From Bacteroidota bacterium (GTDB lineage Bacteria > Bacteroidota > Bacteroidia > B-17B0 > Aurantibacillaceae): a stretch of 64,000 nt of DNA. The stretch covers positions 1 to 64,000 of the forward strand of contig JAFDYB010000016.1 in NCBI GenBank assembly GCA_018267655.1. The letters run 5' to 3'. A model generated the notes under the pieces. The model ran no database searches. It saw nothing but the letters and a program-made list of their open reading frames with translations, and had not been told where the DNA came from. Below are positions 1 through 64,000 of this stretch, piece by piece; the stretch's first letter is position 1, and every line of letters starts with the position of its first letter. The position numbers and the translations under genes were made by a program.

Positions 1-1
1 A

Positions 2-256
2 TCGTATGTAAATATTGCTGATTATGTTGAGTTACACGTGATGGAAAAATCAACAAAGAAAACAACAAAAGAAACCTTACGCTGGGTTCACATTACCATT
101 AGTAATGCAAAAAGAAACTTACTTGGTAACTATCACAAAATAAAAGGCAAATACTTACAATTGTATCTTAACGAATTTGTTTACAAACTTAATAGGCGAT
201 ATTTTGGTGAGCGAATCTTCGAAAGGCTTGTTATTTCCAATATTACAGGGTTATGA
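2..256 (+). mobile_element. IS1595-type transposase, C-terminal fragment (5' part outside window)
   Basis: The reading frame is open from the window edge and ends with TGA at 254-256, so only the last ~84 residues are visible. The block ISNAKRNLLGNYHKIKGKYL followed by YLNEFVYKLNRRYFG is the hallmark C-terminus of the ISXO2-like DDE transposases of the IS1595 family, where these residues close the catalytic domain. An internal GTG-ATG at 38-41 could be mistaken for a start, but the upstream codons read on as coding sequence. I cannot tell whether the element is intact because its left end lies outside the window, and I did not recognise a terminal inverted repeat downstream. Confidence 0.75.
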
Positions 257-320
257 TAAATGCGGATATTCAATAACTTTTTTATGCGCATTTAAAAAAT
301 GTAACCAATTTAAAGCTCTT

Positions 321-1178
321 TTATCGAATTTTTACACTTTGCACTTGTATTACCTCTAAGGTTGTTGCATCATAAACGTATGCAATTAAGTGGATTTGCT
401 TATCGTTAAAACTACTGTTTAAAGTGTAGTTTAATGTTACTGATGCGGTGTCATTTACATTAATAGGTGCGCTTTTCAATGTATTTCCCCAAGATCCATT
501 TAAAGCATCGCGTAACATGTGATTAAAAACATAACTTGGCACTAAATCAGGGCTTTTAGTGTAATCTTTTTGAGGCCCAATTATGCTGTCTTCAGTTATT
601 ACAACATTAAGTTTAACAGAGTTAGCATAGGCATTTTTAAATTTAGCTTTTATTACCGGATTCATTATTCTAGAACTTATTGTGTAATTAGGTGCAACGC
701 TTAAACTCAAATAATAATTGTCTGCAAAAGCCGATGTAACAAACGAAGGCCATTTACCTTGTGATTGCAATACCCCGCTGCCATCATAATTTTTTCGGTT
801 AACCATGCCTGTTGGGAAAGATAAAATATTAAACCCTGCAGTGCTTGCCCAATCATTTCCAACTGTGGTTGTGTATGAGATAGGATATTGAGCATTAACT
901 CCTGCAAAAAAACCGGTATGCACAGCAATTACAACAATATTTGTATCGTACTGTTGCTCTAACTGACTTGCAACAATTGCAGCAGCCGGACAATTACCGC
1001 ACTGGTGGCCGGTATAATCTTCAACCAAAGCTTTTCTAACTAAAGTGGTAGTACCCGTAGTTGTAGTACCGGTAGTAGTGCTGCTACTAATGTATGGATG
1101 TGTAACTTTATCGCAAGCAAACAATATAAACAGCATGGCTATTGCAGTTGTTGGAATTATGTATATCAGCTTTTTCAT
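321..1178 (-). CDS. Omp28-like outer-membrane lipoprotein with CxxC motif
   Basis: A 285-residue lipoprotein. Residues 1-21 form a signal peptide ending in a lipobox (LFAC, lipidated Cys22), followed by an unusual Ser/Thr/Gly tether (about residues 31-45, built from TTTG units). The folded part begins with VEDYTGHQCGNCP, a thioredoxin-like CGNC pair at Cys60/Cys63, then a region resembling the Omp28 family first described as a Porphyromonas outer-membrane antigen. It is the last gene of a minus-strand group with a DUF6029-like protein (30 bp upstream) and a TlpA-like thioredoxin. A redox or thiol-carrier role is an inference from the CxxC and the neighbour; the family has no settled function. 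Confidence 0.8.
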   Translation of the reverse strand: MKKLIYIIPTTAIAMLFILFACDKVTHPYISSSTTTGTTTTGTTTLVRKALVEDYTGHQCGNCPAAAIVASQLEQQYDTNIVVIAVHTGFFAGVNAQYPISYTTTVGNDWASTAGFNILSFPTGMVNRKNYDGSGVLQSQGKWPSFVTSAFADNYYLSLSVAPNYTISSRIMNPVIKAKFKNAYANSVKLNVVITEDSIIGPQKDYTKSPDLVPSYVFNHMLRDALNGSWGNTLKSAPINVNDTASVTLNYTLNSSFNDKQIHLIAYVYDATTLEVIQVQSVKIR

Positions 1179-1208
1179 TTTAAAAAATATTAAATAATTG
1201 CTAAGTTA

Positions 1209-2969
1209 CTAAAAAGTACTGGTTATTGAAATAGATAGTCCATTACTTGCCGGAACATTTCGGCAAACTCCTCCCACGCAAAAAATACCGGCACGCTGTT
1301 TACCATACGAAATACTTATACGATGCGGTCCCGTAGTGTAGCCCACGCTTAATAAAAAATAGTGGTAAAGCGACTCGCCAAACACATTGCTTAAACCTAT
1401 ATTATTATTTACTTTAACAAGATCTAATTTATTTAATGGATTACCGTAATTATATTGGTCTAAAAGCGCAACAAACCAATGAGTATTTGGAGTCCATTCT
1501 ACCATGGCAGTAGTCCAGCTGCCTAAGTTTAATGTATCGGTATTATCTTTTAAAGCCGCTTGCACTTCAAACCTAACAGCAGAGTTTGATTTGTATTTAT
1601 ATGTAATGTCAACTACACCAATGTTTGAGGTCATATTTCTAAAACCTGCATTTGGAGTACCAAATTGTATAATATTTTTATTATAAAACTGATTAGCATA
1701 CATAAAAGTGCCTTTCCATTTTTTATTGAATTTTTTTTCAATTTCTATAAAAAAATCATGATAATAGGGTGTTCCTATTTGGTTGTAAGGAGCCGTATAA
1801 AGGTATGATGTTGTTGTGCTGTCATTTACACCTATTTTATTTAAGCCATTAACCATTGAAAGGTTTACGGTAATATTTGTACCATATTTTCCGCCTAATG
1901 CACTTCCTTTTTTTATTTTGTACTGAAATTCAACCATGCCACCTACTTCGCCCCTTGGCTGCGTAGCGTAAGGGGTATATGCAGGCATTAAGTAAGTATG
2001 TTGTTTTGTGGTAACCGGCAAATAGTTTATCAATAAATTTTGTAGTGTAGCATCTCTATCGCTTCTAAAGGCAAAATTATCTATCCGTTTGGCTTGAAGC
2101 AATACGGCAAAGCCGTTAACAGCATAAGATGAAGATAAAAAAATTGCTTCGCCGGGTTTGTAGCTGTAGTAATTTTTCCCATTTGCGGTTGCAAAATTAT
2201 CTGCTCCGGGGTCATTTTCTTTATAGCCATATTCGCCATAAAAATTAAACCCTTCGTGTGTTATGTTAACTCTTCCTCCGTAAGCTCCAACATTTAATGG
2301 TTTAAGTACCGTAGGATCGAGGTTAGATTGATATTTGCTGACAAAACTCCCGCCTACAACAATTTTAGTTTTAATTGGGTTGATAAGTGAATCAAGCAAG
2401 TCGTTTAAATTAGCTTCGCCGTCAAAAGCTCTAACAATTCCGGGGCCTAATGAAAAAAACGAACGCTGTCGTCCTATTAATCCTTTAAATGTTAAGCCTT
2501 TGTAAGGACTGCTTATTACCCTGAAGCCATCGAGTGAATTGTCATATAATAAGCCCGGTTGGTAATAGGTTCTAAAAAGTAAACCACTGCCAAACTGCTC
2601 ATATATGTTGCCAACAGTAACATCAAGCAATTTGTCTTGATAGCGAACGTAGCGATTAACAATGCCCTGCCCTTTGTATCTGGGGTCAAAACCTTGCATT
2701 ACATTGTTGTATGCTTCGTAACGCATGCCGGCTGAAAGTTTTCCTTTTTGGTAGATTAAATTACAAAAGGCATTAGACAGTACTTTTTCGGGAACCTTGG
2801 GTGCACCAATTAAGCTGTCTGGGCGATAATATTGGGCATCAAGTTCGTAATTACCGTGTAACGAGCCTAAATCACTCCCGATTGATTGTGCATTAACGCT
2901 AAACGCTTTTAGTATAATTGCCAACAAAAAAGTAGCTTTAGGGCTACTTTTTAATTTGAATTTAATCAT
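1209..2969 (-). CDS. DUF6029-like outer-membrane beta-barrel protein
   Basis: A 586-residue protein with an N-terminal signal peptide (cleavage probably after SVNAQ). The mature part is rich in alternating hydrophobic/aromatic strands separated by polar turns, and ends in ...GLSISITSTF, a terminal aromatic residue typical of outer-membrane barrels. I read it as a member of the DUF6029 family, which I know mainly from Bacteroidota and which has no assigned substrate. It lies between the TlpA-like gene (53 bp upstream) and the Omp28-like lipoprotein (30 bp downstream), so all three are probably co-transcribed. The barrel assignment is by sequence character only. Confidence 0.65.
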   Translation of the reverse strand: MIKFKLKSSPKATFLLAIILKAFSVNAQSIGSDLGSLHGNYELDAQYYRPDSLIGAPKVPEKVLSNAFCNLIYQKGKLSAGMRYEAYNNVMQGFDPRYKGQGIVNRYVRYQDKLLDVTVGNIYEQFGSGLLFRTYYQPGLLYDNSLDGFRVISSPYKGLTFKGLIGRQRSFFSLGPGIVRAFDGEANLNDLLDSLINPIKTKIVVGGSFVSKYQSNLDPTVLKPLNVGAYGGRVNITHEGFNFYGEYGYKENDPGADNFATANGKNYYSYKPGEAIFLSSSYAVNGFAVLLQAKRIDNFAFRSDRDATLQNLLINYLPVTTKQHTYLMPAYTPYATQPRGEVGGMVEFQYKIKKGSALGGKYGTNITVNLSMVNGLNKIGVNDSTTTSYLYTAPYNQIGTPYYHDFFIEIEKKFNKKWKGTFMYANQFYNKNIIQFGTPNAGFRNMTSNIGVVDITYKYKSNSAVRFEVQAALKDNTDTLNLGSWTTAMVEWTPNTHWFVALLDQYNYGNPLNKLDLVKVNNNIGLSNVFGESLYHYFLLSVGYTTGPHRISISYGKQRAGIFCVGGVCRNVPASNGLSISITSTF

Positions 2970-3022
2970 TTGGCAAAGAAAGCAAAAATGCCTTTAATAT
3001 CAAAAAAATGTTAATAAACTGT

Positions 3023-3538
3023 TTAGTGACTTATTTTTTGGCCGGCAATAACTTTTTTAACATTTTCGTAAAGCCTATCTTCATCTCCTTCCGAGTATGA
3101 ATTGTGGCTCCATACAATATTGCCTTTTCCATCAATCAAAAAAGTGTGCGGCACATTATTTACGTTCATGGCAATTTTAAACTCTTGATTTTCGTCAATA
3201 TATACTTCATATTTCCAGCCCTTTGCTTTTACGTCAGTTACAACTTTCCCACTGCTTCTTGAGTCGTCAATGCTTATTGCGATTAATTTAACGCCGGTTT
3301 CTTTTTGCCACTCTTCATATTCTTCGGCAATAGCATCTAATTCTTTTTTACAAGGTTTACACCAGGTTGCCCAAAAACTTATTATAATTGGTTTACCATC
3401 GTTATTAAAAGTGCTAGAATTGGTTTTTGTACCGTCTAATTTTTTTAATAAAACATGAGGCAGTTTTCCACCTTCATCTTTCGATATAGTAAAGGAAAAC
3501 AGAGCAAATACGCTAAATAATAAAATAATTTTCTTCAT
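3023..3538 (-). CDS. TlpA/ResA-like periplasmic thioredoxin
   Basis: A 171-residue thiol-disulfide oxidoreductase. Residues 1-19 are a signal peptide or membrane anchor. The thioredoxin fold carries the active site FWATWCKPCKKEL (Cys60, Cys63), a cis-Pro region NVNNVPHTFLID and the C-terminal GKGNIVWSHNSY strand typical of the TlpA family. These proteins reduce disulfides of cytochrome c or other extracytoplasmic partners. The first gene of a three-gene minus-strand group; the downstream Omp28-like lipoprotein carries its own CGNC pair and is a plausible redox partner (inference). A TAAATTTG box at 3584-3577 could be its -7 promoter element. Confidence 0.85.
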   Translation of the reverse strand: MKKIILLFSVFALFSFTISKDEGGKLPHVLLKKLDGTKTNSSTFNNDGKPIIISFWATWCKPCKKELDAIAEEYEEWQKETGVKLIAISIDDSRSSGKVVTDVKAKGWKYEVYIDENQEFKIAMNVNNVPHTFLIDGKGNIVWSHNSYSEGDEDRLYENVKKVIAGQKISH

Positions 3539-3576
3539 AACTAATTAATTTGGCTAAGGTAACACAAAATTCTTGC

Positions 3577-3584
3577 CAAATTTA
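3577..3584 (-). promoter_or_regulatory. candidate -7 box for the TlpA/DUF6029/Omp28 operon
   Basis: On the minus strand TAAATTTG matches the Bacteroidota -7 consensus TAnnTTTG and would give a leader of about 30 nt before the ATG at 3538. No TTTG is seen at the usual ~18-nt distance, so the call is weak. Confidence 0.35.
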
Positions 3585-3679
3585 ATTTTTTAGTATTTTG
3601 TGATTTTTTATGTATAGCTTTTTTAGAAGCAAAAATTCATTAATTCAACTTATATAAAATAAAAAATAGTGCTTTTATT

Positions 3680-5578
3680 TTGACATCGAGCGACACTCAT
3701 ATTCACGAAATTTTGTTTCAATATTGGGGCTATAAAGAATTTAGGCCTCTACAAAAAGAAATTATTTTTTCGGTATTAAATGGCAATGATACACTGGCAC
3801 TTTTGCCTACCGGTGGCGGAAAATCTATTTGCTTTCAAGTGCCTGCCATTGCTTTAGGCGGAACCTGTATTGTAATATCTCCACTAATTGCACTAATGAA
3901 TGATCAAGTTCAAAACTTACGATTAAAAGGAATTTCTGCAGTTGCCTTAAGTTCTGCTATGTCGTTTAAAGAAATTGACATAGTGCTTAACAATGCAGCG
4001 TTTGGGCATGTTAAGTTTTTATATGTTTCACCAGAAAGATTAGAAAGCGAAGATTTTAGAAAAAGGTTAAGCTTTTTACCTATTACCTTAATTGCAGTTG
4101 ATGAGGCGCATTGCATTTCGCAATGGGGTTACGACTTTAGGCCAAGCTATTTAAATATTAATAACATAAAACCTTATTTTGAAAAGGTTCCCATAATTGC
4201 TGTTACAGCAAGCGCAACAGATAACGTTGTTGCAGACATACAAGCGAAACTTAATTTTAAAAAAAATAAAGTTTTTAAACAATCATTTGCGCGAAAAAAC
4301 TTAAGATATATCGTACAAAAAGAAGATAATAAATTTGAAAGAATTATTAAATTAATTAAAAATATTGGCGGTTCAGGAGTGCTGTATGTTAGAAATAGAA
4401 AGCGAACCGAAGATATTGCTAAATTTTTATTGAGTAATAAAATAAGCGCAATAGCTTATCATGCAGGATTAACATTTGAAAAGCGCAGCGAAATTCAAAA
4501 AAACTGGGTAGAAAATAAAACACAAGTTATATGTGCTACCAACGCATTTGGAATGGGTATTGACAAGCCAGATGTGAGATTTGTAATTCATTTTGATATA
4601 CCCGATAGCATTGAAGCTTATTTTCAAGAGGCAGGCAGGGGAGGAAGAGATTTAAAAACTGCATACGCCTCGCTATTTTATACCGATGCAGATATCGAAA
4701 AACTGAAAGAAAATGTTAAGATATCCTTTCCTGAAATTGAAAAAATTAAACAATGCTATAAAGCTATTTGCAACTATTACCAAATCGCGGTAGATACAGG
4801 TAAAGGTTTAAGTTTTGATTTTGAAATTGAGCGCATAAGCCAATCGTATAACATATCTTCCTTATTGTTGTTTAATGCCATAAAATTTTTAGAAAAAGAG
4901 AATTGTTTGGCTTATCTTGATCTTGGTTATGAGCCATCTAAATTAATGATTTTATCAGATAAACAGGCACTGTACGAATTTCAAGTGCGGTCAGAAAAGC
5001 ATGAAGCGCTTATTAAGGCCATTTTAAGAACTTATGGCGGTATTTTTGATAATTATGTTCCAATTAATGAAAAAGAATTAGCCTACCGTTCAAAAGTAGG
5101 AGAGCTAAAAGTTATAGAGCAATTAAATTTTTTAAACAAGCAAGGGGTTATTGAGTATGTGCCAAAATCAAAAATTCCTAAAATAGTGTTTACACAAAAC
5201 CGCATTGATCATAATCATTTGCGTATATCCGAAGAAAACTACCACAAGCTTAAACAAGAATATGAGCGCAAAATAAATGCAATTATTAATTATTGTGCCA
5301 ATGACAAGGTATGCAGAAATATACAATTACTTCAATATTTTGGCGAACAAGATTATAGCAAGTGTGGCTTTTGCGACGTTTGTATCAAACAAAAATCATT
5401 TAATAACAGTGCTGTTAAGCAAAAGTTGCTTAGTGTGTTTAAAAATCGTAAAGCAACGGCTGTTGATCTCAAAAACGCAATGCTCGCCTTTAATACAGAA
5501 ACATGGGTAAACGCATTAAACGAACTTATAGAAGATGGTACTTTATTACATAAAGACGATGAATATTTTTTAATATAG
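3680..5578 (+). CDS. recQ: RecQ-family ATP-dependent DNA helicase
   Basis: A 632-residue superfamily 2 helicase. Visible motifs are FRPLQ (motif 0), Walker A LLPTGGGKS (Lys48), DEAHCISQWGYDFRPSY (residues 141 on), AVTASAT, AYHAGL, ATNAFGMGIDKPDVRFVIH and the arginine-finger motif QEAGRGGRD, followed by the RecQ zinc module with one Cys about 17 residues before the cluster SKCGFCDVC, and a winged-helix-like region. An HRDC domain is not evident and the protein is shorter than the HRDC-containing RecQs of the phylum. The start is TTG; no ATG lies upstream in frame and the family alignment demands residues this close to the TTG. Transcribed alone, divergent from the TlpA operon. Confidence 0.92.
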   Translation: MTSSDTHIHEILFQYWGYKEFRPLQKEIIFSVLNGNDTLALLPTGGGKSICFQVPAIALGGTCIVISPLIALMNDQVQNLRLKGISAVALSSAMSFKEIDIVLNNAAFGHVKFLYVSPERLESEDFRKRLSFLPITLIAVDEAHCISQWGYDFRPSYLNINNIKPYFEKVPIIAVTASATDNVVADIQAKLNFKKNKVFKQSFARKNLRYIVQKEDNKFERIIKLIKNIGGSGVLYVRNRKRTEDIAKFLLSNKISAIAYHAGLTFEKRSEIQKNWVENKTQVICATNAFGMGIDKPDVRFVIHFDIPDSIEAYFQEAGRGGRDLKTAYASLFYTDADIEKLKENVKISFPEIEKIKQCYKAICNYYQIAVDTGKGLSFDFEIERISQSYNISSLLLFNAIKFLEKENCLAYLDLGYEPSKLMILSDKQALYEFQVRSEKHEALIKAILRTYGGIFDNYVPINEKELAYRSKVGELKVIEQLNFLNKQGVIEYVPKSKIPKIVFTQNRIDHNHLRISEENYHKLKQEYERKINAIINYCANDKVCRNIQLLQYFGEQDYSKCGFCDVCIKQKSFNNSAVKQKLLSVFKNRKATAVDLKNAMLAFNTETWVNALNELIEDGTLLHKDDEYFLI

Positions 5579-5605
5579 TTCCATTGCGAGTCTGCATTTA
5601 TTTAT

Positions 5606-5624
5606 TTTATGCGAAAAGCATAAA
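5606..5624 (+). terminator. hairpin downstream of recQ
   Basis: TTTATGC-GAAAA-GCATAAA forms a 7-bp stem with a GAAAA loop 28 bp after the recQ stop, followed by TTGTTTTAT. The stem is AT-rich, so termination strength is uncertain. Confidence 0.45.
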
Positions 5625-5760
5625 TTGTTTTATCGTTTAATAAGCTTGTTTTATCTAAAAAATAAAATAGAATTAGTTAGCTAAAGTATTGACGTATAAA
5701 TTTACAGCGTTTATTTTTTAACCCATTAAAATTAAAATATAACTCAATAATAATTTTTAT

Positions 5761-7905
5761 ATGAAAAAAATTTCTGTTTTTATAATCGCACTGGCAATAG
5801 CAGTTACAAATTTAAAAGCTGATGAAGGCATGTGGTTGCCTTATTTATTAGGCAATAAAACTTATGCCGATATGGTAAAGCATGGTTTAAAATTAACTAA
5901 AGAGCAGCTTTACAACATTAACAAACCCAGTATAAAAGATGCAATTGTGTTGTTTGGAAATGGTTGCACCGGAGAAATAGTAAGTAAAGAAGGCTTATTA
6001 TTTACAAACCACCATTGCGGATATAGCGATATAGCTGCAGTTAGCACCCCTGAAAATAATCACTTGAAAAATGGCTTTTGGGCTAAAAGTAAGTCCGACG
6101 AGATTGCCTGCCCCGGCTTATCGGTACAATTTTTAATTAAAGTTGAAGATGTAACAAGTAAAGTGCAAGAACAATTAAAAACAGTTGCCCCAAGCGATTT
6201 GGCAACAAAACTCCCATCTATTTTAAACGAACTTTCAAAAAAAGCATCTGAAAACAGCATATACGAAGTTAGAATCTCAAGTTTTTTTAAAGGCAATCAA
6301 TTTTTACAATTTACTTATTTGCGCTACAAAGATGTTAGATTAGTTGGAACGCCTCCGGAAAGTATAGGTAAATTTGGTGGAGATACTGATAACTGGGAAT
6401 GGCCAAGGCACACAGGCGATTTTTCAATATTTAGAGTTTATATGGGAAAAGACGGTAAACCAGCTGAATACTTAGCCGATAACATTCCTTACTCCCCAAA
6501 TTATTTTTTGCCGGTATCAATTAAAGGCTTTAAAGATGGTGATTACAGCATGATTTTTGGTTATCCTGCAAGCACTAACCGCTACGAAACTACTTATGGC
6601 ATTAAATTAAAATTAGACATCGAAAATCCAAGTGTTGTAAACTTACGCGATACGCGCTTAAAATTAATGCATGCAGAAATGGTAAAAGATCCAAAGGTAA
6701 AACTACAATTAGCCGGCCGTTATGCTCAAATTGCTAACTATTGGAAATTTTTTGATGGTGAGTCAAAACAGTTAATACAGCACAACACTTTAGAACAAAA
6801 GCAAACTATTGAAAACGACTTCCAACATTGGGCAAAAGGCAAAAAAGAATACGAAAATATATTTAGTGATTTAAAAACAGCCTACGACAATTGGCGTCCT
6901 TATGCAAAACATCGCATTTATATTTTTGAAGGAATTTTAGGCTCGCCTCTCATGGCCTTTGCGGTGCAATTAAACCAATTAATTCAAATGCAAGCTGCCG
7001 GCAAATTAAACGATAAAACAATAGCTGGTTTTAAAGCTGCTTACACTAAATTTATTAAAGCAGAAAATATTGCAAGTGATAAAAATACTTTGGCAGCTAT
7101 GTTAAAGGCTTTTTATAAAGATATTGATGCAACACAACAACCTAAAGATTTTTACTCAGCTTTTAAACCTTTAGGAAGCTTAGATAGCGATGTGCCTTAT
7201 CAAAAAATGTCTGAAACAATTTTTTCTAACTCAATGCTATTAGACGAATCTAAGTTTAATACTTTTTTAAATAACCCTGATACAATTGCACTTAAAAAAG
7301 ATATTGCCTTTGACGTTGCCTCAACCTTTTTTGATAATTATAACAACAATTACAATAAGTACTACAATAATTTTATTGCAGAAACCTACCGCCTAACAAA
7401 TTTATATTTAAAGGGTGTTTTAGAGCGAGAGTCTAACAAAGAAAATTTATATCCCGATGCCAATCAAACAATGAGGGTTTCTTACGGAAACGTTAAATCA
7501 TATCAACCGCGCGATGGAGTATTTTACAATCAAATATGCACATCTAAAGGCTTACTTGAAAAATATAAACCCGGCGATTTAGAATTTGATATGCCTGAAA
7601 AATTAATTGATTTGATAAAAGCAAAAGATTTTGGCGCCTACGTTGATAAAGCTAGTAACGACTTGGTTGTAACTTTTATTACAAATAATGATATTACAGG
7701 AGGCAACTCCGGATCGCCGGTATTAAATGCAAGTGGCGAGTTAATAGGGCTTGCATTTGATGGCAACTACGAAGCACTTGGGCACAAAATAGCAATTGAT
7801 AAAAATTTAAACAGAACTATTTGCTTAGACGTGCGCTACTTATTATTTATAGTAGACAAATTAGGTGGTGCTAAAAATTTGATTAATGAGTTAAGTTTAA
7901 AATAA
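5761..7905 (+). CDS. S46-family dipeptidyl peptidase (DPP7-like)
   Basis: A 714-residue exported serine peptidase. Residues 1-20 are a signal peptide ending before DEGMW, the conserved mature N-terminus that binds the substrate amino group in the S46 family. The catalytic triad can be read as His in FTNHHCGY (His85), Asp in the GGDTDNWEWPRHTGDFSIFR region, and Ser in TGGNSGSPV. After the serine motif, LAFDGNYEA carries Gly at the position that is Gly in Porphyromonas DPP7 and Arg in the acid-specific DPP11, so a DPP7-type preference for hydrophobic P1 residues is likely. These enzymes release dipeptides in the periplasm for peptide-based nutrition. It stands alone with a long AT-rich leader. 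Confidence 0.92.
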   Translation: MKKISVFIIALAIAVTNLKADEGMWLPYLLGNKTYADMVKHGLKLTKEQLYNINKPSIKDAIVLFGNGCTGEIVSKEGLLFTNHHCGYSDIAAVSTPENNHLKNGFWAKSKSDEIACPGLSVQFLIKVEDVTSKVQEQLKTVAPSDLATKLPSILNELSKKASENSIYEVRISSFFKGNQFLQFTYLRYKDVRLVGTPPESIGKFGGDTDNWEWPRHTGDFSIFRVYMGKDGKPAEYLADNIPYSPNYFLPVSIKGFKDGDYSMIFGYPASTNRYETTYGIKLKLDIENPSVVNLRDTRLKLMHAEMVKDPKVKLQLAGRYAQIANYWKFFDGESKQLIQHNTLEQKQTIENDFQHWAKGKKEYENIFSDLKTAYDNWRPYAKHRIYIFEGILGSPLMAFAVQLNQLIQMQAAGKLNDKTIAGFKAAYTKFIKAENIASDKNTLAAMLKAFYKDIDATQQPKDFYSAFKPLGSLDSDVPYQKMSETIFSNSMLLDESKFNTFLNNPDTIALKKDIAFDVASTFFDNYNNNYNKYYNNFIAETYRLTNLYLKGVLERESNKENLYPDANQTMRVSYGNVKSYQPRDGVFYNQICTSKGLLEKYKPGDLEFDMPEKLIDLIKAKDFGAYVDKASNDLVVTFITNNDITGGNSGSPVLNASGELIGLAFDGNYEALGHKIAIDKNLNRTICLDVRYLLFIVDKLGGAKNLINELSLK

Positions 7906-7933
7906 GGCATTAGAGTCTATAACAAAAAGGGTT

Positions 7934-7970
7934 GGTAACTAATTTTAATTTACACAGTTAGTGCGTTACC
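7934..7970. terminator. imperfect inverted repeat between convergent genes
   Basis: GGTAACTAA and TTAG-TGCG-TTACC can pair with a 4-nt bulge in the gap between the S46 peptidase and the oppositely oriented lipoprotein. It may act as a terminator for either side; no clear T-tract follows. Confidence 0.3.
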
Positions 7971-8037
7971 ATAATTTTAATAATAAGTGCGCCCATTTTT
8001 TCACTAAATTAGGTACAAGCGATTTGTTTATTTTAAC

Positions 8038-9036
8038 CTAATGCTTAGCTAAAACACCTCTAATACCCATATCAACAACTTGTTCACCAATATCAGGTTG
8101 AAATAACCCATCAAAATTTACTTCTTTCCATTCAAAACTTTTATTACTGCTAAGGGAAACAGTTACCGTAATGTCACTTGTAGGATTAGAAGGAATGATT
8201 AAAGGAGCGCTAACACTTGTATTGGTTGTTGATACAAATAAACCGGTTGCCAAACAACTGCCTGCAGGTATTGGAGATGTTGCAAACAATGGATTAACAA
8301 CAGTAGTTTGAGGCGCTTGTCCATCAAGCATATAGTTTACACTTAAATAATTTGTATAAAACCCCCAATAACCTTGCAAATGATTACCAGGGCCACCACT
8401 CGCTGTAGGTGTAAATACAGTATTTTTCATCATATACTTTGTAACATAAGTATTAAAGCCCACAAAAGACCCTATTGTGCCAATAATTGGTCCGGTTGAA
8501 TTTGTTTTAATAACAATATCATAATTTTGATAGGCTAAGCTAACTCTTAACCACTTGTAACTACCTGCAGCTATTTGATTTAAAGGATAAGTTAAAAATA
8601 CTTGTCCATTTTTTACTAAAACAGATTGGCAAAAAATAATTGCATTTGAGCCTCCGCATGTAGTTTCGGGGGCGTGATATAAAACCGCTCCACTTCCAAC
8701 AGCAACGCTGTCACTTTTAGCTAATTCAACGTAATGCGAGCTTATACAGTTAAAACTAGGTGATTGCGCTGCATTACCGGTAGTAACAACAGTTGGCTGT
8801 CCTAAGTTATTTAATCTAATTTGATTACTGTCGATTGCAAATACCAATACTAGCTTTGGCCCGGAACTAACGGTATTAGTATATATTGTATCCGGAAATG
8901 AACAAGTGGGACAATTAGTACTAGTCGTACTTGTACCGGTTGTTGTGTTTTTTTGAGGGGTAGTATTTTCATTTTTTTTTGTACACGAGGTAAAAAAAAC
9001 AAAAAACAGAAAAATAAATGGGAAAAATTTTGTCAT
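8038..9036 (-). CDS. lipoprotein of unknown function
   Basis: A 332-residue protein I do not recognise. Residues 1-17 are a hydrophobic signal ending in FFTSC (lipidated Cys18), followed by a Thr/Ser/Asn-rich tether of about 25 residues and then NCPTCSFPDTI. The rest is beta-rich with many Gly/Ser/Thr and few charges, resembling a surface carbohydrate-binding or fimbrillin-like fold in general character, but I see no specific signature. The C-terminus holds the strong acidic stretch FEWKEVNFDGLFQPDIGEQV. Convergent with the S46 peptidase. A TAAGTTTG box at 9062-9055 gives a likely short leader. Confidence 0.7.
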   Translation of the reverse strand: MTKFFPFIFLFFVFFTSCTKKNENTTPQKNTTTGTSTTSTNCPTCSFPDTIYTNTVSSGPKLVLVFAIDSNQIRLNNLGQPTVVTTGNAAQSPSFNCISSHYVELAKSDSVAVGSGAVLYHAPETTCGGSNAIIFCQSVLVKNGQVFLTYPLNQIAAGSYKWLRVSLAYQNYDIVIKTNSTGPIIGTIGSFVGFNTYVTKYMMKNTVFTPTASGGPGNHLQGYWGFYTNYLSVNYMLDGQAPQTTVVNPLFATSPIPAGSCLATGLFVSTTNTSVSAPLIIPSNPTSDITVTVSLSSNKSFEWKEVNFDGLFQPDIGEQVVDMGIRGVLAKH

Positions 9037-9054
9037 AAAATTTAGGTATTAATA

Positions 9055-9062
9055 CAAACTTA
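9055..9062 (-). promoter_or_regulatory. candidate -7 box for the 8038-9036 lipoprotein
   Basis: TAAGTTTG on the minus strand fits TAnnTTTG; a TTG lies 16 nt further upstream (9081-9079), slightly shorter than the usual spacing. The leader before the ATG at 9036 would be about 13 nt. Confidence 0.4.
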
Positions 9063-9179
9063 TATCTTTATAATGCTTCAACAGTTTTATAAAAGTAATA
9101 AAATTAAGCTTACTGCAATTATATTTTATTACTTGTAATTTGCCATAAGCTATATATTATGTAATTTAGTGATTGCTTT

Positions 9180-10418
9180 ATGATTGAATTTGAAAAATTT
9201 AAACTCAAAAACGGTTTAACGGTTATTGTACACGTTGATAAAAGTACTCCTATGGCATGCCTTAATGTTTTATACGATGTTGGTGCTCGCGACGAAGCTG
9301 AAACCAAAACAGGCTTTGCTCACTTATTTGAACACTTAATGTTTGGCGGCAGTATAAATATTCCAAGTTACGATGAGCCACTCCAAAATGTTGGAGGAGA
9401 AAATAACGCCTTTACAACAAACGACATAACTAATTATTATTGTACAGTACCTTCAGAGAACATTGAAACTGCTTTTTGGCTTGAAAGCGATCGTATGCTA
9501 AGCTTGGCATTTACAGAAAAGAGTTTAGATGTACAAAGAAATGTTGTAATAGAGGAATTTAAACAGCGCTACTTAAATCAACCGTATGGCGATGTGTGGT
9601 TGCATTTAAGGCCGTTGGCTTATAAAGAGCATCCCTACAAATGGGCAACAATTGGAAAAGAAATTAGCCATATTGAACAAGCTAAAATGGAAGATGTAAA
9701 AAGTTTTTTTGAAAAATTTTATTGCCCCTCAAATGCAATTTTAGTTGTAGCAGGTAATGTTAATGTAAAGCAAATAAAATTATTATCTCAAAAATGGTTT
9801 GAGTCAATTCCTAAAAAAGAAAAACCATTACGTTCTTTACCTAAAGAACCTATTCAAAAAGAAGCCAGAACCCTTACGCTTAAAAGAAAAGTTCCTTCAA
9901 ATGCAATATACAAAGCATACCACATGTGCTCAAGAGCTAATGAAAATTATCACAGTATTGATTTGATTTCAGATATATTAAGCAGAGGTAATTCGAGCAG
10001 ATTATATAAACGTTTAATAAAAGATAAAAAATTATTTATTGATTTAAACGCTTACGTTACAGGCGACTTAGACGAAGGTTTATTTATAATCAGCGGAAAA
10101 CTCACAAATGATGCAAGCGTTGATGTTGCAGAAAAAGCCATTCAAGAAGAATTAGAATTATTAAAAAATGAATTGGTTAGTGAAACCGAATTGCAAAAAT
10201 GCAAAAATAAAACAGAAAGCAGTATTGTGTACAGCTCATGCGATATATTAACAAAAGCAGCAAACTTAGCAATTAGCGAACTGTTAGGAGACGCTGATTT
10301 CATAAATAAAGAAACTCAAAAATATAACAATGTAACCTCATTGCAAATACAAGAGCAAGCCTTGACATTATTCTCCGAAAAAAATTGCAGCACGTTATAT
10401 TACTTAAAAGAGAATTAA
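9180..10418 (+). CDS. M16-family zinc metallopeptidase
   Basis: A 412-residue peptidase with the inverted zinc motif HLFEH (His48, Glu51, His52) and the downstream acidic ligand in RNVVIEEFKQR (Glu125/Glu126). The second half contains the RGNSSRLYKRLIKDKKLF segment typical of the non-catalytic M16 repeat. Length fits a half-size, mitochondrial-processing-peptidase-like subunit. Such proteins often sit next to an inactive M16 partner; none is found here, so it may act as a homodimer or pair with a distant gene. There is no obvious signal peptide, suggesting a cytoplasmic location. The HD/CoaD-like gene starts 11 bp after its stop, so the two are probably co-transcribed. Confidence 0.9.
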   Translation: MIEFEKFKLKNGLTVIVHVDKSTPMACLNVLYDVGARDEAETKTGFAHLFEHLMFGGSINIPSYDEPLQNVGGENNAFTTNDITNYYCTVPSENIETAFWLESDRMLSLAFTEKSLDVQRNVVIEEFKQRYLNQPYGDVWLHLRPLAYKEHPYKWATIGKEISHIEQAKMEDVKSFFEKFYCPSNAILVVAGNVNVKQIKLLSQKWFESIPKKEKPLRSLPKEPIQKEARTLTLKRKVPSNAIYKAYHMCSRANENYHSIDLISDILSRGNSSRLYKRLIKDKKLFIDLNAYVTGDLDEGLFIISGKLTNDASVDVAEKAIQEELELLKNELVSETELQKCKNKTESSIVYSSCDILTKAANLAISELLGDADFINKETQKYNNVTSLQIQEQALTLFSEKNCSTLYYLKEN

Positions 10419-10429
10419 AAAAACATAGC

Positions 10430-11386
10430 ATGTTAAATCATTTTGAATTTATAAAGAATAAATTATTAACGCTTGGCTTTGATACAAATGTTTTAAACAG
10501 GTATAGCGAACACCATCGTTTTTATCACACGCTTAAACATCTTTATCAACTAATTGATGATTTAAATTTAGTGAATGAATTTAACAAAGAATTGTTTTTA
10601 GCTGTAATTTACCACGATGCAGTTTATTTCCCTTGGGAAAATAATAACGAAGAAAAAAGTGCAGATTTGTTTAAAGAAGAAGCTATAAAATCTACACTCA
10701 CTGCTTCTGAAATTGAAATGGTTGCCAATATCATCATAGACACTAAATCTCACAAGCCAAGTAATCAACTTTCTAAAAAATTTATTACAGCTGATTTAGC
10801 AATTTTTGAAAAACCAATACATGATTTAATAACTTATGAACTCGAAATATTTAAAGAATTTCAATTTGTAGATTATAAAATTTATTTAAACAAACGCATA
10901 GAACTATTAAAAAAACACAACATTTCAGGGAAATTAAATGAATTTATTGCCTACGTTGAAAATAGAAAGCCTTTAATAGCTGTATTCTGCGGAAGTTTTA
11001 ATCCTTTCCATAAAGGGCATTTTAATATTTTATGCAAAGCCGAAAAAATATTTGAAAAAGTAATTATCGCTTTTGGTCGTAACCCTGAAAAGGATACAAG
11101 ATCGTGGCAAACGCCTTTAACTATAAAAAATAGGCAGCAAGAAGAGTACAATGGTTTACTTACAGATTTTATTAGCTCGCTTGAATACGATGTTGTTATT
11201 GTAAGGGGCTTAAGAAACTCAACTGACTTTCAATACGAACAAAATCAATATAGGTATATACAAGAATTAATGCCTCAAATAAAAATAATAAATATTTTTT
11301 GCGATAAAGAATTTGAACACATTAGCTCTAGTGGCATTAGAACCTTAGAAAAATTCGACAAACATCAGCACTATTTATTAGCTTAA
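10430..11386 (+). CDS. HD-phosphohydrolase / CoaD-like adenylyltransferase fusion
   Basis: Two domains in one 318-residue chain. Residues 1-175 resemble the small metal-dependent HD phosphohydrolases of the COG4339 type: RFYHTLKH (His33, His37), IYHD (His62-Asp63), NNEEKSADL and TADLAIF. Residues 181-318 resemble phosphopantetheine adenylyltransferase: GSFNPFHKGH (the HxGH nucleotidyl-transfer motif), then VRGLRNSTDFQYE and ISSSGIR, motifs specific to CoaD instead of other nucleotidyltransferases. CoaD makes dephospho-CoA from phosphopantetheine and ATP. The ATG at 10430 is chosen because earlier in-frame codons overlap the M16 gene and add non-conserved residues. The stop overlaps the lysC stop by 4 bp. 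Function of the HD half is unknown. Confidence 0.85.
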   Translation: MLNHFEFIKNKLLTLGFDTNVLNRYSEHHRFYHTLKHLYQLIDDLNLVNEFNKELFLAVIYHDAVYFPWENNNEEKSADLFKEEAIKSTLTASEIEMVANIIIDTKSHKPSNQLSKKFITADLAIFEKPIHDLITYELEIFKEFQFVDYKIYLNKRIELLKKHNISGKLNEFIAYVENRKPLIAVFCGSFNPFHKGHFNILCKAEKIFEKVIIAFGRNPEKDTRSWQTPLTIKNRQQEEYNGLLTDFISSLEYDVVIVRGLRNSTDFQYEQNQYRYIQELMPQIKIINIFCDKEFEHISSSGIRTLEKFDKHQHYLLA

Positions 11387-12660
11387 ATTCCGCCGGCTTC
11401 TTTCATCACCATTTGGTGCGTGTGCCGCGTACGCTGTTCTAATAAAATTAATTTATTGTCTGAAAGTTTTGATAAAATTTCGTTGTTGTAATTCCGCACA
11501 GTCATAAGTTGAACAGGGTGGTTATACAATACTTTAAAATGGTGTTGCAACTCATCAATAAGCGGTTTAATTTTTAATTCATCGTAATTTACACAAACGC
11601 TAAAGCTTAATGCTGAGTTTTGCATCATGTTAGCATGAATTTGAAATTTTGAAAAAATTTTAAAAATATCACTCAAATTATCTTCTGCAATAAAGCTGAA
11701 ATCTTTAGGCTGCAAGCTTATTAAAATTTGATTCTCTTTAAAAATATAACTTGGAATGTTGACGCGTAAATTGCTTTCTTTTATTACAGTGCCTGCATTG
11801 TTTGGTTGAATAAAGGATTTTACATAAAGCGTAATATTTTTATTTTGTAGCGGCTTAATTGTTTTGGGATGAATTACTGTGGCACCATAATACGTTAACT
11901 CAATAGCATCGTGGTAGGTAAGCTCATCAATCTTTTTTGTGTTTTTAAAATATTTAGGGTCGGCATTTAAAACTCCGGCAACATCTTTCCAAATGGTTAC
12001 CGATTGGGCATCTGTAAAATAAGCAATTAAAGCAGCGGTGTAATCGCTACCTTCTCTACCCAGTGTAGTGGTATAGTTTTCCGATGTGCCTCCAACAAAC
12101 CCTTGCAACAGCACTAATTTATGTTTTTCAACAGCCGGAATTAAATGTGTTTTTACCAGTGTGTCGCTTACATCGTAATCTACTTTTGCATCACGGTAGG
12201 TATTATCGGTTTGAATAATGCCGCGAACATCGAGCCACAAATTCGAGACTCCATTTTTATTCAAATATGCCGAAACAATATGAGTAGCTAACATTTCGCC
12301 CATCGAAACAATTTGATCGTAGTGATAGCCGTAGTTACCGCTATTTTCTTCTTCTGTTGCCCAAATTATTTCGGTAAAACAATTTTCAATTTCGTTAAAA
12401 ACAGAATCTGTATTTTCAAATCCCAAATTTTCAATAATTTCGAAGTGAAATGCCTTTAAGTCTTCAATGAGTGATAATACATCGGTATTTTTATAAAAAT
12501 AAGCATTCGTAATTTCTTCTAATTTATTTGTAGTTTTTCCCATAGCAGAAACTACAATTACCGTATTGCAATTTGCAAATTTATTAATAATGGTGGCAAC
12601 ATTTTTTACCGCCGGGGCATCTTTTACCGATGCTCCTCCAAACTTAAATACTTGTATCAT
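11383..12660 (-). CDS. lysC: aspartate kinase (monofunctional)
   Basis: A 425-residue amino-acid kinase that phosphorylates aspartate, the first step towards lysine, methionine, threonine and diaminopimelate. Motifs: KFGGASVKD at the N-terminus, IVVSAMGKTTNKL, LLQGFVGG, TTLGREGSDYTAALIA and IWKDVAGVLNADPK. The C-terminal ~130 residues hold ACT-like strands (QILISLQPKDFSFI, SALSFSVCVNYDE) that probably bind a feedback inhibitor. No homoserine dehydrogenase domain is attached. A TAAATTTG box lies at 12675-12668, only 7 nt before the ATG, so the mRNA may have almost no leader. The gene is 238 bp downstream of ispG and convergent with the HD/CoaD fusion. Confidence 0.93.
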   Translation of the reverse strand: MIQVFKFGGASVKDAPAVKNVATIINKFANCNTVIVVSAMGKTTNKLEEITNAYFYKNTDVLSLIEDLKAFHFEIIENLGFENTDSVFNEIENCFTEIIWATEEENSGNYGYHYDQIVSMGEMLATHIVSAYLNKNGVSNLWLDVRGIIQTDNTYRDAKVDYDVSDTLVKTHLIPAVEKHKLVLLQGFVGGTSENYTTTLGREGSDYTAALIAYFTDAQSVTIWKDVAGVLNADPKYFKNTKKIDELTYHDAIELTYYGATVIHPKTIKPLQNKNITLYVKSFIQPNNAGTVIKESNLRVNIPSYIFKENQILISLQPKDFSFIAEDNLSDIFKIFSKFQIHANMMQNSALSFSVCVNYDELKIKPLIDELQHHFKVLYNHPVQLMTVRNYNNEILSKLSDNKLILLEQRTRHTHQMVMKEAGGI

Positions 12661-12667
12661 TCAGCTT

Positions 12668-12675
12668 CAAATTTA
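12668..12675 (-). promoter_or_regulatory. candidate -7 box for lysC
   Basis: TAAATTTG on the minus strand ends 7 nt before the lysC ATG. No -33 TTTG is seen at the normal distance. Confidence 0.3.
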
Positions 12676-12898
12676 ATCATTCATTTAATTTTTAAGCACT
12701 CTTTAAGATAGTATAAATAATAAATATTTTTTGAGATTTTATTTTTTTATCCCAAATGCAAACATATTTTTCCAAAAATGTAATTTATTTTTTGTTTAGC
12801 TCTGAAAAAATATTGTTATAACCCTTAGCCTGCAACAATTAATGAGCTGTGTAATTTACAGACAATACCATTTTACTAATGGCACAATCGTTTTTGGA

Positions 12899-14854
12899 CT
12901 AATGTGTATTTGAACTTGAAACTAAGTCAACCCAGTCTCCATTTTCTTTAATTAAATTTATAAGTTCTTCCACTGCAAACTCTGTAGCGATGTTTTTCTT
13001 TACTACCTCTTTCCCTTTATATAGGCTTATTTTTCCGGGACCTACTCCCACATAACCATAATCAGCATCTGCCATTTCACCGGGTCCATTAACTATGCAG
13101 CCCATTATGCCAATTTTTACTCCTTTTAAATGGTGAGTACGCTCTCTTATTTTTTGGGTGGTTTCTTGTAAATCAAACAAAGTGCGACCACAACTTGGGC
13201 AACTGATATATTCTGTTTTACTAATTCTTGTTCTGCTTGCTTGCAAAATTCCAAATGCGGTTGAGTTTAAAACTTGTTTATTAGTGCAGTTATGTTGTTT
13301 TATCCAAATACCATCTCCAAAACCATCAAGCAATAAGCCGCCAATATCGGTACTGCTATGCAACTGAAAATCCGATTCAGATAAATTTAAATAGCTACAA
13401 TTAATAATAATAGGCAGGTTACAATTATGTTGTTTTAATTCAATTGCCATTTTTCGTAAAGCCGGCATGGTGTGTAAATTATCGGAGTTTAGAATTAAAC
13501 AAACTTTTTGCTCCTGCTTTATTTTTTCAATAAATTCAGTTGACAAAATGTTAGCGTTAACAGCCACAAAGTTTAACTCAGAGGATTTGTCTTTCGACTC
13601 AAAATATGCTTCGCCACAAAACAAGGGATAGCTTTGTTTTTGCCCGGAATTATTTTTCCAAGTTTCTGAATTATAAATTATGCCTAGCGTTCCGGGTATT
13701 TCAAAATCAATAGTTGAATTTCCGGCATAAACATAATCGGCTGCTAAATCGCCAATGTTCCACTTATCGAGTGATACAGAGTAGTTTAAACCAATTGCAA
13801 AAAAGTTTGCCGGCATAATTTTTTCTTTATCACTAAAATCAGCTATTACTCTTGGCACGTGATGTGAACCAATATTTTTTATTTCAATAGTACTTGATTT
13901 GTTATACTCAAATGGAGAATATGGTAAATTTTCTTTAATTGGTGGTATTTGAGTGTGATTTTTCCGATTTAAATACCTGTCGGCAAGTGCTTTTGCAACC
14001 GGCATTTCGTATTCCGGTTCTTCGGTTAAACTAACTCTGATAGTATCACCAAGCCCATCTTCTAGTAGAGTTCCGATGCCAATTGCCGATTTAATTCTGC
14101 CGTCTTCGCCATCACCGGCTTCAGTTACACCTAAGTGTAATGGATAGTTTTGTTTATTGCTTATCATTGTAGCCACCAATAATCTATAGGCTTGCACCAT
14201 AACTTGAGTATTGCTAGCTTTCATTGAAATAACAATATTATAATAGTTATTCTCTTCACAAATCCTTATAAATTCCATTGCACTTTCAACCATGCCTAGC
14301 GGCGTGTCGCCATACCTACTTAAAATTCTGTCGCTTAAACTGCCATGATTAGTTCCAATGCGCATGGCAGTACCATATTCTTTACAAATTTTTACTAAGG
14401 GTGTAAAACGGTTTCTTATTCTTTCTAATTCAGCGTTATAAGCTGAATCTGAATAATCAATTGATTCAAATTTTTTTTTGTCTGCGTAATTACCGGGATT
14501 GATTCTTACTTTTTCAATAAGCCTTGCTGCCATTTCAGCTGCATTTGGCGTAAAATGTATGTCTGCAACTAAAGGAGTGTTATAACCCGCAGCTTTAATT
14601 TGTTTTTTTATATTTTCAAGGTTTTTTGCTTCATTGATGCTTGGCGCTGTTATACGCACTAATTCGCAACCGGCCTCAATCATTCTTATACTTTGTTTTA
14701 CGGTTGCCTCAGTATTCATTGTATCTGTTGTGGTCATACTTTGAATTCTAATTGGGTTAGCTCCGCCTAATTTTAAATCGCCAATGGTAATTTCGCGAGT
14801 AATAAATCTACTGTATTCTGTAAGGCTATTGCAATAAATATTTGAGTGAAACAT
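12899..14854 (-). CDS. ispG: (E)-4-hydroxy-3-methylbut-2-enyl-diphosphate synthase, long form
   Basis: A 651-residue iron-sulfur enzyme of the MEP isoprenoid pathway, converting methylerythritol cyclodiphosphate to HMBPP. Residues ~15-300 form the TIM barrel (IRIQSMTTTDT, LVADIHF, KVRINPGN, RIGTNHGSLSDRI, LGVTEAGDGEDGRIKS). Residues ~310-530 are the extra A* domain found in plant, Chlamydia and Bacteroidota enzymes but absent from E. coli IspG. The C-terminal cluster domain has CPSCGRTLFDL and MGCIVNGPGEMADADYGYVG, giving three Cys and one Glu ligand. Next to GH92 (63 bp) on the same strand. An electron donor is not encoded nearby. Confidence 0.95.
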   Translation of the reverse strand: MFHSNIYCNSLTEYSRFITREITIGDLKLGGANPIRIQSMTTTDTMNTEATVKQSIRMIEAGCELVRITAPSINEAKNLENIKKQIKAAGYNTPLVADIHFTPNAAEMAARLIEKVRINPGNYADKKKFESIDYSDSAYNAELERIRNRFTPLVKICKEYGTAMRIGTNHGSLSDRILSRYGDTPLGMVESAMEFIRICEENNYYNIVISMKASNTQVMVQAYRLLVATMISNKQNYPLHLGVTEAGDGEDGRIKSAIGIGTLLEDGLGDTIRVSLTEEPEYEMPVAKALADRYLNRKNHTQIPPIKENLPYSPFEYNKSSTIEIKNIGSHHVPRVIADFSDKEKIMPANFFAIGLNYSVSLDKWNIGDLAADYVYAGNSTIDFEIPGTLGIIYNSETWKNNSGQKQSYPLFCGEAYFESKDKSSELNFVAVNANILSTEFIEKIKQEQKVCLILNSDNLHTMPALRKMAIELKQHNCNLPIIINCSYLNLSESDFQLHSSTDIGGLLLDGFGDGIWIKQHNCTNKQVLNSTAFGILQASRTRISKTEYISCPSCGRTLFDLQETTQKIRERTHHLKGVKIGIMGCIVNGPGEMADADYGYVGVGPGKISLYKGKEVVKKNIATEFAVEELINLIKENGDWVDLVSSSNTH

Positions 14855-14917
14855 GGTGCAAAAACAAAGTTTAAAGATAGGTTATTTTATTTAGGCAAAA
14901 CGCTGTGAAATACTAAT

Positions 14918-17860
14918 TTATTTAATTTCAAGCTCATCCATAAAAAAGAAAGCTTCGTTGCCGCTCCCTGCATGCCAATCGGGAAGTTTTCCGTAGTTTT
15001 TTATATTAATTTTTATGTATCGTGTTTTTATGGGTATTTCGCATAAAAAAAAATTTTTTGTTTGTTTTTTTTCATCTCTATCGGTAATGTTGTGTGTTTG
15101 CTTTGATAAAAGTGTATAATTTTTTTTGTCTGTTGATGTAAGTATTTCAACCTCTTTTGGTAACAGTATCCACGAACGAGAATCTTGCAAAAAATTTAAT
15201 GCTACAAATTTTATTTCTTGTTGCTTTAATAAGTCTATTTCAATTGTTACATCTTGTCCTTGGTACCCTAACCAATTACCTTTTCTCCAATCTAAATCGC
15301 CATAAATTCCATCAAACAAAGACTCTTTGCCATAAGAAGCGTATTGAGGATTACATAATCCTGAAATGGCAACTTCATACGGGTATTTTATTTTTGTTAG
15401 TTTAGCCCAAATTTTTATGCTACTATCCTTTCCTGAAATGGCAATTGCACTAACCGTTGATGTACTTGAAATTTTTATTTCTTTATCAAAATTATATAGG
15501 CTATAAAAACTATCTGAAGGCGTAATGTTATATATTATTTTATCGACTTTGCCATTAATAGGCTTAATTTTAAAAGTTGTTTCGCTTTTGAATAGCTCTG
15601 TTTTAGATTCGATTATTGGAGCCGGAATTGCATGAACACCATCAACTCGTGAGTGTGGCATTTGCAGTATATTTTTTCCAAATTTAGATACAGAGTCGCT
15701 TATAGAGGTGTATAGAAATTTTACTTCGTTGCCTGCAATAAGTTGTTCGTGTGTTATTGCCGATCGAATTGATTTTTTATTATTTAATAACAAAGCGCTT
15801 ATTTTTTGGTTTAATTCTTTCTTATTAACAATAGTTGTAGTTTTATTATTTTCAAAGTTTATTTTTATTTGTTCAAAAATTGGTTCGGTAATTGTGTACA
15901 GAGCAGTGCCGGGGCAAACTTGGTAAAGCCCCATTGATGCCATTATATACCAAGCACTCATTTGGCCGCAATCTTCATTTCCAATTAATCCATCGGGTGT
16001 ATTTTTGTAAAATGAATTTAATATTTTATGAACTATTGCAGTACTTTTTTCTGGAGCCCCAACATAATTATATAAAAAAGCCATGTGGTGGCTTGGCTCA
16101 TTACCGTGTGCATATTGGCCAATCAACCCTGTTACATCTGCCTGCTCTCGGCCTTTTAATTTTTGAGATGTATTAAACAGTTCATCTAGTTTTTTTTCGA
16201 AATTAATTTTACCACCATACAAATTAATTAACCCGTCAATATCTTGCGGAACATAAAATGAATATTGCCAGCTATTACCTTCTGTAAAGTGATTGTTAAT
16301 TTCGTTAGGATAAAATGGAGAAAGCCAACCTCCATTTTTTCGCGGACGCATAAAGCCTGTTTCTGCATCAAATAAATTTTTATAAGCTAAGGATTTTTTC
16401 AAATATTCACCGGCTTCGTTATTACGGTTAACAAGAGATGCTATGCGCGACACGCACCAATAATCATAACTATACTCTAAACTTTTGCTTACGCTTTCAC
16501 TTTCATCATCTACTTGTAAAAAGCCATTTTTACTAAATTGTGGTAAGCCAAATGCTGTGTAGCTAGCAGATGCTATTGCCCCATCTAATGCAAGTACTGA
16601 GTCAAAATCTCTTATACCTTTAATCATTGCATCAGCAACAACAGATGCTGCGTGAAAGCCTATCATACAATCGGTTTCGTTGGACGAAAGTTCCCACATA
16701 GGATACCGGCCGGTTTTATCATAATAATTAATAAATGTTTTTATAAAATTAGAGGTTCGCTTTTGTTCTATTAGTGTAAATAGTGGGTGCAATGCTCTAT
16801 AAGTATCCCAAAGGCTAAAAACACTGTAGTTTGTAAAAGTAGAATCTGTATAAATTTCGTTATTGGGTGCGCGCAAACGGTAGTCAGCATCGTGGTTTAG
16901 CGAAGGGTGGATAAAGCAATGGTATAATGCTGTATAAAAAATGCTTAATTGATTTTGATCTTTACTTGTTACCAAAATTTTTTCGAGTTGTTTATCCCAA
17001 ATTTTTTCGGCAGATTGTTTATATTTTTCAAAATTCCAATCGGTGGCTTCTGCCTTTAAATTTTTAATTGCGCCCTCTTCATCAACAAAAGAAAGAGCTA
17101 ATTTAACCAGTAAAGAATTGTTCTTTAAATTTTTAAAATTAAGCAAAGCACCATTAGCTTTTTCGTTTTTATTTAATGCTGTTTTGTATTCACCATTTAC
17201 TAAAAATTTTATTTTGTAACTCGAGTTTAACTTCATTGCAAAATAAACGTGCTGCTCCTTAGCCCATGCTTTGCTAATTCGTTTTCCAATTAACGTAACG
17301 CTATCAATTGCTTTTATTTCATAATCAAGCAGTTCATCACGATGGATTAAATCAATTACCAAGCCCTTATTTTCAGCATTTTTAGGGAAAGTGTATTTGT
17401 GAATACCTACACGCGGCGTTGTGGTTAACTCTGCTATAATATTTTCCTTACTCAATAATACTTTATAATATCCGGGTGATGCAAACTCATTTTGGTGCGA
17501 AAACCCAGACTTATAAGTTTTTGTTTGAATATTAGGTGTATTGATAAATGGCATTAACAATACATCACCCCAATCGCTTACACCCGTGCCGCTTAAGTGT
17601 GTATGTGAAAAACCATATATAATTGAATCGCTGTAATGATAACCGGAACAGCCGTCCCAGCTACCATCTATGCGGGTATCCGGGCTTAATTGCACCATTC
17701 CAAAAGGAAGAACTGCTCCAGGGAAGGTATGCCCATGTCCTCCTGTTCCAATAAACGGATTTACGTAGTTAGTACTATTTTGAGCTAAAAAAACGAGAGG
17801 TAAAGTAAATAATATTGTATGGCAAAGGGTAAATATTTTTTTTATTGAAATGTGTTTCAC
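14918..17860 (-). CDS. GH92-family alpha-mannosidase with C-terminal F5/8-type domain
   Basis: A 980-residue exported glycosidase. After a signal peptide (cleavage near VFLAQ) it has the GH92 N-terminal signature VNPFIGTGGHGHTFPGAVLP, FGMVQLSPDTR and YGFSHTHLSGTG, then the helical catalytic barrel with SLWDTYRALHPLF, GNEPSHHMAFLYNY and GNEDCGQMSAWYIMASMG, whose acidic residues supply the inverting, calcium-dependent mechanism. From about residue 760 there is a chitobiase C-terminal-like segment (KPINGKVDKIIYNITPSDS) and then a discoidin/F5-8-type carbohydrate-binding domain (LFDGIYGDLDWRKGNWLGYQ). It should trim exo-mannosides of N-glycans. It starts 20 bp after porD and is not in a SusC/SusD locus, which is unusual for this family. 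Confidence 0.93.
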   Translation of the reverse strand: MKHISIKKIFTLCHTILFTLPLVFLAQNSTNYVNPFIGTGGHGHTFPGAVLPFGMVQLSPDTRIDGSWDGCSGYHYSDSIIYGFSHTHLSGTGVSDWGDVLLMPFINTPNIQTKTYKSGFSHQNEFASPGYYKVLLSKENIIAELTTTPRVGIHKYTFPKNAENKGLVIDLIHRDELLDYEIKAIDSVTLIGKRISKAWAKEQHVYFAMKLNSSYKIKFLVNGEYKTALNKNEKANGALLNFKNLKNNSLLVKLALSFVDEEGAIKNLKAEATDWNFEKYKQSAEKIWDKQLEKILVTSKDQNQLSIFYTALYHCFIHPSLNHDADYRLRAPNNEIYTDSTFTNYSVFSLWDTYRALHPLFTLIEQKRTSNFIKTFINYYDKTGRYPMWELSSNETDCMIGFHAASVVADAMIKGIRDFDSVLALDGAIASASYTAFGLPQFSKNGFLQVDDESESVSKSLEYSYDYWCVSRIASLVNRNNEAGEYLKKSLAYKNLFDAETGFMRPRKNGGWLSPFYPNEINNHFTEGNSWQYSFYVPQDIDGLINLYGGKINFEKKLDELFNTSQKLKGREQADVTGLIGQYAHGNEPSHHMAFLYNYVGAPEKSTAIVHKILNSFYKNTPDGLIGNEDCGQMSAWYIMASMGLYQVCPGTALYTITEPIFEQIKINFENNKTTTIVNKKELNQKISALLLNNKKSIRSAITHEQLIAGNEVKFLYTSISDSVSKFGKNILQMPHSRVDGVHAIPAPIIESKTELFKSETTFKIKPINGKVDKIIYNITPSDSFYSLYNFDKEIKISSTSTVSAIAISGKDSSIKIWAKLTKIKYPYEVAISGLCNPQYASYGKESLFDGIYGDLDWRKGNWLGYQGQDVTIEIDLLKQQEIKFVALNFLQDSRSWILLPKEVEILTSTDKKNYTLLSKQTHNITDRDEKKQTKNFFLCEIPIKTRYIKINIKNYGKLPDWHAGSGNEAFFFMDELEIK

Positions 17861-17880
17861 AATAGTATAAGACTTTTATT

Positions 17881-18777
17881 TTAACCACCATTAATTTTTA
17901 AATAATTTGTAGTATTAGCTGGGTCAACTATACTTAAGGTTTCAGTTACTTTTGTTTTTTCGTCAGGCTGCCCATTTTTAAAAATATTTATTATTTCGTT
18001 TGACTTAGCATTAAAAAACAATTGCATATTGAACGATGCCGGCCTATTTTGTGCCACAGGTTTTAGTAAGTCAAGTGATTTTAATATTACTGCTCTGCCT
18101 TCATCTGGTTTTTCCCACATAATGTCTAGCCCATTCTTATTGTATTGGTACATGCAATCGCGTATGCCTTGAAAAAGTGGCTGCAATGTATTGTCAACTA
18201 ACCAAAATCTATTTCGAAAGCCCTCGCTGCTATGCCAGCCTTTATCCGATGAGTTTTGGGCGCTTGCCACTACTAGTTGCGCTTTTTGCCAAAGTTCAGT
18301 TCCTCCTAAAGGCGAAAAAGTATCATAATCGCTGGCTAAAATTACATACGCATAAAAAGCAAGTACTGATGTTAAATTATTGGTGTATGAATTTAAATTA
18401 AAATCAAGTGTTGTAAATTGCTGATATAAAAACGTAAAATCATTGTCTTCGCAGTTAAAAATTTGTGTATTGTAGCTACTTTTATATACCGGTCGTGAGC
18501 CTACCACTTGAATGCTTCCTGCATAGGTGTCCTCAGCTACCATTTGTTTTATTATTATTTGAATCTGACAGTCAATTTTTTCTTGTTGCGTGAAAACATC
18601 TTTTGTCCATTTTGTATTGTTTAAAAATTCGGTTGCTGATTGCTTAAGCTGTGTAAATATTTGCGTTTGAACGCTACCTTGTAATTGATCTGTATTGATT
18701 ACTATTTTGCAATTCAGTTCTTGCGCTACATTGGTAGAGCTATAAAAAAAAAGCAGTATAAAAATAATATGTTTCAT
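17881..18777 (-). CDS. porD: T9SS-associated protein PorD (DUF4835)
   Basis: A 298-residue periplasmic protein with a signal peptide (residues 1-18, before QELNC). The mature N-terminus QELNCKIVINTDQLQGS and the later blocks NNLTSVLAFYAYVILASDYDTFSPLGG and KGWHSSEGFRNRFWLVDN are the DUF4835 family pattern, named PorD from its link to type IX secretion. Its molecular role in the secretion apparatus is not established. It lies 6 bp after coaBC, part of the bamD-rpoZ-coaBC-porD order that I know from other Bacteroidota; recN, which often follows, is replaced here by GH92. Confidence 0.85.
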   Translation of the reverse strand: MKHIIFILLFFYSSTNVAQELNCKIVINTDQLQGSVQTQIFTQLKQSATEFLNNTKWTKDVFTQQEKIDCQIQIIIKQMVAEDTYAGSIQVVGSRPVYKSSYNTQIFNCEDNDFTFLYQQFTTLDFNLNSYTNNLTSVLAFYAYVILASDYDTFSPLGGTELWQKAQLVVASAQNSSDKGWHSSEGFRNRFWLVDNTLQPLFQGIRDCMYQYNKNGLDIMWEKPDEGRAVILKSLDLLKPVAQNRPASFNMQLFFNAKSNEIINIFKNGQPDEKTKVTETLSIVDPANTTNYLKINGG

Positions 18778-18783
18778 TTATCT

Positions 18784-19980
18784 TTAATTAGTTAGTATGT
18801 AATTTAAAATATCGTTAGCAACTTCAGTTTTTGATTTTAACTCAAAATTAGTGATTTTATTGTGTTTATCAATAATTGAAATTTTATTTGTGTCGTAATT
18901 AAACCCTTCGCCTTTACTTGAACTTGTGTTAAGTATAATTAAATCGGCATTTTTACGCGTCAATTTTTCTTTTGCATTTTCAATACAATTTTCTGTTTCA
19001 AGCGCAAAGCCAATTAGTAATTGATTCTTCGATTTAATTTTTCCGCATTCAAGCAAAATATCGTGTGTTTTTATTAAATTTAATTCTAAGTTATTTTTTG
19101 TTTTTTTTATTTTTTGATTGGCAGTAGTTTCAGGTTTATAATCAGCAACTGCAGCTGCACATATAATAATAGTTGCGTTTTTTATAAGCTGCATAAATGC
19201 ATTGTACATTTGCTCGCTACTTTCAACATTTATAACTGTTATAGTGTTATTTTTAACCGACTCATGTGTTGGCCCTAACACTAAAGTAACTTTAGCTCCT
19301 TCTGCGGCAAAGGCTTCCGCTAAGGCTATACCCATTTTACCGGAACTTCGGTTACCAATATAGCGCACCGGATCAATAGCTTCGTAGGTAGGGCCTGCGG
19401 TTATAATTACATGTTGATTTATAAATTTTAAATGTGTTTGAATGTGTTTAATTAAACTAGCTATTATTTGCTCAGGTTCTTTCATTCGGCCCTGACCTAT
19501 AAGTCCACTAGCAAGTTCTCCATATTCGGCATCGAGCAATTGATAACCTTTTTCTTTTAGAATTGCTATGTTATTTACTACTGTTTGGTGGTTGTACATC
19601 TCTAAATCCATTGCCGGACAAATTAGTACATTTTGTTTTTCTTTATAAGACAAATATGCAGCCAATAACAGGTTATCGCATAAGCCGTGAGCCATTTTAG
19701 CAATAGTATTAGCCGTTGCGGGCGCTATTATAAAATAATTTGCCCATTCTGATAATTTTACATGATTGTTCCAATTGTGGTTATTATCAAAAAAATCAGT
19801 AAGCACTTCATTTTTACTCAGCACACTAATAGTTTGAGGTGTAATAAATTCGAGAGCCGCTTTAGTAGCAACAACTTTTACGTTTGCGCCTTCTTTAACT
19901 AAAAGTCTTATCAAATTAGCGCATTTGTAGGCGGCAATTCCGCCGCTTATCCCTAATAAAATATTTTTTCCTTTTAGCAT
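18784..19980 (-). CDS. coaBC: bifunctional phosphopantothenoylcysteine decarboxylase / phosphopantothenate-cysteine ligase
   Basis: A 398-residue two-domain enzyme performing two consecutive steps of coenzyme A synthesis. The N-terminal flavin domain (CoaC, to ~residue 180) has GISGGIAAYK, the catalytic His73 in NNHVKLS, IAPATANTIAKMAHGLCDNLLL and the PAMDLEMY loop. The C-terminal ligase (CoaB) has ITAGPTYEAIDPVRYIGNRS, SSGKMGIALAEA and AAAVADYKP. A strong terminator-like hairpin abuts the ATG (see 19981-20015), so coaBC expression may depend on read-through or on a promoter inside the hairpin region. Followed by porD after 6 bp. Confidence 0.96.
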   Translation of the reverse strand: MLKGKNILLGISGGIAAYKCANLIRLLVKEGANVKVVATKAALEFITPQTISVLSKNEVLTDFFDNNHNWNNHVKLSEWANYFIIAPATANTIAKMAHGLCDNLLLAAYLSYKEKQNVLICPAMDLEMYNHQTVVNNIAILKEKGYQLLDAEYGELASGLIGQGRMKEPEQIIASLIKHIQTHLKFINQHVIITAGPTYEAIDPVRYIGNRSSGKMGIALAEAFAAEGAKVTLVLGPTHESVKNNTITVINVESSEQMYNAFMQLIKNATIIICAAAVADYKPETTANQKIKKTKNNLELNLIKTHDILLECGKIKSKNQLLIGFALETENCIENAKEKLTRKNADLIILNTSSSKGEGFNYDTNKISIIDKHNKITNFELKSKTEVANDILNYILTN

Positions 19981-20015
19981 AAAAAAAGCAGTAAGTTTCT
20001 GTTTCTCACTGCTTT
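19981..20015 (-). terminator. intrinsic terminator/attenuator between rpoZ and coaBC
   Basis: On the minus strand AAAGCAGTGAG pairs with CTTACTGCTTT (11 bp including one G-U) around a 9-nt AAACAGAAA loop, followed immediately by a run of T that leads straight into the coaBC ATG. The wobble pair makes the hairpin stronger in the minus-strand RNA than in the plus-strand RNA. The position, between genes of an apparent operon, suggests partial termination. Confidence 0.75.
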
Positions 20016-20034
20016 ACATAAAGTTTTAATGTTA

Positions 20035-20364
20035 TTATTTAGAGAGTTCCTTTGCGGGATTGCGATAGTAAATTTTATCATCTAAAAACTCTTGAACTGC
20101 GATTAAAACAGGTTTTGGTAATTTCTCGTAAAATTTACTAATTTCAATTTGCTCACGGTTTTCAAATACCTCTTCTAAATTATCTGTATGGCTGCTGAAT
20201 TCTTGCAATTTTGCAGATAATTCTTCTTTTAATTCGGTAGAAATTTGATTTGCGCGCTTACTAATAATGGCAACTGCCTCGTATAAATTTTCGGTAGGTG
20301 TGTCAAACTTACGAATATCGCGGCTAACGATACTTTGATCTGCGTTGGTTTTTTTAAAATCCAT
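20035..20364 (-). CDS. rpoZ: DNA-directed RNA polymerase omega subunit (Bacteroidota type)
   Basis: A 109-residue small subunit. The segment TENLYEAVAIISKRANQIS matches the conserved helix of the omega/Rpb6 family that clamps the beta-prime C-terminus during polymerase assembly, and the C-terminal LDDKIYYRNPAKEL is characteristic of the phylum's version. It lies 3 bp after bamD, as in other Bacteroidota, and is followed by the hairpin that precedes coaBC. Confidence 0.88.
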   Translation of the reverse strand: MDFKKTNADQSIVSRDIRKFDTPTENLYEAVAIISKRANQISTELKEELSAKLQEFSSHTDNLEEVFENREQIEISKFYEKLPKPVLIAVQEFLDDKIYYRNPAKELSK

Positions 20365-20367
20365 ATT

Positions 20368-21159
20368 TTAATAATTCTGTTTTAATTTTTTACAACTCGA
20401 ATAAATTGATTCGGCGCGGCTAAGATACGAAGATTTTGGATATAAATCTGCAAATTTTACATAATATTCTATAGCACCGTTCAATCGCTCTTCGCGCTTG
20501 CTTTCTACGCTGTTTACGGCCAATAAATAGTAGGAATTAATGATGGTAAACATCAATTCTTCGCTGTATAGGCTAGCCGGATAATCTTTAAAAAACTGTT
20601 TTGCAGCAACAATTGTGGCTTTCCAATCTTCAATTTTATTGTATTGTTTTGCAATCTCGTAATCTTTTCGCTCTAATTTTGCGCTTAGTAAATCAACCAT
20701 TTTATTACAACTGTCCAGACGCTTAGTGTCAGGGTATGCATCAATAAACGATTGAAATTCTTTTATTGCGTTTTTAGTACTTGTTTGGTCGAGCTTATAG
20801 TTAGCCGATGTTAAAAAATAACAGTACGCATTTAAAAAATAACACTCTTCAACCCTTGGACTAGTTGGAAACTGGCGCGTAAAGTTTTTAAAATGGTATT
20901 GACTTAATAAATAATCGTTTAAGTGAAATTCGCTAAGAGCATAGTAATAATAAACATCTTCGGCATTTGATGTGCCTTTTACAACAGGTATGAGCTCTTC
21001 AAACAATTGCGATGATTTAATGTAGTAACCTTTTTCATAATATTCCTTTGCTTTAGTTAACTTAAGCTCATAATCAGTGCTTTTTAATAGTTTATTAAAA
21101 TTATCGCACGAAGCAAGTATAACTACAAACGATATAAGTATTAATAATTTAGCCTTCAA
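20368..21159 (-). CDS. bamD: outer-membrane protein assembly lipoprotein BamD
   Basis: A 263-residue lipoprotein: signal peptide with lipobox LASC (Cys18), then tetratricopeptide-like repeats (KAKEYYEKGYYIKSSQLFEE, YYYALSEFHLNDY, CYFLNAYCYFLTS, AIKEFQSFIDAYPDTKRL). BamD is the essential helical partner of BamA in folding outer-membrane barrels. The start codon is TTG at 21159-21157; no ATG fits, and the signal peptide begins right there. A TAATTTTG box at 21178-21171 would place transcription start only a few nt upstream. First gene of the bamD-rpoZ-coaBC-porD group. Confidence 0.92.
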   Translation of the reverse strand: MKAKLLILISFVVILASCDNFNKLLKSTDYELKLTKAKEYYEKGYYIKSSQLFEELIPVVKGTSNAEDVYYYYALSEFHLNDYLLSQYHFKNFTRQFPTSPRVEECYFLNAYCYFLTSANYKLDQTSTKNAIKEFQSFIDAYPDTKRLDSCNKMVDLLSAKLERKDYEIAKQYNKIEDWKATIVAAKQFFKDYPASLYSEELMFTIINSYYLLAVNSVESKREERLNGAIEYYVKFADLYPKSSYLSRAESIYSSCKKLKQNY

Positions 21160-21170
21160 AATTTAGCCCG

Positions 21171-21178
21171 CAAAATTA
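21171..21178 (-). promoter_or_regulatory. candidate -7 box for bamD operon
   Basis: TAATTTTG on the minus strand matches TAnnTTTG, 11 nt before the TTG start of bamD. No TTTG is found at the -33 position. Confidence 0.4.
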
Positions 21179-21195
21179 ACATTTTTAGTCTTAAT

Positions 21196-21225
21196 TTTGC
21201 ATTTCTAATTAAAATTTTAACTTTG
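21196..21225 (+). promoter_or_regulatory. Bacteroidota promoter (-33 TTTG, -7 TAACTTTG)
   Basis: TTTG at 21196-21199 and TAACTTTG at 21218-21225 are separated by 18 nt, a full match to the phylum consensus. The box ends 4 nt before the ATG at 21230, so transcription would start at or next to the start codon and the message would be leaderless. Confidence 0.6.
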
Positions 21226-21229
21226 TTTG

Positions 21230-22117
21230 ATGATTAATCCTAAACTAAAACAACTTGCTTTTTGCATTTTATTGTTATTGGTTTTTGTGTCATGCTCCAT
21301 TCAAAAACGCAGCTACCAAAAGGGTTATTACATTGACTGGGCACATAAAAAGAACCACTTAAAAAATACTGCAAGCAGTAACGAAAACAAGGTATTTATT
21401 GCAAACGCTGAGCCGGCAACTGTTTTAGCCAAGCAAAAAAACAGTAGCCCTACGACTGAATACAAAAATACAGTTGAACCTGAGCTGTTAAAAGACAATT
21501 CAACAAATTACCTTCCCTCTGACTCCTGCGGCGATTTTTTATCCTTTAGAGATGAAACAAAGCGCCTGTTAAACGTTAAGGTGATTGAAGTATCTGACGA
21601 AACTATAAAATATAAACGCTGCGATAATTTAAATGGTCCCACTTACTCTATTTCAAAAGATAAAGTAGATTATGTACTTTACAGCAATGGCTCTCGCGAA
21701 GAATTTAAAAGAGATTTTAATACCGTAAAGCACGGTAACTACAATACAAGTTCTAATAATCCTAACCCACAACCTAACAGCAGCAATCTAAGACTTCCTG
21801 CAATAATAACAATTGCAATTGTCCTTTCTTTAATTCCTTTTTATGGCACAATAGCTGCGCTAATACTAGCCATAATTGGTAAGTCAATTATTAAAAATCA
21901 TCCGGAGCAATATAAGGGAAAAAATTTAGCCAGTTTTTTAATTTTCTTTAATATATCAGTGTTGCTCTTTTTAATTGCGCTTTTTTATGTAGCACTAATG
22001 GCTGTTGCTGGTAGTACAATATATACAGAAAAAACATTAATTTATCTAACTGCAATATGGGGTTCCTCAGTTATTTTAGCTGCACTTTATTATTTTACTA
22101 AGCCCAAGGGTTATTAA
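21230..22117 (+). CDS. lipoprotein with C-terminal membrane segments, unknown function
   Basis: A 295-residue protein starting at the ATG (a TTG codon sits just before it). A signal peptide ends in VSC (lipobox, VFVSCS), followed by KRSYQKGYYIDWAHK, a short motif I have seen after the lipid Cys in several Bacteroidota proteins. Residues ~100-165 form a small beta domain (LNVKVIEVSDETIKYKRCDN, YSISKDKVDYVLYSNG), then a Pro/Asn-rich linker and three hydrophobic segments (about 188-220, 232-258, 268-288), the first resembling DUF4190. Lipidation plus several transmembrane helices in one protein is unusual; it implies inner-membrane retention. The gene is convergent with queD. Confidence 0.7.
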   Translation: MINPKLKQLAFCILLLLVFVSCSIQKRSYQKGYYIDWAHKKNHLKNTASSNENKVFIANAEPATVLAKQKNSSPTTEYKNTVEPELLKDNSTNYLPSDSCGDFLSFRDETKRLLNVKVIEVSDETIKYKRCDNLNGPTYSISKDKVDYVLYSNGSREEFKRDFNTVKHGNYNTSSNNPNPQPNSSNLRLPAIITIAIVLSLIPFYGTIAALILAIIGKSIIKNHPEQYKGKNLASFLIFFNISVLLFLIALFYVALMAVAGSTIYTEKTLIYLTAIWGSSVILAALYYFTKPKGY

Positions 22118-22138
22118 TAAACACTTTATACTTGCGTA

Positions 22139-22594
22139 TTAATTATCCTCGGCAAACCATTCGGCATAAGAAGTTGGTGTTTCTTCTAACTTAATATTAT
22201 TAATAGTAATAGCCGAAGGAATAAGCGTAATAATACGATTTAAAAAATCTATTAATAGATTCTCGCAACTTGGTTGATATTGTACGTAATTTACTTTCTC
22301 AAATGTATTAGTAATATCTTGTAGTTGTGCGTGTGGAGAATTGGCGTTGAGAACTAACGAGTGATCAAAAATATCTACAATATTTTCTTTTACAATTTTT
22401 TTAAAATCAGTAAAATCAATTACCATTCCGTTTTTGGGATGATTTTCTTCTACTAAAACTTTTCCTTTTAGAGTAACACTTAATACATAGGTATGTCCAT
22501 GAATGTTTTTACAAGGCCCGTCATATCCGTATAAAGCATGAGCCATATCAAAAGTAAATTTTTTTGTAACTCTTATTGTTTGTGTTTTAGCCAT
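22139..22594 (-). CDS. queD: 6-carboxytetrahydropterin synthase (QueD/PTPS family)
   Basis: A 151-residue zinc enzyme converting dihydroneopterin triphosphate to 6-carboxytetrahydropterin on the path to preQ0 and queuosine. Zinc ligands His19, His32 and His34 are seen in FDMAHALYG and NIHGHTYVLSV; the catalytic Cys28 lies in GPCKN, and the acid-base pair is in DFTDFKKIVKE and DHSLVLN, with LEETPTSYAEW closing the pterin site. The last gene of a group with the 77-residue ferredoxin and the U32 protein (15 and 13 bp gaps). queC and queE are not nearby. A 6-pyruvoyl-tetrahydropterin synthase activity cannot be excluded. Confidence 0.9.
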   Translation of the reverse strand: MAKTQTIRVTKKFTFDMAHALYGYDGPCKNIHGHTYVLSVTLKGKVLVEENHPKNGMVIDFTDFKKIVKENIVDIFDHSLVLNANSPHAQLQDITNTFEKVNYVQYQPSCENLLIDFLNRIITLIPSAITINNIKLEETPTSYAEWFAEDN

Positions 22595-22609
22595 TTTTAT
22601 CGTTCAAAT

Positions 22610-22843
22610 TTATTTAATCTTTTCCACTTTTATAATATTAACCGGACAATTTTTAGCTGCTAGCAAATTATCTTCTAATTCATGATCAGGAACAATGATA
22701 GAATAAAATCCTCCCCTTTTTTCAACTCCTCCAACTAAGGTACACCGTCCGTCTTTTTTTGAAATTCGCCAACGATAATCAGCCGCTTCTACACAAGCAT
22801 TGCAACCAATACATTTTTCTCTTTGTTGAATAATACGAATCAT
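22610..22843 (-). CDS. small [4Fe-4S] ferredoxin
   Basis: A 77-residue ferredoxin-like protein with CIGCNAC (Cys11, Cys14, Cys17) and a distant CPVN (Cys66), enough to bind one cubane cluster. The region normally holding a second CxxCxxC is replaced by a non-Cys loop (only Cys34), so it is a monocluster form. It lies 13 bp after the U32 gene and 15 bp before queD, which suggests it supplies electrons to, or matures with, one of these enzymes (inference). Confidence 0.88.
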   Translation of the reverse strand: MIRIIQQREKCIGCNACVEAADYRWRISKKDGRCTLVGGVEKRGGFYSIIVPDHELEDNLLAAKNCPVNIIKVEKIK

Positions 22844-22856
22844 GATAGTAGTACCA

Positions 22857-24104
22857 TTAATTAGCTTTTTCAGGAACTAATTTATATAATTTATCTGATG
22901 GACGAATTTTTTCATTAACAGCAATGGTAAATACATCGCCTTTTTCAGCTTTTTCAGCAGGCTTTCCATCTACTCTCAACTCATCTATTATTAGTTGCAC
23001 ATAACCTGTTGTTGGCCCAGTAATAATAATTTCATCACCAATAGATAAACTATGAGATTCACATTTAAATTCACCTACTTGAGCTTGTTCAAAATACTTT
23101 AATCCTTTAGCTAAATATATTTTTCGTTTACTGGATTTAGAACCACTCTCATCACACCATTCACCCATTTTTCTTCCTAAATAGTAACCGTCCCAAAATC
23201 CACGATTAAATACAGTAGATAAGCGATCTTTCCATGCATTAATTTTTTCGAGGGTATAAGTTCCTTCTATATAAGCATTAATAGCTTCGTTATAACATTG
23301 AATAACGGTATAAACATAATCAACAGAGCGACCTCTCCCTTCTATTTTTAAGACACTTACTCCAGCGTCTAATATTTTATCTAAAAAATCAATAGTACAT
23401 AAATCTTTTGCCGACATGATGTATTCATTATCAATTTCATATTCAGTACCATCTTCTTTGTCTGTAACAACATAACTGTGCCTACAGTTTTGAACACAAG
23501 CACCTCTGTTTGCTGACGCATAATGAGAATGTAAACTCAAATAACACTTTCCTGAAACAGCCATACATAAGGCACCGTGTGCAAATACTTCTAACTCTAC
23601 TAGTTTTCCAGAAGGGCCAGTAATTTCTCTGCGTTTAATTTCTCTCGAAATTTCAGCAACCTGTTTTAAACTTAATTCGCGTGCTAATACAACTACATCG
23701 GCATAAGCTGAATAAAACTCAACTGTATCAATATTAGAAACATTAGCTTGTGTAGAGATGTGAATTTCTACACCCACCTTTTTTGCATAGTTCATTACTG
23801 CATGATCGGAGGCTATAATTGCTGTAATACCACTTTCTTTAGCAGCATTAACAATGCTTTTCATTAAAGAAATATCATGATCATATAAAATAGTATTAAG
23901 AGTTAAGTATGTTTTAATATTATTTTCTTTTCCTATTTGAGCAATACGCTTTAGATCTTCTAAAGTAAAATTATTACTAGAACGAGCACGCATATTTAAT
24001 TGCTCTACTCCAAAATATACAGAGTTACAACCTGCTTTAATAGCTGCCATTAATGATTCGTAAGAACCTGCAGGTGCCATTAATTCGATAGAAGAACGAT
24101 TCAT
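22857..24104 (-). CDS. U32-family protein (TrhP/RlhA-like RNA hydroxylation enzyme)
   Basis: A 415-residue member of the family annotated as peptidase U32, whose characterised members hydroxylate RNA (TrhP makes ho5U in tRNA wobble positions; RlhA acts on 23S rRNA). The N-terminal barrel starts IELMAPAGSYESLMAAIKAG; the family signature is EVFAHGALCMAVSGKCYLS, followed by RGACVQNC, giving four Cys probably binding an iron-sulfur cluster. The length with a C-terminal beta-barrel (VGEFKCESHSLSIGDEIIITG) is closer to TrhP than to the double-length RlhA. The linked ferredoxin is consistent with a redox enzyme. Peptidase activity is not expected from the motifs. Confidence 0.85.
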   Translation of the reverse strand: MNRSSIELMAPAGSYESLMAAIKAGCNSVYFGVEQLNMRARSSNNFTLEDLKRIAQIGKENNIKTYLTLNTILYDHDISLMKSIVNAAKESGITAIIASDHAVMNYAKKVGVEIHISTQANVSNIDTVEFYSAYADVVVLARELSLKQVAEISREIKRREITGPSGKLVELEVFAHGALCMAVSGKCYLSLHSHYASANRGACVQNCRHSYVVTDKEDGTEYEIDNEYIMSAKDLCTIDFLDKILDAGVSVLKIEGRGRSVDYVYTVIQCYNEAINAYIEGTYTLEKINAWKDRLSTVFNRGFWDGYYLGRKMGEWCDESGSKSSKRKIYLAKGLKYFEQAQVGEFKCESHSLSIGDEIIITGPTTGYVQLIIDELRVDGKPAEKAEKGDVFTIAVNEKIRPSDKLYKLVPEKAN

Positions 24105-24130
24105 TATTATTGTTTTTTAATTTTAAGAAT

Positions 24131-24165
24131 TAAACTCCAAGTAATTATTATTTACTTGGAGTTTA
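24131..24165 (-). terminator. perfect 14-bp hairpin after hmgA
   Basis: TAAACTCCAAGTAA and TTACTTGGAGTTTA pair perfectly around a 7-nt loop, 24 bp beyond the hmgA stop and 26 bp before the U32 start. The trailing T-tract is weak (ATTCTTAAAA), but the stem is long. It separates hmgA from the U32 group. Confidence 0.65.
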
Positions 24166-24189
24166 AATTTTGGTTAAAGAAAATTTTAA

Positions 24190-25350
24190 TTACTTAATCA
24201 TCCACGATTTATAGTAATCTTTTACCTCGTATTTTAAGGCTTCTTTACTAATTTTTATTGGGTTAAATGGATCTATCATTACTGCATATTCAGCAGTATC
24301 TTTCTTACCTAAGCTGCGTTCAATAGCTCCGGGGTGTGGCCCATGAGGCACGCCGGCAGGGTGTAACGTAAATTGCCCAGCAGAGATATTATTTCTGCTC
24401 ATAAAATCTCCTTCTACATAATATAAAATTTCTTCAGAGTCAACATTACTATGATGATACGATACCGGAATAGCATCTGGATGATAATCATATAAACGAG
24501 GAACAAATGAGCAAGTTACAAAATTTCTCCCTTCAAATTGTTGATGAATTGGAGGAGGCATGTGTAAGCGACCTGTAATGGGTTCAAAATTAAAAATAGA
24601 GAATCCATAAGGATATACATAACCATCCCAACCTACTAAATCAAATGGATGAGTAGCGTATGTATAAGCGTGTATCATACCGCGTCTTTTAATCATAATT
24701 TTAAAATCTCCTTTTTCATCATGTGTTTCAAGACTATGAGGAAGTTTAAAATCTCTTTCACAAAATGGGGAATGTTCTAAGTGTTGTCCAAATTCATTTC
24801 GATATTTTCTTGGCGTACGAATTGCACTATGAGCCTCAATAAATAATATTTTATTTTCTGCCCCATCAAATTCTAATCGATATACTATTCCTCTGGGAAT
24901 AACAATATAATCACCATATTCAAAATCAATTGTCCCATGCATACTTTTGAAACGACCGCTACCTTTATGTATAAAAAGCATTTCATCTGAATCTGCATTT
25001 TTATAAAAGTATTCATTCATAGATTTTGAAGGGCAAGCAATACCAATATTCAAATCATCATTAAAGAAAAATATTTTACGACTTTTGATATAATCCTCTT
25101 CCGGCTCCACGTTATAACCCTTAAAGCTAACAGCTCTTAAGTTATCTTCAACTCCAACCTCAGGCCTTACAGAATAAGGGTCTCCGATTTCTTTTACCAT
25201 AGTTGGCGGATTAAGATGATATAATAAAGAAGAGGTATTGGCAAAACCTTCGGTTCCAAATAATTCTTCATGATACAAATCGCCTTTCTCTGAGCGAAAA
25301 ACAATATGACGCTTGTGGGGGATTTTTCCTTGTCTTTGATAAATAGGCAT
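24190..25350 (-). CDS. hmgA: homogentisate 1,2-dioxygenase
   Basis: A 386-residue cupin-fold, non-heme iron dioxygenase opening the ring of homogentisate in tyrosine and phenylalanine breakdown. The N-terminal MPIYQRQGKIPHKRHIVFRS and LYHLNPPTMVKE match the family start, which is why the ATG at 25350 is preferred over an upstream in-frame ATG at 25398. The iron site lies in the C-terminal half: YHHSNVDSEEILYYVEGDF and LHPAGVPHGPHPGAIE, providing His/Glu ligands. Neither hydroxyphenylpyruvate dioxygenase nor fumarylacetoacetase is adjacent. It is isolated from infC and the U32 group by hairpins on both sides. Confidence 0.93.
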   Translation of the reverse strand: MPIYQRQGKIPHKRHIVFRSEKGDLYHEELFGTEGFANTSSLLYHLNPPTMVKEIGDPYSVRPEVGVEDNLRAVSFKGYNVEPEEDYIKSRKIFFFNDDLNIGIACPSKSMNEYFYKNADSDEMLFIHKGSGRFKSMHGTIDFEYGDYIVIPRGIVYRLEFDGAENKILFIEAHSAIRTPRKYRNEFGQHLEHSPFCERDFKLPHSLETHDEKGDFKIMIKRRGMIHAYTYATHPFDLVGWDGYVYPYGFSIFNFEPITGRLHMPPPIHQQFEGRNFVTCSFVPRLYDYHPDAIPVSYHHSNVDSEEILYYVEGDFMSRNNISAGQFTLHPAGVPHGPHPGAIERSLGKKDTAEYAVMIDPFNPIKISKEALKYEVKDYYKSWMIK

Positions 25351-25426
25351 AAAATTTAATTTAGACTCAAAGTAAAAATCAATATTTAACAAGCGCAATG
25401 ATTTATATCAGTTATAATAAAAACGA

Positions 25427-25456
25427 AAGTCAGTTTTTTATCAAAAAAACTGACTT
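25427..25456 (-). terminator. terminator after infC
   Basis: AAGTCAGTTTTTT and AAAAAACTGACTT form a 13-bp stem around a 4-nt loop, 33 bp after the infC stop. The half-stem itself supplies the T-run in minus-strand RNA. It ends the thrS-infC unit where rpmI would normally follow. Confidence 0.75.
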
Positions 25457-25489
25457 AAATTATTGTTTTAATAGTGATTTGAGATAAAA

Positions 25490-26134
25490 TTATTTTGCTT
25501 TTTTTGGACCTATAACCATTAACATTTTTTTACCTTCGAGCACAGGTAATTGCTCGGCTTTACCAAACTCCTCTAGCTCTGTAGCAAAGCGAAGTAGCAA
25601 TATTTCACCTTGTTCTTTAAAAGCAATTTCGCGTCCTCTAAAAAACACAAAAGCTTTTACTTTACAACCGTCTTTTAAAAATTTAATAGCGTGATTTTTT
25701 TTAAATTCAAAATCATGCTCATCAGTATGAGGTCCAAAGCGAATATCTTTAATTACAATTTTACTTGCTTTGGCTTTCATTTCTTTTGCCTTTTTCTTTT
25801 GCTCGTATAAAAATTTACCGTAGTCAATAATTTTACAAACCGGCGGGTCAACGTTAGGAGCAATTTCTACTAAGTCCATCTCCATTTCTCTAGCCATTTC
25901 TAAAGCTTTTGAAACAGTGTAAACACCAGCTTCAATACCTTCGCCAACAACTCTTACTTGTCGCGCAAAAATACGTTCATTTATACGGTGCAATTCTTCT
26001 TTAACGCCAGGACGTTTAAAGCCTTCTTTTAGGCCTCTTGAGCGTTTAAATTCTGGTTTGGGTTGATTGGTGCCAACTTGAGTGTTTGGTGTGTTGCTTC
26101 CTGTTTGATTAAAGGGCTTTTTGAAATGATTGAT
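25490..26134 (-). CDS. infC: translation initiation factor IF-3, probable AUC start
   Basis: About 214 residues. The conserved part runs from [18 protein letters not shown] through [30 protein letters not shown] and [17 protein letters not shown] to MVIGPKKAK, covering both IF-3 domains, which keep subunits apart and proofread start codons. An automatic start at the TTG at 25993 would begin within the conserved domain. Upstream the frame stays open for 47 more codons, and an ATC at 26134 lies 5 nt after a strong GGAGG. IF-3 genes of other bacteria are known to use rare starts (AUU in E. coli) for autoregulation, so I choose ATC. Encoded just after thrS (gap 26 bp). Confidence 0.85.
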
Positions 26135-26144
26135 ATGAACCTCC
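26135..26144 (-). promoter_or_regulatory. Shine-Dalgarno sequence deciding the infC start
   Basis: On the minus strand GGAGG is followed after 5 nt (TTCAT) by ATC at 26134. Strong Shine-Dalgarno sequences are rare in this genome, where most genes have A/T-rich leaders, so its presence supports the unusual start. Confidence 0.65.
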
Positions 26145-26160
26145 GTTTTTAAATTTATAA

Positions 26161-28107
26161 TTATTGATTGTGTTTATTTAAATCTTTTTCAATTATTTGG
26201 GTTACAAATGTAGCAAATTCATCAATACCAAATACACCAATATCGCCTTTGCCATGTTGACGAACGGCAATTTTATTTTCGGCTTCTTCTTTTTCGCCTA
26301 CAATTAGCATAAATGGTATTTTATTTATTTCATTATCTCGTATTTTTTTGCCAATTTTTTCGTTTCTTTCGTCGGTAAAACCCCTTAAATCCTTTGCTGA
26401 CAAAGCATTTTTTACATTTTCGGCATAGGCATTATATTTTTCACTAATTGGTAAAATTGCGAATTGGTCGGGGGTAAGCCAAAGTGGAAAATTACCGGCA
26501 CAATGTTCAATTAATACTGCAACAAAACGCTCTAAGCTGCCAAAAGGCGCACGATGTATCATTACGGGACGATGTTTTTGATTATCACTGCCGGTATATT
26601 CAAGCTGAAATCGTTCAGGTAAATTATAATCTACTTGTATTGTTCCTAATTGCCATTTACGACCCAAGGCATCTTTCACCATAAAATCGAGCTTTGGACC
26701 ATAAAATGCAGCCTCACCATATTCAACAACAGTTGGTAGGCCTTTTTCAGCAGCACTTTCAATAATTGCTTGCTCGGCAAGATTCCAATTTTCGTCGCTG
26801 CCAATGTATTTACTTCTGTCTTCTTTGTCGCGTAAACTAATTTGCGCGGTATAATGTTCAAAACCTAAGGCATTAAAAACGTACAATACTAAATCAATTA
26901 CTTTGCAAAACTCTTCTTTTACTTGGTCTGGACGGCAAAATAGGTGGGCATCATCTTGTGTAAAACCTCTTACCCTTGTTAAGCCATGCAATTCGCCATG
27001 TTGCTCGTAACGATAAACTGTGCCAAATTCAGCCAGGCGTACCGGCAAATCTTTATATGATTTTGGTGATGATTTGTAAATTTCGCAATGGTGTGGGCAA
27101 TTCATTGGTTTTAAGAAAAACTGCTCTCCCTCTTGCGGAGTATTTATTGGTTGAAAAGAATCTTTTCCATATTTTTCATAGTGCCCGCTGGTTACATATA
27201 ATTCTTTTTGAGCAATATGTGGTGTAACTACGGGCAAGTAACCTGTTTTTATTTGTGCTTTTTGAAGCATTTGAACAAGCCGTTCACGTAGCATTGCTCC
27301 CTTAGGTAACCAAAGCGGAAGGCCCATTCCCACTTTTTCACTAAAAGTAAAAAGCTCAAGTTCTTTGCCAAGCTTACGATGATCGCGTTTTTTAGCCTCT
27401 TCAAGCAATGTTAAATATTCTTTTAATTCTTTATCTTTAGGAAAGCTTATACCGTATATACGAGTAAGTTGTTTGTTTTTTTCATCGCCACGCCAATATG
27501 CTCCGGCCACGCGAAGTAGTTTAACTGCTTTAATAAAACCAGTGTTGGGAATATGTGGCCCACGGCACAAATCAGTAAAATTGCCTTGCGTATAAAAAGT
27601 TATATCGCCATCATTTAAGCCCTCTAGTAATTCTAATTTATAGGGGTCGTTTTTTTCTTTAAAGTAAGCAATAGCATCTGCTTTCGAAATATTTTTTCTA
27701 ATGTATTCGTTTTTTTGAGATGCTAATTCTAGCATTTTTTTCTCAATTTTTTCGAGTTCATCTGCACTAAATGATCTGTCGCCAAAATCAATATCGTAAT
27801 AAAATCCATTTTCTACTGGTGGACCAATTGCGAATTTAATTCCTGGATAAAATGACTCTAATGCTTCAGCCATAAGATGTGCAGTTGAATGCCACATTGT
27901 TTCTTTTCCTTCTAACGAGTCCCACGTAAGTAAATTTATAGTTGCATCAGTAGTTAGGGGGCGTGTAGCGTCCCATACTTGGTTATTAATTTTTGCGGCT
28001 AAAACGTTACGTGCCAAGCCCTCGCTAATGCTACGGGCTACTTCGAGTGATGTGGTTCCAGATACGTATTCTCTAACTGAACCATCGGGTAATGTTACTT
28101 TTATCAT
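26161..28107 (-). CDS. thrS: threonine-tRNA ligase
   Basis: A 648-residue class II synthetase. Order: TGS domain ([19 protein letters not shown]), editing domain with the zinc/His motif [12 protein letters not shown] and [14 protein letters not shown], then the catalytic core with motif 2 ([32 protein letters not shown] region), the zinc Cys in [15 protein letters not shown], motif 3 ([15 protein letters not shown]) and the anticodon-binding domain ([15 protein letters not shown]). The ATG at 28107 starts directly at the TGS domain; an in-frame ATG 21 bp upstream adds MYVGQIK, which is not conserved. A TATCTTTG box lies at 28152-28145. Followed by infC. Confidence 0.95.
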
Positions 28108-28144
28108 TTTTATTTGGCCTACATACAACGTAGGATTTGTTTTT

Positions 28145-28152
28145 CAAAGATA
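28145..28152 (-). promoter_or_regulatory. candidate -7 box for thrS-infC
   Basis: TATCTTTG on the minus strand matches TAnnTTTG and would give a leader of about 30 nt to the thrS ATG at 28107. A -33 element is not clear. Confidence 0.45.
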
Positions 28153-28228
28153 TTGTTTTTTATTGACATTTGCTTTTAGAGGCCTAATATTTTTTGCCTA
28201 CTAATAAAGATTTGAATAGTAGTAAAAT

Positions 28229-28258
28229 CTAAAAAGCGCTCAACTGAGCGCTTTTTAG
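28229..28258. terminator. strong bidirectional terminator after the cold-shock gene
   Basis: CTAAAAAGCGCTCA and TGAGCGCTTTTTAG pair perfectly (14 bp, 2-nt loop), with a GC core and flanking A/T tracts. It lies 68 bp after the cold-shock stop and before the thrS promoter box. Confidence 0.85.
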
Positions 28259-28326
28259 TATTAGTGTGTTTTAATTAAAGTAAAACAAAAGTATTCTTAC
28301 TTTAATTTGTAAAATTAGTATATTAT

Positions 28327-28515
28327 TTAAGCTAACGAAACGTTAATAGCATTCAATCCTTTTTTACCTTGCTCTACTTCAAAAGTAACTACGTCGTTTT
28401 CGCGTATTTTGCTTTTTAAGCCCGACACGTGCACGAATACCTCTTCGCCATCATCTGCTTTAATAAATCCGAATCCTTTTGTTTCATTAAAAAATTTAAC
28501 TGTTCCTTTTTTCAT
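28327..28515 (-). CDS. CspA-family cold-shock protein
   Basis: A 62-residue single cold-shock domain: MKKGTVKFFNETKGFGFIKA contains RNP1 (KGFGFI) and EVFVHVSGL contains RNP2. Such proteins bind single-stranded RNA and melt secondary structure. The gene has its own consensus promoter about 200 bp upstream, leaving an untranslated leader of about 190 nt, much longer than other leaders in this window and reminiscent of the thermosensing cspA leader of E. coli. Terminated by the strong hairpin at 28229-28258. Confidence 0.92.
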   Translation of the reverse strand: MKKGTVKFFNETKGFGFIKADDGEEVFVHVSGLKSKIRENDVVTFEVEQGKKGLNAINVSLA

Positions 28516-28713
28516 TGTGTTTTTGATTTTGTGCCTTATTTTGAAGGCTGGTTTTTATTTGTTTTTGATTGTTAAAAATTGGTGTTATTAGATCCCAAGA
28601 GAAATATAAATTTTTGCTTGTTTAAATGTTCATTTATATAAATTTGGAATTGTGATTTTTGAGTAATTGATTTATTAATTTAGAAATTGCATAAAACCTT
28701 TAATTAAGGAATG

Positions 28714-28743
28714 CAAATGTACTAAAAATTTTAATATTACAAA
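28714..28743 (-). promoter_or_regulatory. cold-shock gene promoter (-33 TTTG, -7 TACATTTG)
   Basis: On the minus strand TTTG (28743-28740) and TACATTTG (28721-28714) are spaced by 18 nt, a complete match to the Bacteroidota vegetative promoter. Predicted start is near 28708, about 190 nt before the ATG at 28515. Confidence 0.65.
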
Positions 28744-28847
28744 AATTAAGTCTAATATATTTGTTTTTAAGGCTTAATGCCCAAAAAATCCTTTAGTAGC
28801 ATTTAAAAAGTATATAAATTTGAAGTAACTTTTTATTAAAAATGCGC

Positions 28848-28955
28848 GCGTCAAAAGCATTTCGCTGAGACTGCGGTGATACTGAGCCCTTCCGAGAATG
28901 GCTTGTTAGATTAAAAGGCACGGCGATGTTGCAGGCAAAGACACAAAGCGTCAAA
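28848..28955. repeat. GC-rich ~92-bp segment flanked by 8-bp direct repeats
   Basis: GCGTCAAA occurs at 28848-28855 and again at 28948-28955, exactly 100 bp apart. The enclosing stretch 28843-28956 has 60 G/C in 114 bases by hand count, against a strongly AT-rich background. No terminal inverted repeats and no open frame are visible. It may be a small non-autonomous insertion with target duplication, a dispersed repeat, or a structured RNA. Confidence 0.45.
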
Positions 28956-29145
28956 GTAATTTGTATTTAGATATGTTAAAAATTTACCAACTGAATAATT
29001 GGTGTTTTGTCGAATAATTCAAATTTTATTGTAAATAACACTAATTTATCTTGTATTTAGCTAGTTTGTAAAAAGACAGTATTTCCAAAAAAACATCTTG
29101 TGCTTGGATTTAATAGACTTTTTGAAAATGAAAATTACCAAATAA

Positions 29146-29391
29146 ACTAAGTATCTTTCCAGCAAAAACTATTTGGAATTATTTGATATACTGATAAAAG
29201 ATACTGCCAAAGTCCGTCGGGTTCAAAAAAGTGGGAAAAGAATATGAACATCTACCACTGACAATTATATTTATACCCAAAAATTATTGGCAGAGTACGC
29301 TGAGCAAACGCAAAACGAATTAAGAATTTATTTAATCAATAACTTAAGCACTAAAGAAAAAAACGAGCAGATTGGATTACAAGATTTTTAG
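29146..29391 (+). pseudogene. decayed reading frame of unknown origin
   Basis: One frame reads protein-like sequence (KNYLELFDILIKDTAKVRRV ...) up to an in-frame TGA near 29242, then continues in the same frame with NYIYTQKLLAEYAEQTQNEL and INNLSTKEKNEQIGLQDF to a TAG at 29389. Upstream, the frame is interrupted again by TAA at 29143. There is no start codon and no family I recognise. It looks like the 3' remnant of an inactivated gene, though chance cannot be excluded. Confidence 0.3.
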
Positions 29392-29406
29392 ACTGAATAC
29401 AATAAC

Positions 29407-30678
29407 TTATTTTCCATTAATGTTTACATAAACATTTCCTTGACGCCAATAATCAACCGCTAAATACCAGTGATCTTTATAAAATTGGCTTCTTTCAAGA
29501 ACATAGTCTGAATTGCTATAAGGGTTATTTGTTTTATAAAATTCATACCTAACCGACGATGGACTTGTTTCGATACCGTAAACCCACGTTTCGCTTTTTG
29601 TATTTTTATAAATATTGGTAGGTTCGCCAAAAATTATATAAACCATACCTCTGTCGGTTTTCCAGCCTTGCGTGTAACTGCTGTAATACTTGTTAGCTTC
29701 CTTTACTCTGCCATAATAGCGTTTTAATAATTCCTTAGCGCGCTCGTTACTTCCTCCAATTGTTTTCCAAAAGTTATCAATGGCATTTTTTTTATCTTCT
29801 GAATTTTTGCAGGATTCATACTCGGCCTTGTTCATAATATATCTGGTACAGTCAATCATTTCATTAATATTTGCAACTCCCGGAAAATAGTCGTTAACAG
29901 TATAGTAAGTAGCGCCGTCCGCTTGTTTAGTATCAGTTCTAATATGATAAAAACCATGTTTATTAAAATTAAGTTTTATTTCTCCGTTTATAATAGGGGT
30001 CGTGTAAAAACTATCGGGCTTAAATTTATTTTCGTCGGGAGCCTTTGATGAAAAAGGAGGTAAGGCCGGCCCAAATTCTTTAAAAAAGCAATCAATATTA
30101 GCTTCGGTACTATGTTTATCATTCACTTTTATAACTGCTTCATTTCCTAGTTCAAAGCTGTTATTAAATGAAATTTCATTATTTCTGAAAGCTAAAAAAT
30201 TTTGTTTGCTATTAAGGTTTGTTTTATCAATTGCAATGTTATTTGAATAATTTGTTTTTTTATTAATATCTGTAACTGTTATAATTAAGTTGTAGTTATT
30301 GCCCCTGATAGCATTTACCTTTAAGTAATTTACTATATTTTTAATTTGAACATGTTCATCGGCGCGATCAATAACATGAATTGTATTACTATCGCAAATA
30401 CGTTTTTGATTATTGGGGTACAACATAAATTTAATGTAAATATCGGCGTAAAAAGCTGTAGCTGTATCAGGGCGGCGGTAAATTAAATTTTCGTTTACTA
30501 CTTGAACAAACAAGGTGCTAATAGAATCGTTATTATGATAAATAATTGTGTTTACTTCAAGTAAATCACTATCGGGGTTTTTAATACTTTTGCTTGGCTT
30601 TGCAACGTAATTTCGTTTGTTAACTTTGCAGGAATATATAAAAATAAGCAGTAAAAAATATAATGTGTATTTTAGCAT
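29407..30678 (-). CDS. GWxTD-domain lipoprotein
   Basis: A 423-residue protein with signal peptide and lipobox IYSC (Cys17). The middle is beta-rich (two or more immunoglobulin-like or macroglobulin-like segments). The C-terminal part, from about residue 300, is the GWxTD domain: YYGRVKEANKYYSSYTQGWK, then TDRGMVYIIFGEP, TWVYG and VRYEFYK. The domain occurs in Bacteroidota and some other phyla and has no assigned function. It is divergent from the AI-2E-type permease, only 33 bp apart. A TAATTTTG box ends 5 nt before the ATG. Confidence 0.85.
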   Translation of the reverse strand: MLKYTLYFLLLIFIYSCKVNKRNYVAKPSKSIKNPDSDLLEVNTIIYHNNDSISTLFVQVVNENLIYRRPDTATAFYADIYIKFMLYPNNQKRICDSNTIHVIDRADEHVQIKNIVNYLKVNAIRGNNYNLIITVTDINKKTNYSNNIAIDKTNLNSKQNFLAFRNNEISFNNSFELGNEAVIKVNDKHSTEANIDCFFKEFGPALPPFSSKAPDENKFKPDSFYTTPIINGEIKLNFNKHGFYHIRTDTKQADGATYYTVNDYFPGVANINEMIDCTRYIMNKAEYESCKNSEDKKNAIDNFWKTIGGSNERAKELLKRYYGRVKEANKYYSSYTQGWKTDRGMVYIIFGEPTNIYKNTKSETWVYGIETSPSSVRYEFYKTNNPYSNSDYVLERSQFYKDHWYLAVDYWRQGNVYVNINGK

Positions 30679-30683
30679 TTCAT

Positions 30684-30691
30684 CAAAATTA
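30684..30691 (-). promoter_or_regulatory. candidate -7 box for the GWxTD gene
   Basis: TAATTTTG on the minus strand ends 5 nt before the ATG at 30678, so the transcript would start at or beside the start codon. Confidence 0.4.
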
Positions 30692-30699
30692 AAAAAAAC

Positions 30700-30707
30700 T
30701 ATCTTTG
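30700..30707 (+). promoter_or_regulatory. candidate -7 box for the AI-2E/DUF2461/regulator operon
   Basis: TATCTTTG matches TAnnTTTG and ends 4 nt before the GTG start at 30712. It interleaves with the divergent box at 30684-30691; both fit in 24 bp. Confidence 0.45.
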
Positions 30708-30711
30708 TAAA

Positions 30712-31803
30712 GTGAGTTTTAAAATAAACATTTGGAGAATTATAGGTATTTTGGCGATTATTGGCTTTGCAGTTTTATTTTTTAAAATAATGGTGTATTT
30801 GGTTATTTCGCTTATCTTATTCTTAATAGGCTATCCCATTACGTATCGTATTGAAAAAATTAAATTAGGTAAATTTAAAATTCCTGATGCACTTGCTGCT
30901 TTAATTACAATAATTTTATTATTATCTTTTTTTGTGTTTTTATTTTTTTTAATTCTTCCCCCACTTATAAATGAAGCAAAAACATTATCCGGTTTAAATT
31001 TTTACGATGTACTGCACAATAGTTTAAACCAGTTTCCGACACTAAAAAATTTATTGCTTAAATTTGGTACTGAAGATGAGCTAAAAATTCAATTGTCAAA
31101 ACAGTTTAATGATTTTTCAAACTCTTTTAGCATAAGTCAAATAGCAAACAATATTTCTGTTTATTTTTCTACAATTATTGGCGGAACTTTGTGCGTTTTA
31201 TTTATAACATTCTTTTTTTTAAAAGATGAAAATATTGTTCGCAGCAGCATACTATCAATTACACCAAAAGATGTTGAAAACGATATTCGCGTTGTTTTAG
31301 TTACAAGTAAAAAAATGTTAAGCCGATATTTTTCAGCATTATTTATTGATATGATTATTGTAGGAACAAGCGTTTTTATATTAATGAGTGTTTTTTCTAT
31401 TAAAAATGCTTTAATAATAGCAACTGTAGCAGGTATTTTAAATGTAATTCCCTACGTTGGTTCAGCTATAACATTAATAATAGCGCTATTTTTAGGCTTA
31501 AGTAGTTGCATTAGTTCAGGCAATTATGAATTAATGGCGCCCACAATAAATAAAATATTTTTTTCGATTTTAGGTGTAATTGCACTTGATGGGTTTATAG
31601 TACAACCTTATTTATTTTCAAACTCGGTAAAGGCACACCCTCTCGAAATATTTATTGTAACCTTAATGGCTGCTACAATTGGTGGAATTGTTGGCATGAT
31701 TGTGGCGTTGCCTGTTTATACACTTATTAGAATTATAGCTAAGGAATTTTTAACACACGTTAAATTTTTTAGAAAAATATCAGAAAGTATAGACGATAAA
31801 TGA
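30712..31803 (+). CDS. AI-2E/PerM-family membrane permease
   Basis: A 363-residue integral membrane protein with about 7-8 transmembrane helices: two N-terminal, one near 62-82, then a soluble segment, and a block of helices from about 150 to the end. The conserved IPYVGSAITLI and KAHPLEIFIVTLMA motifs are those of the AI-2E/PerM (TqsA-like) family, whose members export quorum signals, Na+/H+ or unknown solutes, so the substrate is not predictable. GTG start. The stop overlaps the next ATG (ATGA), indicating translational coupling with the DUF2461 gene. Confidence 0.9.
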   Translation: MSFKINIWRIIGILAIIGFAVLFFKIMVYLVISLILFLIGYPITYRIEKIKLGKFKIPDALAALITIILLLSFFVFLFFLILPPLINEAKTLSGLNFYDVLHNSLNQFPTLKNLLLKFGTEDELKIQLSKQFNDFSNSFSISQIANNISVYFSTIIGGTLCVLFITFFFLKDENIVRSSILSITPKDVENDIRVVLVTSKKMLSRYFSALFIDMIIVGTSVFILMSVFSIKNALIIATVAGILNVIPYVGSAITLIIALFLGLSSCISSGNYELMAPTINKIFFSILGVIALDGFIVQPYLFSNSVKAHPLEIFIVTLMAATIGGIVGMIVALPVYTLIRIIAKEFLTHVKFFRKISESIDDK

Positions 31804-32465
31804 GCATGAATAGGCTAATAAATTTTCTTGAGCAACTTAAACTTAATAATAATAAAGAGTGGTTTGAAGCAAATAAAAATACCTATCTTGAATGTAAATT
31901 CAATTTCGAAAAAATTGTACAAGAAATTATAATAGGTATTTCAAAATTTGATAAAGCAATTTTACCTACCTATGATGCAAAAAAGTGTGTGTTTAGAATT
32001 TATAAAGATGTAAGATTTAGCAAAGACAAATCGCCTTACAAAACAAATTTTGGTGCAAGTATTAATCCCGGTGGTAAAAGATCATTAATAGCAGGCTATT
32101 ATCTGCATATAGAACCTAATAATTCTTTTATTGCAGGTGGCGTGTACATGCCAATACCAGAGCATTTGGCAGCTATAAGGCAAGAAATAGATTATAATTC
32201 CTCGCAATTATTAAAAATCTTTAACTCTAAAGGATTCAAAGCTTTTTTCAATGGCTTTGATGAAATTGATAAATTAAAATCAGCACCAAAAAATTACGAT
32301 AAAAATCACCCTCATATTAAATTATTAAAAAACAAACATTTTACATTTAGCAGCCACTTAACAAATAAAATGATTTTAAATAAAAATTTTGTTAGTAATG
32401 CTATTGAGCGCTACAAATCTCTATACCCGGCACTTGTATATTTACGAAACGCAGTTGAAAAATAA
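31800..32465 (+). CDS. DUF2461-family protein
   Basis: A 221-residue cytoplasmic protein of the DUF2461 (TIGR02453) family: FLEQLKLNNNKEWFEANKN at the start, then FRIYKDVRFSKDKSPYKTNF, GYYLHIEPNNSFIAGGVYMP and the C-terminal LKNKHFTFSSHLTN. The family is widespread in bacteria and fungi but its function is unknown. It overlaps the upstream permease by 4 bp and is followed after 4 bp by the receiver/AAA+ regulator, so the three are probably a transcription and translation unit. Confidence 0.9.
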   Translation: MSMNRLINFLEQLKLNNNKEWFEANKNTYLECKFNFEKIVQEIIIGISKFDKAILPTYDAKKCVFRIYKDVRFSKDKSPYKTNFGASINPGGKRSLIAGYYLHIEPNNSFIAGGVYMPIPEHLAAIRQEIDYNSSQLLKIFNSKGFKAFFNGFDEIDKLKSAPKNYDKNHPHIKLLKNKHFTFSSHLTNKMILNKNFVSNAIERYKSLYPALVYLRNAVEK

Positions 32466-32469
32466 AATA

Positions 32470-33621
32470 ATGGCAAAAATATTAGTTACCGACGACGAAA
32501 AAGCAATAAGAAGAAGTATAAAAGAAATTTTAGAATTTGAAAAACATCAAATTGATGAAGCTGAAGATGGCGTAATGGCCTTAAATATGGCAAGTGCAAA
32601 TAATTACGATGTAATTTTATGTGATATTAAAATGCCTAAATTAGATGGAGAAGAGTTACTTTCAAAGTTAATTGAAACAAATAATCCAGCAGCAATAATT
32701 ATGATGAGCGGCCACGGAACAATTGATACTGCAGTTAGCTGTGTTAAAAAAGGCGCTTATGACTATTTAGCTAAACCAATTGATTTAAACCGACTATTAG
32801 TTTCAATAAAAAACGCTCTTGATAAAAATACATTAGTAACCGAAACAAAAACTTTAAAAAAGAAAATTTCTAAATCAACTGAAATGATTGGAAAATCAAC
32901 AGCATTAACAAAGGTGAAAGAAATTGTTGCAAAGGTTGCTCCTACCGAAGCCAGAATTTTGATAACAGGCTCAAACGGTAGCGGCAAAGAACTAGTTGCT
33001 AAACAAATACACGAAAAAAGTAACAGAAGTACAGGACCATTAATAGAAGTTAACTGCGCCGCCATACCGTCAGATTTAATAGAGAGCGAATTGTTTGGGC
33101 ATGAAAAAGGTTCATTTACAAGCGCCGTATCACAACGCAAAGGAAAATTTGAACTAGCTGAAGGCGGAACACTTTTTTTAGATGAAATTGGAGATATGAG
33201 CATAAGTGCGCAAGCTAAAGTACTGAGAGCCCTTCAAGAAAATAAAATTATGAGAGTTGGCGGCGATAAAGAAATAAAAGTAAACGTGCGTGTAATTGCT
33301 GCTACAAACAAAGATTTAAAAAAAGAAATAGAACAAAATAATTTTAGAGAAGATTTATTTCATCGCTTGGCAGTAATACCTATAAACGTGCCATCGCTTA
33401 ACGAACGTGTTGACGATATACCTGAATTATGCGATTATTTTATTGCATCTATTTGCGAAGAGATGGGTATTTCTAAAAAGAAAATTTCTGAGTCAGCTAT
33501 AAAACTACTTCAAAAAAATAATTGGCCTGGCAACATTCGCCAGTTTAGAAACGTAATAGAGCGTTTAATTATATTAAGTGGGAATGATATAACCGAAAAA
33601 GAAGTTGAGCAGTTTATTTAA
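32470..33621 (+). CDS. receiver-AAA+ (NtrC-like) regulator without HTH domain
   Basis: A 383-residue response regulator. Residues 1-120 form a receiver (ILVTDDEKAIRRS acidic pocket, phospho-Asp in VILCDIKMPKLDGE, and the Lys in YLAKPI). Residues ~140-370 form the sigma54-type AAA+ domain: Walker A ITGSNGSGKELVAKQ, GTLFLDEIGDMSISAQAK, RVIAATNKDL, NWPGNIRQFRNVIERL. The loop that contacts sigma54, normally GAFTGA, reads GSFTSA. The protein ends right after the AAA+ domain, without the Fis-type helix-turn-helix. The ATG at 32470 starts exactly at the receiver; the longer frame adds unrelated residues over the upstream gene. The partner kinase is not adjacent. Confidence 0.9.
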   Translation: MAKILVTDDEKAIRRSIKEILEFEKHQIDEAEDGVMALNMASANNYDVILCDIKMPKLDGEELLSKLIETNNPAAIIMMSGHGTIDTAVSCVKKGAYDYLAKPIDLNRLLVSIKNALDKNTLVTETKTLKKKISKSTEMIGKSTALTKVKEIVAKVAPTEARILITGSNGSGKELVAKQIHEKSNRSTGPLIEVNCAAIPSDLIESELFGHEKGSFTSAVSQRKGKFELAEGGTLFLDEIGDMSISAQAKVLRALQENKIMRVGGDKEIKVNVRVIAATNKDLKKEIEQNNFREDLFHRLAVIPINVPSLNERVDDIPELCDYFIASICEEMGISKKKISESAIKLLQKNNWPGNIRQFRNVIERLIILSGNDITEKEVEQFI

Positions 33622-33644
33622 TTGCTATTAAAATTTGAAAAAAA

Positions 33645-34880
33645 TTATTCAAATCTTAAGCTATCAATTGGGTCGAGTTCAGAGGCTCTTTTTGCAGGAA
33701 TGTACCCGCTTAATAGCCCAACTACAATGCAAATAATTAAGCCGCTAATAATCCAAAACCAAGGAATAAAAAAGCCAGTACTTAACGAAAGACTTATGAT
33801 GTTTCCTATAGCAATACCTAAAAAAATTCCTAAAATTCCGCCACAAATACAAATTACAATACTTTCTATTAAAAATTGATTTTTAATAGTAGAAGCTGCA
33901 GCTCCCAATGCCTTTCTAACTCCTATTTCGCGAGTGCGTTCTGTAACACTTACCAACATTATGTTCATTAACCCAATTGCAGCACCTAACAATGTAATTA
34001 AACCTATTAGAGTAGCACCAATGGTTACTTTTTTTAAATTATTAATTAAAATATTTGCTAGGTTATCTGATTTAATTACATCAAAATTATTATGCTCAAT
34101 AGTATTTAGGCGTCTTACATTTCTAAATAATGCTTGAGCTTCGCCAAAGGCAACGTTTAATAATTGGTTTGAACGACATAGAACGTTTATGGTAAAACTC
34201 ATGTCAGGCTTTGAAAAATTTTGCCGAGCATTTAATATAGGAATAATGCATATTTTATCCCCACCAAAACCACTACTACTCCCTTTGCTTTTCAACACGC
34301 CTATAACCTTATATTTTGCGGCACCAATTCGAATAAAATTACCTGCCGATTTTTGATTTTTAAATAACGAATACGCAACTTCGTGGCCAAGAATAACTAA
34401 ATTATTTCCTGTTGTTATCTCATCACTTAAAAAATTTCTTCCCTCTTCAAGTTCGTAACCGGAAACGTTTATGTAATTTTCATCGCTTCCAAATACCTGT
34501 ATATTGGGATTTGTTTTTTTACTTTCAAATTTAAGCCGCGCTGTACCACTTGCCATTGTTGATATTGAAGTTATTGCCGGAAAATTAAATTTTTGCTTAA
34601 ACATCAGCGCTTCTTTAAACGTTATTTTAGGGAATGCATTTGTACTTTTACCTTTACGCCTTACTTTTATATTTATATCTGCATTTCTTATAGTAAATGT
34701 ATTTGCGCCCATGTTAGTAAAATTATTATTGATACCATTTTTTATTGCATCAATGGCAGATAATATTCCTACCAAAGCTGTAATACCAATACTTATAATT
34801 AGCATGGTAATTGTAGCCCTTAATTTATTGGCTTTTATAGCGCCAAATGCAATGAGAATATTTTCGCGAATAAATAACAT
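33645..34880 (-). CDS. MacB/FtsX-type ABC transporter permease
   Basis: A 411-residue permease: N-terminal transmembrane helix (LRATITMLIISIGITALVGI), a large periplasmic MacB-like core (NNFTNMGANTFTIRN, GRNFLSDEITTGNNLVILGH), then the FtsX domain with three helices, including MNIMLVSVTERTREIGVRKA and the terminal VGLLSGYIPAKRASELDPID. Such permeases export lipoproteins, peptides or macrolides together with an ATPase and often a membrane-fusion protein; neither is adjacent. Convergent with the regulator gene (23 bp) and divergent from the spermidine-synthase-like gene. Confidence 0.9.
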   Translation of the reverse strand: MLFIRENILIAFGAIKANKLRATITMLIISIGITALVGILSAIDAIKNGINNNFTNMGANTFTIRNADINIKVRRKGKSTNAFPKITFKEALMFKQKFNFPAITSISTMASGTARLKFESKKTNPNIQVFGSDENYINVSGYELEEGRNFLSDEITTGNNLVILGHEVAYSLFKNQKSAGNFIRIGAAKYKVIGVLKSKGSSSGFGGDKICIIPILNARQNFSKPDMSFTINVLCRSNQLLNVAFGEAQALFRNVRRLNTIEHNNFDVIKSDNLANILINNLKKVTIGATLIGLITLLGAAIGLMNIMLVSVTERTREIGVRKALGAAASTIKNQFLIESIVICICGGILGIFLGIAIGNIISLSLSTGFFIPWFWIISGLIICIVVGLLSGYIPAKRASELDPIDSLRFE

Positions 34881-34918
34881 TAAAGAAGATTTGCTAAATT
34901 TACCAAAACCAAATTAAA

Positions 34919-36355
34919 TTGTTGAATAAGCGATTACTTTTTTTAAGTTTTTTTGAAGGCGCAGCAGTTATGGCAATTGAATTGTGCGGCGCCAAATTGC
35001 TAATGCCTTTTTACGGAGGAAGTCTTTATGTGTGGGCTACTGTTATGGGTATTACTTTGAGCGCACTTGCATCTGGCTACTTTTTTGGAGGATATTTAAG
35101 CTCAAAACAAAATAAAAATAATTTGCAATACATTATTTCAATCGCAGTTTGTATAATTTTTTTAATTCCTGTTTTAAATTCTTTTGCTTTGCCGTACATC
35201 ACTTATCTCCACTTTAAAACAGGCTTAATCTGCTCATCGTTTGTTGTGTTGTTTCCTTCTTTATTTTTATTAGGAGCATCATCACCATTAATTATTGACT
35301 TACAAAATAGTTTAATAAAAAATGCCGGTCGTGCCGGTGGCTATATATATGCAATAAGTACTCTTGGAGGAATTTTTGCCACGTTTAGCTGCGGCTTTTA
35401 TTTTATCCCTTTTTTAGGAATAAATTACACATTAATGTTATTTGCTTCCTTTTTACTTTTAGGATTATTGTTTTCATTTAAAATAAAATTTCCTTTTGTT
35501 ATTTTGTTTTTATCCTTTGTGGGAGTTTATTTTTCGTATTCGTTTTCAAAACCTAAAAGTGAAGTATTATTTGAGTCAGAAAGTTTAATGGGTTACTTAA
35601 AAGTAACTAAAAACAAAAGTCATTTTAATTCAATAAACTTAAGCATTAACAACATTATTCAAACTGAAATGAATACTAAAAGTGGCAAATCTTTATCAGA
35701 ATATATTAAAAATTTAGATTCACTTATTCAAAACCAAATTGCAAAAAAAAATGCTCTAATAATTGGGCTTGGTGGTGGGCTTACTGCTAACTTATTTTGC
35801 GCTAAAAATTATAATGTAGATGGTGTAGAGTTTGATGATAGAATAATTTATTGTGCTAAAAAATACTTTAATTTAAACCCAAACGTAAAAACATATTGCT
35901 GCGATGGAAGAAATTACCTCAATAATTGTAAAAAAAAATACGACTTAGTTTTATTAGATGTTTTTAAAGCTGAAGAACAACCATGGCATATAATTACCCT
36001 TGAAAGCTTAACTAAAATTAAATCACTTTTAAATATTTATGGAAAATTATATATTAATTGGCATGGCTATTTAACAGGCGAAAATAGTAATGGCACAATG
36101 TCCTTACTTAATACATTGATAAATTTAGGATATAACGTTAAAGTATATTCAAACTCAAACGATCAAAATTTTAGAAATTTAATTTTAATCGCTTCTATTC
36201 AACCTCAAAGCAAAATCGAAGGAGAAATAGACTATATTTTAAACAATCAAGTAAATGTTAATTCAGATAATATGCCCTGTATTGATATTTATAACGCAAA
36301 AGCCAACAAAACATGGCGAACAAATTATTTGCGCTTTTATCAAAATAAAAAATAG
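34919..36355 (+). CDS. membrane protein with C-terminal spermidine-synthase-like domain
   Basis: A 478-residue fusion. Residues 1-215 hold about seven hydrophobic helices (start FFEGAAVMAIELCGAKLLMP, GRAGGYIYAISTLGG), the module found in front of spermidine-synthase-like domains in many bacteria. Residues ~220-478 resemble the Rossmann fold: NALIIGLGGGLTANLF, VDGVEFDDRIIYCAKKYF, KTYCCDGRNYL and YDLVLLDVFKAEEQPWHI. Whether it transfers aminopropyl or methyl groups is not clear, as the putrescine-site residues are not obviously kept. Starts with TTG-TTG; no ATG fits. Divergent from the ABC permease with 38 bp between. Confidence 0.82.
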   Translation: MLNKRLLFLSFFEGAAVMAIELCGAKLLMPFYGGSLYVWATVMGITLSALASGYFFGGYLSSKQNKNNLQYIISIAVCIIFLIPVLNSFALPYITYLHFKTGLICSSFVVLFPSLFLLGASSPLIIDLQNSLIKNAGRAGGYIYAISTLGGIFATFSCGFYFIPFLGINYTLMLFASFLLLGLLFSFKIKFPFVILFLSFVGVYFSYSFSKPKSEVLFESESLMGYLKVTKNKSHFNSINLSINNIIQTEMNTKSGKSLSEYIKNLDSLIQNQIAKKNALIIGLGGGLTANLFCAKNYNVDGVEFDDRIIYCAKKYFNLNPNVKTYCCDGRNYLNNCKKKYDLVLLDVFKAEEQPWHIITLESLTKIKSLLNIYGKLYINWHGYLTGENSNGTMSLLNTLINLGYNVKVYSNSNDQNFRNLILIASIQPQSKIEGEIDYILNNQVNVNSDNMPCIDIYNAKANKTWRTNYLRFYQNKK

Positions 36356-36431
36356 CAGATGGCTCATATTACTTTCATTATTGTGTATTTGTATAACTAT
36401 TAAAAACCAATGCTATTAGCAAAATTAACAT

Positions 36432-36439
36432 TACCTTTG
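36432..36439 (+). promoter_or_regulatory. candidate -7 box for carbonic anhydrase
   Basis: TACCTTTG matches TAnnTTTG and would give a leader of about 30 nt before the ATG at 36476. No clear -33 partner. Confidence 0.45.
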
Positions 36440-36475
36440 ATTTTAAAGAAAGAACTACATTGACATAAAATATAA

Positions 36476-37105
36476 ATGAAAGCATCGTACAATAGATTGA
36501 TTGAAGGGAATAAAAAATTTGCCGCGTCAAAAAAATTTGGAGACCCAGAATATTTTAAAAAATTATCCTTAGGACAAAAGCCCGACTATTTATGGATTGG
36601 CTGCAGCGACAGCCGTGTGCCTGCAAATGAAATAACAGGCACCGAGAGTGGCGAAATTTTTGTGCATAGAAACATTGCTAATTTAGTAGTACATACCGAT
36701 ATGAATTTGTTAAGTGTATTAGAGTACGCTGTTAAATTTTTAAATGTTAGGCACATTATTGTATGCGGACATTATGGCTGCGGTGGCGTTAATGCCGCAA
36801 TTGGAAACGATTTGCATGGCTTAGTAGATAACTGGTTAAGAAACATTAAAGATGTTTATATTAAAAATCAACAAGAACTAGAAGCCATTAGCAACATTGA
36901 CAAACGCTCTGATAGATTAACCGAATTAAATGTAATTGAACAAGTGCGTAACCTGGCTAAAACCACCATTGTTCAAGAAGCATGGAAAACACGCGAATTA
37001 TATTTGCATGGTTGGGTATATGGAATTAACAGCGGATTAATAACAGATTTATGTGTAATTAAAACCGGCATCGAAAACATTGAGCCAATTTATAAATTAA
37101 GTTGA
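36476..37105 (+). CDS. can: beta-class carbonic anhydrase
   Basis: A 209-residue zinc enzyme interconverting CO2 and bicarbonate. Zinc and catalytic residues are visible as Cys43, Asp45 and Arg47 in WIGCSDSRVPANE, and His99 and Cys102 in VCGHYGCGGV. FVHRNIANLV and LHGWVYGINSGLI are further family blocks. It has no signal peptide, so it acts in the cytoplasm, where it can feed bicarbonate to biotin carboxylases such as the carboxyltransferase encoded at 48014. Single-gene unit, convergent with rlmI. Confidence 0.95.
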   Translation: MKASYNRLIEGNKKFAASKKFGDPEYFKKLSLGQKPDYLWIGCSDSRVPANEITGTESGEIFVHRNIANLVVHTDMNLLSVLEYAVKFLNVRHIIVCGHYGCGGVNAAIGNDLHGLVDNWLRNIKDVYIKNQQELEAISNIDKRSDRLTELNVIEQVRNLAKTTIVQEAWKTRELYLHGWVYGINSGLITDLCVIKTGIENIEPIYKLS

Positions 37106-37124
37106 CAATAAAATCTCGATAAAG

Positions 37125-38300
37125 TTACTCTACCCACAACACCATTCCCTTTAAATACTCACCTTCCGGAAAGTAAGGAATTACAGGATGATCGGGAGGT
37201 TGGTACAAATAATGTAAAAGTTTTACATTTCGCTTTGCTTCAATTGAAGCTGATATTATTGTATTGTAAAACAAATTTTTATCAACCACTCCGCTGCAGC
37301 TAAATGTAAATAAAATACCGTTTGGTTTTATTAGTTTAAGTGCCATTGCATTAAGTTTTTTATATCCTATTACAGCGTTGTGCTTGCTTTTAAGATTTTT
37401 TGCAAAAGCTGGTGGATCTAAAATAATTACATCATACTCATTTTTTTTATCTTTAATAAAATCAAAAGTGTCTGCAACAAAGCTTGTGTGATTAGTAAGC
37501 TTATTTATTTCTACGTTTTTATTAGCCAATTTTATGGCAGTAGCGCTAACGTCAACTGAATGTACTTCTATTGCATTTTTTGCTGCATAAACGCTAAAAC
37601 CACCGGTGTACGCAAACGTGTTTAAAACCTTTTTTGATTGGCAATATTTTGTCAGCAATTTTCTATTATCGCGTTGGTCAATAAAAAACCCTGTTTTTTG
37701 CCCATTAATAAAATCAATTGCAAACGAATAATTATTTTCTTTCACAACTAATTCTTCATCTAGCGCCCCAAACAAAAATGAGTTGTTTATTGTTTCTGAT
37801 TGGTTTTTAGGAAGTGTTTCTTTGCTTTTATCATATACTGAAATTAGGTTATTTTTTAATACATGCTTTAGCGCCTCAACAATAGTTTGTTTTTGCAGGT
37901 AAACGCCTAGGGTGTGGGCTTGCAACACACAATGGCCATTGTAATAATCTATAATAAGCCCAGGTACGCCATCTCCTTCTCCAAAAAATAATCTGCAAAC
38001 ATTTGTAGTATTATTTAAAATACCTAATTGTTGTCTATATATGTAGGCATTATTAATCTTTTGAATCCAAAAATTCAAATTTATTTCGGTTTCAATAAAA
38101 CTAATAATTCTAATTGCAATACTACCATTAGAATAAAAACCAGTTGCTAAAAATATATTATTATGCGAATAAATTGAAACTATTTCGCCATCAATTAAAT
38201 TATCGGGTTTAAGTTTTATAGCACCACTAAACACCCATGGGTGAAAACGTTGTAATGAAGTTTCTTTACCCTTATGTAAAATTATTATTGGATAACTCAT
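37125..38300 (-). CDS. rlmI: RlmI-like 23S rRNA cytosine-C5 methyltransferase
   Basis: A 391-residue SAM-dependent methyltransferase. The N-terminal PUA domain starts LHKGKETSLQRFHPWVFSGA; the middle has GDGVPGLIIDYY and FAIDFINGQKTGFFIDQRDN; the Rossmann domain has VLNTFAYTGGFSVYAA, VHSVDVSATAIKLA and the catalytic VIILDPPAFAK, and FTFSCSG. This is the RlmI/YccW architecture, methylating 23S rRNA (C1962 in E. coli). The C-terminal block PPDHPVIPYFPEGEYLKGM is conserved. Monocistronic; convergent with carbonic anhydrase. Confidence 0.9.
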   Translation of the reverse strand: MSYPIIILHKGKETSLQRFHPWVFSGAIKLKPDNLIDGEIVSIYSHNNIFLATGFYSNGSIAIRIISFIETEINLNFWIQKINNAYIYRQQLGILNNTTNVCRLFFGEGDGVPGLIIDYYNGHCVLQAHTLGVYLQKQTIVEALKHVLKNNLISVYDKSKETLPKNQSETINNSFLFGALDEELVVKENNYSFAIDFINGQKTGFFIDQRDNRKLLTKYCQSKKVLNTFAYTGGFSVYAAKNAIEVHSVDVSATAIKLANKNVEINKLTNHTSFVADTFDFIKDKKNEYDVIILDPPAFAKNLKSKHNAVIGYKKLNAMALKLIKPNGILFTFSCSGVVDKNLFYNTIISASIEAKRNVKLLHYLYQPPDHPVIPYFPEGEYLKGMVLWVE

Positions 38301-38462
38301 TAAGATTTTAAAGTTAAAAAATCATTTTTAAACTTACACATTTTTTTATACATTACCGTTTGATAGCCTACGACTTAATTTTTTTTACCACCTAAGTAAA
38401 TGACAATTGCATACCTATATAAAAAATATCTGCATTTGAAATTAGTTAAAGAATAGTAAATT

Positions 38463-39158
38463 CTACTTATTTAGGGTATTAGCTGGGTTTTCTTTAGAGA
38501 GTTTATTACCAAATATTTTTTCAAATTTTTCAAGCTTAGGCTTTATCACCAATCTACAGTAGTTTTCGTTTCCATTTTGATTATAATAATTTTGGTGATA
38601 ATCTTCTGCTTTATAAAAGTTGATGAATGGTGAAATTTCAGTAACAACAGGATTATCAAACGTGTTGTTTTTATTTAGTTCGTCTTTATATTTTTGAGCC
38701 ATTTGTTTTTGTTGCAACGAATGATAAAATATGGCTGAGCGGTATTGCGTTCCGCTATCGTAGCCCTGACGGTTAATTGTAGTTGGGTCATGTGTTTTCC
38801 AAAACACTTCTAATAATTCATCAAATGAAATTTCAGATGTATTGTATGTAATTTGACAAACTTCTGCGTGCCCGGTAAGTCCGGTGCAAACCTCTTTATA
38901 AGTTGGATTTTTTATTGTGCCTCCGCTATATCCGCTTTCCACTTTAATAACACCTTTTATTTTTTGAAAAATTGCCTCTACACACCAAAAACAGCCGGCG
39001 CCAAGCGTAGCAGTATCTGTTTGTTGATTGGTTTTTGAAGTTGAACTTTCCATACTTTTGTTTTTATTATCCTTTAACGAAACTTGCGAGCAGGCGTTTA
39101 TAAAAAAAGCGACAGTAAAAATCAATACAGTCGCTTTAATTTTTTTATGTTGCATCAT
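38463..39158 (-). CDS. msrA: lipoprotein peptide-methionine (S)-S-oxide reductase
   Basis: A 231-residue MsrA. The catalytic GAGCFWCVE (Cys56) is followed by GYSGGTIKNPTYKEVCTG, LTGHAEVCQITYN, FWKTHDPTTINRQG and DSGTQYRSAIFYH. In contrast to cytoplasmic MsrA, it has a signal peptide with lipobox INAC (Cys23) and a Ser/Thr/Gln-rich linker, so it should repair oxidised methionine in envelope proteins. No MsrB domain is attached. Its ATG overlaps the stop of the preceding gene (TAATG), implying translational coupling with the 170-residue unknown protein. Confidence 0.93.
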   Translation of the reverse strand: MMQHKKIKATVLIFTVAFFINACSQVSLKDNKNKSMESSTSKTNQQTDTATLGAGCFWCVEAIFQKIKGVIKVESGYSGGTIKNPTYKEVCTGLTGHAEVCQITYNTSEISFDELLEVFWKTHDPTTINRQGYDSGTQYRSAIFYHSLQQKQMAQKYKDELNKNNTFDNPVVTEISPFINFYKAEDYHQNYYNQNGNENYCRLVIKPKLEKFEKIFGNKLSKENPANTLNK

Positions 39159-39670
39159 TATTTTTTTTCTTCGGCGGTTGCTTCGGTATTATTTTCGTCG
39201 CCTTTTTTCTTTTTTTCCTTTTTAGGCTTTCCTCCTTTTTCGCGACCAACAACATTAAATTGTTTTTTTAGTTTATCGTTTTTAGTGATTTTTAATTCTC
39301 CGTCTAAATCCCACTCAACAGTGTTAAAATTTAATGTAAGCGTGTTGTTTCCATCGTCTGTAGCACTTGCCTCAACTTCTAAGTATCGCACCTCGGTATT
39401 TGTTGAATCATTATAAATAGAATCTTTGTTTATACGATATTTTATCCATTTAAACTGAAACTTATCGTAAAAAAAATCGCAAAATAATTTTCCGTTTTTA
39501 AATTCAATAGTACTGGGAATTGATTTTTTACCGGGTTGGCCGTCTTTTACTTCATTAAATGTAACATTAAACGTGCGTTTATGAAGTGCATCTTTATCAC
39601 CGTTAAAAGTAAAACTGTAAATAAAAATTAATAATAGTGCTAAAGGTACCGAGAACTTAAAAAATTTCAT
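39158..39670 (-). CDS. unknown exported protein coupled to msrA
   Basis: A 170-residue protein with an N-terminal hydrophobic segment (residues 8-20) and a beta-rich body containing TFNVTFNEVKDGQPGKKSIP, FKNGKLFCDFFYDKFQFKWI and VEASATDDGNNTLTLNF. The last ~30 residues are highly charged (GKPKKEKKKKGDENNTEATA), probably disordered. I do not recognise the family. The single-base overlap with msrA suggests joint expression, perhaps as a substrate or partner of the methionine sulfoxide reductase; this is inference from position only. Confidence 0.7.
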   Translation of the reverse strand: MKFFKFSVPLALLLIFIYSFTFNGDKDALHKRTFNVTFNEVKDGQPGKKSIPSTIEFKNGKLFCDFFYDKFQFKWIKYRINKDSIYNDSTNTEVRYLEVEASATDDGNNTLTLNFNTVEWDLDGELKITKNDKLKKQFNVVGREKGGKPKKEKKKKGDENNTEATAEEKK

Positions 39671-39745
39671 ATGATTGGATTTTAATTATTTTGATAGTAA
39701 ATTTAAAAAATTATTTGCAATTGATCACTAAAAAAATAATTAACA

Positions 39746-41020
39746 ATGCAACCACTCGCTGAACGTTTACGACCAAAAACATTAGGTGAATATATTGGCC
39801 AAAAACACTTGGTTTCTAATGATGGAGCATTATTTAACGCTATTAAGAGTAATTTACTACCTTCGTTAATATTGTGGGGGCCACCGGGTGTTGGCAAAAC
39901 CAGTTTAGCGTTAATAATTGCCAAAACATTAAAACGCGAGTTTTTTCAATTAAGCGCCATAAATAGTGGCGTTAAAGATATAAGAGATGTGATTGAACGC
40001 TCTGAAAAAAGTTCAACTTTATTTAGTCAAAACAAACCTGTTTTGTTTATAGATGAAATTCACCGTTTTAGCAAGTCGCAACAAGACTCTTTGTTGGCTG
40101 CCGTTGAAAAGGGAAGTATTACCCTGATTGGCGCAACTACAGAAAATCCATCGTTTGAAGTAATCCCCGCATTATTAAGTCGTTGCCAAGTTTACGTTTT
40201 AAAAAATCTTGAGCGCAGTGATTTAGAACAACTCTTAAACTACGCCATTACACAGGACAATTTGCTTAAACAAAAACAAATTAAATTACTTGAAACAGAG
40301 GCTTTAATAGCTATTAGCGGTGGTGACGCAAGAAAATTATTAAATGCGCTTGAATTAGTAGTTAATTCGCAAAATGATAACGATGTTGAAATTACAAATC
40401 TAATAACCGAAAAGGTAATTCAACAAAATGTTGCTTTGTATGATAAAAATGGTGAAAACCACTACGATATTATTTCAGCTTTCATTAAATCTATTAGGGG
40501 CAGTGATCCAAATGCAGCCTTGTATTACTTAGCCAGAATGCTTAAAGGAGGAGAAGATCCTTTGTTTATTGCACGTCGTTTACTTATTCTTTCGGCAGAG
40601 GATATAGGAAATGCGAACCCTAATGCCTTATTGTTAGCAAATAGTTGTTTTAATTCTGTTAACGTAATTGGTATGCCGGAGGCTCGAATTATTTTAAGTC
40701 AATGTGTTACCTATTTGGCATGTAGTGCTAAAAGCAATGCGTCTTACACGGCTATTGATAAAGCTCTTGAGGTTGTGGAAAACACAGGAAATGCGTCTGT
40801 TCCTTTACATTTACGAAATGCGCCAAGCAAATTAATGAAAGAGCTCAACTATGGAAAAGGCTACAAATATGCTCATAGTTTTGAGTCTAATTTTACAGAT
40901 CTTGAGTTTTTTCCTGAAGAATTATCAGGCACATTGTTGTATGAGCCCGGTAACAATCCTCGGGAAAATGAACAACGGCTCTTCTTAAAAAATTTATGGA
41001 AAAATAAATATGGTTATTGA
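39746..41020 (+). CDS. rarA: replication-associated recombination protein RarA (MgsA)
   Basis: A 424-residue AAA+ ATPase that acts at stalled replication forks. N-terminal [20 protein letters not shown], Walker [11 protein letters not shown], Walker [18 protein letters not shown], sensor 1 [20 protein letters not shown], then the C-terminal MgsA tetramerisation domain ([49 protein letters not shown]). Length and motifs are those of the full family. It is monocistronic and convergent with the sensor kinase. Confidence 0.95.
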
Positions 41021-41054
41021 TTAAAATTTACATGAAAAAATATTTTTTATTTTC

Positions 41055-42314
41055 TCATTTCAAAAGTTCAATAATGTGAATCTTAGAAAACTTGTAACCA
41101 ATATCAATATTATACGCTTCGCAAATACTTTTGGCTATTGATAATCCTAAGCCCGGCGAATCATCTGTGGGCGAACTTTTAGTAAAGCGATTAAAGCACT
41201 GGCTAACATCTTGTTGGGGCTCATAACCTGTATTTGAAATTATAAATTTATTTTCGGCTGATTGAATGTTAATTTTTCCGCCATTTATATTGTGTTTAAT
41301 TGCATTAGAAATGAGATTGCTTAATAGTATTTCAATTAGGTAAGTATTGGCATTAATTAAAAAATCAGAGTCTATTTTACTTTCTATCTCAATTTCTTTG
41401 TATGCAGCCCAATCATTTAAATAGGCTAAAACTATATTCAATATTTTAGTGAAATTAACTTCTGTTTTTTCAGTAAAATGTCTATTTTCAATTTTTGAAA
41501 GTAATAATAATGATTTATTAATATTTGAAATGCGTTTTAGCGTTTGCTCAATTACTTGTATTGATTGCAGTTCTTTTTCAGTTAAATGTGATGATTGTAA
41601 TAAATTATTAATTTGATTATTAATTATTGCTAAAGGAGTTTGTAATTCGTGCGACGCATTTTCTGTAAATTGTTTTTGGGCAGAGTATTGTTCTACAATA
41701 CGATTTTTCATTTTTATTACGTTGCTGCTTAATAAATTAAATTCAATTATATTATGGCTTGGTTTATGGGCATTTTCAACTAAATTGGCATTTAAATTGA
41801 AGGCTTTAATTGTTTCTAATTCTTCATAAAATGGTTTCCATAATTTTTTCGAAAGCATAAAATTTATTACTAAAATTAAAATGATGAGTGATAAAATCAA
41901 AACTGTAACTGCAATAAAAATAGCTTCTGCTAATTCATCTATTTCGATGATAGATTTATAAAGACGTATGTTATAAAATTTACCATTTTGTTCAAAATAC
42001 GAATCTAACACCCTATATGGAATTTTCTCTTTTTCATGAGCATTAAATATTAATGTATCAAATTTTCTTTTTTTATATGGTGCCGATAGGACTAGTTTAA
42101 CATAACCCAAATTATCGTTCATGAAAAAGGGTTGTATGTTTAAACTGTCTGTTTTTATTTTTTCTTTTATATTATGTACTTCTATGTGCAGCGCTTCATC
42201 TGCACCATCTTTTAATTCAGCATAAATTAATTGATACGTAACTAAAAATGCAATGATAAGTAAGGGCACCGTAGAAAGTATGAAATAAAGAATAGTTTTA
42301 TATGCTAATTTCAT
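41055..42314 (-). CDS. sensor histidine kinase
   Basis: A 419-residue membrane kinase. Helices near residues 8-28 and 132-153 bracket a ~100-residue periplasmic sensor region with no recognised fold. The dimerisation/phosphoacceptor box is QFTENASHELQTPLAI (His222), followed by the ATPase domain with N-box LLSNLISNAIKHN and a G-box SPGLGLSIAKSICEAY. It overlaps the response-regulator gene by 4 bp (ATGA), so they form one two-component system. The signal is unknown; no target gene is adjacent. Confidence 0.92.
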   Translation of the reverse strand: MKLAYKTILYFILSTVPLLIIAFLVTYQLIYAELKDGADEALHIEVHNIKEKIKTDSLNIQPFFMNDNLGYVKLVLSAPYKKRKFDTLIFNAHEKEKIPYRVLDSYFEQNGKFYNIRLYKSIIEIDELAEAIFIAVTVLILSLIILILVINFMLSKKLWKPFYEELETIKAFNLNANLVENAHKPSHNIIEFNLLSSNVIKMKNRIVEQYSAQKQFTENASHELQTPLAIINNQINNLLQSSHLTEKELQSIQVIEQTLKRISNINKSLLLLSKIENRHFTEKTEVNFTKILNIVLAYLNDWAAYKEIEIESKIDSDFLINANTYLIEILLSNLISNAIKHNINGGKINIQSAENKFIISNTGYEPQQDVSQCFNRFTKSSPTDDSPGLGLSIAKSICEAYNIDIGYKFSKIHIIELLK

Positions 42315-42991
42315 TTTTTACAATTTAATTTATATCCTATACCATAAATAGTTTCTATATAATCATTAGCGCCTGCGTCAGTCAATTTTTTTCGTAAATT
42401 TTTAAGATGCACGTATATGAAATCATGATTGTCAAATTTATCGGCATTATCGCCCCACAAATGCTCTGCAATATTTATTTTAGATAAAACTCTATTTCTG
42501 TTCACCGAAAAAAATTCGAGTAAGTCAAATTCTTTTGTGGTTAATTGCACCTCTGCGTCCTTTACCTTTACCAATCTATTATCCGGAAATATTTCAATTT
42601 CATTTATCTGTATAGTTTTGTCGCCTTTGTTTTGTCTGCGCCTTAACAATGCTCTGATGCGCGCGTTAAGTTCCGGCAAACTAAAAGGCTTTGATAAATA
42701 ATCGTCAGCTCCTAAATTTAGCCCTTCTATTTTATCCTGTTCTGAGTTTTTTGCTGAAATTATTATCATTCCCGATTCTTTTTTTAATTGCTGAATTTGG
42801 GGTATTAAATCTAAGCCATTGCCTTTTGGCAAGCCAATATCAAGTAACACGCAATCGTATGAATAATCATTTATTTTTTGAGAAGCTGACTCAAAATCAT
42901 TTGCAGACTCAACAATATAGCCAAGCTCAATTAAAAAGTGTTTTATACTTTTACGCAATTCAGGCTCATCTTCTACTAATAATATTTTCAT
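42311..42991 (-). CDS. OmpR-family response regulator
   Basis: A 226-residue DNA-binding regulator. The receiver has VEDEPELRKSI, phospho-Asp51 in CVLLDIGLPKGNGL, and YLSKPFSLPELNARI; the C-terminal winged helix has VQLTTKEFDLLEFFSVNRN, AEHLWGD, FIYVHLKNLRKKL and YIETIYGIGYKL. Co-encoded with the downstream kinase (4-bp overlap). Confidence 0.94.
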   Translation of the reverse strand: MKILLVEDEPELRKSIKHFLIELGYIVESANDFESASQKINDYSYDCVLLDIGLPKGNGLDLIPQIQQLKKESGMIIISAKNSEQDKIEGLNLGADDYLSKPFSLPELNARIRALLRRRQNKGDKTIQINEIEIFPDNRLVKVKDAEVQLTTKEFDLLEFFSVNRNRVLSKINIAEHLWGDNADKFDNHDFIYVHLKNLRKKLTDAGANDYIETIYGIGYKLNCKK

Positions 42992-43039
42992 TATTAAAAA
43001 CTTACAAGTACAAAATACTAAAATGTTTCTAAAGAAAAT

Positions 43040-44056
43040 CTAAAGATTATTTAATACTTCGCAAACTTTTGTTATTTCTGTCTCAGAAATATCTAAATGA
43101 GTAACCATTCTAATCGTTTGTTTTCCAAAAGAAGAAATGCGAATTTTATTCTTAAATAATTTTTCCTCGAAAGCCGCACCCGTATAAAATTCAGGTTTAA
43201 TATTAAAAATTATAATATTAGTTTCAACAGGCATAATGCTTTCAACATAGTTTTTATTTTTTAAAACTTGTTCTATTTGTTTTGCGTTAGTATGATCGTT
43301 TTTTAAGCGCGTAATATTATTTTTAAGTGCAAATAAACCTGCTGCTGCTAAGTAACCAACTTGGCGCATCCCCCCGCCAAACACTTTTCTAATCCTTCGC
43401 GCTTCTTTTATAAAATCGTTAGTACCCAATAATAGTGAGCCAATAGGAGCACCTAAGCCTTTGCTTAAACAAATTGAAATTGAATCGAAACATTCACCAA
43501 TTTCTTTTGACGACTCTTTTGTTTCAACCAAAGCGTTAAAAATGCGGGCGCCATCTAAATGTATTTTTAATTTATTTTTTAAACAATATTGGCTAATTGG
43601 CTTTATATCACTCAAATTATAAATGCTCCCTCCTGCTCTATTTACGGTATTTTCGAGGCAAACTAAACTTGTTCTTGCAAGCCAATCGTAATCAGCATTT
43701 ACTGCATTTTCAAGCTGATTAATATTTATAAGCCCTTGTTTACCCTGAATTAATTTTGCTTGCACACCACTATTAAACGAAATTCCTGCTCCCTCGTAAT
43801 TATATATGTGTGCACTGGCATCACAAATAAGCTCATCGCCGGGTTTTGTGTGAACTTTAATAGCAATTTGATTAGTCATTGTGCCGCTAGGGCAAAACAA
43901 AGCCTTTTCCTTTCCAAATAAATCTGCAGCATATTTTTGCAATTCATTTACAGCATCGTCTTCGCTAAAAACGTCATCGCCAACCTTTGCTGAAAACATT
44001 GCGTCAAGCATTTCCGGTGTTGGTTTCGTAACAGTGTCGCTCCTTAAATCAATCAT
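43040..44056 (-). CDS. ltaE: low-specificity threonine aldolase
   Basis: A 338-residue PLP enzyme cleaving threonine or allo-threonine to glycine and acetaldehyde. It opens with MIDLRSDTVTKPTPEMLDAM, then ALFCPSGTMTNQIAI, HIYNYEGAGI, IHLDGARIFNA and the PLP lysine in ICLSKGLGAPIGSLL, and GGGMRQVGYLAAAG. The start overlaps the tsaE stop by one base (TAATG). Its place behind tsaE, whose product uses threonine-derived carbamoyl groups on tRNA, may be coincidental. Confidence 0.92.
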   Translation of the reverse strand: MIDLRSDTVTKPTPEMLDAMFSAKVGDDVFSEDDAVNELQKYAADLFGKEKALFCPSGTMTNQIAIKVHTKPGDELICDASAHIYNYEGAGISFNSGVQAKLIQGKQGLININQLENAVNADYDWLARTSLVCLENTVNRAGGSIYNLSDIKPISQYCLKNKLKIHLDGARIFNALVETKESSKEIGECFDSISICLSKGLGAPIGSLLLGTNDFIKEARRIRKVFGGGMRQVGYLAAAGLFALKNNITRLKNDHTNAKQIEQVLKNKNYVESIMPVETNIIIFNIKPEFYTGAAFEEKLFKNKIRISSFGKQTIRMVTHLDISETEITKVCEVLNNL

Positions 44057-44457
44057 TATTTGTGGTTTATTAATGTAATTTTTCGCTCATCATTTTTAAC
44101 CGAGATAAGAACTTCTAAATAATTTTTCGGTAAAAACTCTTTTACTATATCCGGCCATTCAATTAAACAATAGTTGTCTGAGAATAAATAATCTTCTATT
44201 CCAATGTCTATTAATTCAATACTATTTTTTATTCTATACAAATCAAAATGATAAATACTGCCCTTGGAACCTAAATACTCATTTACAATTTGAAAAGTGG
44301 GACTACTCAAATTATCAACACTACCTAATTGCCTGCAAATTTCTTTAATTAACGTGGTTTTACCTGCTCCCATAGGAGCTGAGAAAAGAATTATTTTTTG
44401 TTGGTGTAACAATATTTCATTGGAGATTGATGTAATATTTTTGAGCGTTAATACCAA
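44056..44457 (-). CDS. tsaE: tRNA threonylcarbamoyladenosine biosynthesis ATPase TsaE
   Basis: A 133-residue P-loop ATPase with Walker A SAPMGAGKTTLIKEI, the SSPTFQIVNEY switch-like region, YHFDLYRI and LIEWPDIVKEFLP. TsaE drives turnover of the TsaB-TsaD complex that installs t6A at A37 of ANN-decoding tRNAs. It follows the thioredoxin-like gene by 11 bp and is coupled to the aldolase gene. Proximity of tsaE to porX is a pattern I know from other Bacteroidota. Confidence 0.92.
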   Translation of the reverse strand: MVLTLKNITSISNEILLHQQKIILFSAPMGAGKTTLIKEICRQLGSVDNLSSPTFQIVNEYLGSKGSIYHFDLYRIKNSIELIDIGIEDYLFSDNYCLIEWPDIVKEFLPKNYLEVLISVKNDERKITLINHK

Positions 44458-44468
44458 AATAATCTTTT

Positions 44469-45137
44469 TTACAATTTTAAAATAAAGTCGTACAAATTTC
44501 TGTCTTTAGCTTTTACAAATCGTGCATGAATGTATAAAATTTTTCGATTCTCGTCTAAAACAATCGTAAATGGTGCTCCGGAGTTTAATGTGTAAATATC
44601 TTCATTTTCTTCGGAAATAAACCCTATTAAAATTTTTTCGCTATATTTTTCCAATAAATGTGAAGCGCCTTGTTTTGAATCGTGAAGTAAAACAATAAGC
44701 TTAGCATTTTTAGGAATATTTTTTAATATAGAGTCTATTTGATTGTAACAAGGCGTACAATAAGAGTAATTAAAATTTAGTATGATTTTTTGATTTTGAA
44801 ATTCTGACATGGAATGGGATTTATCATTTTCATCAAAAAAAATAATATCCGGGTAATCTGAATTTAAAAGCAATTTTATTTTGCTTTCTTTTTTTGATTG
44901 AAAGCTACCATTTAAGGTATTAAAAACTTTTTCATATTCGTTTTGTAAGGCCGTAGTATCGCTATTTTTCGCCCTCATTAATTTGCCATAATACGCCAAA
45001 GTGTCGCCAATAATTTTATAGTAATTATTTTGGTCGAGTTGAATTTCTTGTTGTAGTGAATAAAAATTTATTTGTTGGCTATACAAAAAATTACTTAAAA
45101 AAATTAAGGTAAAAGCTATTTTAAACTTATGCTTCAC
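44469..45137 (-). CDS. exported thioredoxin-like protein
   Basis: A 222-residue protein with a signal peptide (residues 1-20, ending NFLYSQ). The first half of the mature part is helical; the second half has the redoxin pattern: ILNFNYSYCTPCYNQIDSIL with a CTPC active site, and GAPFTIVLDENRKILYIH, including the cis-Pro region. It probably reduces or exchanges periplasmic disulfides. It begins one base after the porX stop, so it is co-transcribed with the T9SS regulator; redox handling of T9SS components or cargo is a possible role (inference). Confidence 0.82.
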   Translation of the reverse strand: MKHKFKIAFTLIFLSNFLYSQQINFYSLQQEIQLDQNNYYKIIGDTLAYYGKLMRAKNSDTTALQNEYEKVFNTLNGSFQSKKESKIKLLLNSDYPDIIFFDENDKSHSMSEFQNQKIILNFNYSYCTPCYNQIDSILKNIPKNAKLIVLLHDSKQGASHLLEKYSEKILIGFISEENEDIYTLNSGAPFTIVLDENRKILYIHARFVKAKDRNLYDFILKL

Positions 45138-45138
45138 C

Positions 45139-46695
45139 CTATTTTGAACTTAATGTAATGTATGGGATTATTATCTCTTCTAAACTTACACCGCCGTGCT
45201 GAAAAGTATTTTTGTAGTAATTAACATAGTGATTAAAATTATTGGGGTAAGCAAAAAATCTATCTTCTTTTGCAAATACAAAACGACTGCTTGGATGTAA
45301 TTTAGGTAAAAAAGCATCTGCCGGATTTTTTATTTCAAACACTTCTTTTGCTTGGTAATCTAGCGCTTTACCTTGCTTGTACCTTAAATTGCTATTTACA
45401 TTTTTATCGCCTAATATTTTTGTTGCTTGATGTACATGAACTGTGCCATGGTCGGTTGTAATAACTATTTTAACTTTTTTAGCACTTAATTGCTTCAATA
45501 TGTCGAGTAGTGGCGAGTGTTCAAACCAGCTATATGTAATGCTTCTATAGGCAGCTTCATCATCTGCTAACTCTCTAATAACCTCCATGTCTGTACGAGC
45601 ATGGCTGAGCATATCAACAAAATTATAAACAATAACGTTTAGTTTGTTTTGCATTAAATTATTTAAAGTGTCTGCTAATTTTTTGCCTGCATTGTAATTC
45701 GTAATTTTATTATATCCAACTTTAATATCTTTTCCAAGTCGCTTTAATTGTGCCTGTAAAAAAACACTTTCATGCATGTTTTTACCGCCATCATCTTCAT
45801 CATTTAACCAAATATCCGGAAATAACTTTTGCATTTCACTAGGCATCAAACCGCTAAATATTGCATTTCTTGAATATTGGGTAGCTGTTGGTAATATACT
45901 GTAATAATAATCTTCGGATTCAATTTTATAGTAATCTTGCAAAAAAGGTTGAATAATTTTCCATTGGTCTAATCTTAAATTATCAATTACAATTAAAAAC
46001 ACAGGCTCTGGCTTAGCTAACTCTTGAAAAAATTTATTTTTCAAAAGTGTGTGACTCATTGTTGGCGGGTTATTTGCTTTTCCGTTTAACCAGTTAATAT
46101 AATTTTTTTCAATAAACTTAAAAAACTGTGTATTTGCATCTGCTTTTTGCATTTTTAATACTTCAAGCATGCTTTTATCTTGCAACTTATCAATCTCTAA
46201 TTCCCAAAAAATAATTTTTTTATATAACTCTGCCCATTCAGCCCATGTTAAGTTATCGTTTATTTGCGTACCAATTGCCCCAAACTCTTTACGGTATTCG
46301 GTATTAGTTTTTTCGCTTACTAAGCGTTTATTATCAAGTGTTTTTTTTAGTGAAAGTAAAATTTGATTGGGGTTAACCGGCTTTATTAAATAATCGGCAA
46401 TTTTTCCGCCAATAGCGTCATCCATAATATGCTCTTCTTCACTTTTTGTAATCATTATTACGGGCAAATCATTATTTAATTGCTTTATTTTTAAAAGTGT
46501 TTCAAGGCCCGAAATTCCAGGCATGTTTTCATCAAGTAAAACGGCATTAAAATATTTATCTTCTTTTATTATATCAAGTGCTTCATCACCACTCAAAGCC
46601 TTAGTAACGGCATATCCTTTGCTTTCTAAAAAAAGAATATGCGGTTTAAGCAAGTCAATTTCGTCATCGGCCCAAAGAATTTTAATTTTATCCAT
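45139..46695 (-). CDS. porX: T9SS response regulator PorX (receiver-PglZ)
   Basis: A 518-residue two-domain regulator. Residues 1-120: receiver with ILWADDEID (Asp10, Asp11), phospho-Asp55 in AVLLDENMPGISG and YLIKPVNPNQIL. From ~residue 200: PglZ domain of the alkaline-phosphatase superfamily, with FLIVIDNLRLDQWKII, IFSGLMPSEMQKLFPD and VITTDHGTVHVHQ supplying metal ligands. PorX of Porphyromonas and relatives works with the kinase PorY and an ECF sigma factor to control T9SS genes, and has zinc-dependent phosphodiesterase activity. porY is not in this window. It is the first gene of a four-gene unit. Confidence 0.94.
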   Translation of the reverse strand: MDKIKILWADDEIDLLKPHILFLESKGYAVTKALSGDEALDIIKEDKYFNAVLLDENMPGISGLETLLKIKQLNNDLPVIMITKSEEEHIMDDAIGGKIADYLIKPVNPNQILLSLKKTLDNKRLVSEKTNTEYRKEFGAIGTQINDNLTWAEWAELYKKIIFWELEIDKLQDKSMLEVLKMQKADANTQFFKFIEKNYINWLNGKANNPPTMSHTLLKNKFFQELAKPEPVFLIVIDNLRLDQWKIIQPFLQDYYKIESEDYYYSILPTATQYSRNAIFSGLMPSEMQKLFPDIWLNDEDDGGKNMHESVFLQAQLKRLGKDIKVGYNKITNYNAGKKLADTLNNLMQNKLNVIVYNFVDMLSHARTDMEVIRELADDEAAYRSITYSWFEHSPLLDILKQLSAKKVKIVITTDHGTVHVHQATKILGDKNVNSNLRYKQGKALDYQAKEVFEIKNPADAFLPKLHPSSRFVFAKEDRFFAYPNNFNHYVNYYKNTFQHGGVSLEEIIIPYITLSSK

Positions 46696-46770
46696 AGCTT
46701 TGTATTTTGTATTAAATAACGTATTAAATTTATCATTATTCTACAATTTAACCTTTTTTAGTTTTTTAAA

Positions 46771-48003
46771 ATGACTCTCAACAAACGAAAAATAATTAAC
46801 GACCCTATTTACGGCTTTGTAACCATACCTTGCGAATTAATTTACGACCTTATTAATCACCCTTATTTTCAACGTTTAAGGCGAATTAAGCAATTAGGGC
46901 TAACTAACTTGGTTTACCCCGGTGCTCTTCACACACGCTTTCATCATGCTATTGGTGCCATGCACTTAATGCAAGAAGCTATAATAACTTTAAAGCAAAA
47001 AAATGTAATTATAACAAAAGCCGAGGAAGAAGCTGCACTTGCCGCAATTTTACTTCACGATATTGGCCATGGCCCATTTAGCCACACTTTAGAGCATGCC
47101 ATTGTTAAAGGTGTTAGCCACGAAAATATAAGTATTTTGTTTATGAATAGACTAAACAAAGAATTTAAAGGAAAATTAAACTTAGCTATTTCAATATTTA
47201 ATGACAAGTATTCTAAAAAATTTTTGCACCAATTAGTAAGCTCTCAATTAGACATGGATAGGTTAGATTATTTGCAGCGCGATAGTTTTTTTACAGGTGT
47301 AAACGAAGGCATTATAAGCTCAGAACGAATTATTAAAATGCTAAATGTTGTAAATAACCAATTGGTGGTTGAGCACAAAGCAATTTACAGTATCGAAAAA
47401 TTTTTAATTGCTCGCCGCTTAATGTATTGGCAAGTTTACCTACACAAAACAGTACTAAGTGCCGAAACTCTTTTATTAAATATATTAAAACGGGCCAAAG
47501 AACTTTCTGCCAATAACGAAGATTTATTTGCAACACCTGCTTTTAGCTTGTTTTTGAAAAATAATTTCACCAAATCTGATTTCGAAAAAAATCCTACACT
47601 GCTATCAGATTTTTCGTTGCTTGACGATAACGATATTATGGCCTCAATTAAGGTATGGTGCAATAATAGCGACCACGTGCTAGGTAATTTATGCAAGGCT
47701 CTTTTAAATCGAAAATTATTTAAAATTGAGTTAAGCAATAAACCCTTTACACTAAAATACAAAAATGAACTACAAAAGGCAATTATGCTGAAAGCAAAAA
47801 TTTCTAAAAAACAAACATCTTACTTTGTCCTTAGTGGCAGCGTAAATAATAGCGCATACAACTCGCATAAATTTAACATTAATATTTTAATGAAAGATGG
47901 GAAACTAATTGATGTTGCAAAAGCAAGCGACCAACTTAATTTACAAAGTTTAAGCAAAACCGTAACTAAATATTATATTTGCTACCCAAAAAGTTTAAAA
48001 TAA
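46771..48003 (+). CDS. HD-domain phosphohydrolase
   Basis: A 410-residue protein opening with [14 protein letters not shown], then [20 protein letters not shown]-like [28 protein letters not shown] (His-Asp pair) and [21 protein letters not shown]. This is the HD superfamily group related to dGTP triphosphohydrolases; substrate unknown, with (d)NTPs plausible. It is followed after 10 bp by the carboxyltransferase gene on the same strand, though no functional link is evident. Divergent from porX. Confidence 0.9.
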
Positions 48004-48013
48004 TCTTTTTAAT

Positions 48014-49555
48014 ATGACTAACAAATTTCAATTACTTGAACAAAAAAAATCAGAAGCTCTAATTGGCGGAGGACAAAAACGCATTGACGCTCAACATAAA
48101 AAAGGCAAACTAACAGCTCGTGAGCGATTACACTTTTTATTAGATGAAAATAGTTTTGAGGAAATTGGAATGTTAGTTCAGCACCGAAGTAATGATTTTG
48201 GCCTTGAAAAAGAAAAATATTTAGGCGACGGCGTTGTTACCGGATACGGTACTGTTGCAGGAAGATTAGTGTATGTTTTTTCGCAAGATTTTACGGTCTT
48301 TGGTGGATCTTTATCAGAAACACATGCCGAAAAAATTTGTAAAATAATGGATCTTGCCATGAAAAATGGAGCTCCCGTAATAGGATTAAATGATAGTGGT
48401 GGCGCAAGAATTCAAGAAGGTGTTGTTTCATTAGGAGGCTATGCCGACATTTTTTACAGAAATGTTCGCTCTAGCGGCGTTATACCTCAACTCAGCGCTA
48501 TTATGGGGCCTTGCGCCGGTGGCGCTGTTTACAGCCCGGCCATGACCGATTTTATTTTAATGGTTGAAAACACAAGTTATATGTTTGTTACCGGACCAAA
48601 TGTTGTAAAAACAGTAACGCACGAAGAGGTAAGCAGCGAAGAGCTTGGTGGGGCAATTACACACGCTTCAAAAAGCGGCGTTACTCATTTCGCATGCTCA
48701 AACGAAGTAGAGGCTATAAGTTATCTGAAAAATTTACTAAGTTATATTCCTCAAAATTGTGAAGAAGATGCGCCCTCAATTCCGTATGAACCAGGCAATG
48801 AACTGCGTAGCGAATTAAATTCAATCATTCCTCAAAATGCTAATCAGCCTTACGACATTAGAGAAATAATTGAAAACGTAATCGACGAAAATTCATTTCT
48901 TGAAGTACACAAATTATTTGCCGAAAACATTGTTGTAGGTTTTGCGCGTTTAGCCGGCAAAAGCATTGGTATTGTTGCCAATCAACCCGCTGTGTTAGCC
49001 GGTGTTTTAGATATTCATTCATCAACTAAAGCTGCACGATTTGTACGTTTTTGTGATAGCTTTAACATTCCTCTTTTAGTATTTGAAGATGTGCCCGGTT
49101 TTTTGCCAGGTACCGACCAAGAATGGAATGCCATTATAACAAACGGAGCCAAGCTGCTTTATGCATTTAGCGAAGCAACTGTGCCACGCATTACCGTTAT
49201 TACGCGCAAAGCATACGGCGGCGCATACGATGTTATGAACAGCAAACACATTGGTGCCGACATGAACTACGCTTGGCCCAGCGCTGAAATTGCAGTAATG
49301 GGCGCTAAAGGAGCTGCTGAAATTATTTTTAAAAATGAAATTGCAGCATCAAACGATAAAGACAAAGCTTGGAAAGAAAAAGAAGCCGAATATCAAGAAA
49401 CCTTTGCAAACCCTTACCGTGCTGCCGAAAGAGGTTTTATTGACGAGGTTATAAAACCCGATGAAACCCGTGCTAAACTAATTAAAGCCTTTAAAATGCT
49501 TGAAAATAAAGTGGACAAATTACCTAAGAAAAAACATGGCAATATCCCTCTATAG
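48014..49555 (+). CDS. pccB: acyl-CoA carboxylase beta (carboxyltransferase) subunit
   Basis: A 513-residue carboxyltransferase. N-terminal half: [58 protein letters not shown] and [18 protein letters not shown]-terminal half: [53 protein letters not shown] and [17 protein letters not shown]. This fits propionyl-CoA carboxylase beta or the related methylmalonyl-CoA decarboxylase alpha subunit. Biotin carboxylase and biotin carrier are not adjacent, so the exact complex is open. Downstream of the HD gene by 10 bp. Confidence 0.93.
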
Positions 49556-49628
49556 CAGCAAATGTTTTTAAATTAAACACTTTTTTAATACACTTGCTAT
49601 AATTAATTTTACTTTTAAAAATCAAAAT

Positions 49629-50006
49629 ATGGTAAACATAAAATGGTTAAGTTTTCTCTTTTTTTCATTAGCAGCCATAATTCATGTTTTCTTTTTCATT
49701 TATGAATCATTTATAATTCAAAAAAATAAAAATATATTGCCTGAAGTAAAAATATGGGCTTTTAACCAAGGCTTTTACAACCTTTTTTTAGCTGTAGCAA
49801 TGATAATTGGCTTATATTTTGTTTTAAAAATAGATATTCGTATTGCCGGAATAATGGTAAGCTATGCAGGATTAAGCATGATTACAGCCGGCTTAGTATT
49901 AGCTTATTCAAGCCCAAAATTGCGCAAATGGTCAATCCTCCAAATAACGCCGCCGTTGATTGGTTTTGTTTTTTTAAGCGCTCATGTTTTAAGCAACTCT
50001 CATTAA
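49629..50006 (+). CDS. DUF1304-family membrane protein
   Basis: A 125-residue protein with four predicted helices (about 5-25, 50-68, 72-92, 103-121). The conserved FFIYESFII and WAFNQGFYNLFLA match DUF1304 small membrane proteins of unknown function. Placed 73 bp after pccB; no clear operon link. Confidence 0.87.
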   Translation: MVNIKWLSFLFFSLAAIIHVFFFIYESFIIQKNKNILPEVKIWAFNQGFYNLFLAVAMIIGLYFVLKIDIRIAGIMVSYAGLSMITAGLVLAYSSPKLRKWSILQITPPLIGFVFLSAHVLSNSH

Positions 50007-50028
50007 AATTAATTTTTCAGAAAGGAAA

Positions 50029-50301
50029 TTATTTAGAGAACTCTTCTTTTAAAAATTCTCGCCAATCGCTAAGATTTGCAATTACTTGAAGTTGACGATA
50101 TGACTGATGAAATTTATCTTCTTCCGCAATATTATTTAACACTTTTAATCGATAATTATCGTAATTGCTCAGTGCAAATTTTTCATCAGGGCTTAACTTT
50201 ATTCCTGAAAATTCTTTATCTCGCAAATCATTAATACTTATAACTAAACCTATTTGTTTTTTGCTTAATAAACTTTTAATTATTTCAGAATTTTGTAACA
50301 C
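50029..50301 (-). CDS. small uncharacterised protein
   Basis: A 90-residue, charged, probably helical protein with a GTG start. LSPDEKFALSNYDNYRLKVL is a block I recall from similar small proteins of the phylum, without assigned function. No signal peptide or membrane helix. Convergent with the DUF1304 gene. A near-consensus TATCTTTA box lies just upstream (minus strand, 50313-50306). Confidence 0.6.
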   Translation of the reverse strand: MLQNSEIIKSLLSKKQIGLVISINDLRDKEFSGIKLSPDEKFALSNYDNYRLKVLNNIAEEDKFHQSYRQLQVIANLSDWREFLKEEFSK

Positions 50302-50401
50302 GCAGTAAAGATATATTTATTTGATAAACGAATTTACTAATTTAGCCCATTATACTAACAATTAACTGTTAACTCACAATTTATTAAGACAAAATTAATT
50401 T

Positions 50402-50989
50402 ATGCAGAAACTTTACACTATAATGTTACTAATTTTTCTACAAAACACTGCTTGTTTTTCTTTATCTAAATTTGAGTTTTTTTGGGCTCTAAAGCACCCC
50501 TTTGCTGCCATAAAAGTATATAATATTCGTAAAAAATGTGATAAAATATATGATACCATAGCATTGAACGCGAAGCTAGACAAATACTTTTCGGGCGGAA
50601 AGCTCGATGCCTTTAGACACACTTTTTATATGGCAGCATTTGCACAAAAAATTAAATCAAAAAAAATAAGGGCACTAGGTATTGCTCACGAAAAAGGAAA
50701 TTACAATGATTTTTTAAAAGGCAAACTAGAATTTGAAGAACTACCGGATAGCCTATCGGGATTAATGGATTTAAAAAACAATGAACTTGGATTTGAAATA
50801 GCTCAAAATAATAAAACTGCTAATTTACTTCTCTTAAAAAATATTGTTATCGATTATATTTCAAAAGGGAAATGCTACATATTAAAACGCAACTCAAACG
50901 GTCAATTTATAACTTGCAATAACCAAGTCGTTGAACAAAAAAAAATCTGGAACACAAATAAATGTCTCATTAAATCAAGCGAAAAATAA
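50402..50989 (+). CDS. exported DUF6973-like protein
   Basis: A 195-residue protein with a signal peptide (residues 1-20). The body has KLDAFRHTFYMAAFAQKI, LGIAHEKGNYNDF and LSGLMDLKNNELGFEI: conserved Asp-Arg-His, His-Glu and Asp-Leu-x-Asn-Asn positions, resembling the DUF6973 family, where they could form a metal or catalytic site. No function is established. The family name is from memory and should be checked. Confidence 0.6.
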   Translation: MQKLYTIMLLIFLQNTACFSLSKFEFFWALKHPFAAIKVYNIRKKCDKIYDTIALNAKLDKYFSGGKLDAFRHTFYMAAFAQKIKSKKIRALGIAHEKGNYNDFLKGKLEFEELPDSLSGLMDLKNNELGFEIAQNNKTANLLLLKNIVIDYISKGKCYILKRNSNGQFITCNNQVVEQKKIWNTNKCLIKSSEK

Positions 50990-51044
50990 AACTTCAAAAA
51001 GTTATTTTTTTCGATATTAAATTCGGACTTAAAATTAAAATTAT

Positions 51045-51052
51045 TAAATTTG
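51045..51052 (+). promoter_or_regulatory. candidate -7 box for the T9SS cargo gene
   Basis: TAAATTTG matches TAnnTTTG; predicted leader of about 60 nt before the ATG at 51117. Confidence 0.4.
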
Positions 51053-51116
51053 TTATACTAAACAAAAATTTTACTAACCCACACATTCTTTCAACTAATA
51101 TCATTCATCACAAATA

Positions 51117-52559
51117 ATGAAAAATTTTTATTTTATTTTATGTTTAATAGTTTCTTTGTCAATAAAATCACAAGTATATCCATCTCAAAACATTAACTTA
51201 GTTGGCTATTTAAATCCTAACACCAACACAGCAACCGTTGGCCCTGACGGACGTTATTACTCAGGCTGTTGGGGTTGGTATCAAGCAAGTAAAAATAAAG
51301 AATATGCCATATCAGGCACCAGTAACGGTGCTTATTTTATTGATATAACACTTCCTACAACACCAAGTATAAGTGCCTTTGTTCAAGGAAAAAATCAATG
51401 TACGTGGCGCGAAATAAAAACCTATAAAAATATTTGTTACATAGCCAGCGACGACCAATCGCCAAATAATTTTCAAATTGTAGATATGCAATATTTACCC
51501 GATAGCGTGCATTTAATTTATAGTGGTACAAGTTATTTTGAGCGTGGGCACACACTTTGGGTTGACTCTTTAACGCAAAAATTATATGTAGGCGCTGCAA
51601 CTTACTCCGGCAGCGCAGGCTTTTCGCCTATGAATATATACAGTATTGTTACTCCAAGTGCCCCTATTTTATTAAGGCAATTGTCGCAGGACGTTCCTTC
51701 AATTTCGTATGTACACGATATGTATGCGCGCAACGACACTATTTATGCCTCTTGCGGCAATCAAGGTTTGTACGTATTACACGCAACTTCGGGCGGAAGC
51801 ATAACCCAGCTTGGCTCATATACAGGCTATGCAAATGCCGGCTACAATCATAGTAGTTTTTTAACTCAAAATGGAAAGTATTTAGTTTTTTGCGATGAAA
51901 TTCCTGCAAGTTTGCCTGCACATATAGTTGATGTAAGTAATTTACTTAACATAAATCCAATTGCTGATTTCCATCCATACCAACAAACCACACCTCATAA
52001 CCCTTATTTAATAGGGAATTCTACTTTATTTTTATCTTCATATCAAGACGGTTTACTCGTATATAATATTTCAAACCCTTCAGTTCCTTGCAAAACAGGT
52101 TATTTCGATACCTACCCCCAATTTGGGTTTAATTACAATACTGCTGTTGACAATTATAACAGCTCGGTATATAGGGGTAATTGGGGTGCATATCCTTGGC
52201 TTCCAAGCGGCTTAGTAATTGCAAACGACATGCAAAATGGTGTATTTATATTAGACCCAAGCGCTGCTAAAACTGCTACCAATTGTATAACCGTTGGGAT
52301 AAACGAAAATCTTAGTATGCCCTACTCTATTAATTTATTTCCGAATCCGGTAAGTGATTTTGCAGCTATTACAAGTAGCTATAACGGTGCATCTACTGTT
52401 TCAATTATTGATATAAGCGGGAATAAATTATTTGAAAAAAAATACTTTGAAAAAGCAAACGACTATATTGATTTACGAAGCCTTTCAAACGGACTTTATT
52501 TTTTAACCTTTGAGTTTTGTAACACTCACCTCTCAAAAAAAATAATTATTAATCACTAG
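51117..52559 (+). CDS. secreted choice-of-anchor-B protein with T9SS sorting domain
   Basis: A 480-residue secreted protein. Signal peptide 1-18 (ISLSIKSQ-like end), then a beta-propeller-like region of LVIP-type repeats (YAISGTSNGAYFIDITLPTT, CYIASDDQSPNNFQIVDMQY, LWVDSLTQKLYVGAA), matching the choice-of-anchor B family. The last ~75 residues are a type A T9SS C-terminal domain: INLFPNPVSDFAAI, VSIIDISGNKLFEKKYF and LRSLSNGLYFLTFEF. It should cross the outer membrane through T9SS and be anchored or released. It is the only clear T9SS cargo in the window. Ligand unknown. Confidence 0.88.
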   Translation: MKNFYFILCLIVSLSIKSQVYPSQNINLVGYLNPNTNTATVGPDGRYYSGCWGWYQASKNKEYAISGTSNGAYFIDITLPTTPSISAFVQGKNQCTWREIKTYKNICYIASDDQSPNNFQIVDMQYLPDSVHLIYSGTSYFERGHTLWVDSLTQKLYVGAATYSGSAGFSPMNIYSIVTPSAPILLRQLSQDVPSISYVHDMYARNDTIYASCGNQGLYVLHATSGGSITQLGSYTGYANAGYNHSSFLTQNGKYLVFCDEIPASLPAHIVDVSNLLNINPIADFHPYQQTTPHNPYLIGNSTLFLSSYQDGLLVYNISNPSVPCKTGYFDTYPQFGFNYNTAVDNYNSSVYRGNWGAYPWLPSGLVIANDMQNGVFILDPSAAKTATNCITVGINENLSMPYSINLFPNPVSDFAAITSSYNGASTVSIIDISGNKLFEKKYFEKANDYIDLRSLSNGLYFLTFEFCNTHLSKKIIINH

Positions 52560-52571
52560 TACTATTTTAAA

Positions 52572-53741
52572 ATGAACTTAACTAACATAAACGTTGGCGT
52601 AATCGGCTCAGGCGCAATGGGAAGCGGTATTGCCATTGTTTCAGCATTAGCAGGACATAATGTAATCATTTCTGACACAAATGAACTTGCTTTAACAAAA
52701 GCTGAAAAATACATCAAAGATAATTTTCAAAAACTAATTGAAAAACAAAAAATTACAGAAAATGAAAAAGCCGAAGTTTTACATAGAATTAGTTTTACCA
52801 ATCAACTCAAGCAATTTGCCAACTGCAGTTTAATTATTGAAGCCATTGTTGAAAATATTGAGATAAAAAAAAATGTATTTAAAGAAGTTGAAAAAGTGGT
52901 AAGCAACGAATGTATTTTAGCGACCAACACGTCTTCTTTATCTATTACCTCAATTGCATCTGCACTTCAAACACCTGAAAGATTTATAGGTATTCATTTT
53001 TTTAATCCTGCAAACATTATGCCCTTAGTAGAAATTATACCGGGCATTGCAACTCATGCAAACATTACAATTAACTCAAAAAATTTAATTAATGCTTGGG
53101 GTAAAACAACAGTAATTGCAAAAGATACACCGGGTTTTATTGTAAACCGAGTAGCACGCCCTTTTTACAGCGAAGCCTTACGTATATATGAAGAAGGTAT
53201 TGCAAGCATAGCTACAATTGACTGGGCCATGAAAGAAATAGGCGGCTTTAAAATGGGACCATTTGAATTAATGGACATGATTGGGCACGATGTTAATTAT
53301 GTAGTAACAGAAACTGTGTGGACTCAATTATACTTTGATCCAAAATTTAAACCCGCTTTAACCCAAAAAAGATTGTTAGAGGCAGGATTTCTTGGAAAAA
53401 AATCAGGAAAAGGATTTTACAACTATAAAGAGGGTACTGCTAAAAACGAGCCGCAAAAAGATAATTTTTTAGGAAAGCAAATAGTAAATCGTATTTTAGC
53501 AATGTTAATTAACGAGGCGGCTGACACATTATATCTAAAAATTGCCAGCGCAAGCGATATTGATTTAGCAATGACAAAGGGCGTAAATTACCCAAAAGGA
53601 TTGCTTAAATGGGCAGATGAATTAGGTATTGCTAACGTAATAAAAGAACTTAATAATTTGCGAGAGTTTTACGACGAAGATCGTTATCGCATCAGTCCCT
53701 TACTAAAACAAAAATTCATTTTAAAACAAACCTTTTTTTAA
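52572..53741 (+). CDS. 3-hydroxyacyl-CoA dehydrogenase
   Basis: A 389-residue NAD-dependent enzyme. The Rossmann start is GVIGSGAMGSGIAIVSALAG, followed by LIIEAIVENIEIKKNVF, TNTSSLSITSIA, the catalytic His in RFIGIHFFNPANIMPLVEI and KDTPGFIVNRVARPFYSEAL; two C-terminal dimerisation modules follow, the second starting near residue 300. It is like the PaaH type used for 3-hydroxybutyryl- or 3-hydroxyadipyl-CoA oxidation. No enoyl-CoA hydratase domain is fused or adjacent. Starts 12 bp after the cargo gene and overlaps the mntH stop by 4 bp on the opposite strand. Confidence 0.92.
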   Translation: MNLTNINVGVIGSGAMGSGIAIVSALAGHNVIISDTNELALTKAEKYIKDNFQKLIEKQKITENEKAEVLHRISFTNQLKQFANCSLIIEAIVENIEIKKNVFKEVEKVVSNECILATNTSSLSITSIASALQTPERFIGIHFFNPANIMPLVEIIPGIATHANITINSKNLINAWGKTTVIAKDTPGFIVNRVARPFYSEALRIYEEGIASIATIDWAMKEIGGFKMGPFELMDMIGHDVNYVVTETVWTQLYFDPKFKPALTQKRLLEAGFLGKKSGKGFYNYKEGTAKNEPQKDNFLGKQIVNRILAMLINEAADTLYLKIASASDIDLAMTKGVNYPKGLLKWADELGIANVIKELNNLREFYDEDRYRISPLLKQKFILKQTFF

Positions 53742-55597
53742 ACTAGCATTAAAGGTACATTAAGCTCATGCCTCACACCCTCAATTGTTGTGCCCAATAA
53801 AATATCTTTTAATGTTTTGTGGCCATGAGTGCCCATTACCAGCATTTCACAGTTATACTCTTGCACTAACTTTGGTATAGCTTGCTTAGGATTACCAAAA
53901 CCCAAAACAATTTCTACGCTTAACCCTAAATTTTGGAGTTGTTGCTTGTAATTGTTTAACCTAACTACATCTTCTTCTCTTTCTAAATCATTTGCATGCT
54001 CGCCAAGCACAAAAGCATTTGCACTTTCTAAAACATGAATAATTAAGTAAGTAGCACTTTTTCCGGCAATTGTATGAGCTCTGTTAATTGCTTTTAAGTC
54101 ACTATTACTAAAATCTACACATACTGCTATTCGCTCAATTACTTTTTTATCATCAAAAACAATTGTTTGGTTTTTTTGATGAATACTTCTCTCTTTATAT
54201 TTATGTTGTTTTGAAACAAAAGGTGCAATAGTAATATAAAGCAATATTATAAAGCAAAACAAACACAATGGTATTAATGTAAACCCAATTATTAATGGGT
54301 TATAAAAAAATAGCATTTCTTTTAATTGCGCATAAACAAGATTCATGTTTAAAGCAATAATAACCCCTGCCGCCACCCACGATAAAATTTTTTGCCATGC
54401 AGGTATTGTAAATTCGCCCATTTTACTTTTATCACTTACAAAGTGAATAAGCGGAATAATGGCAAATCCTAGTTGCAAACTTAAAATAACTTGGCTTAAA
54501 ATTAAAAGCCGCTCTATGCCATTTTCGCCTGTGTATAACACTACGAGCAATGCAGGAATTATTGCAATTAAACGTGTAATTATTCGTCGCACCCATGGCT
54601 GTAATCTTAAATTTAAATAGCCTTCCATTACAACCTGCCCCGCCAATGTTCCTGTAATTGTACTGCTTTGTCCGGCAGCAATTAATGCAAAAGCAAATAA
54701 TAAAGGTGCCAACGAGCTCCCAAGTATAGGTTGCAATAGCTGATGCGCTTGTTGAATGGCTGCTACTTCATAATTCCCACTTTTAAAAAAAGTAGAAGCA
54801 GCAACTATTAAAATAGCCATGTTCACAAACAAAGCTAAATTTAAAGCTATTGAACTGTCAATAATATTAAATTTAATTGCTCGTTTAATTTCTTGTTTAT
54901 TCCTATTAAATTTTCGAGTTTGTACTAACGAACTGTGTAAATATAAATTATGAGGCATAACAGTTGCTCCAATAATTCCAATAGCAATATAAAGCGCTTC
55001 GTTGTTTTGAATAGACGGCGCAAAACCTTTCACAACCTCAATAACATTGGGCTTGGCAATTAATAGTTGAATAAAAAATGATATGCCTATTAAGGCAATT
55101 AAGCTTATTATAAATGCCTCTAACTTTCTAATGCCTTTATTAAGTAAAAACAACAAAATAAAGCTGTCAAAAACGGTAATAAGCACTGCCCAAATTAAAT
55201 TAATTTGAGGAAATAATAAATTAATCCCAATTGCCATCCCAATAACTTCAGCTAAATCGCAAGCAGCAATTGCAATTTCGGCAAGTAAATACAAAAATAA
55301 ATTGATGCTTTTGGGATAACTATCGCGTGAGGCTTGTGCTAAATCTTTGCCTGTTACTATTCCTAAACGAACACAGTGGCTTTGAAGTAACAGGGCTATA
55401 ACATTGCTCATGAGTAACACCCAAAGCAAACTGTATCCAAATTTACTTCCACCGGCAATATCGGTTGCCCAGTTACCAGGGTCCATATAGCCTACGCTTA
55501 TCATATAAGCCGGACCTAAAAATGCTAAAAAACGCCGCCAGCCCTTTTTTTCATTGGTATTTACACTTGCATTAACTTCTTCTAGCGATTTGTTCAT
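53738..55597 (-). CDS. mntH: Nramp-family metal transporter fused to universal stress domain
   Basis: A 619-residue fusion. Residues ~20-445 are an Nramp (MntH-like) transporter with about 11 helices; metal-binding motifs are DPGN (Asp39-Asn42) in helix 1 and MPHNLYLHS in helix 6, fitting proton-coupled Mn2+/Fe2+ uptake. After a short basic linker, residues ~475-619 form a UspA domain: RIAVCVDFSNSDLKAINRA at the start and MLVMGTHGHKTLKDILLG, with the G-2x-G-9x-G(S/T)-like nucleotide loop only partly kept (GTHGHKTLKDILLGTT). The Usp half probably senses nucleotide state and modulates the transporter. Monocistronic. Confidence 0.93.
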   Translation of the reverse strand: MNKSLEEVNASVNTNEKKGWRRFLAFLGPAYMISVGYMDPGNWATDIAGGSKFGYSLLWVLLMSNVIALLLQSHCVRLGIVTGKDLAQASRDSYPKSINLFLYLLAEIAIAACDLAEVIGMAIGINLLFPQINLIWAVLITVFDSFILLFLLNKGIRKLEAFIISLIALIGISFFIQLLIAKPNVIEVVKGFAPSIQNNEALYIAIGIIGATVMPHNLYLHSSLVQTRKFNRNKQEIKRAIKFNIIDSSIALNLALFVNMAILIVAASTFFKSGNYEVAAIQQAHQLLQPILGSSLAPLLFAFALIAAGQSSTITGTLAGQVVMEGYLNLRLQPWVRRIITRLIAIIPALLVVLYTGENGIERLLILSQVILSLQLGFAIIPLIHFVSDKSKMGEFTIPAWQKILSWVAAGVIIALNMNLVYAQLKEMLFFYNPLIIGFTLIPLCLFCFIILLYITIAPFVSKQHKYKERSIHQKNQTIVFDDKKVIERIAVCVDFSNSDLKAINRAHTIAGKSATYLIIHVLESANAFVLGEHANDLEREEDVVRLNNYKQQLQNLGLSVEIVLGFGNPKQAIPKLVQEYNCEMLVMGTHGHKTLKDILLGTTIEGVRHELNVPLMLV

Positions 55598-55819
55598 TTA
55601 GCTTACTAAAAATTTAATGTGTAAATTTAACATTATATATCAAGAGTAAATGAACGCTTAAATTTAAGGCGATTCATTAATTGTTTGCCCAATCAAATAA
55701 AAAAGCTAACTTTATGTTTAAAACTAACTCATACTGTACAAAAAAAATCAATATGTTAAATATATTTTATCATTTGAAAGACAAAACAATTCGTAGTAAT
55801 TTTAAACAATAATAACACA

Positions 55820-57820
55820 GTGAAAAAAAAATCTCTAATATTATTTTTAATACTTAATTTTTCAAAATTTATCGGGCAAATTAACCCACTCATCTATGAA
55901 GTGGCTGATGAAAATTTAAAAGACAGTGCCTTAATTTATTTCAATTTTGCACGAGAAAAACTAAGCAACAATCAATATTCTGAGGCAGCCTATTACCTCG
56001 AAAAGTCGAGTTTGTTTGCTAAACCTAATGCATACATTAATTATTTAATGGGAGTAAGCTATTGTTATGACGAAGCTAACTATCTCTTAGCCCTACCTAA
56101 TATAAAAAAAGCAAGTAATGTTGCACAAAACATTGAAGACTATAATTATTTTTTAGCCTTAGCTTACCAACGTATTGACAGTACTGAAAAAGCCATAAAA
56201 ATTTATTATAAAGAATTAACCCGTTCAAACATACATCCCGACTACAAAGCTGATTTGAGATTAAAAATAAATCAATGCATTCAACAAGAAAAATATAAAA
56301 ACAAAAAAAACAACGTTATAATAAAAAATATTGGAAAACCTATTAATACCGATGCCGCCGAATACACTCCACTAATAAATAGTGCAGATAACTACTTGGT
56401 TTTTACATATAGAGGCGAGCGTAGTTTAGGCGCAAAAAAAAATAAAAATATAAAACTAAAAAAAAATAATAACGAAGATTTTTTTGAAGATATTTTCTTT
56501 TCTACTTTAATAAACGATTCTATTTGGAGTAACCCACAACCTATTCAAAACTTAAACACCACAGGACATGATGCTGCAGTATGCTTAAACTCCGATGCTA
56601 CAGAAATGTTTATATACAGATACAACTCAACGGGAAAGGGTGATTTGCTTATTTCTGAGTTTGATGGTATTAACTGGAGTAAGCCAAAACTACCAAAAGG
56701 ATTAAATAGTAAAGAATGGGACGGAAGTGCGTGCTTTGTTCCTAATAGTAACAAAATAATAATTGCAAGCGAAAGACCCGGTGGCTATGGCGGAAAAGAT
56801 TTATACATGGCCGAACGCTTAAACAGTACAACATGGGGAAACATTAGAAATTTAGGACCAGAAGTAAATTCAAAAAAAGATGAAGACGCTCCTTTTATTA
56901 CGCCAGATGGCGAAATTTTATTTTTTTCATCAAACAATAACGCCAGCATTGGCGGCTACGATATTTTTAGAAGTGACATTAAAGAGCTTCAATTTAGCAA
57001 ACCATACAATTTAGGTGAGCCTATAAATACTGTAAACGATGATAAATTTTTTGTAGTATCTGCTAATGGCAAACATGCCTATTTCTCATCACTAAGAAAG
57101 GGTGGTTATGGCGATCAAGATATTTATACTGTTGAACCAGGTATTCCCGGTAAGCCTGTGCAATTACTACAAATAGAAGGATTAGTTACTATAGACGGGA
57201 AACCGGCACAAGCCAACGTTGAAATAACCGCCAACAATAACCGAAAAAAATATAACTCAACTGTAAAAAACAATAAAATTTCAGGTAAATTTTTAACTAA
57301 TTTACCTGTAGGCTTTAAATACAATTTATCTGTTAAAACAGATAAATTTCCTCCTATGCAAATAGAATTAAATGCCTCAAAAATTGACTCATTTGTTACA
57401 TTAAACGTATATGCAAATTTTAATACATCTGATTATGAAAATAAAATTAATGCATTAATAGCCGAGAAAAAAACAATAATTGAAAATAACAGATCTAAAT
57501 TTGACCTTAATAGTTTTGCCTCTAAATATGGCTCTTATACCACAGACAGCCTATTGTATAAAGTGCAAGTGGGAGCTTTTAAAATGGTTGAAAATTTTTC
57601 ATTTAATAAAGCAATTGGGCTTCCAAAAATAATTAGATATACCGATGACGATTATATAACCCGTTTTACAATGGGTGCTTACAAAACATACAACGAAGCA
57701 TTTGAATTGCTAAAAAAAGTAAACACCAGCAACAACGTAACCGATGCTTTCATAATATCAGAATATAAAGGGAAAAAGAAATTTTTATATCAATTAATAA
57801 ACGAAAAAATCATTAATTAA
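55820..57820 (+). CDS. PorE-like envelope protein: TPR, PD40 propeller, CRD, SPOR
   Basis: A 666-residue exported protein, GTG start. After a signal peptide (to ~18) come TPR-like helices (residues ~28-160), a propeller of PD40 blades (GHDAAVCLNSDATEMFIYRY, DAPFITPDGEILFFSSNNNA, FVVSANGKHAYFSSLRKGGY, GDQDIYTVE; ~175-440), a carboxypeptidase-regulatory-like beta domain (VTIDGKPAQANVEITANNNR; ~445-530) and a SPOR-like C-terminus (YKVQVGAFKMVENF ... MGAYKTYNEAFELL; ~575-660). TPR-PD40-CRD is the order of T9SS PorE, which ends in OmpA instead; here the peptidoglycan-binding tail appears to be SPOR. Followed by a small gene one base after its stop. Confidence 0.82.
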   Translation: MKKKSLILFLILNFSKFIGQINPLIYEVADENLKDSALIYFNFAREKLSNNQYSEAAYYLEKSSLFAKPNAYINYLMGVSYCYDEANYLLALPNIKKASNVAQNIEDYNYFLALAYQRIDSTEKAIKIYYKELTRSNIHPDYKADLRLKINQCIQQEKYKNKKNNVIIKNIGKPINTDAAEYTPLINSADNYLVFTYRGERSLGAKKNKNIKLKKNNNEDFFEDIFFSTLINDSIWSNPQPIQNLNTTGHDAAVCLNSDATEMFIYRYNSTGKGDLLISEFDGINWSKPKLPKGLNSKEWDGSACFVPNSNKIIIASERPGGYGGKDLYMAERLNSTTWGNIRNLGPEVNSKKDEDAPFITPDGEILFFSSNNNASIGGYDIFRSDIKELQFSKPYNLGEPINTVNDDKFFVVSANGKHAYFSSLRKGGYGDQDIYTVEPGIPGKPVQLLQIEGLVTIDGKPAQANVEITANNNRKKYNSTVKNNKISGKFLTNLPVGFKYNLSVKTDKFPPMQIELNASKIDSFVTLNVYANFNTSDYENKINALIAEKKTIIENNRSKFDLNSFASKYGSYTTDSLLYKVQVGAFKMVENFSFNKAIGLPKIIRYTDDDYITRFTMGAYKTYNEAFELLKKVNTSNNVTDAFIISEYKGKKKFLYQLINEKIIN

Positions 57821-57821
57821 A

Positions 57822-58199
57822 ATGTTTGACTCTCAAAAAGAAAGATTCAAATTATATTTAAGTGAAAACACTTTATTTTATGTAGTAGAAGTGTTTAATG
57901 ACATTTCGTTTAATATTGACGACATGAAACAATTAACGCAATTAGAAAAAAACATAAGTGGCGCTAAAAAACCGGTTTTAGTTTTGTGTCATGTTAATGC
58001 AACTACCGATAACGACTTACTCAAATTTTTAAGCAAAAACGAAAACAACCCATACAGTATTGCCGATGCATTTGTAATTACATCTCTATCCCAAAAAATA
58101 TTAGCTAATTTTTACTTAAAATTTTTAAAACCCGAAAGGCCAACAAAATTTTTTGTAAATAAAAATGATGCTATAAATTGGTTAAATCAATTTGCATAA
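57822..58199 (+). CDS. small STAS/DUF7793-like cytoplasmic protein
   Basis: A 125-residue protein with an alternating strand-helix pattern: TLFYVVEVFNDISFNIDDM, KKPVLVLCHVNAT, DAFVITSLSQKILANFYLKF and PTKFFVNKNDAINWL. It resembles the SpoIIAA-like STAS group of the phylum listed as DUF7793 (name from memory). The PTKFF...A..WL ending is typical. It begins one base after the PorE-like gene, so it is probably co-translated; a functional link with an envelope protein would be unexpected and is worth testing. Confidence 0.65.
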   Translation: MFDSQKERFKLYLSENTLFYVVEVFNDISFNIDDMKQLTQLEKNISGAKKPVLVLCHVNATTDNDLLKFLSKNENNPYSIADAFVITSLSQKILANFYLKFLKPERPTKFFVNKNDAINWLNQFA

Positions 58200-58396
58200 A
58201 ATGGCTCTCTAATAGATAGTCGCATTTGATTTTATTGTAATTTTGTACCCCAATATTTTAATTAAAACCCAAGTGAGCTATCAGCATAAAAAACATAGTG
58301 ATATTTTTTTAGGTTTATTCAATTAAAAAACAATAAAATTAAATTCAATATTTAAAAATTAGTAGTAAATACCTAATAATAAATTAATAATAGTAT

Positions 58397-58404
58397 TACC
58401 TTTG
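58397..58404 (+). promoter_or_regulatory. candidate -7 box for the DegT-family gene
   Basis: TACCTTTG matches TAnnTTTG; leader of about 14 nt before the ATG at 58424. No clear -33 element. Confidence 0.45.
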
Positions 58405-58423
58405 CCTATCTAATAAAATTAAT

Positions 58424-59632
58424 ATGCCCGGAACCGAATTATTTGGCGCAGAAGAGCGCAAAGAAATTGAAGATGTTTTATCAACAGGAGTACTTTTTCG
58501 TTACAATCACGATGCCTTAAGAAACAACCATTGGAAGGCGAAAGATTTTGAAAACGAAATTAAAAAAATTACCGGAGCTAAATTTGCACACGCAATGAGT
58601 AGCGGCTCTACAGCTATTGCCACTGCTCTTGCCGCTTCCGGTATTGGTACCGGTGATGAAGTTATAGTGCCGCCATTTACATTTATGGCAACAGTTGAAG
58701 CTGTTTTATTTATTGGCGCCTTACCAGTTTTTGCTGAAATAGACGAAACTTTGTGCTTAAGCGCAGAAGGAATTACGAAAGCTATTACGCCTAAAACAAA
58801 AGCGGTGTGCTTAGTACACATGTGCGGAGCCATGGCAGATATGGACAGCATTATGAAAGTAGTAAATGAAAATAAACTCATATTGGTTGAAGACGCCGGG
58901 CAAGCTTTTGCAGCTTCTTACAAAGGCACTTACACAGGATTGTTTGGAAAAGCAGGCAGCTACTCATTTGATTTTTTTAAAATAGCAACAGCAGGCGAAG
59001 GAGGCGTGCTAGTTACTAATGATGAAACAACATATAAAAAAGCTGATGTATATAGCGACCATGGACATGACCATATTGGCGCTGTACGTGGCATGGAGCA
59101 GCATCCTTACTTAGGATTTAACTATCGAATTTCTGAATTACACGCAGCTGTTGGTTTGGCACAAACTCGTAGAGTACCTGCTATTAAAGAAAAAAACAAA
59201 AAGCACAAAAAACTTTTAACAGAGTTATTGTCGCAGGTTCCAGGCATATCATTTTCAAAAATAGCTGACCCCGAGGGCGATTCTGCAACTTTTTTTAACA
59301 TGATGTTACCAGACACAGCCACCGCTCAAAATGTTGTTGGTGAAATGAAATCATCTGGCGTTGTTGGCTTTGATTATTGGTATAAAAACATGTATCACTT
59401 TATAAATCAATGGGATCATATAAAGGAAATGCGTACAGTATCTAAACTTCCAATTCAAATTATAGGCTCGCCCCAAGACTATAAAAATTTAAACTTACCT
59501 AAAACACAAGAGGTTATTGGGCGTCTAATTTCATTTGGAATAAAATATAAATGGACAGAAGATGATGTAAAGCAATTAGCTAACAAAATAGCTATTTGTG
59601 TAAACAGTGTAACAAAAAAAGTAACAGCCTAA
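58424..59632 (+). CDS. DegT/DnrJ/EryC1/StrS-family PLP aminotransferase
   Basis: A 402-residue sugar-aminotransferase-like enzyme. MPGTELFGAEERKEIEDVL, HAMSSGSTAIATALAASGIG, DEVIVPPFTFMATVEAVLF, VEDAGQAFAASYKG, and the PLP lysine in YSFDFFKIATAGEGG, then GFNYRISELHAAVGLAQ. Family members transaminate nucleotide-linked keto sugars or act as dehydratases; the extra HDALRNNHWKAKDFE and DHGHDHIGAVRGMEQH inserts differ from classical ArnB/WecE. No glycan-synthesis genes are adjacent, so the substrate cannot be assigned. Ordinary start at the ATG at 58424. Confidence 0.9.
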   Translation: MPGTELFGAEERKEIEDVLSTGVLFRYNHDALRNNHWKAKDFENEIKKITGAKFAHAMSSGSTAIATALAASGIGTGDEVIVPPFTFMATVEAVLFIGALPVFAEIDETLCLSAEGITKAITPKTKAVCLVHMCGAMADMDSIMKVVNENKLILVEDAGQAFAASYKGTYTGLFGKAGSYSFDFFKIATAGEGGVLVTNDETTYKKADVYSDHGHDHIGAVRGMEQHPYLGFNYRISELHAAVGLAQTRRVPAIKEKNKKHKKLLTELLSQVPGISFSKIADPEGDSATFFNMMLPDTATAQNVVGEMKSSGVVGFDYWYKNMYHFINQWDHIKEMRTVSKLPIQIIGSPQDYKNLNLPKTQEVIGRLISFGIKYKWTEDDVKQLANKIAICVNSVTKKVTA

Positions 59633-59667
59633 CATTTATTCTTTACAAACTTTAATTAAGCTTTTCA

Positions 59668-60489
59668 TTAATAGGATAAAGGCATGTTTTTACGTTTCAT
59701 AGGATTGATAGTTAACACAGGCAGGCTACTTATTTCAACCATTTTTTGACTGTCGCTGCCACTAAACATCTCTCCAAATCCAACATCGCGTTTATTCATC
59801 TGAACCAAAATATCGCAATTGTTTTTAAGAGCATAATCAATTATAGCATTAACAGGATCTTTTGAGGGAATTGATTTATTAGTACAATTTACATTTTTTT
59901 CTTTTATATATCGCTTCACTTGATTTAAATAGGGCAGCAATTTATTTTCATAATGCGAATCGCTTGGGTCAAACACGGAAACTAGCCGGATATCCGCCTT
60001 ATACATTAAGGCTAATTGAACAACCGATGGTATTTTTTCGCGCGACTCTAAAGTTAAATCTAAAGGAGCGCAAATATTTTTAATAGCCGGATTAAATGTT
60101 TTGCTTTTAATAGTAATTACAGGGCAAGGCGCTTTTGAAATAAATTTACTAGAAGAACTTTTTCCCATAAAACTCCTAAACCTCACATGAGGCTCAATGC
60201 CAACAACTATTAGCGAGCAATTAAGTTCCTCCGCTTTTTTATCCGATTCTTCGTAAATATCGCCCTTCTTAATAGAGTAGCTGTACTTTAAACCGCTACT
60301 TTTAAAAGTGGCCTCAATTGTATTTTTTAACTCATCTTCGCTGTGCTCTTGCTTTTCAGCATAAACATACATTATGTGTAGCGAGCAATTTGAGTGTTTT
60401 GCAATTTCAATAGGATAAGGCAGTACGTTTAATGATTGCTTTGAAAAATCAATTGGTATCAATATTATTCCATTTTCTAAAATATGCAT
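59668..60489 (-). CDS. tandem universal stress protein
   Basis: A 273-residue protein with two Usp halves. The first starts GIILIPIDFSKQSLNVLPYP, with SLIVVGIEPHVRFRSFMGKS and CPVITIK; the second starts KNICAPLDLTLESREKIP, with CDILVQMNKRDVGFGEMFSG and LPVLTINP. The ATP-binding glycine loop is poorly kept in both, so it may be the non-ATP-binding type. Monocistronic, convergent with the aminotransferase gene. A third Usp domain in the window sits on mntH. Confidence 0.88.
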   Translation of the reverse strand: MHILENGIILIPIDFSKQSLNVLPYPIEIAKHSNCSLHIMYVYAEKQEHSEDELKNTIEATFKSSGLKYSYSIKKGDIYEESDKKAEELNCSLIVVGIEPHVRFRSFMGKSSSSKFISKAPCPVITIKSKTFNPAIKNICAPLDLTLESREKIPSVVQLALMYKADIRLVSVFDPSDSHYENKLLPYLNQVKRYIKEKNVNCTNKSIPSKDPVNAIIDYALKNNCDILVQMNKRDVGFGEMFSGSDSQKMVEISSLPVLTINPMKRKNMPLSY

Positions 60490-60729
60490 AAAAAATATTT
60501 TGTCTAAATATATAACATTTTAAGCGAATAAAACAAATGTTAAGTCGATTTTTTTTTTAACAAACTTGTTTTCATAAGAACTATTTACATTTTTTTGATT
60601 TAAATCAAATCATAAAACAAAAATATCCAAACCTTTAACTTATAAACAATTTATTAATAGCTCAAATTGCGCTTTTAAATAAATAACGTTTAAAAAATCA
60701 CTACCTTTAAAGGCTAATTTATTTTTATC

Positions 60730-63700
60730 ATGTTAGATTTTTTAAAGAAAATTTTTGGAACTAAAAGCGAGAAAGACATTCAGGGTTTACAAGGAAAAGT
60801 TGAAGAAATTAATTCGATTTTTGAAAGTTTAAAATCACTTTCAAATGATGAACTTCGCAATAAAACAACTGCATTAAAGCAAAAAATTGCCGAGAGTATT
60901 AAGCCGCACACCGACGAAATTAAAATTTTAGAAGCCTCGTTGGATGGCGATTCCTCAATGGACATTCATAAAAAAGAAGATATTTTTAAAGAAATTGAAG
61001 ATCTTGAAAAGCAAATTGTAAAAAAAACAGAAGAAACTTTAAACGAAATTCTTGCACAAGCATTTGCTATATTAAAAGAAACCGCCCGCAGATTTAAAGA
61101 AAATGAAGAAATTGAGGTTACCGCAACCGAGAGCGACAAAGCCTTTGCTTCTAAATTTAAAAATATTGAATTAAAAGGAGCTAAAGCTTTTTATAAAAAT
61201 AAATGGGTTGCTGCAGGAAACGAAATTACTTGGGATATGATGCACTACGATGTTCAACTCATTGGAGGCATTGTTTTACATCAAGGTAAAATTTCTGAAA
61301 TGGCTACCGGTGAAGGAAAGACTTTAGTTTCAACTTTGCCTGTATTTTTAAATGCGCTTACCGGCAAAGGCGTGCATTTGGTAACCGTAAATAATTATCT
61401 TGCAAAACGCGACTGCGAATGGAATGGCCCATTGTATATGTTTCATGGTTTAAGCGTTGATTGTATTGATAAATACGAACCAAACACATACGAGCGCAGA
61501 GATGCTTATTTATGCGATATTACTTACGGTACTAATAATGAATTTGGATTTGATTACTTGCGCGATAATATGGCCAGAAGCGTTGACGAATTAGTTCAAC
61601 GCAAACACAATTTTGCCATTGTAGATGAAGTTGATTCAGTTTTGATTGATGACGCACGAACACCATTAATTATCAGCGGACCAACCCCTCAAGGCGATAA
61701 GCACGAATTTATGGAATATCGCCCACGTGTTGATAAGGTTGTAAACACACAGCGTCAATTTGTTCAAACCTGTATTATAGAAGCAAAAAAATTATTTTCT
61801 GAAGGTAAAGAAAAAGAAGCCGGAATACCACTATTACGTGCACACAGAGGATTACCTAAAAACTCAGCCTTAATTAAGTTTTTAAGCGAGCAAGGTGTAA
61901 AAGCACTTTTACAAAAAACAGAAAATCATTATATGCAAGATCAAAATAAAGAAATGCATAAAATTGATGCAGAACTTTATTTTGTTGTAGATGAAAAAAA
62001 TAACTCAGTTGATCTTACAGAAAAAGGCTTAGATTATTTAACCGGAAACACCGAAGACGCTAAATTTTTTGTAATACCAAATGTTGGTGAAGAAATTGCT
62101 GAAGTAGAAAAAAATATTTCAGACCCAAAAGAAAAAACAAGCGCAAAAGAGCGTATAATGCAGGAGTTTTCAGTAAAAAGTGAGCGCATTCATACCGTAC
62201 AACAGTTGTTAAAAGCCTATACCTTGTTTGAAAAAGATCAAGAGTATGTAATAGATGGCGGGCAAGTAAAAATAGTTGATGAGCAAACCGGACGTATTAT
62301 GGAAGGACGCCGCTATAGCGATGGCTTGCATCAAGCCATTGAAGCTAAAGAGAATGTGAAAATTGAAGCTGCAACTCAAACCTACGCAACAATTACTTTG
62401 CAAAATTATTTTAGAATGTATCATAAACTTGCCGGCATGACTGGTACGGCAAGTACCGAAGCGCAAGAGTTTTGGGATATTTATAAGCTAGATGTAGTTG
62501 AAATACCTACAAATAGAGCCATATCAAGATTAGATGCGCAAGATTTGGTTTACAAAACTAAGCGTGAAAAATACAATGCAGTAATAGAAGAGGTAGTTAA
62601 ATTAGTTGAAGCCAAACGCCCGGTGCTTATAGGCACTACAACGGTTGAAACATCAGAGTTGCTAAGCCGGATGTTAAAACTACGAAGCATAAAACACAAC
62701 GTATTAAATGCTAAACTTCACGCAAAAGAAGCAGATATTGTTGCTGAGGCAGGGCACTCAGGCACTGTTACAATTGCAACTAATATGGCCGGTCGTGGTA
62801 CTGACATTAAACTAAAAGCGGGCGTTAAAGAAGCAGGAGGTTTGGCTATTATTGGAACAGAAAGACATGAAAGTCGCCGTGTTGATAGACAATTGCGTGG
62901 TCGTTCCGGCCGCCAGGGCGACCCGGGCTCATCTCAGTTTTTTGTGTGTTTAGAAGATAACTTAATGCGCTTGTTTGGCAGCGAGCGAATAGCTTCTTTA
63001 ATGGATAGAATGGGATTAAAAGAAGGTGAGGTTATCCAACATAGTATGATTACTAAAAGTATTGAGCGAGCGCAACGTAAAGTAGAGGAAAATAATTTTG
63101 GTACTCGTAAACGTTTAATCGAGTACGATGATGTAATGAATGCCCAACGCGAGGTAATTTATAAACGCCGAAGAAATGCTTTATTTGGTGATAAAATCAG
63201 CATAGATATTGCCAATATGATGGGTGAGGTAGTTGATGCAATGCTAGAAGAGTTTCATGATGGAAAAGATTTCGAAAATTTTAATCTCGAATGCATTAAA
63301 GTGTTTGGGATAGAAAGTCCTATAAATGCAAAAGATTTTTCATCATTAAAAGAAGATGAATTAAGTCATAAATTGTTTGATGCCATTCAAAAACATTATC
63401 ACGAAAAAACACTATACATTGCACAACAGGCATTTCCTGTAGTACGCGATGTATTTACAAATCCAAATAATACCTTTGAAAACATTGTTACACCATTTAC
63501 TGATGGCATAAGAGGTTTACAGGTAATGTGCAATCTTAAAAAAGCGTATCAAACTAAAGGCATGGAAATGTTTAGGCAGTTTGAAAAAAATGTTGTTTTG
63601 TATTTAATTGACGATGCTTGGAAAGAACACTTAAGAGAATTAGACGACTTAAAACAATCGGTTCAAAATGCTGCTTACGAACAAAAAGATCCTTTGGTAA

Positions 63701-64000
63701 TTTACAAATTAGAATCATTTAATCTATTCAAAGAAATGATCATTCGCAATAATAAAGAGGTAATTTCTTTTTTATTAAAGGCAACAATTCCTAATGAAGA
63801 GCAACAACAAGCAAAGTTTACTAAAGAGCCGATTCAAGAAAAAAGAGAAAAGCTGCTTGAAACCAGAAACGAAAATACTGTTGAGGAGCAAAATGCAGAG
63901 CGTAAACCCAAACAACAACCAATTAGGGCCGAGCAAAAAATAGGTCGCAACGATCCTTGCCCTTGTGGAAGCGGTAAAAAATATAAACAATGCCATGGGC
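60730..64000 (+). CDS. secA: preprotein translocase ATPase SecA (3' end cut by window)
   Basis: At least 1,090 residues, running off the window. N-terminal [17 protein letters not shown], Walker [10 protein letters not shown], Walker B region [18 protein letters not shown], an insertion-bearing region after [11 protein letters not shown], motif [17 protein letters not shown], then [25 protein letters not shown] and [15 protein letters not shown]. The C-terminus reaches [19 protein letters not shown], the zinc-binding SecB/ribosome-contact motif, so only a few residues are missing. SecA drives Sec-dependent export of the many signal-peptide and lipoproteins here. A near-consensus TACCTTTA box at 60702-60709 precedes the ATG. 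Confidence 0.97.

Follow-up and report, generated by a model that had tools for sequence, protein, structure and literature searches.

Almost all bacteria have a phosphopantetheine adenylyltransferase (CoaD or PPAT; TIGR01510, EC 2.7.7.3), an essential protein that serves as a drug target and has been described as a free hexamer. Hydrolases fused to nucleotidylyltransferases are known. In the NadD-YqeK protein of mycoplasmas (PRK07152/NF005519), a nucleotidylyltransferase of the same superfamily is joined to an HD hydrolase; in JCVI-Syn3A, the YqeK domain hydrolyses NaAD analogues made by the sloppy NadD, and its inactivation causes no growth defect, showing that the HD domain is dispensable for growth there (PMC9426524). 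Human PANK4, a pantothenate kinase-like protein fused to DUF89, is a 4'-phosphopantetheine phosphatase and limits CoA synthesis at this intermediate (PMC9352595). Another enzyme assigned to the HD family, E. coli AcpH, releases 4'-phosphopantetheine, which is the substrate of CoaD (PMC8557913). HD phosphohydrolases have a characteristic signature consisting of an Arg three residues before the first His and the metal-binding residues H...HD...D, and most of them are mononuclear; two additional histidines are required in YqeK, and still more in the HD phosphodiesterases (H..HD..H..HH..D) (PMC8177086). CoaD itself also occurs as part of a bifunctional protein, CoaD-CoaE (PPAT-DPCK), whose second domain catalyzes the next step of the CoA pathway.

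The gene analysed here lies in a window (the whole stretch of DNA that was studied) of 64,000 nucleotides and encodes an N-terminal HD domain, of a family that we take to be COG4339, followed by a CoaD-like domain. NadD-YqeK has the opposite order (NadD N-terminal, YqeK C-terminal) and a different transferase, and the HD domain of our fusion belongs to a family other than YqeK and does not contain the six-residue dinuclear motif of the latter, H..HD..H..H..D. PANK4 resembles the fusion in that a phosphatase is joined to a CoA-pathway protein, but the two share no homology: PANK4 is eukaryotic, DUF89 is not an HD domain, and its partner is a (pseudo)kinase and not CoaD. AcpH forms the substrate of CoaD but has no sequence relation to the HD domain of the fusion that could be detected with hhalign, and the CoaD part of the CoaD-CoaE proteins is from another lineage. 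In the literature searched, we found no publication on an HD-CoaD fusion or under the name COG4339, and neither the pairing, nor the CoaD subfamily, nor the helical remnant that we call the stub is described there. This agrees with the preliminary description of the locus, in which the fusion had been regarded as undescribed.

Results

One reading frame encodes an HD domain and a CoaD-like domain

The frame (10430-11386, plus strand) contains no internal stop between its ATG and its stop codon, and 12 nt separate its ATG from the stop codon of the M16 peptidase gene upstream (Table 1). All motifs on which the proposal of a single two-domain chain had been based were found in it: RFYHTLKH (residues 30-37), IYHD (60-63), GSFNPFHKGH (188-197), VRGLRNSTDFQYE (258-270) and ISSSGIR (298-304). 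No Pfam domains other than HD and CTP_transf_like were found in the protein. A sequencing or assembly artefact can be ruled out: both domains share one frame in 34 of the 87 genomes that represent the window's order, and the same holds for two further lineages.

One of these 34 genomes has a TAA codon at the hinge. There (L021/L048, G010:C221), the fusion is split between the HD domain and the stub, and the downstream frame of 181 aa contains the last part of the stub and CoaD; this is either a split gene or a base error. Elsewhere in the window, an S46 peptidase is encoded at 5761-7905 (PF10459, 2.2e-216).

Table 1 Features of the HD-CoaD locus and of related loci
Feature	Position	Strand	Details and basis
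HD-CoaD fusion gene	10430..11386	+	318 aa; ATG 10430, stop 11384-11386; homologues found
M16 peptidase gene, directly upstream of the fusion	9180..10418	+	adjacent in 60/67 relatives examined
HD phosphohydrolase core, COG4339-type, residues 1-128	10430..10813	+	AF2 model; alignment to 20 free HDs; missing from short forms
HD C-terminal helix pair (stub), residues 129-164	10814..10921	+	helices H130-143 and H149-162 (model); stub alignment
Linker helix, residues 170-178, and conserved P181	10922..10975	+	model and stub alignment
CoaD-like nucleotidyltransferase domain, residues 183-318	10976..11383	+	PF01467, TIGR01510, PDB and Foldseek matches
R30-x-x-H33, Arg three residues before the first metal-binding His	10517..10528	+	invariant in 20 free and 33 fused HDs
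H62-D63, metal-binding HD doublet	10613..10618	+	invariant in the HD alignment
D122, final metal ligand of H...HD...D	10793..10795	+	invariant in the HD alignment
GSFNPFHKGH, ATP-binding (S/T)xGH-type loop	10991..11020	+	S189 = Ec T10, H197 = Ec H18, H194 in place of invariant T15
RGLR	11204..11215	+	R259 = Ec R88, R262 = Ec R91; roles PMC12784347
ISSSGIR	11321..11341	+	S299-S301 = Ec S128-S130; R304 = Ec position 133 (Arg133, H. pylori PPAT)
coaBC, earlier CoA steps	18784..19980	-	TIGR00521 7.4e-124; ORF
Operon-like Crp/Fnr-type regulator, COG4339 HD and CoaD-CoaE genes	L142:1209-3716, L185:1407-3907, L147:825-3290		overlapping, one strand

The CoaD-like domain is the sole PPAT candidate of the genome

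The C-terminal part of the protein matched PF01467 at 1e-11 to 1e-12. Its best match by far was the CoaD model TIGR01510 (4.7e-25, 88.4 bits), although this score is under the curated cut-off of 103.3 bits, as are the scores of every fused form and every short form (see below) of the window's order. The NadD model TIGR00482 gave 33 bits, with 112 needed. All PDB sequence matches were CoaDs, save one weak match to an NMN adenylyltransferase, and the top matches listed by Foldseek for the full model were all CoaDs. The suggestion that the first motif (NPFHKGH) is closer to NMN-type enzymes was therefore not borne out (88 bits for CoaD versus 33 bits for NadD). Indeed, SFNPF also occurs in canonical free CoaDs of Bacteroidota, with N in 13 and F in 24 of 37 sequences, and the H of NPFHKGH alone is peculiar to the fused-type subfamily.

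The domain has the nucleotidyltransferase fold, the (S/T)xxxxxxxGH loop and the ISSS motif. The residues important in H. pylori PPAT (Thr10, His18, Lys42, Leu74, Arg88, Arg91 and Arg133; PMC12784347) correspond to S189, H197, K221, L244, R259, R262 and R304 of the fusion. In a comparison of 37 free CoaDs with 78 fused or short rows (38 full, 40 short), these residues were conserved, except at position 10, where S takes the place of T (the majority state in free CoaDs as well), and at R88, where a few rows have K. N106 was kept in 37/37 free CoaDs but in 0/78 fused or short rows, where it is replaced by I, M or L, and T15, which is invariant or nearly so in free CoaDs, was changed to H in 78/78. 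Furthermore, the acidic residue 134 (E134), likewise invariant or nearly so in free CoaDs, was replaced mainly by T or N, M105 by Y or F and L102 by Q, and E. coli residues 46-55 (FTLEER helix) were missing. N106, E134, M105 and L102 presumably line the pantetheine arm. Thus, the domain is like the described PPATs in its fold, its ATP loop, the chemistry of K42, R88, R91, ISSS and R133 and, by elimination, its position in the pathway, but differs from them in the fused HD domain or stub, the substitutions, the deleted helix and the sub-cut-off score. As the residues handling phosphate and ATP are intact and the pantetheine-side positions differ, PPAT chemistry with a remodelled arm pocket is to be expected. 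The changed positions may also reflect a drift of the substrate, as had been proposed in the preliminary description. One further residue, C187, is confined to full forms (18/38 versus 0/40 short forms) and seems to be lineage-specific.

Five CTP_transf_like genes were counted in the window's genome (3.41 Mb, 99.95% complete). Only two of them matched the CoaD model: the fusion gene and a NadD-like gene on contig C21, the latter weakly (27.6 bits); the gene on C37 is HldE-like by sequence, and the remaining two do not match the model. Hence, the profile search of the CTP_transf_like genes revealed no other, stand-alone CoaD in this near-complete genome, and the fused domain is its sole PPAT candidate. 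The coaBC gene is located elsewhere in the window, as had been noted before, at 18784-19980 on the minus strand, and CoaE is encoded on contig 55. With these enzymes present and a single CoaD candidate, the CoaD step falls to the fused domain unless an unknown enzyme serves it, which argues strongly for the predicted role of this domain as the phosphopantetheine adenylyltransferase of the genome.

The HD domain retains the active-site residues of HD phosphohydrolases

The HD part of the window's protein scored low against Pfam (PF01966, 13.9 bits); a homologous fusion cleared the cut-off of this model (25.6 > 22 bits). The AF2 model of the domain is all-helical (pLDDT 95.7), and its best PDB matches were the HD hydrolase 2pq7 and phosphodiesterases, with probabilities of up to 1.00, yet an E-value of 0.04 and TM scores of 0.5-0.6. 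Searches for a named Pfam or NCBIfam family gave weak matches only (HD, DUF4202, PRK10119/YedJ and GapS6a), and no PDB relative was found by sequence past YedJ (E 0.016). Neither a Pfam model nor a solved structure of COG4339 was found in the Pfam and PDB searches.

We aligned 20 free-standing HD proteins with 33 fused HD domains from the window's order and from G163, a genome of another family. In the HD alignment A2, sixteen columns were invariant throughout. Residues R30, Y32, H33, H37, H62, D63, Y66, N73, E74, S77, T105, D122, E143 and R156 were identical in every one of the aligned HDs, free or fused, and H108 was nearly invariant. Of these, R30, H33, H62-D63 and D122 fit the published HD-phosphohydrolase signature (PMC8177086), and a single extra conserved His (H108) is located between the HD doublet and the final Asp. 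The fusions appear to belong to the same HD family as the free COG4339 proteins of Bacteroidota and have identical catalytic residues, but they have lost D120, G127, Y133 and G155 (invariant in the free proteins), R141 and P148 (nearly so) and the C-terminal element E..AR.NL..E. Because of these losses, the substrate or assembly of the fused HD may have shifted relative to the free family.

Omega, taken from the closest pairs, with an overall dS of no more than 0.9, was 0.12-0.15 for the HD core versus 0.004-0.026 for CoaD; more distant pairs were saturated. The HD domain is therefore under purifying selection, though weaker than that on CoaD. Being constrained, it is probably an active hydrolase, a prediction for which the conserved residues provide good grounds.

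A divergent CoaD subfamily has replaced canonical CoaD across a clade

The window's order comprises 87 genomes of one family and ten genera. The fused CoaD type was found in 70 of them: 34 have the full HD-CoaD and 37 a short form of ~200-215 aa, with both forms in G101. Canonical free CoaD was found in nine genomes (genera g25, g29 and g32), all without the fused type, and eight genomes, several of them incomplete, have neither. G010 alone among the 70 also shows a CoaD over the cut-off, within a 420-aa CoaD-CoaE fusion; as its bin consists of 350 contigs, contamination is possible. Canonical CoaD has thus been replaced by a divergent CoaD subfamily across a clade. The named homologues are from uncultured Bacteroidetes/Bacteroidia MAGs, e.g. 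UBA2475 and KatS3mg027.

Several genomes deserve a separate remark. In G101 (C_No_T20_C_bin.136), the full and the short gene (L061 and L090) each follow an M16 gene of their own, reflecting either duplication or bin mixing. The PPAT-DPCK gene of G010 (L129, G010:C67), a genome of the window's genus, is located downstream of a fructose-1,6-bisphosphatase-like gene and is possibly a contaminant. Neither CoaD type was found in G008, G061 and G099, which are 92-98% complete; either contigs are missing or a third solution exists.

Outside the order, the fusion is present in G163 (family f39), alongside a canonical CoaD, and in f89, a Bacteroidota family of another class than the window's, where full forms occur in genera g229 and g277 and short forms in g287; g284 of the same family has canonical CoaD. 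In a tree with 22 free CoaDs, including those of the hosts' relatives, all fused and short CoaDs of these three lineages group as a single clade (support 100/100), and so do the fused HDs in a tree with 40 free HDs (100/100). The simplest reading of a single fused clade in both trees is one fusion event followed by descent or transfer, so that the fusion in the window's order and in the two distant Bacteroidota lineages apparently has one origin. Directly upstream, an M16 peptidase gene is found at 60 of the 67 loci of the order that were examined, for full and short forms alike. In G163, an AMP-binding (acyl-CoA-ligase-type) gene takes this place, and in f89 the upstream gene is not M16 either, the short gene of g287 following a thiolase gene.

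The HD core was lost repeatedly, but its last two helices were retained

Full and short forms are interleaved in the CoaD tree, which requires seven changes, at least four of them forced by well supported branches, and a single short clade in the genus g33 subset was rejected by the AU test (p = 0.001). The tree of the upstream M16 proteins scatters full and short forms as well (12 changes, of which four or more are forced). In f89, the short forms go back to a separate loss within the family, next to G595, whose fusion (L161:121-1257) has a decaying HD site with H108 changed to R, Y66 changed to F and an altered spacing after H33. As the sister of the f89 short forms, G595 has the appearance of an intermediate of HD loss. 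In g33, the short N-termini resemble one another, whereas their CoaD domains and M16 neighbours group with full forms; given this discord, recombination that exchanged the N-terminus is no less plausible than repeated deletion. A pair of loci, L089 and L064, has nearly identical CoaD domains with a short and a full N-terminus, respectively, which suggests such a recombinational exchange. Candidate HD remnants upstream of the short genes of G035 and G013, matches with internal stops, proved to be spurious extensions; no HD remnant was found upstream of these two genes, both of which follow the M16 gene.

The last two HD helices, i.e. the stub, are kept in every short form of the order; in some f89 short forms, the stub is more degenerate. 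In the window's order, the short forms largely have residues E137, F141, Q145, Y152, R156, L160 and P181 in common with the full ones. The positions of E137, F141 and Q145 are unconserved in free HDs (A/T/Y, R and mixed, respectively), which suggests that they probably took on a new role, contacting CoaD.

Some free COG4339 genes are also linked to CoaD

Among 41 sampled loci with free COG4339-type genes, the HD gene overlaps a CoaD-CoaE gene (PF01467 + PF01121) on the same strand at three (L142 and L185 of family f21, L147 of f47), with a Crp/Fnr-like gene upstream of the HD gene. By a rough estimate, the chance of any given gene being a direct neighbour is ~1 in 1,000. Like the fusion, these loci associate a COG4339-type HD, here through gene overlap, with a CoaD that is part of a bifunctional CoA-pathway protein. 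In the HD tree, the linked HDs cluster together (85/85) and lie outside the fused clade, indicating one further association that is independent of the fusion, and all three may stem from one event. At the other 38 loci, a CoaD gene is not adjacent; since free COG4339 genes are mostly not beside CoaD, the family may have a general substrate. G429 has a further separate CoaD match, and the Crp-HD-CoaDE unit may be an accessory CoA-making unit.

Discussion

We see an even chance that the protein is a bifunctional CoA-pathway enzyme, combining the sole PPAT of the cell with an HD phosphohydrolase directed at metabolites of the PPAT step. Its C-terminal domain would convert 4'-phosphopantetheine and ATP to dephospho-CoA and PPi. 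The N-terminal domain, probably a mononuclear metal-dependent phosphohydrolase, would cut a phosphate bond of one such metabolite: most likely, it would dephosphorylate 4'-phosphopantetheine or damaged forms of it, or hydrolyse mis-adenylated products, and would thereby serve CoA synthesis as a valve or as quality control. This choice of substrates is weakly suggested by analogy. The HD domain would be useful yet dispensable and for this reason lost repeatedly, and its last two helices, now a structural part of the CoaD domain, would be retained. The lack of a growth defect with inactive YqeK in JCVI-Syn3A fits such repeated loss. A role beside the CoaD step in recycling, proofreading or flux control, which had been put forward in the preliminary description, is the best reading of the data, and it is strengthened by the second, independent gene link. 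More specifically, the HD domain may destroy 4'-phosphopantetheine, its damaged forms or mis-made dephospho-CoA as an on-enzyme valve or repair unit within the remodelled, clade-replacing CoaD; we propose this tentatively, with somewhat less than an even chance of being correct.

It is doubtful, though the chance is still appreciable, that the CoaD part is a PPAT and the HD domain has an unrelated substrate, either a nucleotide or a signalling compound, for example as a house-cleaning (d)NTPase or an Ap4A-type or ppGpp-type hydrolase, with the fusion being a tolerated accident that serves expression or localisation only. Known phosphatases with the R..H..HD..D motif act mostly on nucleotides and alarmones (PMC8177086), free COG4339 genes are usually found away from CoaD, and the HD domain is often lost; however, this reading does not sit well with two independent genomic links to CoaD (the fusion and the overlapping operon) or with the fact that three lineages have kept the fusion with its active site intact. 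AcpH-like recycling, in which the HD domain would detach the 4'-phosphopantetheine of holo-acyl carrier protein and pass it on to CoaD for CoA to be rebuilt, appears improbable: the HD family has no detectable profile similarity to E. coli AcpH (hhalign probability 0.1%), its motif is that of an HD phosphatase (R three before H and one extra His, H108) and not of an HD phosphodiesterase, and the reviewed data on AcpH and PptH do not support salvage of Ppt (PMC8557913), even though AcpH does release the substrate of CoaD and an HD protein beside CoaD-CoaE would form a release-and-rebuild unit.

The survival of the terminal helix pair after the loss of the rest could also mean that the helices alone matter and that the HD domain is a structural or allosteric module, for oligomerisation or CoA sensing, without relevant catalysis. 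In line with this, CoaD has lost its own FTLEER helix, for which the stub may compensate, and the active site of the distant G595 fusion is decaying. Nevertheless, the metal-binding and Arg residues are invariant in the 33 fusions of the window's order and G163, and omega is about 0.12 in close pairs, making a purely structural role quite improbable. We regard it as highly improbable that the C-terminal domain is an adenylyltransferase for a related substrate, with some unknown enzyme of unrelated type providing the PPAT. The score under the TIGR01510 cut-off, the changes at N106, T15 and E134 in 78/78 fused or short rows and the coexistence with a canonical CoaD in G163 would suit a diverged function, but the window's genome and nearly all of the clade lack another CoaD, CoaBC and CoaE are present, the catalytic residues are kept, and CoaD is under the strongest purifying selection in the protein.

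As the fused-type CoaD scores under the curated cut-off, annotation pipelines will miss it and may report the CoA pathway as incomplete. In this subfamily, a fragment of a lost enzyme domain is now a fixed part of an essential enzyme, and the full, decaying and lost HD domains represent a natural series for studying the contribution of metabolite control to CoA synthesis. The two independent genomic links to CoaD offer a route to the function of an uncharacterised hydrolase family and, if the reading of the HD domain as an on-enzyme valve or repair unit is true, this would be the first function for the COG4339 family.
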